25,755 bases of DNA from a virus. A program made the position numbers and the translations under genes. Location of the stretch: IMG/VR virus record IMGVR_UViG_3300025769_000739, positions 1 through 25,755 of that record. One strand, written 5' to 3'. The notes under the pieces are model-generated. The model had not been told where the DNA came from and did not search any database. It worked only from the letters and a program-made list of their open reading frames with translations. Of this stretch, positions 1-25,755 are shown in pieces. Position 1 is the stretch's first letter. Each line of letters opens with the position of its first letter.

Positions 1-210
1 CCGAACCTTTTTTTCGAAATTGTCTCGCATTCGATGAAGCATCGATTCGGTCACTTTAATTTCGCCGAATTGGGCGTGGTGAAAAGTGCCGACGCGCAAG
101 AGTTGAACCCGGTCGGGAACCCTAACGTTTTCCGTGTTCGTGTTCCGATCTAAAACAGACCTTAGTTGTTCGTCGAACTTAATTTCGATGGGGGGGAATC
201 TGAAATCCAT
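1..210 (-). CDS. Probable head maturation protease / Mu I-like protein, N-terminal part (cut at left edge)
   Basis: The frame opens with ATG at 210 and stays open to base 1, giving 70 residues. It starts one base after the stop of the portal gene, so the two are translationally close. The visible part holds a charged lead and then a segment (VQLLRVGTFHHAQFGEIKVT, then a helix with MRDNF) that resembles the N-terminus of Mu I-like capsid proteases, where a 'lpvG.f.h..yG.i.it' strand is followed by 'm..nF'. Its place directly after a DUF935 portal and Mu F domain is where the protease/scaffold gene normally lies. The catalytic part is outside the window, so the assignment rests on a short match plus gene order. 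Confidence 0.5.
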   Translation of the reverse strand, partial: MDFRFPPIEIKFDEQLRSVLDRNTNTENVRVPDRVQLLRVGTFHHAQFGEIKVTESMLHRMRDNFEKKVR

Positions 211-211
211 A

Positions 212-2485
212 TTATCCGATATTTTCCCCATCAGTTATTTTCGTCAAGTCTTCACCAAACTTAATTTGTTTTTCCATTGTCTCGATTTGTTTTTCCGTTC
301 CCGTGGGTCTTAATCCTCCGGGATTCGGCTTCGGGTTTTTTTGACCGACAAAACCAGGAACCAAATATGATTTGCAATTATGATGCAACGGGGGAAGGTA
401 TCTCGACGCGCCCGGTTGATCCGGGTAAAATGTTTTCCCCTTTAAATTTGTGCAAATATCAGTTTTGGGGTTTGGATTTTCAAAAGTTAAAACCTCGATT
501 GACTCGTAAACATCGGGCGCGAAGAAAAAGGAATTTCGCGTTGCATTAATAACGGATGAAACAATATTAGTCGCGCCGACATAAACGGCCGGACCTATAA
601 CAACCGAATCCACGACATCAAAAAGTTCTTGTTCTAGCTCCCTATGATTTCGCATTGTGGCAACGCTGTTTGTATAGTGAAAGGAAAGGGTTTTGCTAAG
701 ATCATTTAATTGGGCTTCGCTCAAAAGGTCGGCTTGATTAATAACGTTTTCCCGAACTTTAGGGGGAAGTTTTCCGAATGCCTTTTCGAGTTTCTTCCTT
801 TTTTCCTTTTCGGTGTCTTCATGGAAGCCGAAGAATTCGACCGGTTCGGCAAATTTATATTTTCTAAGTTCGGGGGGCGCTTCGTTTTGAACTTGGTTCA
901 ATGCTTCGATTGCGACTATTGCAAGACCCAGTTTCAAATCAAGCTTGAATGAACCCACGCCCGAAAATTCGACCTTTTTTGCTTCGCTTATATGCTTTCC
1001 GGGTGGGTTATTCTTAAAGACCTTAGATAATTTTGTGGCCTTATCTTTACCGATCGCGTCAAGATGAAATTGCAAAAGCGCCTTTAAGTCATCGTCATAG
1101 TGATCGATCAACTTTTTAGGGTTGCTAAATTTCTCTCTCGAAAAAACGCTTTTTTTTTTCTCGGAAAATTGCGCTTCGGCCACGGGTTGAGGCGTCGAAT
1201 CGTCCGTGATTCTTTGCCCATCCGTGGAAGCCTCCGGCAAATCATAACGCATTCGAACGTATTCCTCCAAACGCGCGTCGGGAATAATGACCTTTGACTC
1301 GGTCATCATTTTTATTACTTCCGATAATTCTTTACCTGCCTTGTCACGGATTCCTGAACATTTTATTTTTGGATATTCCTTTTGAGGCCCAAAATTCAAA
1401 TCGATTATTTCTTTCACCGGACCGTCGTTTAAAACTTCGCAAATTAGTTCGGAGATATGTTCAATCCCACTTAAAAAGAAGTCTGATAAATCTTCGCTTA
1501 AAGCATAGGAACCCGAACCGGATTGCCCCAATAAAAGGAAGTTCGCCATAAAAGCATTTATCATTTCAGCGTTTTCGGCGTCGATTGCGGATTGAACTTT
1601 AGAAGGATCATAAGGGTTTGTGTTTAAATCTAGTTCCCATCCTTCGGGTTTAGTAATAAAGTTTTGTTCGTGGGTTAGATATTTTTTAAGTACATTAACC
1701 GCTTGCGCGTATTGATCGCCCGCCTCAAGACCTTCGGGAACGGTTAGGATCGGGGTCGGAACCGCAAATTTTTCTAGTCCTATAGCGTTCAATTTTAAAT
1801 AAACATTTTTTCGCATCCATGCGCCGTAGCATGGGCGAAGCATGGAGACGCCTTCGAAGTTTTCCCCCTCGCGATCAAGGGAAAACAGGGTCAAGAATTG
1901 CGCGGGAATGTCCACGACCTTCTGATTATCGCCGAACGCATACTGTGAAACGGATTCCAAAATCCCGTCATCGTCCAGGTTCCAATTTTCAATCGTTCTT
2001 TGAGAACGAAACGCGAATGTTTTGTAACATATAACGCGCTCCTTCCCCCAACGCACACCCGATTCGATTTTGTGAACCCTTTCAAAAAGGGAATAACCAA
2101 AAGGAACAAGGGTTAAAATCTCATGTAACAGCCCACGCCATGATTTGTCGTGATCGTTAAAGAAAACGTGATCGATAAAATCGGCTTTCACCTGGTCTTC
2201 GGTATTATCGGATACCGCGTCAACGGACCATTTCGCGCCTTTAATTGGATTTGTCACGGCCATTAATGCCATTTTAAGTTTTGCATCGCTTCGGCGCATT
2301 TTATCGAAAATATCGGCGCCTTGCGTACCTTGAAGTGTGCTTAGATATTCCTCCGAAAGAATACCCGAAATTAATTCCGTTCCCGACGAACCGACTTCCT
2401 CGACATGAGGCGAAACCTTGACGCGCTGCGGTCCTTCGTTGAAGTTGATTTCGTTCTTTCGTCTAAAAATATCTAAAATTCCCAT
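212..2485 (-). CDS. Portal protein (DUF935, Mu gp29-like) fused to Mu F-like minor head protein
   Basis: About 757 residues. The N-terminal ~430 residues match the DUF935 portal family: MGILDIFRR start, the block MRRSDAKLKMALMAVTNPIK (D of the conserved 'mr..D..i'), and ALSEDLSDFFLSGIEHISE near the end of the portal domain. The C-terminal ~270 residues end in the Mu F signature near residues 675-710: TDICTNLKGKTF followed by LPPLHHNC. The portal is the ring through which DNA enters the head; the Mu F protein is a minor head component. In Mu these are separate genes (29 and 30), here one open frame. A TTG at 2497 is in frame but overlaps the terminase end; the ATG at 2485, six bases after the terminase stop, gives the usual portal N-terminus and is chosen. 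No clear Shine-Dalgarno precedes it, so translation may be coupled. Confidence 0.9.
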   Translation of the reverse strand: MGILDIFRRKNEINFNEGPQRVKVSPHVEEVGSSGTELISGILSEEYLSTLQGTQGADIFDKMRRSDAKLKMALMAVTNPIKGAKWSVDAVSDNTEDQVKADFIDHVFFNDHDKSWRGLLHEILTLVPFGYSLFERVHKIESGVRWGKERVICYKTFAFRSQRTIENWNLDDDGILESVSQYAFGDNQKVVDIPAQFLTLFSLDREGENFEGVSMLRPCYGAWMRKNVYLKLNAIGLEKFAVPTPILTVPEGLEAGDQYAQAVNVLKKYLTHEQNFITKPEGWELDLNTNPYDPSKVQSAIDAENAEMINAFMANFLLLGQSGSGSYALSEDLSDFFLSGIEHISELICEVLNDGPVKEIIDLNFGPQKEYPKIKCSGIRDKAGKELSEVIKMMTESKVIIPDARLEEYVRMRYDLPEASTDGQRITDDSTPQPVAEAQFSEKKKSVFSREKFSNPKKLIDHYDDDLKALLQFHLDAIGKDKATKLSKVFKNNPPGKHISEAKKVEFSGVGSFKLDLKLGLAIVAIEALNQVQNEAPPELRKYKFAEPVEFFGFHEDTEKEKRKKLEKAFGKLPPKVRENVINQADLLSEAQLNDLSKTLSFHYTNSVATMRNHRELEQELFDVVDSVVIGPAVYVGATNIVSSVINATRNSFFFAPDVYESIEVLTFENPNPKTDICTNLKGKTFYPDQPGASRYLPPLHHNCKSYLVPGFVGQKNPKPNPGGLRPTGTEKQIETMEKQIKFGEDLTKITDGENIG

Positions 2486-2490
2486 AAATT

Positions 2491-4065
2491 TTACCAATTA
2501 TTCGAACCGCCGGAATTTACCAGGGTTCCGATTGTTTCCGCTCCGCCCGTTGCGCCGGACATCTTCGCAAATGATCCTACTTTATTAATACTTTTTCGAC
2601 CATAATTTGCGAGCGCAAGTGAATCGCTATTATCGGGCGATCCCCTCCCTGTCCGTTTCTTGTAATCATCCTTCGATTCTATTTGATACCGACCACGCGA
2701 GTCAAACTTATAAATTATTGTTGGAAGTTCTTCCAAATAAACGGAGTCGGGAAGGATCGACAATTCGTTTTTTAAGTCCTGGCCTAGCTCAACAAAAAGT
2801 TTTGCCTTTAAATTTGAATAAGTCTTTTTTTCCGACTCGATGGGTACTTGCGCGCCGAAGTGGACTGGTCTTAGCAAGGTTGATTCCGGGATTATCCCAT
2901 CGCGTCGCCGTTCTCTAAGTTGATCGGATACACCGGCGCCGATCCCGGTTGCGTCAATAACCACAACTTCATTTTGACGCCGTTCAAGGCTATTTATTAA
3001 ACGAACGATTCGGCCGGTGACTTCCGAAGTGTCGGCTTTTGTGAGTTCGATGCGTTGCGTTTGTTCGTTTCCTTCAATGACTGTTATCACGGTTGAATCG
3101 GTTCCAAAATGCGCGGGGTCAACCCCTATAAATCGCCCGCCTTCCGTTGAAGCCTCGCGATTTTGTGCGGTTTCAACGTCATGCATTTTAACAATGGCAT
3201 TGGAATCCTCGTCGGGAAATTGGCCTAAAACTTTTGAGATAAAAAGAGGATGCTCAAAACCCCACCTTAAAGCCGAATTGATAACCCATTGCATCGTAAT
3301 AAGTTTGGGTTGCACAACTTTATAATTTTTGATTTCGTCCAGGCGCTCATCGTCGTCTGTTATTTCCCGAATTCGATCCGCTTCGCGCTTTAATTGTGCG
3401 AGATTCGAAACGCCGTTTTCAATAAGGTTCGGCGAATCGAAACAACTAATTTTTATTTTCTTAAAAAGCGGGTTCGAAAAACATTTAAAGAATTCGCTCG
3501 ACCTGGAAGTCGGATTCCCGATCGCTATGAATTTAGTATTCGCCGAAGTTAGCATTCCTTCGGCTTGAACCCATCGTTTCGGATGAACACCGGTTGCCTC
3601 ATCAAAAATGATTACAACCATGTCGCCATGAAAACCTTGAAACCTGGACCCCGTTCCCTGGCCTTCGCCCGAACCGGCGTCATCTTTTGGGGAGGTTCCA
3701 AGCGCGAACCAATCGGGCGAAATTTTCCATTCAACGTTTAACATGGAACCACCTAAAGGCGTGGCCGAATCACGAAAACCCGAACGGATTTCAGCCCACA
3801 AAAGCTTTTCGACTTGAAGGAATGTCGGTGCGGTCGTAATTATTTTACAACCGGGAAAACTTGATCCAAGCGCTAAAACAATTCTTGAAAGGGTGAAGGT
3901 TTTTCCAACATCGTGGCACGCTGAAATCACCACGCGGTCATAATTGGAAACGGCTTCGCAAATTCTTTTTTGGTAAGGTTCTAGGGTTTTGATCCCCTGA
4001 ATTTCTTCGATATGGAAAACAATATCATTTTGAATTTTATTTATTTCATTTTCGGATAACGTCAC
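2491..4065 (-). CDS. terL: Terminase large subunit
   Basis: 524 residues, the normal size. The ATPase half shows a Walker A-type loop at 49-56 (ACHDVGKT), a 'TTAPT' coupling segment at 77-81 and Walker B at 149-157 (MVVIIFDEA). The RNase H-like nuclease half shows acidic residues in the expected contexts: D316 (GVDPAHFGTD), D371 (VVVIDATGIGAG) and D478/D481 (PDNSDSLAL). The enzyme uses ATP to pump DNA through the portal and cuts concatemers. It begins with GTG at 4065, overlapping the stop of the upstream XRE gene (GTGA), and the portal follows directly, so these genes form one operon. All key motifs are present. Confidence 0.97.
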   Translation of the reverse strand: MTLSENEINKIQNDIVFHIEEIQGIKTLEPYQKRICEAVSNYDRVVISACHDVGKTFTLSRIVLALGSSFPGCKIITTAPTFLQVEKLLWAEIRSGFRDSATPLGGSMLNVEWKISPDWFALGTSPKDDAGSGEGQGTGSRFQGFHGDMVVIIFDEATGVHPKRWVQAEGMLTSANTKFIAIGNPTSRSSEFFKCFSNPLFKKIKISCFDSPNLIENGVSNLAQLKREADRIREITDDDERLDEIKNYKVVQPKLITMQWVINSALRWGFEHPLFISKVLGQFPDEDSNAIVKMHDVETAQNREASTEGGRFIGVDPAHFGTDSTVITVIEGNEQTQRIELTKADTSEVTGRIVRLINSLERRQNEVVVIDATGIGAGVSDQLRERRRDGIIPESTLLRPVHFGAQVPIESEKKTYSNLKAKLFVELGQDLKNELSILPDSVYLEELPTIIYKFDSRGRYQIESKDDYKKRTGRGSPDNSDSLALANYGRKSINKVGSFAKMSGATGGAETIGTLVNSGGSNNW

Positions 4066-4412
4066 GCGAAAAGTTTTAAAGCCTCTTTATAAAGTTGCAA
4101 GCCGCGTTCGAAAGTTAATCCCGCTTCGATTGTAATTCTTTCAAACTCGCGACCGTGTTTCGATGTTTCCTTTTTTTCGACTTCGATTTCTTGGGCTAAC
4201 CTTTTTAGTTTTGAAATATCCAGGTTAAACCCGCGCGCTATTTTCTCCAGGGTTTCGGTCGACGGGATCGATCCGGCGCGATTGTGTTCAAGCGCGCCTA
4301 AGTATCCATGGGATAATCCGCATAGGTGAGAAGCCGCACGAAGGCTTAAACGCTCGCCTTCCCGCGCTTCCTTTATAAGTGTTCCAAACGTTTCCTGGTC
4401 GTTTTTAGCCAT
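4062..4412 (-). CDS. XRE-family helix-turn-helix regulator
   Basis: About 116 residues. Residues ~10-65 form a Cro/CI-type HTH: FGTLIKEAREGERLSLRAAS, then LSHGYLGALEHNRAG and TLEKIARGFNLD, the five-helix pattern of the family. The rest is a charged, helical tail. ATG at 4412 is taken as the start; a TTG lies nine bases upstream in frame. The gene overlaps terL by four bases, so it is co-transcribed with packaging genes, yet its start faces the plus-strand cassette at 4465. It could repress the twin promoters there, whose -10 boxes lie in dyads; that is inference. It could instead be a packaging-linked DNA-binding protein, but a better small-terminase candidate is at 5782-6138. Confidence 0.88.
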   Translation of the reverse strand: MAKNDQETFGTLIKEAREGERLSLRAASHLCGLSHGYLGALEHNRAGSIPSTETLEKIARGFNLDISKLKRLAQEIEVEKKETSKHGREFERITIEAGLTFERGLQLYKEALKLFA

Positions 4413-4464
4413 CCCCCCCAATTAAGCACAAAAAACCGAATGATTACTAGCATTAAAAAAAGGG

Positions 4465-4493
4465 TTGACGATACCTGACTATATTGCTATGAT
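4465..4493 (+). promoter_or_regulatory. Sigma70-type promoter 1 of plus-strand cassette
   Basis: TTGACG at 4465-4470 and TATGAT at 4488-4493 are separated by exactly 17 bases. The layout and much of the spacer (ATACCTGA after the -35) are repeated in promoter 2 at 4853. It drives the gene starting at 4537. Confidence 0.85.
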
Positions 4494-4504
4494 ATATACA
4501 TATC
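4486..4504. promoter_or_regulatory. Probable operator dyad over the -10 box of promoter 1
   Basis: The arms GCTATG (4486-4491) and CATATC (4499-4504) flank ATATATA. One mismatch breaks the dyad that is perfect at 4874-4892. Overlap with the -10 box suggests repressor binding; the regulator is not identified, the neighbouring XRE protein being the obvious candidate. Confidence 0.5.
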
Positions 4505-4520
4505 AAGCAATAAAGCTTGA
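4503..4520 (+). promoter_or_regulatory. 5' leader hairpin 1 (TCAAGC / GCTTGA)
   Basis: A perfect 6-bp inverted repeat around an AATAAA loop, beginning about where transcripts from promoter 1 would start. The equivalent place after promoter 2 has TCAGG/CCTGA around CAATAAA. The A-T pair has become G-C with pairing kept, which supports a real RNA stem or a paired DNA site. Confidence 0.55.
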
Positions 4521-4536
4521 AACGGAGAAAAAGAGA

Positions 4537-4848
4537 ATGAAAAGAAAAACAATGAAGAAAAAAACAATGAAGAAAAAAACTACCCGATTAGATATTGACT
4601 TAATCGACTGGATACTTTTCTTAAACATCGTGACAAAAAGCCCTAGAGAAAAAATCAACCCTGAAGACAATTCTAAAAATATCGGCCATTATTATCACGA
4701 AAAAATCGGTCGCAAGCATTGTGTTATGCAAGTGATCGGCAAAAATGGCGAATCAAAAGAAGTTCTAAGCGCCGGGACAAAAAAAGCCCTCCTTCCCCTG
4801 GTCATTGCTATGGAGGAAGAAATTAAGGGAAATTCGAACAATAAATAA
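4537..4848 (+). CDS. Small basic phage protein with MK(R/K)KT repeats, unknown function
   Basis: 103 residues. ATG at 4537 is chosen because GGAG (4524-4527) lies nine bases before it; the open frame extends back to 4465, but that part is the promoter. The N-terminus is three copies of a pentapeptide, MKRKT, MKKKT, MKKKT, encoded by near-identical 15-base units, so it is very basic and could bind nucleic acid. The middle (LIDWILFLNIVTKSP) is hydrophobic but broken by charge. I recognise no family. First gene of the plus cassette under promoter 1. Two internal ATGs in the repeat could serve as alternative starts. Confidence 0.75.
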   Translation: MKRKTMKKKTMKKKTTRLDIDLIDWILFLNIVTKSPREKINPEDNSKNIGHYYHEKIGRKHCVMQVIGKNGESKEVLSAGTKKALLPLVIAMEEEIKGNSNNK

Positions 4849-4852
4849 AAAG

Positions 4853-4881
4853 TTGACAATACCTGATTAATTCGATATGAT
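4853..4881 (+). promoter_or_regulatory. Sigma70 promoter 2 of plus-strand cassette
   Basis: A consensus TTGACA at 4853-4858 and TATGAT at 4876-4881, 17 bases apart. It lies just after the stop of the preceding gene and closely repeats promoter 1 and its leader, so the two arose by duplication or share a regulator. Confidence 0.9.
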
Positions 4882-4892
4882 ATATACATATC
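4874..4892. promoter_or_regulatory. Perfect operator-like dyad over the -10 box of promoter 2
   Basis: GATATG (4874-4879), spacer ATATATA, CATATC (4887-4892): a perfect 6-bp dyad that includes the -10 hexamer. A longer relation also exists between CCTGA near the -35 (4862-4866) and TCAGG (4891-4895). Likely bound by a dimeric regulator; which one is not shown. Confidence 0.6.
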
Positions 4893-4907
4893 AGGCAATA
4901 AACCTGA
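4891..4907 (+). promoter_or_regulatory. 5' leader hairpin 2 (TCAGG / CCTGA)
   Basis: A 5-bp inverted repeat around CAATAAA at the predicted start of the transcript from promoter 2. It corresponds to the hairpin at 4503-4520, with a compensatory change in the stem and a conserved loop. Confidence 0.55.
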
Positions 4908-4923
4908 AAGAACGGAGAATGAA

Positions 4924-5163
4924 ATGAAAAAAAGTCGATTGTTAACAAATAGAGAAATCGTGATTGAAACGATGCATTTCAACGGGAAACTCAATCACCT
5001 TTTAACTCCCGAACAGTGGATCAATGCTTATCTTCTTTGCGATGGATTTGGAGGTATTGACTATGGGTTCGCAAAAGAACAGTGTTTTGACTGGTCGCAC
5101 GTTAGGGATTCAAGCGAAGAAGCCCTCGAAGTCGTTGCAAAATTTATTCTATCAAAAAACTAA
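4924..5163 (+). CDS. Small acidic phage protein, unknown function
   Basis: 79 residues starting MKKSRLLTNREIV. The Shine-Dalgarno GGAG at 4914-4917 lies six bases before ATG 4924. An earlier ATG at 4919 reads only ATG AAA TGA, a two-codon mini-frame ending on the real start region. The protein has a Trp-rich middle (TPEQWINAYLLCDGFGG, FDWSHVRD) and a helical end. I recognise no family. It is the first gene after promoter 2, and the next gene carries the same ribosome-binding segment. Confidence 0.8.
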   Translation: MKKSRLLTNREIVIETMHFNGKLNHLLTPEQWINAYLLCDGFGGIDYGFAKEQCFDWSHVRDSSEEALEVVAKFILSKN

Positions 5164-5183
5164 AAACCAAAACGGAGAATGAA

Positions 5184-5483
5184 ATGAAAAAAACAAAAAG
5201 CGAATCAAAAATAAAATTGGCAAAACAGTTCAAGCGCGTGCGCGAACAAAAAAAGGAAATCACCGCACTCGAAAAGGAATTGAAAACTAAGATTGAGGGA
5301 ATCCTAGGGGATGATGGAGCGATGGATTTCGGCGACTTCGTGATTATCACCGAAGACCGAAGCCGAACCGTAATCGATACCGACGCAATCCTCCGGGATC
5401 ACGGCGAAGCCTTCTTGAAGCAATACCAGGTGAAAAGTCACTATTCTACCTTGAAGGTAGCAAAGGGAAGGAAGGCGGCTTAA
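5184..5483 (+). CDS. Coiled-coil phage protein, unknown (resembles YqaJ-associated C-terminal segments)
   Basis: 99 residues. Residues 1-40 are a highly charged helix (KQFKRVREQKKEITALEKEL) predicted to form a coiled coil. The rest, GDFVIITEDRSRTVIDTDAI and then a 'QYQVKSHYSTLKV' end, is similar in style to the tail of YqaJ-type phage nuclease proteins (R..iDt..l...y..y...s..r.l.i), but no nuclease domain is present. It has the same start context as 4924 (GGAGAATGAAATG). It could be a small partner of a recombination protein; this is a guess. Stop and next start overlap as TAATG. Confidence 0.75.
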   Translation: MKKTKSESKIKLAKQFKRVREQKKEITALEKELKTKIEGILGDDGAMDFGDFVIITEDRSRTVIDTDAILRDHGEAFLKQYQVKSHYSTLKVAKGRKAA

Positions 5484-5536
5484 TGGGATACCTAAGCGCG
5501 TTAAAAGAGGCATTGGATAAAAAGCGGAGGAAATGA
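5483..5536 (+). CDS. Tiny ORF, 17 residues
   Basis: MGYLSALKEALDKKRRK, joined to the previous gene by a TAATG overlap at 5481-5485, so re-initiation is plausible. It forms a short amphipathic basic helix. It also carries the GGAGG Shine-Dalgarno of the next gene within its last codons. It may be a real micropeptide or only a coupling device. Confidence 0.35.
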   Translation: MGYLSALKEALDKKRRK

Positions 5537-5539
5537 AGA

Positions 5540-5695
5540 ATGAATTACTTAATAGCCGTGAAATTAGACGATGGAAACGAAGTTTTTTGTTTTAAAAGCA
5601 CAAAAGCCAGGGAACGCTTTATTAAAGACCTGGAAGCCCTGGAAATTGAATACGCCACGACCGAAGTTAAAGACCTGGAAGTCATGGAAGGTTAA
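5540..5695 (+). CDS. Small acidic phage protein, 51 residues
   Basis: Begins MNYLIAVKLDDGNEVFCFKS and ends in Glu-rich residues. GGAGG at 5526-5530, nine bases before ATG 5540, fixes the start. An ATG at 5533 in another frame soon stops. The pattern looks like a small beta-alpha fold followed by a charged helix. I recognise no family. Last gene of the plus cassette; hairpins and a terminator follow within 20 bases. Confidence 0.7.
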   Translation: MNYLIAVKLDDGNEVFCFKSTKARERFIKDLEALEIEYATTEVKDLEVMEG

Positions 5696-5712
5696 TCGAA
5701 GTCATACCAACC

Positions 5713-5739
5713 GGGCATTAATATGCCTCATTAATGCCC
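5713..5739. other. Perfect 9-bp hairpin
   Basis: GGGCATTAA (5713-5721) and TTAATGCCC (5731-5739) flank a 9-base loop. No T-run follows. It may help end transcription together with the terminator just downstream, or pause or process RNA at the cassette border. Confidence 0.6.
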
Positions 5740-5742
5740 ACT

Positions 5743-5787
5743 AAGCGCGCCTTGAAAGTTAATCCTTTTGGGGCGCGCTTTTTATTT
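5743..5787 (+). terminator. Rho-independent terminator of plus cassette
   Basis: Stem AAGCGCGCC (5743-5751) and GGCGCGCTT (5772-5780) with a 20-base loop, followed by a T-rich run (TTTTTATTT). The run overlaps the stop codon of the minus-strand gene at 5782, so the two convergent units meet here. Confidence 0.75.
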
Positions 5788-6138
5788 GCCTTCCGACTTT
5801 TCGGGTTCCATCTTTTTACCCACCGAGGCCTTAATAATATCGACCAGGGATTTCGCCCCTTCGCCCGGCGTGATTTCCGTTTTGTCCGAATAGCGAAGCC
5901 AATTTTTAGACAACCAAATTTGCATGGTGGGATTACCCTCGACCACGGCCTTTCGATACATTGCGCGCTTTAAAGACATTTTCCCATTTTCCCGCGCTTC
6001 GGCCAGAACGTCGGAATACCGGCGCTGCAATGTATCAACGCTGCACTTTAAGATTGAAGCCATTTCCTCTTGCGTGCATTGAATCATCGCAAGTTCTTTT
6101 AAAAGTTCTTCGTCGATTTTTTTTCTAGGTCTTGCCAT
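5782..6138 (-). CDS. Probable terminase small subunit
   Basis: 118 residues: MARPRKKIDEELLKELAMIQ, an HTH (CTQEEMASILKCSVDTLQRR), then a helical part with GNPTMQIWLSKNWLRYSDK. The 'gn..mqiWL.K..l...dk' segment after an N-terminal HTH is common in small-terminase-like phage proteins, which recognise packaging DNA and load the large subunit. It follows the tail chaperone gene by five bases and would read on to the large terminase if the plus cassette were not in between. The match is to a general type, not a precise family. Confidence 0.65.
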   Translation of the reverse strand: MARPRKKIDEELLKELAMIQCTQEEMASILKCSVDTLQRRYSDVLAEARENGKMSLKRAMYRKAVVEGNPTMQIWLSKNWLRYSDKTEITPGEGAKSLVDIIKASVGKKMEPEKSEGK

Positions 6139-6143
6139 AAATT

Positions 6144-6575
6144 TTATTCAACCGGCCATTCCGGTTCGTATGATTCAATTTGATTCGCGTCGGTCATTAG
6201 GTTTAATTTTTCTTCCTGCAAAGGAATCATGTCCCTAAGTTTTATTTTTATTGATTCAACTTTTTTTCTATCTCGCGCGCCGGACGAACCCCTGGAAGAA
6301 TGATTAACCCAATCGAAATCCGTTTCCTTTAGTTTTTCATTTCGCATCGTTCGAATCGTTTCTATCTTATTGCGCCTTATTTCTACCAGGTCACAAACCA
6401 CTTTTTCGCCATCCCAAATCCATGAGGATTCGCCGAAAACCCCGCTAGGCGGTCCTTCGACCTCGCCTAAAAATTCGTGTTTTTCAGATAGCCGCGCCCT
6501 GCAAGCCTCCTCGGACTCGCGCCGCATGATAGAAACCTTTTTCTTACCTATCCACCTATAAGCATAATACTTCAT
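6144..6575 (-). CDS. Tail-assembly-chaperone-like protein (Phage_tail_APC type)
   Basis: 143 residues. The N-terminal half is mixed beta (MKYYAYRWIGKKKVSIMRRE, then SSWIWDGEKVV). The C-terminal half shows the APC pattern of arginine-rich helix, 'R..RN..L..tDfdWv', and a second helix with IKLRDMIPLQEE. Such proteins sit beside tail fibre genes and help assemble tail or fibre proteins. Here it begins one base after the fibre stop, which fits. Family match is by motif only. Confidence 0.65.
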   Translation of the reverse strand: MKYYAYRWIGKKKVSIMRRESEEACRARLSEKHEFLGEVEGPPSGVFGESSWIWDGEKVVCDLVEIRRNKIETIRTMRNEKLKETDFDWVNHSSRGSSGARDRKKVESIKIKLRDMIPLQEEKLNLMTDANQIESYEPEWPVE

Positions 6576-6576
6576 T

Positions 6577-9500
6577 TTAAACCGCCTCCGTAAAACTCCA
6601 CCAAGAATCGTCCTTTAAGGTTACGGCGTTAGAATTAGATGTACCCTGAGCATAAATCAAAGTAATATCGCCGCCCGTGGTTACGTTTATGTAACCCTGA
6701 ACCTCAAAGTGCTGTACTTGGTTCGCTACCACGCCCGCTTTAGAGGCGGGTACATCGCCTAATACTTCTATCACGTTACCTTGCGCCCATGCCGCGCTGC
6801 TTGTATCGTCCACGGCGGCGCCCCTAAAGACCACTGACATGTCACTAACAACGACGCTACTTCCAGTATCCGCAAAAATACTCCATAGGATATCGGGGGT
6901 AGCCGATGCGGTTAATACGCGCATGTTCCCTAAAACTTTGTACCTTTTACCGCCCGTTAAAGTAACGGTCAAACCTGAAACTTTGTTAGTTAAGTCAACG
7001 GCGGTGTCGTTTTGTCGCCCACTATCATCGGCGGTTAATTGTGCTTCCTGATAATCAGCAGCAGTACCCGATGCGTTATCATTAGCCCAAACCAAATTAT
7101 GGACGCCGCCGCTAGGGGTACCACTAATTTTTAGCACCTGGTCGGCCGATCCCGTATTTGTTGGGAATACTAACTCGATATCTTCATTCGATGCGTGCGC
7201 GCCCGAACTAAAAGTTGTTTTTCTAAAATTAGTCGCCGACGTTGCAATGAAACTCCCCGCACTTAGCACTGTTCCGGCCTCTATATCGTCAATCGACTGT
7301 ATAGTTGACGTGGGGGTAAAGCTAGTCCCCACAATCAAATTTGCGTTGCTAAATTCTACGTTATTACCATCAACCGTTAAGTTACCGCCCAAATAAGATT
7401 CAGCGGTGCCAGTACAATTAATGGCTTTTTTTCCTGTTCCACTTGCCATATCAGTGGAAAAAGCATCGGTTGAAGTCGAGGCGGTTTGATTATCAACGTG
7501 GAAGCCGTGAAAGTTAGTAACTCCAGTCATGGCCTCGCATTTTGCGGCGTAAGCATTTGTGGCGGTCGCCCCGTTATCAAATGTACCTTGAAGCAATAAC
7601 CCCGCATACTCATCTACTGCAATAGTTTCATCGGTATCCTGGGTGAAATTTGGCGAACTTCGATAGCCGTAAAGGTCCAGTCCAGTAATATCAAAACCCG
7701 CCCCGGCGTCAACCGTGGGCGTCGAATCATAACTATAATAATAGCCTAAATCCGTGTCGGCTGCGTCGTCATGCGTGAATGTATTCGCGTCTCTAAAAAA
7801 TAAACTCCCGGAGAATCCCCCATCCCCGGCACTTTTAATTGTTTGAGCACCACGAACCCCCATGTGGATACCCGCAGCGGTGCTGATATCAATCGTCCCG
7901 TCAAGTTCAATGGTAGGTTCTACTACGGTCACCGATTTGGTGTCCGTAATATGCAAAGGGTTTGAGGGTGAAGTATTGCCAATAGCTAACCGACTATTAG
8001 TGTCATCCCAATAAAGATCATCACTCTCTGAAACTTGGTTCGATGCATTTTCAAAAAGCACCCTACCACTTGCCCCGCTAGTGATAGCGGTTGAATCAAT
8101 AGTTATCCCACCGCCGCCGCCTGGCAGGTTTCCAATTTGTACGCGCTTTTTATTATTGGAATCCGCCGAATCCTCAATAATTAATAAATCCGCCGAAACA
8201 GGTGAAGCCTTTTCAGTAATTAATGAAATTTCCCCGGCTACGTTATCATGGATCGCGTCGTTATCGGTTCCCGCCCCTAGGAAATCCGAAACAAGCGCCT
8301 TTTTTAAATTGTCGGTATCCGATGCGTCGGCAATTAAAACGTGATCCGTTCCCACCGCTGTCACTAAAGTTTTATTTGTGATCGCCGTTTTATCAACGGT
8401 CAACGCTCCGCTTCCCGTAACTTCGCCCGTGTGAGTCGCATTAGAAATCTTCGCGTTGTTGGTTGCAATGTCGGTTTCCATTGTGTCCAGGTCAACCGCT
8501 TGTGTCACGGTTAAGTGACCGACCTTGGTTTGTTCGGCGTCTGTATAGGCATTAGTATTGGCCTCGGCTTCATAAGCCGTTTTAATTTCCGCGCCCGTTT
8601 GATCGGCGGTTGCACCGTCTTCAACATTTATTATCGTTCGAACTTGCGCGGCGGTTAAGTCTTCCGGGTCGCCCGTTGCGGCGGTAATTCTTCCCTTAAT
8701 GGTATTTTGCGCCATGTCCGATATTTTTGTATTATCAGCGGCATTGGCAGCAATAGTGAGCGCCGTTGATCCCGTGACATCGCCCGTATGTGTCGCATTG
8801 CTAACCTTCGCGGTGTTAGCCGAAACGTCGGAATTATTAGAAACCTCCGCGTCAAAATCGGTTATTTCCGACGCGGTGTGTGTGTGTGTGTCCGGAGTCG
8901 CCACGCTTAAATCCCATGCGGCGCCCGTGTCATAGTACCATTTCTTTTCATCGGTTGCGTAATAGTACCGGCCGGCGGTTCCGAATGCGGGGCGCGATGC
9001 AATAACCCCTTGTAAAATATCCCGGTGCTTATCAGCGTCGGCGATATGAGAATCGATTTGCGCGTGGGTATTTGTTCCCTTATTAGTTAAAAGCGCGTGA
9101 TCGGTTGTGTCGTTATCAACGTAGTTTGTCGCATGAATGGTTCCCGCACTTGCGGCGGTCCAGTCAATATGTTCATTGGCCACAAAACCACTTAATGAAT
9201 CGTGGGGAATGTTTCCGACCTGGATTCTCTTTTTATTGTTCGTATCGGCGGAATCCTCAATGACTAAAAGGTCGGCGGATACCGGGGAAACCTTTTCAGT
9301 TATTAAAGCAATCTCACCGGCCACATTATCATGTATAGCGTCATTGTCCGTTCCCGATCCTTGAAGGTCAGAAACCAAAACTTTTTTAAGATTATCCAAA
9401 TCACTAGAGTCGGCCACCAGGACATGATCGGTTGATGCGGCGGTCACAAGTGTTTTGTTAGTGATCGCGGTTTTGTCAACGGTCAATGCTCCGCTTCCTG

Positions 9501-11097
9501 TCACTTCGCCCGTGTGGGTTGCATTGCTAACCTTCGCGTTGTTGGTTGCAATGTCGGTTTCCATTGTGTCCAGGTCAACCGCTTGTGTCACGGTTAAGTA
9601 ACCTACCTTGGTTTGTTCGGCGTCGGTAAATGCGTTTGTGTCCGCATTAGATTCGTATTTTGTTTTTATGCTAGTTGCGGTTTCACTGGCAAGTTTCCAA
9701 TCGGAACTTGAGCCCGTTCCCGCCGAAATATAAGCATCGTCCGCCGTTGTATCAACGTTAACCTCGCCGACCCTTGAAGGGGTTGAAGTAGGCGCGCCCG
9801 CTTGAGAACTAATTAAAGAATATTGCGTGTGATCATCCGCGCCTAAGTTTAATAATGATGAATGTTCCGATGCTGCAACGGGGCTTAGTGTTAAATCGAA
9901 TGCGCTGTCAAGTTGAGTGAATGACGAGGAGTTCTTTTTTATTATGACCTTTCCAACTAGGCGAGCATGGTTTTCGGCAAAATGTCCCGGAACCCCATTG
10001 GGAACCGATTCTTGCGCTTGCGATAATGTATAATCGCCTTGACCATAAACGGAATATACATCGCCGTCTTGAGCTAGATAAATCCAGTGAACACCATATG
10101 CATTATTTGAAAGTGTGGCTAGGCCGACTCCAAAATCATTATATTGGGTGTTGTCAATTTGAGTTTGCGAGGCGGTTTCAACCCACGATGTTCCATTCCA
10201 GTAAAAAGTTCTAAACGTATCAGAGACGCTCGAATTAAACGCCGCCGTAGAAAATTGGGTCAAGCCTTCCCACCAAATACCCGCACTAATAGCAATGCTT
10301 CGCGTTCCCGTTTCACTAATAACGCCGCCCGATTCCCTGGCAAATGGAACAACGGCGGTTAGTCTTCGAATAATTTTTGCTGCTTGATCACCTACGGCGG
10401 GGCGGGTGTCTTCTGTAATGTGAAGCGTCGTTCCCGACCTATAAACGGTCCCTAGCAAAATGTTAGTTTGATAGTCCGTTCGCTCGGTGATGGAGGCTAT
10501 AACTTGAGGCGTTCCCGCGTTCCATTCCACATAAACATAATTCATGTCATTATCTGTCAATGCAACATTTGCGCCCGATTCGGCCGCCCAGTCGGTATAC
10601 TTTATTTCAGCGGTTTCGGAATTGGTCGCGCGAATTAATCCCGTTCCGGCCGCAACCGTTATGGTTCCGTCGGTGTCATCCGTGATTTGTCCGCCCGAAA
10701 TAACCCCGGAGCTATGAAAAATATCCTGTAGATGCTGAATTGTCGAAAAGGTTGAACCCGAAACCCTTGCAAGTTCTAAATTTCCCGGGGTTGTGAATTC
10801 GACCGCCGTTTCGCCCGCGTTAACTTTCACAACTTTTTCGGCGTGGCCGGTATAATTCGCCGGTGTATCTGTTAGGCCGGTGAATGTCGAGCTTCCCCCT
10901 CCGCCGCCCGCACCGATTTCCTGAAACGTCGGGGTTGTACTTTTTACCAGGAAATAAGTTCCGGTGTCCGTTTGATAAACCATTTTGTGAACATCGGCCG
11001 CTTGATAACTATATGCCAGGCGCGCCGCTTGATCCGCGAAGGTTTGGAACGTCAGGGCGTGAATGTCGGTGTCTGTTAAATCTTTATGAAAACTCAT
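6577..11097 (-). CDS. Large tail fibre protein with internal duplication
   Basis: 1506 residues, low in Cys, rich in Thr, Asn, Asp, Ala: a typical fibrous phage protein. The N-terminus (MSFHKDLTDTDIHALTFQTF) is followed by a Gly linker (GAGGGGGSS) near residue 65. Residues ~480-990 hold repeats with NATHTGEVTGSGALTV motifs; two ~150-residue copies at ~482-632 and ~841-991 are very alike, and a shorter third copy (NATHTGDVTGSTALTI) lies between them near residue 760. RLAIGNTSPSNPLHI near residue 1040 is the 'gIGtt.Ps..LhV' motif of fibre shafts. The last ~170 residues form a different, probably globular receptor-binding tip. No S74 self-cleaving chaperone is seen at the end. It is preceded by tiny genes and followed by a chaperone-like gene. 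Confidence 0.9.
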   Translation of the reverse strand: MSFHKDLTDTDIHALTFQTFADQAARLAYSYQAADVHKMVYQTDTGTYFLVKSTTPTFQEIGAGGGGGSSTFTGLTDTPANYTGHAEKVVKVNAGETAVEFTTPGNLELARVSGSTFSTIQHLQDIFHSSGVISGGQITDDTDGTITVAAGTGLIRATNSETAEIKYTDWAAESGANVALTDNDMNYVYVEWNAGTPQVIASITERTDYQTNILLGTVYRSGTTLHITEDTRPAVGDQAAKIIRRLTAVVPFARESGGVISETGTRSIAISAGIWWEGLTQFSTAAFNSSVSDTFRTFYWNGTSWVETASQTQIDNTQYNDFGVGLATLSNNAYGVHWIYLAQDGDVYSVYGQGDYTLSQAQESVPNGVPGHFAENHARLVGKVIIKKNSSSFTQLDSAFDLTLSPVAASEHSSLLNLGADDHTQYSLISSQAGAPTSTPSRVGEVNVDTTADDAYISAGTGSSSDWKLASETATSIKTKYESNADTNAFTDAEQTKVGYLTVTQAVDLDTMETDIATNNAKVSNATHTGEVTGSGALTVDKTAITNKTLVTAASTDHVLVADSSDLDNLKKVLVSDLQGSGTDNDAIHDNVAGEIALITEKVSPVSADLLVIEDSADTNNKKRIQVGNIPHDSLSGFVANEHIDWTAASAGTIHATNYVDNDTTDHALLTNKGTNTHAQIDSHIADADKHRDILQGVIASRPAFGTAGRYYYATDEKKWYYDTGAAWDLSVATPDTHTHTASEITDFDAEVSNNSDVSANTAKVSNATHTGDVTGSTALTIAANAADNTKISDMAQNTIKGRITAATGDPEDLTAAQVRTIINVEDGATADQTGAEIKTAYEAEANTNAYTDAEQTKVGHLTVTQAVDLDTMETDIATNNAKISNATHTGEVTGSGALTVDKTAITNKTLVTAVGTDHVLIADASDTDNLKKALVSDFLGAGTDNDAIHDNVAGEISLITEKASPVSADLLIIEDSADSNNKKRVQIGNLPGGGGGITIDSTAITSGASGRVLFENASNQVSESDDLYWDDTNSRLAIGNTSPSNPLHITDTKSVTVVEPTIELDGTIDISTAAGIHMGVRGAQTIKSAGDGGFSGSLFFRDANTFTHDDAADTDLGYYYSYDSTPTVDAGAGFDITGLDLYGYRSSPNFTQDTDETIAVDEYAGLLLQGTFDNGATATNAYAAKCEAMTGVTNFHGFHVDNQTASTSTDAFSTDMASGTGKKAINCTGTAESYLGGNLTVDGNNVEFSNANLIVGTSFTPTSTIQSIDDIEAGTVLSAGSFIATSATNFRKTTFSSGAHASNEDIELVFPTNTGSADQVLKISGTPSGGVHNLVWANDNASGTAADYQEAQLTADDSGRQNDTAVDLTNKVSGLTVTLTGGKRYKVLGNMRVLTASATPDILWSIFADTGSSVVVSDMSVVFRGAAVDDTSSAAWAQGNVIEVLGDVPASKAGVVANQVQHFEVQGYINVTTGGDITLIYAQGTSNSNAVTLKDDSWWSFTEAV
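8124..8575 (-). repeat. Fibre repeat, copy 2 of a ~450-base duplication
   Basis: Encodes residues ~841-991 of the fibre. It aligns along its length with 9200-9650; 8449-8516 is identical to 9532-9599 over 68 bases. Confidence 0.85.
9200..9650 (-). repeat. Fibre repeat, copy 1 of a ~450-base duplication
   Basis: Encodes residues ~482-632 of the fibre. Most differences from copy 2 are synonymous or conservative, and the central 68 bases are unchanged, which suggests recent duplication or gene conversion. Confidence 0.85.
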
Positions 11098-11099
11098 AA

Positions 11100-11252
11100 T
11101 TAAAATTCCTTAGTTATAACGTTCCCACTGTTCGACACGGAAACGCTAGAATCCTCCGCCGTCACAATAACGTCGGGATCAAAAGCCGAACCGCCCGCGC
11201 CCGTTTCGTAATAATCAAGTGAACCGGTGAACGGGTTAAACTTCCAAGGCAT
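11100..11252 (-). CDS. Small tail-associated protein, 50 residues
   Basis: Starts MPWKFNPFTGSLDYYETGAG and ends in a short Ser/Val-rich stretch (VIVTAEDSSVSVSNSG). An N-terminus of the kind 'M.W.FNPFTG.LDYY' is seen in small phage proteins near fibre genes. Its ATG overlaps the stop of the previous gene (TAATG at 11250-11254) and its stop lies two bases before the fibre start, so it is tightly placed in the fibre operon. Function unknown; perhaps a small virion or fibre-attachment protein. Confidence 0.65.
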   Translation of the reverse strand: MPWKFNPFTGSLDYYETGAGGSAFDPDVIVTAEDSSVSVSNSGNVITKEF

Positions 11253-11560
11253 TATTGCAGCCTTTCAACGGAAGTTAAATCACTTTTTGACGAATTGGTA
11301 TAGGTTAGCTCGATAACGGCGGTGATCGTCCCCCCGCTTCCTCCTGTCCTATATGTAAAATTTTCGGTTGTGGAAGTGGGATAGGTCACTCCGATAAAAT
11401 CGAAAGTCACGCCCGAAAGTAAACCCTCTTTTATTGAAACGTTCAAGGCTTCAACCCCATCAATAGTGGTCGCGCCGATATTCCTATGATCCGACGCACC
11501 GGGCGAACCCTTGTCGACGGTTAATTGTGTTTTTTCAATGCGATTCGGTGAATAGGCCAT
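11252..11560 (-). CDS. Small beta-rich phage protein, probably structural
   Basis: 102 residues: MAYSPNRIEKTQLTVDKGSP start, a central predicted beta region (GLLSGVTFDFIGVTYPTST) and a Gly-rich turn. The second half alternates hydrophobic and polar residues (TAVIELTYTNSSKSDLTSV), as in beta-sandwich virion proteins. I recognise no family. It lies in the fibre operon, two bases after the zinc-ribbon gene, with the junction TAATTATG that also precedes the fibre. Confidence 0.65.
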   Translation of the reverse strand: MAYSPNRIEKTQLTVDKGSPGASDHRNIGATTIDGVEALNVSIKEGLLSGVTFDFIGVTYPTSTTENFTYRTGGSGGTITAVIELTYTNSSKSDLTSVERLQ

Positions 11561-11562
11561 AA

Positions 11563-11733
11563 TTAAAAACTAAAAGTCCAAAAGGCGACGTAATGAGGTT
11601 TCAATGACATCACGTTTTTGATTTGTTCGTCTTCGGATAAATCGGAAAAACATTCGCCGCAATAAGTCGGAACGATGTTCGACCGTATTCCCTCGCAAGA
11701 CACACAAAGGAATTTTATCTCGTCTTTTAACAT
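11563..11733 (-). CDS. Zinc-ribbon mini-protein, 56 residues
   Basis: Reads MLKDEIKFLCVSCEG at the start, with C10-x2-C13 and C25-x2-C28, a standard four-Cys zinc ribbon, then a helical acidic part. A longer frame (11570-11758) overlaps it but encodes only a low-complexity Arg-rich sequence; the zinc-ribbon frame has the clean TAATTATG junction to the next gene and is the better choice. First gene of the fibre operon, divergent from the plus genes at 11800. May bind nucleic acid or a protein partner. Confidence 0.65.
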   Translation of the reverse strand: MLKDEIKFLCVSCEGIRSNIVPTYCGECFSDLSEDEQIKNVMSLKPHYVAFWTFSF

Positions 11734-11799
11734 TAATAAAAAATAGTTTTTGGATCAATTCTCGTCAACTTGCGCGGTGCGTTTTTATTTTAAGTATTA

Positions 11800-12189
11800 A
11801 TGGGGGACCATTATTCGGTGAGTTTTTGGAATAAAACAAAAAAGGCTAAGGTCACCCGTGAAGTTAATTATTGGATTCGGGCGCTTATGCTCGAATCATG
11901 GGATATTCGTCTCGAATTCGAAGTGAACGATTCGGCGGATTATGCTGCCAATGTTTCGATTGATAATTCCTATACTCGCGCGCTTATAACCGTAAACGCC
12001 CACGCCTTAAAGCCGCCCAATATTTTAAACGAGGTGATTTGCCACGAACTTTTGCACGTTGTTTTATCGGGATTAAGCAATTCAAGCGCGCAACTTTTAT
12101 CGGGAACCCTGGTCACGCATAGGGAATTGATCGAAGTTGAGGAAAAAACGGTTGAACATTTAACAAGAATATTAAACCGGGGGATTTGA
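11800..12189 (+). CDS. HExxH zinc metallopeptidase-like protein
   Basis: 129 residues. H82-E83-L-L-H86 (CHELLHVVL) is the zinc site of a gluzincin-like peptidase; acidic residues at 112-115 (EVEE) in the next helix could give the third ligand. The region before it, WDIRLEF then YTRALITV, matches small phage and bacterial metallopeptidases that have 'w.i.v.....Y..A.I.v' ahead of HExxH. No signal peptide, so it acts in the cytosol or virion. ATG 11800 lacks a clear ribosome site; GTG at 11818, ten bases after GGGGGA, is a serious alternative start. It overlaps the next gene by one base and faces away from the fibre operon. Confidence 0.75.
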   Translation: MGDHYSVSFWNKTKKAKVTREVNYWIRALMLESWDIRLEFEVNDSADYAANVSIDNSYTRALITVNAHALKPPNILNEVICHELLHVVLSGLSNSSAQLLSGTLVTHRELIEVEEKTVEHLTRILNRGI

Positions 12190-13220
12190 TGGGTTCAAAG
12201 GATTTGACGCACGAAATAATAAAAGACCTAAAGCGGGTTGCACTTGAGTTGAACAACCCCGCATTGACTAGATCGGAATATCTCACGATAGGAAAATTTT
12301 CCAAACGTCGAATCAACGAGGTTTTTAGCTCCTGGACCATTGCCAGGATTTCCGCCGGTCTTGAATCGTCCAGGCAAAAATCTAAAAAGGAAATGAAGTC
12401 GGAAGTTAAGGAACGGATCACGCAAGTTTATAAAAGGAATATTGATGAACTTTTGGAAATGCCAAAACTAGGCGCAAGCATTCCGCACTTCGAAACCTTC
12501 GAACCTACTATTGCGCTAGGTGATATGCATTGCCCGTGGTGGGATAAGGAAAAAATCGAAAAGGTTTTGGCTTTTTGTGAATTTATGATCGGTAAAGGGT
12601 TAGTCAAAAACGTGGCACAATGCGGCGACGCTTTTGATTTGCTCGCTTATTCTCGTTTCCCATCCCCAAAAACTTCGGTACTTCCTCCCGACATTGAAAT
12701 AGACATCGCCCGAACACAACTTGAATTTTTTTGGGGATCCATTAGGGATATGATCGGCTCAAAAGATATTCGGATGATTCAACTCTTAGGGAATCATGAT
12801 GCGCGCGGTTATATTTCAATGATTAATAAAAACCCGGAAATTGAATACGAAACGGATTTTAGAAAAAAGTATTTGTTCGACGGCGTGGAAACGCATTTTA
12901 ATTTAAAGGAACCTTTTGTGATCGGCGGTAACGTTGCATACACTCATGGATACAAGGGACAAATCGGATTGCATAGATCGCAACACAAAATGCACGTTGT
13001 TCGGTGTCATACTCATCGACCTGGTTTGGTTTGGAATCCGGTCGAAACGGTCGCAAGTTTAAACACGGATAAAACGGCCAGAATGCTTTTTGAAATGGAT
13101 CTTGGATATTTGGGGGATCCTTCTTCAAAAGCGTTTTCGTATTTACCAGGACCAGAGCCACGATGGGGTCACGCGATCGGATATATCAGCGAATTCGGAC
13201 CGAATATTTTTGAAATTTAA
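12189..13220 (+). CDS. Calcineurin-like metallophosphoesterase with N-terminal HNH-repeat-like domain
   Basis: 344 residues. The catalytic domain has all metal-binding boxes in order: D112 and H114 (GDMH), D147 (CGDAFD), N202-H203-D204 (LGNHDAR), H253 (THGYKG) and H274/H276 (CHTH). Such enzymes hydrolyse phosphomono- or diesters; phage members act on RNA, DNA ends or nucleotides, and substrate is not predictable here. Residues ~8-60, IIKDLKRVALELN...LTRSEYL...FSKRRINEVFSSW..AR.SAGL, resemble the DNA-binding 'homing endonuclease associated repeat' (l..a..lg..pt...y......i...Fgsw..a...aGl). A nucleic acid substrate is therefore likely. ATG 12189 overlaps the upstream stop and follows GGGGGA at 12179-12184. 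Confidence 0.85.
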   Translation: MGSKDLTHEIIKDLKRVALELNNPALTRSEYLTIGKFSKRRINEVFSSWTIARISAGLESSRQKSKKEMKSEVKERITQVYKRNIDELLEMPKLGASIPHFETFEPTIALGDMHCPWWDKEKIEKVLAFCEFMIGKGLVKNVAQCGDAFDLLAYSRFPSPKTSVLPPDIEIDIARTQLEFFWGSIRDMIGSKDIRMIQLLGNHDARGYISMINKNPEIEYETDFRKKYLFDGVETHFNLKEPFVIGGNVAYTHGYKGQIGLHRSQHKMHVVRCHTHRPGLVWNPVETVASLNTDKTARMLFEMDLGYLGDPSSKAFSYLPGPEPRWGHAIGYISEFGPNIFEI

Positions 13221-13301
13221 ATTTCCCCCCCGCGCAATACTTAACGAAAGGGCCGCGCATAATGGGGGGGATTGAGAATGAATGAAGTCACAATATAAAC
13301 C

Positions 13302-13676
13302 CTAAGAACACTCGAAGCAATACTTTCGAACCGGCTTTATTTCTTCAACCATTTTTATTCCGGTATTATAGGAGCCTTTAAAAATTTGAAGGAATGAAGG
13401 CCCGTAGGATTTCCATAACTTCTTTTTGATGCGCCATGACGCGGTTTCGACGCCTTTATATTCAACGTAAAAAACTAACCCGGTCTTTTTTTCTTTGCAT
13501 TTAAAATCGGGTTTATAAAGAATCTTCGCGGCGGTGAGATAAACTTGCGGTTGCGTTTGAAGGATTTCAATTTCGGGATCATTTTTTAAAACCTCATAAC
13601 ATGACGCCTCGCCTTTACTTGCGAAGGTTAGCCCGTCGATCCTGGTTTTTTGTGCTTTATATTTATTTGCTTTCAC
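13302..13676 (-). CDS. DUF1064 protein, probable restriction-endonuclease-fold nuclease
   Basis: 124 residues. It shows the DUF1064 layout: MKANKYKAQKTRIDGLTFAS, then KGEASCYEVL with E23, a Gln-rich strand (ILQTQPQVYL), KPDFKC with D57, and VEYKG with E72 and K74, then a Lys-rich helix (KKKLW). The E...D...ExK set is the PD-(D/E)xK nuclease core. Phage members are thought to act in recombination or as Holliday-junction-like nucleases, which fits the Bet recombinase in the same operon. GTG start at 13676 overlaps the upstream stop as GTGA. Last gene of this block. Confidence 0.8.
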   Translation of the reverse strand: MKANKYKAQKTRIDGLTFASKGEASCYEVLKNDPEIEILQTQPQVYLTAAKILYKPDFKCKEKKTGLVFYVEYKGVETASWRIKKKLWKSYGPSFLQIFKGSYNTGIKMVEEIKPVRKYCFECS

Positions 13677-13891
13677 TTCAAAAGTTTTATCAATTCAATC
13701 ACGGTTACTAATAACCCGGCCGCGCCGGTTCCTATCAATGTGATTTTGGTTTTAAATAATAATATTTCGCGTTCTAATAAAATAAGTTTTTCTAAAAGTC
13801 CGGTGATTTTTTCATCTAACTTCTGAAGGTTTTTGTCGCTTCTTTCTAGGGAATTTAAAACGTGTTTTGACCATTCGGCCCAATCGGACAT
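13673..13891 (-). CDS. Small coiled-coil protein with C-terminal membrane helix (XhlA-like)
   Basis: 72 residues from ATG 13891, chosen for the strong AGGAGG nine bases upstream; an in-frame extension to 13924 lacks this. Residues 1-45 (MSDWAEWSKHVLNSLERSD, then KITGLLEKLILLEREI) form a coiled coil. Residues ~50-70 (TKITLIGTGAAGLLVTVIEL) form one transmembrane helix. The layout is that of haemolysin XhlA or holin-accessory proteins. It is, however, in the recombination block, not with the lysis genes, so another membrane role is possible. Confidence 0.7.
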   Translation of the reverse strand: MSDWAEWSKHVLNSLERSDKNLQKLDEKITGLLEKLILLEREILLFKTKITLIGTGAAGLLVTVIELIKLLK

Positions 13892-14031
13892 TATTTGGTT
13901 CCTCCTAGGGGGAATCTTAAACATGATGTGTTATTGCGTTGCATTGCTTCCCCCTTGAGAGTCGCACCGTTCAAGTTATCACGGTGCATTAATTGTTCGG
14001 TGAGTTGTTTTAAATAACTAAGGTCGGACAT
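13891..14031 (-). CDS. Small protein, 46 residues, translationally coupled
   Basis: MSDLSYLKQLTEQLMHRDNL at the start; the last codons (PLGGTK) contain the AGGAGG site of the next gene and the stop overlaps its ATG as TAATG. No clear ribosome site precedes its own ATG. The sequence is a short amphipathic helix and a polar tail. No family recognised. A perfect 6-bp inverted repeat (GCACCG 13964-13969, CGGTGC 13982-13987) lies inside it. Confidence 0.45.
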   Translation of the reverse strand: MSDLSYLKQLTEQLMHRDNLNGATLKGEAMQRNNTSCLRFPLGGTK

Positions 14032-14054
14032 GGCGTGAATGAAATAATAACTTA

Positions 14055-14354
14055 TTAACGGATTTTATCAAAAGCGCGGTTTATATATTCGACGCGCTCC
14101 TGGAAATCCTGGTCGGCATCCCTGGAAGCTATATTAGCCTCCCATTCGCTTTTCAGGGTATCGGATACGCAATCGCCCACGATGGGTTTGGAAAATTGAT
14201 TAAGGCGCGATTTTGTTCCTTTTTTATGTCGCCGCAAAATTCGGCCCATTGCATTAATCATGGATTCGGGAATCCCCTTTTGACGCATGGAGTTCAGAGA
14301 CTCCCGAATCCTCTGTTCCCGACTTGTTTCGTCGTCTATTTTTTCCAATACCAT
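14055..14354 (-). CDS. Small basic helical phage protein, unknown
   Basis: 99 residues. It is highly charged and helical (MVLEKIDDETSREQRIRESL, MRQKGIPESMINAMGRILRR), basic in the middle and acidic at the end. No signal or membrane helix. ATG at 14354 overlaps the end of the lipoprotein gene by 19 bases, so the two are probably coupled. No family recognised; it could be a DNA-binding or inhibitor-type early protein. Confidence 0.65.
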   Translation of the reverse strand: MVLEKIDDETSREQRIRESLNSMRQKGIPESMINAMGRILRRHKKGTKSRLNQFSKPIVGDCVSDTLKSEWEANIASRDADQDFQERVEYINRAFDKIR

Positions 14355-14839
14355 GACACGGTTTGCTTATAGCAATTGGGATCATCTTTAGTGAAAATTT
14401 TATTTCCTTTTAAAGTGATCATGTAAAGACCTGGAAGCGCGCAATCGGGGCAAGGTTCACCCCATCGGCTTCCAGTGTTCTTTGAAATTAACAGCCTTCC
14501 ACTCGCTCCGGTTGATTCCTTAGTTTCCTTCAGGGGCGCAAAAGTTGACCTAAAAGATACGGTGGCTTCGTTACACTCATAATCGGCCACGTCGTTCCAT
14601 AGAATGCCCACGGCTTCGGCTTCGACCTCGAGATTGAAGCAAAGCCTAACCTCTTGACCTTCTTCCAGGCGAATTACTTTAAACTTTCCGTTCACAAGGT
14701 TCGCACTTGGTTCGGTGATATAAGCATCGCAAGCGATGGGGGGAAGTTTAGGCGCTTCGGGCTTAGGCTCGACGGGCGTTTCCACTTTGGGGTCGCAAGC
14801 CATAATAAATAAAGCCGACAAAATTAATACATTTTTCAT
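14336..14839 (-). CDS. Phage lipoprotein with six cysteines after the lipobox
   Basis: 167 residues. MKNVLILSALFIMAC is a textbook lipoprotein signal with the lipidated Cys at 15. The next residue is Asp16; by the E. coli Lol rule Asp at +2 keeps a lipoprotein in the inner membrane. A Pro-rich linker (VEPKPEAPKLPP) leads to a beta-rich domain with Cys at 37, 67, 89, 130, 133 and 156, enough for three disulfides. It follows bet by about 36 bases and has AAAGGAAAT before its ATG. As an early exported protein it may act in superinfection exclusion, as phage lipoproteins such as T5 Llp do; this is inference. No family recognised. Confidence 0.85.
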   Translation of the reverse strand: MKNVLILSALFIMACDPKVETPVEPKPEAPKLPPIACDAYITEPSANLVNGKFKVIRLEEGQEVRLCFNLEVEAEAVGILWNDVADYECNEATVSFRSTFAPLKETKESTGASGRLLISKNTGSRWGEPCPDCALPGLYMITLKGNKIFTKDDPNCYKQTVSWYWKK

Positions 14840-14875
14840 GAATATTTCCTTTCGGCTTTAATTTATAGACGCATT

Positions 14876-15766
14876 TTATTTAAAAGGGAATTCCCCGTCC
14901 ATCGAAGCGTCGAACTGGATGGGTTCAACGCCGCGTTGCTTAGGTTTGTTAGGGTTTCGATTCTCGACGGACGGGGAAACTTTTTTAACTTCTTTTGGTT
15001 CAGGCTCAACCGGTGTCGCTTCGACTTCGGAAATAACCTCGACTTCGGGTTGATGATTCGAAATAACATTTTTTAAAATCACATCTAAATCCGACTTAAA
15101 TAGTTCGGTTAATTTAAAACTTTCGTCCCGGTGGAAATACTTTCGAACGGCTTCCTTTAATTCCTCTTTACTCTTAAATCCCGCCTCTTTTGATGCGGCG
15201 TAAAGGGTTTTTAAATCCTCCTGGTCAATGTTACTTAGAATTTCATCGCTTGAATAAATACCCGAAAGGTCATTCGGGAATGCCTTCCTCAAGGCCAATG
15301 CTTCGGCGCATTTTGCGAGCATAAGCGCGGGCATAGTTGACCAAACTCCGGTTTTTTTCCCGTATTCCTTAAATAAGGCGACCGCCGTGATCGGGGTTGA
15401 GATTCCTTTTTTTCTAACACTCACACGGGCGGCGGCGGGAGGGGAATCCTTCAGCCAAACGTCAACCCAAACCCCATCCATCCCGCACCATTGCGCGGGT
15501 TCCTGGCCGTCATATTTTCCGGTACGTTCAGCAATAACCCGAAACCCATCAATGGAGGTTTGAATAATTGGGCGCCCGCCGCTTTTAATAAAATAAATTT
15601 GTCGGCTAAGGGGATCAAGGCCGGTTTTTGCGACGTAACCCATAAAGAGTTGAACCTCGCTGTCATTCGCGCCCTGGCAAATAACATTCTTAATTGTTTC
15701 GACTTGTTCTTTTGAATAATTTCCGACGGATAAACTTTTATCGGTTGTTTTAACTAGACTGTTCAT
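14876..15766 (-). CDS. bet: Bet / RecT-type single-strand annealing recombinase
   Basis: 296 residues. Strong lambda Bet-family matches: GLDPLSRQIYFI (49-60), TSIDGFRVIAERTGKYDG (70-87), WCGMDG.WVDVWL, PPAAARVSVRKKG and MLAKCAEALALRKAFP near 170-188. The protein anneals complementary single strands and promotes strand invasion in phage recombination. Residues ~190-250 are helical, followed by a Pro/Glu-rich linker. The last residues, MDGEFPFK, resemble the acidic tip of SSB (DDDIPF). No exonuclease partner of Exo type is seen here; the DUF1064 protein in the same operon may be the nuclease. AGAAGGGA lies before ATG 15766. Confidence 0.95.
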   Translation of the reverse strand: MNSLVKTTDKSLSVGNYSKEQVETIKNVICQGANDSEVQLFMGYVAKTGLDPLSRQIYFIKSGGRPIIQTSIDGFRVIAERTGKYDGQEPAQWCGMDGVWVDVWLKDSPPAAARVSVRKKGISTPITAVALFKEYGKKTGVWSTMPALMLAKCAEALALRKAFPNDLSGIYSSDEILSNIDQEDLKTLYAASKEAGFKSKEELKEAVRKYFHRDESFKLTELFKSDLDVILKNVISNHQPEVEVISEVEATPVEPEPKEVKKVSPSVENRNPNKPKQRGVEPIQFDASMDGEFPFK

Positions 15767-15896
15767 TCTCGCGTCCCTTCTCTTGAAAGGGGTTTAATCA
15801 CAATGGTTCCGACCTGGCAATAAAAAAGTTTTGTGACGCGCTTCCATCCGCATCGCGCCATATATTAAGGTTAGATAACCGAAAGGGTCGCGCGTA

Positions 15897-16016
15897 ATAG
15901 TCTCGAAAACAAGGCGCCCGATCCAATACTTAAAAGAGACGAACCCGCAAGGGGGAACGCAGAGCCTTCCGGTCTAATCACGGAAATATCGGAAGGACAC
16001 GGAGTCGATACTGGAC
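15897..16016 (+). ncRNA. Candidate structured RNA, GEMM (c-di-GMP riboswitch)-like core
   Basis: Read on the plus strand: GTCTC (15900-15904) can pair with GAGAC (15936-15940); then a short CCC-GCAA-GGG hairpin with a GNRA loop; then GAACGCAGAGCC (15956-15967 area), then CCTTCCG ... CGGAAGG, a perfect 7-bp stem. The order GNRA hairpin, GRACGCARAGCC, CCGGYCTAA resembles the GEMM-I consensus (GACGCAAAGCC..CCGGCCUAA). The 5' GGCAAACC strand of GEMM is not well matched and the 3' part is weak, so this is only a candidate. A hairpin with T-run follows, as an expression platform would. Confidence 0.35.
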
Positions 16017-16017
16017 T

Positions 16018-16046
16018 TGGTTTTTTCAAAAACCACGGCTTTTTTA
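16018..16046 (+). terminator. Possible weak terminator or riboswitch platform
   Basis: TGGTTTTT pairs with AAAAACCA over a very small loop; ACGGC and a run of six T follow. The stem is A-T rich and the T-run does not abut it, so activity is doubtful. Confidence 0.35.
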
Positions 16047-16122
16047 AGGTGTTTTTTTTTAACAAAAAATCGCGCGCCGTAATGGGTTGTTATATCTGCT
16101 TTTTAAATAAAGATTGTTTAAA

Positions 16123-16143
16123 AAGATAATTCTCTTTTATCTT
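16123..16143. repeat. 7-bp dyad AAGATAA / TTATCTT
   Basis: Perfect arms at 16123-16129 and 16137-16143 around a 7-base spacer, in the divergent control region. The size suits a repressor operator; no protein assigned. Confidence 0.45.
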
Positions 16144-16166
16144 AATGCGAAGAATGGAATACCACT

Positions 16167-16207
16167 CCCCCCTCCCCCTCCCCTTTGTGGGGAAGGGGGG
16201 GGAGGGG
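16167..16207. repeat. C-tract / G-tract inverted element, G-quadruplex potential
   Basis: C runs of 6, 5 and 4 (16167-16183) face G runs of 4, 8 and 4 (16189-16192, 16195-16202, 16204-16207) across TTTGT. It can form a long G-C hairpin, and the G side has enough tracts for a quadruplex. Confidence 0.7.
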
Positions 16208-16294
16208 TTCCGATCACTTAAAAAGAGGCTTAGAAAATAAATTTGCAAAGTCTTCGAAGGTGTTTTATTTGGTTAGGTCTTCAAGGGGGAATGA

Positions 16295-16594
16295 ATGCCT
16301 TATTGTTCAAATCAATGTCGATTCGGAATTGTGTTGCATGATACTAGCGACAATGGAGGGGTTCCCTTCGTTTATCGCTGCACTTGCGACTATGGGGATA
16401 ATGTTTCAAAGGCTTATCCCGTTTATCGTCCGGCAAGGCTTCCCAATGTTGAAAAGACCGATGAACCTTCAACGGGTGAACTTATAAACAAGGCATTCGA
16501 CGAAGGGGATCAAGACAAGCTTAAGGAATACGAAAAAACTAACTTGGTTCTATTCTTACTTACCTGGTATCGACGAAGGAATAAAAAGGCATGA
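16295..16594 (+). CDS. Small zinc-binding phage protein
   Basis: 99 residues starting MPYCSNQCRFGIV. C4, C8, C29 and C31 (YRCTCDYGD) form a probable zinc site; a Pro/Tyr-rich segment (AYPVYRPARLP) and an acidic helix follow. AAGGGGGA at 16284-16290 lies four bases before ATG 16295; the ATG at 16291 is out of frame. Another frame over this stretch (16185-16487) starts in the G-tract and lacks a ribosome site. First gene of the plus-strand early block; it overlaps the Lar-like gene by ATGA. Confidence 0.75.
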   Translation: MPYCSNQCRFGIVLHDTSDNGGVPFVYRCTCDYGDNVSKAYPVYRPARLPNVEKTDEPSTGELINKAFDEGDQDKLKEYEKTNLVLFLLTWYRRRNKKA

Positions 16595-16785
16595 ACGGAA
16601 AACTTGAACCTTGCCCGGATTGTGGCGATCAACCAAAAATATCTATTAATAAAGAACGTGGGCGAGATACTTTCCAAATACTTTGTGCAAATTGCTATGA
16701 GGTCACGACCGAAGCCGCCGGAATATTATTTCATGGTGATTCTATCGCCGATGTGATTAATGAATGGAATGATTTTGCAGTTTAA
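16591..16785 (+). CDS. Lar-like restriction alleviation / zinc-ribbon protein
   Basis: 64 residues. It shows the Lar/Com-type layout: LEPCPDCG (C8, C11), a strand, LCANC (C32, C35), a Gly-rich turn and a final helix with 'a...WN' (ADVINEWNDF). Lar of the Rac prophage modulates host type I restriction; many short homologues of this shape are known only by similarity. The gene directly precedes the cytosine methyltransferase, so an anti-restriction role fits. ATG overlaps the upstream stop. Confidence 0.75.
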   Translation: MNGKLEPCPDCGDQPKISINKERGRDTFQILCANCYEVTTEAAGILFHGDSIADVINEWNDFAV

Positions 16786-16796
16786 AAGGGGGATTG

Positions 16797-17531
16797 ATGC
16801 TTTATGGCCTGGACTTATTTAGTGGAATTGGAGGAATCACAAAAGGACTTGAACAATGGGTTAAACCCATCGCCTACTGCGAGCAAGACAAATACTGTCA
16901 AGCGGTTTTGGCAAATCGAATCATCGACGGAAGTCTACCCAATGCCCCAATTTGGGATGATGTTAAAACGCTCGAAGGAAAAATGTTACCCGTTAAACCT
17001 GACATTATTTATGGGGGATTCCCTTGCCAGGACATTAGTGTTTGCGGGAATCAAAAGGGAATTGATGGCGAGCGAAGCGGATTATTTTTTGAAATTGTCC
17101 GACTTATTGAAGAAGTCCGCCCCGAATTTGTCTTCCTTGAAAATGTCCCAAACATTAGAACAAAAGGACTTGATCGCGTTATCCAAGAATTTACCCGCCT
17201 TCGGTATGATTTCCGGTGGACGATTGTTTCAGCCGCCGAAGTTGGCGCCCCGCACGTTAGGAAAAGGTGGTTCCTACTGGCCGACGCCAACATCAAGGGA
17301 CTGGAAGGGGGGGAGAACACCGGAAGGATTAAAAGCGGCGGGGAGAAATTCGTCGAATTCCCTACCGGACAAGGTGAACCATTTAAACGGGAAAACTGGC
17401 AAATTGAACCCGACGTGGGTCGAATGGTTGATGGGTTACCCTTTAGGGTGGACCGAATTAAAGCCTTGGGCAATGCGGTTGTTCCCGAACAAGTGTCCCA
17501 AGCATTTAAAAAATTGCTTTGCATGGAGTAA
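16797..17531 (+). CDS. dcm: C5-cytosine DNA methyltransferase
   Basis: 244 residues with all main motifs: I DLFSGIGG (6-13), IV GGFPCQDIS with catalytic C77, VI ENV (115-117), VIII SAAEVGAPHVRKRWF (145-159), X ALGNAVVPEQ (223-232). It methylates cytosine C5 using SAM. The stretch between motifs VIII and X that holds the target recognition domain is only ~60 residues, short for the family, so the recognised site is not predictable. ATG 16797 follows GGGGGA by three to four bases; TTG 16794 is an unlikely start. No cognate restriction enzyme is near, so it is probably protective. A 260-codon frame overlaps nearly all of it (16804-17586). Confidence 0.95.
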   Translation: MLYGLDLFSGIGGITKGLEQWVKPIAYCEQDKYCQAVLANRIIDGSLPNAPIWDDVKTLEGKMLPVKPDIIYGGFPCQDISVCGNQKGIDGERSGLFFEIVRLIEEVRPEFVFLENVPNIRTKGLDRVIQEFTRLRYDFRWTIVSAAEVGAPHVRKRWFLLADANIKGLEGGENTGRIKSGGEKFVEFPTGQGEPFKRENWQIEPDVGRMVDGLPFRVDRIKALGNAVVPEQVSQAFKKLLCME

Positions 17532-17586
17532 CAACAAAACGAAAGAAGGAATGAAAAAACATGAAAACTATAAACGTGGCGATTAA
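16804..17586 (+). CDS. Long second reading frame inside dcm (possible overprinted gene)
   Basis: 260 codons, open from an ATG seven bases after the dcm start, through the whole of dcm in the +1 frame, to 55 bases past its stop, ending inside parB. The C-terminal half reads like phage 'Dcm-associated' hypothetical proteins: LSKNLPAFGMISGGRLFQ, LAPRTLGKGGSYWPTPTSRD (147-166) and LNPTWVEWLMGYPLGWTELK (201-220). Those motifs lie exactly over dcm motifs VIII and X, so similar annotated proteins may themselves be out-of-frame reads of dcm genes. No separate ribosome site is seen, but it could use that of dcm. Whether it is translated is unknown. Confidence 0.35.
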   Translation: MAWTYLVELEESQKDLNNGLNPSPTASKTNTVKRFWQIESSTEVYPMPQFGMMLKRSKEKCYPLNLTLFMGDSLARTLVFAGIKRELMASEADYFLKLSDLLKKSAPNLSSLKMSQTLEQKDLIALSKNLPAFGMISGGRLFQPPKLAPRTLGKGGSYWPTPTSRDWKGGRTPEGLKAAGRNSSNSLPDKVNHLNGKTGKLNPTWVEWLMGYPLGWTELKPWAMRLFPNKCPKHLKNCFAWSNNKTKEGMKKHENYKRGD

Positions 17587-18400
17587 TCGCATTAAGAACT
17601 TAGGAAACACCCGTTCGTCAACCGGTGGACCCTCCATGAAGGAATTATGTCAATCCGTTAAAGATAATGGGATCATGACTCCCCTATGGGTTGCCAAAAA
17701 GGGAACCGGGTTTGTCTTAGTTGCGGGCGCAAGACGCCTGGAAGCCGCCGGGAAGATGGGATTGAAAACCGTTCCCGTCAACGTAGTCGAAGGAAACGAC
17801 CAGGAACTAACCGTTTTTCACTTGATCGAAAACATTCAGCGCGAAGACTTATCAGTTTATGAATTGGGTAAAGCTTGCGACGAGTTGAGAAGAAGGCACA
17901 AAATGGAACCTTCGGAAATTGCCGTTCGACTTGCTAAACCCTTGACCGAAATAAACACGGCTTTAAGCGTCGCAAGTTCTAAGATTCCCGAAGAAATTAA
18001 GGGGAAAATCGTTTCCTTTAATGGAAGGGATAAGAAAAAGAAAAAAGGCGGTATCCCTTCGGAGGCCGCGCGTTATATCCTGGACTATGGGCGCAATGTT
18101 AGCCGAAGCGGTGGGAAGGCATTATCGAAGGAATCCATCACGGAACTTTTAAAATTCGCGGGTTCAGATAAGGGAAGCCTTCCAAGAGTACGCGCCGCCG
18201 TTCAAGCGGCGAAACAAGGGATGGAAGTTAAACAAGCAATCAAAAAAGCGGATAAGGTCCAAACCGTGAATATATCCCTAACCCTGGATAAAAGCCGGGT
18301 TGCGAGAATGGAGAAGGCCACGGGGAAATCAATCAACACCCTTCTAAGGAAAGTCATCACTTCGGATCGAAGTCTTTCCAGGCTTCTTTTTACTAGGTAG
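17561..18400 (+). CDS. ParB-like nuclease/partition-domain protein
   Basis: 279 residues. N-terminal ParB/Spo0J domain: LGNTRS (14-19), ELCQSVKDNGIMTPLWV, VAGARRLEAA (54-63; GARR in place of the usual GERR) and ENIQREDLSVYE (90-101). The middle is HTH-like (SEIAVRLAKPLTEINTALSV). The end, VNISLTLDKSRVARMEKATG, suggests a small dimer or ribbon-helix-helix domain. ParB proteins bind DNA and CTP; no ParA is present, so plasmid-style partition is not supported and a regulatory or nuclease role is possible. AAGGA lies about ten bases before ATG 17561. Its start overlaps the second frame in dcm. Confidence 0.88.
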   Translation: MKTINVAINRIKNLGNTRSSTGGPSMKELCQSVKDNGIMTPLWVAKKGTGFVLVAGARRLEAAGKMGLKTVPVNVVEGNDQELTVFHLIENIQREDLSVYELGKACDELRRRHKMEPSEIAVRLAKPLTEINTALSVASSKIPEEIKGKIVSFNGRDKKKKKGGIPSEAARYILDYGRNVSRSGGKALSKESITELLKFAGSDKGSLPRVRAAVQAAKQGMEVKQAIKKADKVQTVNISLTLDKSRVARMEKATGKSINTLLRKVITSDRSLSRLLFTR

Positions 18401-18407
18401 GTTAATC

Positions 18408-18632
18408 ATGTTCGATCATGTCTATTCCGAGCATTCCCCCGCCGCACTTTCGTGGCGGGGGGTTTGTCTAGTGTGTGAAAAGAAGAAAACCGAACATCGG
18501 ACCGGGGTTTGTGCTTCGTGTCGGACGTTCACTTGTGTGCAATGCGGAAAACACGGGCGATCCGAAAAGTTCGATCGGTCAAAAATTTGTTATCAGTGTT
18601 CTAGGAAAAACAAAACCCAAGGGTTTCCATAA
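18408..18632 (+). CDS. Cysteine-rich double zinc-ribbon protein
   Basis: 74 residues with four CxxC pairs: C20/C23 (CLVC), C35/C38 (CASC), C43/C46 (CVQC) and C61/C64 (CYQC), enough for two zinc sites. Basic residues lie between the pairs, so nucleic acid binding is plausible. ATG 18408 starts seven bases after the parB stop. No family recognised. An overlapping frame from 18475 is the upstream extension of the next gene. Confidence 0.75.
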   Translation: MFDHVYSEHSPAALSWRGVCLVCEKKKTEHRTGVCASCRTFTCVQCGKHGRSEKFDRSKICYQCSRKNKTQGFP

Positions 18633-18642
18633 AGGGGGGATG

Positions 18643-18939
18643 ATGCCTTATCAACTTGAAGCCGAACTAGAAACGGCAAAATTAGAAAACCTAGAATGGT
18701 ATCAAGACGCCGGGCGATCATTAATCGAACGGGTTAAGCTTATTCAATCGCAACGGGAATCACTTATTAAAGTCACCGAAGACTTTTCGCCCGCCGCGCT
18801 AGAAAAATCAATGAGGTTTTGCGACCTAAGAATCAAATCAATAAAAGAGGCGATGCGTCTAGTCGATCAAGAATTTGAAAACGAAACCTTATACCTGGAA
18901 GCAATAGAAACATTGGATCAAAATGTCGAGCATTGTTAA
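18643..18939 (+). CDS. Helical phage protein, unknown
   Basis: 98 residues from ATG 18643, chosen because AAAGGGGGG ends three bases before it; the frame is open back to 18475 over the zinc-ribbon gene, with no start site there. MPYQLEAELETAKLENLEWY and the later helices (FCDLRIKSIKEAMRLVDQEF) are strongly charged, likely coiled coil. No family recognised. The next gene starts 17 bases before its stop. Confidence 0.7.
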   Translation: MPYQLEAELETAKLENLEWYQDAGRSLIERVKLIQSQRESLIKVTEDFSPAALEKSMRFCDLRIKSIKEAMRLVDQEFENETLYLEAIETLDQNVEHC

Positions 18940-19294
18940 TGAATTAATCTTCAATGGTGAATGCGCAACCGACGTTTTGAATTATGTTAAATCCGAAGAA
19001 ATGGATTTTGATTTTAATAAAATTCTAAGGGAACCGGCGCACCTGGATCAACACGAAGTTAAACCGTGGCGGTTTTCAAATTGGGGGTGTGGAACGAATG
19101 CAATCGCACCCCAAAGGATTAAGAATAAAATAACGTTTAACACTAAAGGCGGCGCTTGTTTCTTCGCCTTGCACGAATTAACCCGAAAATTTCCTGGGCT
19201 ATTCCTTCGCTATTCGTTTTCTAGCAACGAAAAAGAGGATTTTACGGGAACATTTGCGATTAAAGGCGGGCGATGCCTGGAAGTTGTGGAATGA
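18923..19294 (+). CDS. DUF1281 / Api92-like phage protein (ferredoxin-like fold)
   Basis: 123 residues. It follows the family pattern: a first strand (NELIFNGECATDVLNYV), an 'I..Pa' loop (KILREPAHL), W..SNWGCGTNA (the usual 'nWGtkwna'), a strand (ITFNTKGG), a helix ending LTRKFPGL, then a YSFSSNEKEDFTGTFAIKGG hairpin. Such proteins are common in phages and mobile elements and their job is unknown. It overlaps the previous gene by 17 bases and the next by ATGA, so it is in the same operon. Confidence 0.75.
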   Translation: MSSIVNELIFNGECATDVLNYVKSEEMDFDFNKILREPAHLDQHEVKPWRFSNWGCGTNAIAPQRIKNKITFNTKGGACFFALHELTRKFPGLFLRYSFSSNEKEDFTGTFAIKGGRCLEVVE

Positions 19295-19380
19295 ATTTAG
19301 ATTACTTTGAGAAAAGCGCGCTTATCCTGAACCTGGTTTCGGCGCTCATCATCTTTTTATGGTACTGTAGGCGAGTCTAA
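19291..19380 (+). CDS. 29-residue single-span membrane peptide
   Basis: MNLDYFEKSALILNLVSALI followed by IFLWYCRRV: an acidic start, one hydrophobic span of about 18 residues and a basic end, so the N-terminus is probably outside. Its ATG overlaps the upstream stop (ATGA), which supports translation. No family can be named at this length. Confidence 0.55.
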   Translation: MNLDYFEKSALILNLVSALIIFLWYCRRV

Positions 19381-19402
19381 TTCAAAAGCAAGAAGGGAAA
19401 AT

Positions 19403-19660
19403 ATGAAGACAATAATTAAAGAAGTAGAGGGCGAGGGGTTGGAAGCATTGCTCGGAAAAAGAGTAACGCTTTATTGCGTTAACTATATCTATACAGGCGA
19501 TCTAGTGGGAGTTAACAATACCTGCGTTAAACTATCAAACGGCGGTATTGTTTACGACACTGGCAAGCATAGTGAGAAGGACTGGCTTGATTATCAACCA
19601 TTGCCTAACGATTGGTATATCCAAACATCAGCGATTGAGAGCTTTGGCGAATTTAAGTGA
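19403..19660 (+). CDS. Conserved small protein of the 'VTL.C.NYIYTG.LVGVN' type
   Basis: 85 residues. Motifs: EGLEALLGKRVTLYCVNYIY, TGDLVGVNNTCVKLSNGGIV, YDTGKH, LPNDWYIQTSAIESFG. I recall this type as a widespread hypothetical protein in bacteria and prophages, often followed by Ser/Gly/Arg-rich repeat ORFs, as here; the fold looks like a small beta-barrel (Sm- or SH3-like), function unknown. AAGAAGGGA lies before ATG 19403. Its last codons (GAATTTAAGTGATAGG) are the start of a unit that is repeated downstream. Confidence 0.7.
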   Translation: MKTIIKEVEGEGLEALLGKRVTLYCVNYIYTGDLVGVNNTCVKLSNGGIVYDTGKHSEKDWLDYQPLPNDWYIQTSAIESFGEFK

Positions 19661-19704
19661 TAGGTAAGCGCGTATTGGTTCGGTCACGATCATGGTCAGG
19701 CTAA
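19657..19704 (+). CDS. Ser-Arg-Trp mini-ORF 1 (15 residues)
   Basis: GTG start overlapping the stop of the previous gene (GTGA). Reads MIGKRVLVRSRSWSG. It shares the MIGKR start and the RSWSG end with the next three. Translation is unproven. Confidence 0.35.
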   Translation: MIGKRVLVRSRSWSG

Positions 19705-19725
19705 TTGTGAGTTCGGGGTTTTTAA

Positions 19726-19851
19726 ATGATAGGTAAACGGCATACCAAGTGGGCTCGGTCATGGTCACTATCACGATCACGGTCATGGTCACTATCACGA
19801 TCACGGTCACGGTCAGGATCATGGCCACTGTCACAATCATGGTCAGGTTAA
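19726..19851 (+). CDS. Ser-Arg-Trp mini-ORF 2 (41 residues)
   Basis: ATG at 19726, seven bases after GGGG. Begins MIGKRHTKWARSWS, continues with alternating Ser and Arg/Trp/Leu/Gly, ends QSWSG. Nearly every second codon is TCA. Translation is unproven, but start, frame and end are kept across the four units. Confidence 0.4.
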   Translation: MIGKRHTKWARSWSLSRSRSWSLSRSRSRSGSWPLSQSWSG

Positions 19852-19873
19852 TTGTGAGTTGGGGGCTTTTTAA

Positions 19874-20002
19874 GTGATAGGTAAAAGACAAGCCAAGCGG
19901 TCACTACGATCATGGTCACTGTCACGATCACGGTCATGGTCAGGATCATGGTTACTATCATGGTCATGGTCACGATCACGATCACGATCTTGGTCAGGTT
20001 AA
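19874..20002 (+). CDS. Ser-Arg-Trp mini-ORF 3 (42 residues)
   Basis: GTG at 19874, eight bases after GGGGG. Begins MIGKRQAKRSLRSWS, ends RSWSG. The first 14 codons are almost the same as in unit 4, whereas the repeat core differs in length and order. Confidence 0.4.
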   Translation: MIGKRQAKRSLRSWSLSRSRSWSGSWLLSWSWSRSRSRSWSG

Positions 20003-20024
20003 TTGTGAGTTGGGGGCTTTTTAA

Positions 20025-20129
20025 GTGATAGGCAAAAGACAAGCCAAGCGGTCACTACGATCATGGTCATGGTCACGATCACGAGCATGGTCGCATTCAC
20101 GATCACGAGCACGATCATGGTCAGGTTAA
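20025..20129 (+). CDS. Ser-Arg-Trp mini-ORF 4 (34 residues)
   Basis: GTG at 20025, eight bases after GGGGG. Begins MIGKRQAKRSLRSWS, ends RSWSG and then TAA. Last unit of the array; the plus-strand operon appears to end here. No clear terminator follows. Confidence 0.4.
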   Translation: MIGKRQAKRSLRSWSWSRSRAWSHSRSRARSWSG

Positions 20130-20178
20130 TAGGGGTGTTTTGTTCTAGGGGCGATAGCTAGCGAGGTTAAGACTAAGC

Positions 20179-20304
20179 TTAATGGCAGTAGGTAGGTCTC
20201 TCAATATTAGAGAGAGCCTCTAACATGGCCTCTAAATCTATTTTGGCTATTAAAATGTCCTCGATCTCATAAACTAGGAATTGACGGTCGTGGTCCGTTG
20301 TCAT
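20179..20304 (-). CDS. Possible small acidic protein, 41 residues
   Basis: MTTDHDRQFLVYEIEDILIA, then KIDLEAMLEALSNIERPTYCH; a helical acidic peptide. It lies 26 bases after the upstream gene's stop on the same strand. The ribosome site is weak. Its 3' part contains a TCTCTC/GAGAGA hairpin (20197-20215). Plausible last gene of the minus-strand late block. Confidence 0.4.
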   Translation of the reverse strand: MTTDHDRQFLVYEIEDILIAKIDLEAMLEALSNIERPTYCH

Positions 20305-20330
20305 TCTTAAAGCGTACCACGCGAGGGAAT

Positions 20331-20780
20331 TTATTTTAAATCCTCATGAGCATAAAGGCGGCGCTCGCCGATAACCTTTTCAACTTGCTTAACTATAAAA
20401 TGGATCATGAAAAGAACGGACCCCGAATGCTCCCGGTGAATCCATTCGTATAAATTATGCCCGGTTATTTTCGCCTCAAGCAACCAAACCAATGCGCGGT
20501 CGCAATGTTTAAATTGATCGATTTGATAAACGATAGGGACACACCTCATATCGTCGTTTATTACTCTAAGCATTAATTCGCGTCGCATTGGGTCCATTTC
20601 GGGCGCCTTTATTTTTGGTTCTTCAGGTTCGGTATCTTCGTTTTGATATAATCCATAATTTCCAAACGGCGCGCATTTCCTGGAACAATAAGCGCGTCCA
20701 GGGGATGCCGGTTTAACACACCCCGAAGCCTTGCACGTTTCGAAAACCTCAGAGCGCGGCCTTCCCCTTCCCCTTGACAC
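20331..20780 (-). CDS. Phage protein with N-terminal CxnC zinc site, unknown
   Basis: 149 residues. Starts MSRGRGRPRSEVFETCKASG; C16, C21, C32 and C36 (YCSRKCAPFG) form a treble-clef-like zinc site after a basic AT-hook-like RGRGRPR. The C-terminal two thirds are helical (MRRELMLRVINDDMRCVPIV, LLEAKITGHNLYEW). Likely DNA-binding. GTG start overlaps the upstream stop as TAGTG. It sits at the end of the lysis block. Confidence 0.75.
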   Translation of the reverse strand: MSRGRGRPRSEVFETCKASGCVKPASPGRAYCSRKCAPFGNYGLYQNEDTEPEEPKIKAPEMDPMRRELMLRVINDDMRCVPIVYQIDQFKHCDRALVWLLEAKITGHNLYEWIHREHSGSVLFMIHFIVKQVEKVIGERRLYAHEDLK

Positions 20781-21163
20781 TAAAGCCCTCCGAGAAAAGG
20801 AATAAGCATCATGAAAAACGCGAACGCTTTATAATATTTTTCGACTGTTTCCGGCTCAATCCAATAAGAAATAAGCATTGAAAGAACGGCAAATAATCCC
20901 CAATGCAATTTATAAACAACCAAAAGAACAATGGGCATCAAGACGCAATAAACATCAAAGGGAAACAACCAGGGTTGCCCCCTATAGTCTCCAGGTTGAC
21001 GCGACGGTTTAAAGTTTAAGACGGGATAAATCCCGGCTAACAATAACTCCAGGGTTCGAAGGTCTTCGGCGGGTTGAAATAAAAATAAAGGGAAAAAGAT
21101 TAAGGCATAAATCGAAACAAGTGTTTCGACCTTATCTAAACCCTTATCGATTAAGTGATTCAT
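20780..21163 (-). CDS. Multi-span membrane protein
   Basis: 127 residues with about four hydrophobic segments: LVSIYALIFFPLFLF, LLLAGIYPVLNF, VYCVLMPIVLLVVY with LFAVLSMLISYWI, and AFAFFMMLIPFLGGL. A short acidic loop separates the last two. Its start overlaps the lipoprotein gene by 20 bases. Because it is in the lysis block it could be an antiholin or second holin, but no holin class fits clearly. Confidence 0.75.
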   Translation of the reverse strand: MNHLIDKGLDKVETLVSIYALIFFPLFLFQPAEDLRTLELLLAGIYPVLNFKPSRQPGDYRGQPWLFPFDVYCVLMPIVLLVVYKLHWGLFAVLSMLISYWIEPETVEKYYKAFAFFMMLIPFLGGL

Positions 21164-21425
21164 CGCACGCCTTTAGTCTTTCTTGCATTTCCATATAATC
21201 GGAACGCAAGCGGTCCATTTCCGTAAAGGTTAAAACGGCGCAAGTTCCCTTCCCATCGGCATCGGGCAAACAAGTGCTTAAAGGTAAATCATCTTTTTTA
21301 TCTTTTGCCAAAAGGGTTCCGGCGCATTCCTGGCAGTCCAACCCATACCAACGATATGGGAAGGAAGCCGCGCAAGACGTTAAAACAAAAAGAGACAAAA
21401 AAAGAATTTTCTTTTTACCTTCCAT
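21144..21425 (-). CDS. Lysis-block lipoprotein, possible outer spanin
   Basis: 93 residues. MEGKKKILFLSLFVLTSC is a lipoprotein signal with Cys18; the +2 residue is Ala, so the Lol system would send it to the outer membrane. The mature part has four more Cys up to position 62 or so (LDCQECAG, TCLPD, GTCAV) and ends in a charged helix (RLRSDYMEMQERLKACDESL). Its ATG overlaps the end of a small membrane protein gene by 11 bases. This overlap and topology recall Rz1-type outer spanins, although it is longer and less Pro-rich than Rz1. Confidence 0.75.
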   Translation of the reverse strand: MEGKKKILFLSLFVLTSCAASFPYRWYGLDCQECAGTLLAKDKKDDLPLSTCLPDADGKGTCAVLTFTEMDRLRSDYMEMQERLKACDESLNR

Positions 21426-21585
21426 CGTCCGGCGGCCTTCCCGTTTTCCTAAATTCGTCCATTTCTTCGCGGGATTCGTCGCGCGCCTCTTTTGCGTCCT
21501 GGTTAGGCTTCGCCTTAAACCAATTCGAAATAATAGGGATCGAAGAAAAAATCGCGATTAATGCTTCGAGAATTTTTAGGATCAT
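21415..21585 (-). CDS. Small membrane-anchored charged protein, possible inner spanin
   Basis: 56 residues. MILKILEALIAIFSSIPIIS is an N-terminal membrane anchor; NWFKAKPNQDAKEARDESRE and the rest form a charged helix. This is the topology of an Rz-type inner spanin, and it overlaps the lipoprotein gene as Rz and Rz1 do. It is much shorter than usual Rz proteins, so the pairing is only a proposal. It starts four bases after the holin-like gene's stop region. Confidence 0.6.
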   Translation of the reverse strand: MILKILEALIAIFSSIPIISNWFKAKPNQDAKEARDESREEMDEFRKTGRPPDDGR

Positions 21586-21588
21586 TTT

Positions 21589-21777
21589 TTATTTAAGGAT
21601 TAGTTTATCCTTAGAAACGACGCGCAAAACGAACGCAACCGCGCCCCATAGAATCCCCATTGCTTCCATATTTTGTGCAACGAATTCTTGAGCGGGAACG
21701 TAAAAACTAGCAAGCGCGGTAAAAAGACCGAACCAAACTGTTTTCGACTTCAAAATCCATTTTTCTTGAGATTCCAT
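21589..21777 (-). CDS. Holin-like protein
   Basis: 62 residues from the ATG at 21777, which has AAGGAA six bases upstream; ATG 21783 is too close to that site. Sequence: WILKSKTVWFGLFTALASFY, then a short loop and MGILWGAVAFVLRVVSKDKL. Two membrane spans with 'lkSKt.wg' at the start and 'g.v.f.lR....dkl' at the end are typical of a class of small phage holins, which form membrane lesions at the end of infection. Its place ahead of a spanin-like pair agrees. Confidence 0.75.
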   Translation of the reverse strand: MESQEKWILKSKTVWFGLFTALASFYVPAQEFVAQNMEAMGILWGAVAFVLRVVSKDKLILK

Positions 21778-21818
21778 AACCATTTCCTTTCAATTATTTA
21801 TTTAAAAACTAAACTTTA

Positions 21819-22508
21819 TTAATCACCTTTAGTCAATAGAAAATCATTGTGATTCATTTCCGAAAGTGCTTTCAAACCTAAACCCTCTTTGACAAGTTTG
21901 GGCGCAACCGCGTCAACCCTTTGAAATTCAATTCCTAGCCTAGCCTTATGCTCCGGCGAAAGTGGAACATTATCGACGCGCTCCGGTGCTACCATTGGGG
22001 ATTTTCCTTTTATCATTCTATACCTAAAAACGGCCTCCCAATTATCCGCTTCGGCCTGTTCAATTCCTTCCGGGTATTTTGCCCGGACCTTATCCATTAA
22101 TTCAAGCCGCACTTTATTGTATTCATCGATCATGCGCGCTTGATCCTCGACGGTTATTAAATGAGATAAAAGTGCTTCTTCGGCGGATAAAATCGCCGCT
22201 TTTTTTCTAAGTTTTTGCGAAGGTGTTTCCTCCGGCAATTCCTTTGCATCCAAAAGGTCGGCCTGTGTTTCCATTGCCCGCGCTTTTGTGTTTATCATGC
22301 TTGATCTAATGGTATAAATTTCCCTTATCGACTGGTAATATCTTTGGGCGTCGGTGACCTTTTCGTGTCCGTCGCTTAGTGTTCCGTGTCGGCAAACATA
22401 ACGGGTTTGACCTAAAACTAATTCCTTATGTAGTAATTCCTTTAATTCGCCCGCAAGCCTAACCTCTTCACTTGACGCAATTTCGTCAATCCTTTTAAAA
22501 ATATCCAC
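21819..22508 (-). CDS. Helical phage protein of unknown function, after tail genes
   Basis: 229 residues, almost wholly helical and charged, without Cys clusters or membrane spans. Segments: MDIFKRIDEIASSEEVRLAG, YYQSIREIYTIRSSMINTKA, LMDKVRAKYPEGIEQAEADN. GTG start with AGGAGG seven bases upstream, so it is strongly expressed. It lies between the propeller tail protein and the holin. It could be a tail-associated or assembly protein; no family recognised. Confidence 0.8.
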   Translation of the reverse strand: MDIFKRIDEIASSEEVRLAGELKELLHKELVLGQTRYVCRHGTLSDGHEKVTDAQRYYQSIREIYTIRSSMINTKARAMETQADLLDAKELPEETPSQKLRKKAAILSAEEALLSHLITVEDQARMIDEYNKVRLELMDKVRAKYPEGIEQAEADNWEAVFRYRMIKGKSPMVAPERVDNVPLSPEHKARLGIEFQRVDAVAPKLVKEGLGLKALSEMNHNDFLLTKGD

Positions 22509-22519
22509 TTTCCTACCTC

Positions 22520-25081
22520 CTAAAAAATTGACCCCGTTGGCTCTGTTCTTGCCGTTGTTAGTGTCGCCCCACTACTCCATGATGTGCCTGAATAAATTTG
22601 CAAATTATTTAGTTCATTAGTCGCATCGGAACTACCGCCCGCCACGAATGCGCTAGTTCCATCCGTACCCGCCGCCGCGCTTTGGTTATCGGCGCCGCTT
22701 TTATGTGTTTTTGCAATCATGTTAATAACACTACCCCATGATGAGCCGTTCCACTCCTCGGTTCTTAAATTATCGTCACTTCCAAAAACTACGCCGTTAC
22801 CCCCGTTGCATCCCGTAGCACTATTATATATATTGGCGGGGTAGGTAGCGGTCCCTACGGTTGAGCCGTTCCAAGTTGAGTGTCTAACCCCACCCGCTTG
22901 GCCGTGGAAATGCGCGCTTCCCCCTTCAACGTATGCCCCCGCGTAACTCATATAATCGGAGCCGCTAAAAGTTGAACCCCATGAGGAGTTATTCCACTCT
23001 AATAGCGAGGAGGTATTGCCCCCCGACTGTTTACCGAATCCGAAAACTAAATTTCCACTATACTCAACCGTACCCGCAGCCATGCGCCCCTTTCCATTTA
23101 AAGAAAAAGAACCCCATGACGATTTATTGTACCTATATGAATACTGGTTAGAACTTGAGTTAGTGTTTCCGCTTTGCATACCGTCGATAGTATGATGATA
23201 ACCAAAGGCCGACGCGCTGCCGCCGTTCATTCTACTTCTAGCGTTAGGCGACGCCGTACCACTACCCCATGATGTGAAATTGTATTCCTCGACGCTAGAA
23301 ATTTGACCCGTTCTAGGGTTAGTGTTCGCCGCGGTTGAACCTTGCGACACGATAAATAACAGGGCGGCGGGTAGGTTCATCCCGTCCGTAAAGGCATTGA
23401 CTAAAATGCTTGTACTACTTAATGCGGTTCCCGCGAAAAAGTTTCCAGTTGCAGCGAGCGCGCCGGGCGTCGTGGAAATGTATTGATCGATCCCGGTTGA
23501 TAACCCGGAAAACCCGGATAAAAAACCCGACTGAAGAATTGAAACCGGATCGCCTACCCTTGCACCCTTTAGGGCAAACCCCACAAAAGAGGCGCCGCGC
23601 CCGTTGTCATCGTCGGCTAAATATATTCTATAGATACCCGCCGCCGAATCATAATCAATACAAACCGCGTCCAGGGGTTCGATTGCTTCACCGGCAAAAA
23701 TCAAAACTTCGTCGGAATTCATTATCAAGCCGCGCGCCTTGATATATTGATCCCGCTTTTTTCCGTCGATTTGTTCAATGGAAACCAAGTGAGAACTTGA
23801 ATCATTAAACGCGCTTGCTACGCATCGCCAAGGGTTATGGGGGTGATAAAACCCTTGAAGTTCAGGCCGATAAAAAGGCTCGATGTCACTGATAACCAAA
23901 CCCCGGTCATCCTTTACATAAAAGAAATAATCCCTTGAGGGTTGTTCCGTTGATGCATACATATCAGCGGCGGCGGCAAGGTTAGAAGTCATTGACCACT
24001 TTGGGTTATAAAAGCCAAATTCAATTCGCGTTCCATAAACATTAATTGCACTATGCGGTTGATTCGCCCGAACTTCGAAGTTTGATTCGATTTCAAGTTC
24101 AAGGTTCAAATCATCTTTAAAAGTTTTTGTGAAATCAACGCATCGCGCTCCGATGCAATCGGCCGAATCGGTTACGGCTATTCCAATAAAGGTTCGGTTC
24201 ACAACTTCCCAAATAGTCCCGTTATATCGCTTCCATTGTGTTGTCGCAAAATCGAACCAATAATCACCGGTTGCGGGCGAACCTGGTTGTGTGTCATCCC
24301 AAATCGGGCGGTTATAGGTAACATCAACGGTCACCAGGTCGGAATCCAAAAATAAATAAGCCGCTTTTAAAAGGGTTATTGTGTCATCGTCTGAAAAAAC
24401 GTCGCGGTTAATAGGTGCCAGGTTTTCATCATAGAAAAAACCGCGATAACAATTTGAAATCGTTCCGGCGGTTGTGTCCAGGTATCCAATAAATATTTCC
24501 GATCCATGTTTAAATGCCTGGTAACTTCCATTCAGTGAAGTTAATTCGGTTCCCGCCGTGTCAATATTTATGACCTTTTTTGAATTTTTAGGTTCACCCC
24601 AAACCCTAGTTCCACCACCGTCGGCGGCGTCGGCGTCATTGACAAGGCAAGTATTGTTAGATGAAGGCGCAAGGGATAAACCACTTTTTACAATATCCGA
24701 AGCGAGCGCATAAGTAACCCCGCCAACGTCAAACGAAAGGTTCGTGGTCGCACCGGCAACCGTAACCGATGCGCCGTTGCCTGTTCCCGCCGGAGTCAAA
24801 AAGGCGGGCTGATTTGAAGTCGAACGGGTTTTCCCACTAAAAACCGAAAACGTTTGAGAGGCAAGCTGAGAAGTGTCCAGGGTTACGCCGCCAATAACCA
24901 AACTTGACCCGCGAATTGTTCCCCACGGAAAAACGGCGGTTCCTAAGTTTTTACCGGATTCAGGAACGCCCGAACTATTTCGACCGACAAAATCCTCTTT
25001 TAAAGCCGAGTGAATATCATTAAAAAACGCCTGTTCAATGACCTGGCCGCCCGTTTTGTCTGTTAAATTATTAGTCCCCAT
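22520..25081 (-). CDS. Tail / receptor-binding protein with C-terminal kelch-like propeller
   Basis: 853 residues. The N-terminal ~590 residues are beta-rich and virion-like, with a small W-rich motif (GDYWFDFATTQWKRYNGTIW) often seen in phage tail proteins. Residues ~595-853 contain six repeats of ~45-50 residues, each with a turn like E(Y/W)N.(S/T)SWGS: Trp at 605, 656, 701, 782 and 835, and a degenerate copy near 737 (TWNGSTVG). Gly-Gly pairs alternate with them, as in kelch beta-propellers. It probably binds the host surface. GGGGGA lies four bases before ATG 25081, and it follows the hub-like gene by 12 bases. Confidence 0.85.
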   Translation of the reverse strand: MGTNNLTDKTGGQVIEQAFFNDIHSALKEDFVGRNSSGVPESGKNLGTAVFPWGTIRGSSLVIGGVTLDTSQLASQTFSVFSGKTRSTSNQPAFLTPAGTGNGASVTVAGATTNLSFDVGGVTYALASDIVKSGLSLAPSSNNTCLVNDADAADGGGTRVWGEPKNSKKVINIDTAGTELTSLNGSYQAFKHGSEIFIGYLDTTAGTISNCYRGFFYDENLAPINRDVFSDDDTITLLKAAYLFLDSDLVTVDVTYNRPIWDDTQPGSPATGDYWFDFATTQWKRYNGTIWEVVNRTFIGIAVTDSADCIGARCVDFTKTFKDDLNLELEIESNFEVRANQPHSAINVYGTRIEFGFYNPKWSMTSNLAAAADMYASTEQPSRDYFFYVKDDRGLVISDIEPFYRPELQGFYHPHNPWRCVASAFNDSSSHLVSIEQIDGKKRDQYIKARGLIMNSDEVLIFAGEAIEPLDAVCIDYDSAAGIYRIYLADDDNGRGASFVGFALKGARVGDPVSILQSGFLSGFSGLSTGIDQYISTTPGALAATGNFFAGTALSSTSILVNAFTDGMNLPAALLFIVSQGSTAANTNPRTGQISSVEEYNFTSWGSGTASPNARSRMNGGSASAFGYHHTIDGMQSGNTNSSSNQYSYRYNKSSWGSFSLNGKGRMAAGTVEYSGNLVFGFGKQSGGNTSSLLEWNNSSWGSTFSGSDYMSYAGAYVEGGSAHFHGQAGGVRHSTWNGSTVGTATYPANIYNSATGCNGGNGVVFGSDDNLRTEEWNGSSWGSVINMIAKTHKSGADNQSAAAGTDGTSAFVAGGSSDATNELNNLQIYSGTSWSSGATLTTARTEPTGSIF

Positions 25082-25093
25082 AATTCCCCCGGT

Positions 25094-25755
25094 TTAAAGT
25101 AACCCATCGGATAACGTTATGCCTATTTGACGCAACTTTATGTCGGTTGTAAAGTTTTTCGCGCTATGATCGATAGAAATGATCTTGAATCCTAGTCCTG
25201 GATCAATGGAAGCCGAACCGTAAACATAAGGAAGCGGCGAATTCTCTTGATCGATTGCGTTAATGCCGACGATGGGCAAAAATCTTTTGTCCGTTGCGTA
25301 GCGTTTCGGGTAATTAACCGAAACGCGATCCTGTAAATCATAGTTTTTTGCAAGTTCGGTTTTAACTGTTAATTCCAATTCAATTTTAGGCGCCTTGAAT
25401 TCGTCCAGGATTACTTGCGCGATCGCTTCTTCGGTCGCTTGCGCCGTTATGGAATCAACGTCGATTTTCTTTTGTTTAAATCCGAACGTATTAATCAAAT
25501 CACCGTCGTTCACTTCCGAATTATTAACCTTAACCGAATTCACCATTCTATGTTTTCCGTTATTGAACTTTTTTACGGCGACGATATTCTCCCGGCCGTT
25601 CATGTCGAAAGGTCCGTAAAGGTAACGGATCGGGTTCGCGTTTTCATTTCTTGAACGAATGATAATGTCATCGTTTGAATCAATAAACATGACCGAATTG
25701 CTTATCAATAAAAGCTCGTTTAAAACATCTCGAACGCTCAAATTATCATACTGTG
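25094..25755 (-). CDS. Tail protein, probable hub/baseplate component (5' part cut at right edge)
   Basis: The frame is open to the window edge; a TTG at 25741 is not needed as a start since codons continue upstream (QYDN before LSVRDV). The visible ~220 residues: VRDVLNELLLISNSVMFIDS, NDDIIIRSRNEN, an 'IVAVKKFNNGKHRMVNSVKV' strand, and NYPKRYATDKRFLPIVGINA. The pattern of a domain that sees 'd.....i.sr' followed by beta strands is common to siphophage tail hub or baseplate proteins just upstream of receptor-binding genes. Family not certain. Confidence 0.6.
   Translation of the reverse strand, partial: QYDNLSVRDVLNELLLISNSVMFIDSNDDIIIRSRNENANPIRYLYGPFDMNGRENIVAVKKFNNGKHRMVNSVKVNNSEVNDGDLINTFGFKQKKIDVDSITAQATEEAIAQVILDEFKAPKIELELTVKTELAKNYDLQDRVSVNYPKRYATDKRFLPIVGINAIDQENSPLPYVYGSASIDPGLGFKIISIDHSAKNFTTDIKLRQIGITLSDGLL

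Follow-up and report, generated by a model that had tools for sequence, protein, structure and literature searches.

A gene nested in the +1 frame of phage dcm probably encodes the second subunit of a cytosine-C5 DNA methyltransferase

Introduction

What does an open reading frame that runs through the whole of another gene encode, if anything? The question is raised by the uncultivated virus record IMGVR_UViG_3300025769_000739, analysed here over its 25,755 bases (the window). Its cytosine-C5 methyltransferase gene dcm (16797-17531, plus strand) is overlapped along its length by an open +1 frame of 260 codons (16804-17586, plus strand), which, as given in a preliminary description, starts 7 nt after the dcm ATG (16797) and ends 55 nt beyond the dcm stop (17531). 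That description left two answers: either a second protein is encoded and conserved, or a family in the databases is an artefact of dcm. We refer to the dcm product (244 amino acids) as alpha, and to the nested +1-frame gene (a 260-amino-acid ORF) as beta.

Methyltransferases of this class may be divided over two chains. In M.EcoHK31I, the beta gene sits in an alternative frame within that of alpha. This enzyme (YGGCCR) has motifs I-VIII and X in alpha and motif IX only in beta (PMC3404938, summarising Lee, Kam and Shaw 1995); M.AquI is split after motif VIII, its beta chain holding the distal variable region and motifs IX and X (PMC3404938). Wholly overlapping C5-methyltransferase frames, with no role assigned, have been reported for S. 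thermophilus 5093-group phages, phage MM1 and Tn5252 (PMC5601072), and, that report apart, our literature search for methyltransferase genes nested in this way in phages turned up no paper that bears on them directly. The out-of-frame HNH in a phage methylase of ShiLan (PMC11855218) was considered and rejected, being an inserted homing element rather than this nested gene. Since overlapping frames have been published (PMC5601072) and the inner gene is annotated in some phage records, the kind of arrangement is already known: Lily gp63 is annotated as 'g62 internal gene', and Honeybear gp56 is nested in gp55. These two proteins and PHROG 1008 are homologues of beta that are named DNA methyltransferase without a stated role, and most nested copies examined carry no annotation.

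Results

Layout of the nested locus

A putative Shine-Dalgarno-like stretch, AAAAGGGGG (16784-16792, plus strand), is read from the sequence upstream of both starts, the ATG of alpha at 16797 and that of beta at 16804. Alpha carries the C5-methyltransferase motifs I, IV (PCQ with the catalytic cysteine, 17022-17030), VI (ENV), VIII (region GAPHVRKRWFLLAD, 17244-17285) and X (ALGNAVVPEQVSQAF, 17463-17507), motifs IV and VIII being placed by alignment. It matches PF00145 with an E-value of 9.7e-41 over residues 5-163 only, with motif X visible in the alignment. Along beta, all on the plus strand, there are an ATG ATG pair over the 'DDV' of dcm (16957-16962), where more distant homologues have their start region; a WPTPTSRDWKG module in the recognition region (17278-17310); and motif IX, LNPTWVEWLMGYPLGWTEL (17404-17460). 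Homologues of beta end after about residue 237, so that the last ~23 residues of the ORF in the window lie beyond them. No match to beta was found in Pfam or NCBIfam; it does match phrog_1008 (E = 8e-21, labelled DNA methyltransferase) and phrog_26627.

Both motifs named in the preliminary description are present in the +1 frame as described, and their proposed origin holds for one of them: LAPRTLGKGGSYWPTP does arise from dcm motif VIII in the +1 reading, whereas LNPTWVEWLMGYPLGWTELK does not come from motif X. The latter is the +1 reading of EPDVGRMVDGLPFRVDRIK, which lies just 5' of motif X (GNAVVP), at the place of motif IX.

Among the sequences aligned, the full-length dcm closest to that of the window shares 59% identity with it, and as there is no close relative in the collections examined, the window copy is judged by its family. 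By eye, a gene at 17561-18400 (plus strand) is ParB-like and begins within the tail of the beta ORF, so that three reading frames meet at 17561-17586; the protein encoded at 14876-15766 (minus strand) is RecT-like by eye.

The +1 frame is constrained in homologues

Viral loci were fetched by dcm queries (L096-L175, L176-L200 and L201-L280) to avoid choosing by the +1 frame, and further loci were found with the +1 protein (L001-L080 and L281-L360). The first two dcm queries were genes already known to have the +1 frame; the third was an alignment-based search of which the best 80 were kept, those most like the dcm of the window. Owing to this sampling, the results hold for this class of dcm genes rather than for all phage dcm genes. 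Where detected in the sampled sets, the +1 protein lay in the same register over dcm in 353 of 354 loci (a count in which some contigs are present in more than one set), and no standalone +1 family outside dcm was found in the sampled loci, the sole exception (L025) being a contig-end fragment of the split type described below. The nested gene is spread over viral contigs and genomes of several phyla. A wider draw of Gammaproteobacteria gave a match of any kind in 24 of 369 genomes, several weaker matches being full of stops. One Roseovarius MAG chromosome (OX638333.1) holds five seemingly identical nested loci (L303, L305-L308), as if multiple copies of one prophage or element were present.

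The gene in the window has no +1 stops, against a mean of 4.6 in 300 synonymous-codon shuffles that keep the dcm protein and codon usage fixed (p about 0.003). The chance of (61/64)^260, about 4e-6, quoted in the preliminary description was therefore overstated; because the single-gene value is suggestive and far from that figure, the case rests on the homologues. Within dcm residues 91-200, none of 154 viral genes chosen by dcm had a +1 stop; the shuffled expectation there is about 25 per 1000 codons. Stops were also nearly absent at residues 61-90 and 201-220, partly depleted before residue 50 (reflecting a subgroup whose +1 frame is open from the start of dcm onwards), as frequent as expected at 51-60, and more frequent than expected after 231. 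The real +1 translation outscored all 20 of its own shuffles in 77/77, 70/70 and 20/20 genes of the three dcm-chosen sets, the profile score in the first set being 202 bits for real and 90 for shuffled genes.

Codon choice told the same way. At dcm identities of 20-40%, where divergence is saturated, we asked how often residues that are the same also share their codon. The excess over expectation was -0.01 at the N end and 0.00 at the C end, and within the overlap it rose to 0.40 in the region past motif VIII and to 0.67 across LNPxWVEWLMG; synonymous constraint is thus confined to the overlap. Among 21 ordinary dcm genes used as controls (19 bacterial, together with those of phage KP15 and E. 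coli), neither marked stop depletion nor an excess score relative to shuffles was found. Codon shuffles, the positional stop map and the control genes together reject an artefact of chance or composition. Frequent +1 stops and undiminished synonymous divergence, which had been named beforehand as grounds for refutation, are not what the homologues contain, so of the two answers offered at the outset the encoded and conserved second protein is right and the database artefact wrong.

The two frames are selected in different regions

Changes in 71 independent close pairs were sorted according to what they do in each of the two frames (counting in the manner of OLGenie, with no multiple-hit correction, and limited to gap-free alignment blocks in the hypervariable stretch). 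Over dcm residues 1-48, 61-130 and 131-163, omega was 0.22, 0.29 and 0.31 for dcm and 0.99, 0.76 and 0.51 for the +1 frame. At residues 164-200 it was 1.06 (confidence interval 0.99-1.15) for dcm and 0.60 (0.51-0.70) for +1; at 201-220, the LNPxWVEWLMG segment with the lowest +1 value, it was 0.78 (0.63-0.96) and 0.22 (0.18-0.27), respectively; and after residue 226 it was 0.26 and 0.82. Pairs of at least 80% identity gave +1 values of 0.40 and 0.15 and dcm values of 1.14 and 1.03 for 164-200 and 201-220. These segment values indicate selection on dcm at motifs I-VIII and at motif X, with frame 0 drifting between VIII and X, where the +1 frame is selected. Both frames are therefore under protein-level selection, each in its own regions, and, beyond what the preliminary description had proposed, dcm is the drifting frame over the last third of the overlap.

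Of 290 genes, 191 have the N-terminal extension of beta (over dcm residues 4-48) open; as to its constraint the ratios are ambiguous, dNN/dNS being 0.92 and dSN/dSS 0.39. In genes open from there, the +1 ATG 7 bases past the dcm start is kept in a fraction of 0.68, compared with 0.33 after shuffling, and the codon before GLDLFSG is AAT or TAT in 63 genes and AAC or TAC in 5. In genes closed at the N end, the ATG over 'DDV' is kept at 0.54 against an expected 0.29. As the +1 frame is selected upstream of motif VIII too, initiation of its own is favoured for beta over a frameshift at that motif.

Split and fused relatives place motif IX in the +1 protein

In several phages alpha ends after motif VIII and a +1 ORF continues through the missing end: gp34 of Streptomyces phage Euratis ends LSPEFAEWMMGLDPGW...IGNGVVPHQAF, and gp79 of Mycobacterium phage Obama12 and locus L021 are built likewise. 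Hamulus and its relatives have this same C-terminal half joined in frame onto the N-lobe, in the order LLPTPxASD modules, LxAAFPEWMMGWPAGW and IIGNGVCPQQA. These natural fusions and splits put the +1 C-terminus directly 5' of motif X, which establishes the positions of motifs IX and X in such relatives, and the +1 profile matches the fusions at the motif IX segment with 97-98% probability. A structure predicted for one fusion (L416, pTM 0.78) aligns with M.HhaI over its full length (Z 22.9, rmsd 3.4 over 254 residues); the model is confident in the C-terminal part, with motifs IX and X, and of low confidence in the recognition region.

Direct comparison of beta with ordinary motif IX gave a weak match (E = 0.038), but one in register, GKLNPTWVEWLMGYPLG over RKLSPRECARVQGFPDT. 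Independently, a canonical motif IX occurs in the +1 ORF of the nested loci L467, L513 and, by eye, L515/L516 (MLPSEYEILQGFPEGW; LTPPEKERLQGFPEGW; LTTLEMERLMGWPDGH), which have motif X in frame 0 and in which no motif IX was found in frame 0. The +1 run exceeded all of 200 shuffles in L467 and L513, but not in the GC-richer L515/L516. From the fusions and splits, the profile matches and genes of the L467/L513 type, the +1 protein is best read as a subunit providing motif IX and the recognition region. A TL motif, P(STCA)PT(ILV)(TASV), has been described for recognition domains (PMC2413257), and judged by this consensus the WPTPTA module of beta appears TL-like. No match to the beta profile was found among PDB sequences, and AlphaFold2 gave no usable fold for beta alone (pLDDT 59.5, pTM 0.25), a prediction that would be compatible with a partner-dependent protein yet lends no support to one.

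Other arrangements were seen among the sampled loci. In L078/L079 (1910-2760) the dcm N-lobe continues in frame to a C-terminus of +1 type (278 amino acids), with motif X left in another frame, representing a natural fusion or a shared sequencing error. In L093 (Mycobacterium phage Ochi17 gp73/gp74) the annotation gives the N-lobe and the C-terminal part as separate genes, each in its own frame, and dcm looks frameshifted near residue 125. A second nested type (L514, L517, L518, L521-L526) has a +1 ORF with the segment SLSxVLExxVxxKYxLSxKAxxGILRRAxxRGKxLPxxL, which an ordinary dcm such as that of L368 has partly in frame 0; motif IX, where found in this type, is in frame 0, and the +1 run exceeds nearly all shuffles. 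A further nested variant, in L461 and L466 (Gammaproteobacteria), has a +1 ORF ending GQLNPAHSRWLMGLPxxW, with dcm frame 0 going on to RLRxYGNAxVAxVA.

Discussion

We consider it likely that the locus encodes a C5-methyltransferase made of two polypeptides from nested genes, of the same type as M.EcoHK31I, in which one stretch of DNA read in two frames would supply both subunits of one enzyme. Alpha, in frame 0, would provide cofactor binding and catalysis through motifs I-VIII, as well as motif X, with the stretch joining VIII to X serving as an unconstrained spacer. Beta would have a start of its own, either the ATG at 16804 or one of the internal ATGs (16957/16960), and would bring motif IX (LNPxWVEWLMGxPxGW) together with the region for target recognition, which holds the WPTPxARD module. 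Presumably the two chains form a single enzyme, whose role would be to methylate the phage genome, most likely in protection against host restriction. The hidden protein is thus probably the other half of the same enzyme, which the preliminary description had not foreseen, and most likely its DNA-recognition part.

Beta could instead be a real protein with a separate job, such as an inhibitor or an anti-restriction factor, overprinted on dcm by chance. Its N-terminal half, over dcm residues 60-163, is without a known counterpart in C5-methyltransferases and is under selection of its own (omega 0.76 and 0.51), as such a protein would be. We nevertheless find this improbable, given that beta is always co-located with dcm, that its C-terminus is fused in frame into single-chain methyltransferases before motif X, and that alpha is free of constraint exactly where beta is constrained. 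About equally improbable, in our judgement, is a programmed frameshift from dcm near motif VIII, which would yield a single chain with motifs I-VIII, the recognition region and motif IX. In-frame fusions of precisely this kind do occur naturally, and L078/L079 pass from the dcm N-lobe directly to the +1-type C-terminus; against a frameshift, the +1 frame is without stops and selected already 5' of motif VIII, the start codons of beta are kept, and a shifted product would lack motif X, which is found in frame 0 only.

That the +1 frame merely reflects how conserved dcm is and which codons it favours, with the database family an artefact, now seems barely credible. A conserved protein does yield some +1 similarity, as the roughly 90 bits of shuffled genes against the beta profile illustrate, and unrelated dcm genes give weak, stop-filled +1 matches. 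This reading is already contradicted by codon choice, which is constrained for the +1 protein within sharp limits and is not so constrained in ordinary dcm.

The two-subunit reading invites comparison with the known enzymes. As in M.EcoHK31I, alpha in the window has motifs I-VIII and X, both parts selected in frame 0 (omega 0.22-0.31 and 0.26), motif IX is on the second polypeptide (from the profile match to fusions, and L467 and L513), and that polypeptide lies in another frame inside alpha. The likeness is one of motif layout as described, and the system in the window is phage-borne. For M.EcoHK31I the recognition domain has been assigned to alpha, whereas selection places the recognition region of the window system in beta, frame 0 drifting (1.06, 0.99-1.15) over dcm residues 164-200 where +1 is at 0.60; this drift may equally call the published assignment into question. 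A search for EcoHK31I-like relatives gave four E. coli matches to a Salmonella phage query and two plasmid matches, none of which was identified as EcoHK31I itself. With M.AquI the window system shares the division of a C5-methyltransferase over two chains after motif VIII, and it differs in that motif X stays in alpha (frame 0), the conserved part of beta ends before it and the genes are nested. The split forms in the actinophages Euratis and Obama12 are nearer to M.AquI, motifs IX and X being on the second polypeptide there and in L021. The S. thermophilus, MM1 and Tn5252 case resembles ours in that one C5-methyltransferase DNA gives two products in different frames; unlike the window, P0093 has motifs IX and X both in frame 0, and its inner ORF is barely above its shuffles. 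Beyond these precedents, the present analysis tests for selection, delimits the inner gene, assigns the recognition region to beta and documents the spread across viruses and phyla.

Going further, it is about an even bet that, for a large class of phage C5-methyltransferases, DNA specificity resides wholly in the overprinted frame, with the frame 0 stretch between VIII and X a neutral spacer and new specificities arising as beta acquires or loses WPTP modules. If so, the 'EPxVGRVADGxP' of phage dcm would be a shadow of beta motif IX and not the reverse, and the recognition-domain assignment for alpha of M.EcoHK31I would need revision.

In phages and prophages of several bacterial phyla, about 500 bases encode two conserved proteins, the second of which is mostly unannotated or labelled as a duplicate methyltransferase. 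Because it is usually missed, frame 0 by itself may be too little for expressing or interpreting many phage dcm genes, and the reading of a target site from the apparent recognition domain of a phage dcm may be affected too. Nested dcm genes also offer a large natural data set on the constraint shared by two overlapping frames, and with them the origin of split methyltransferases becomes directly testable.
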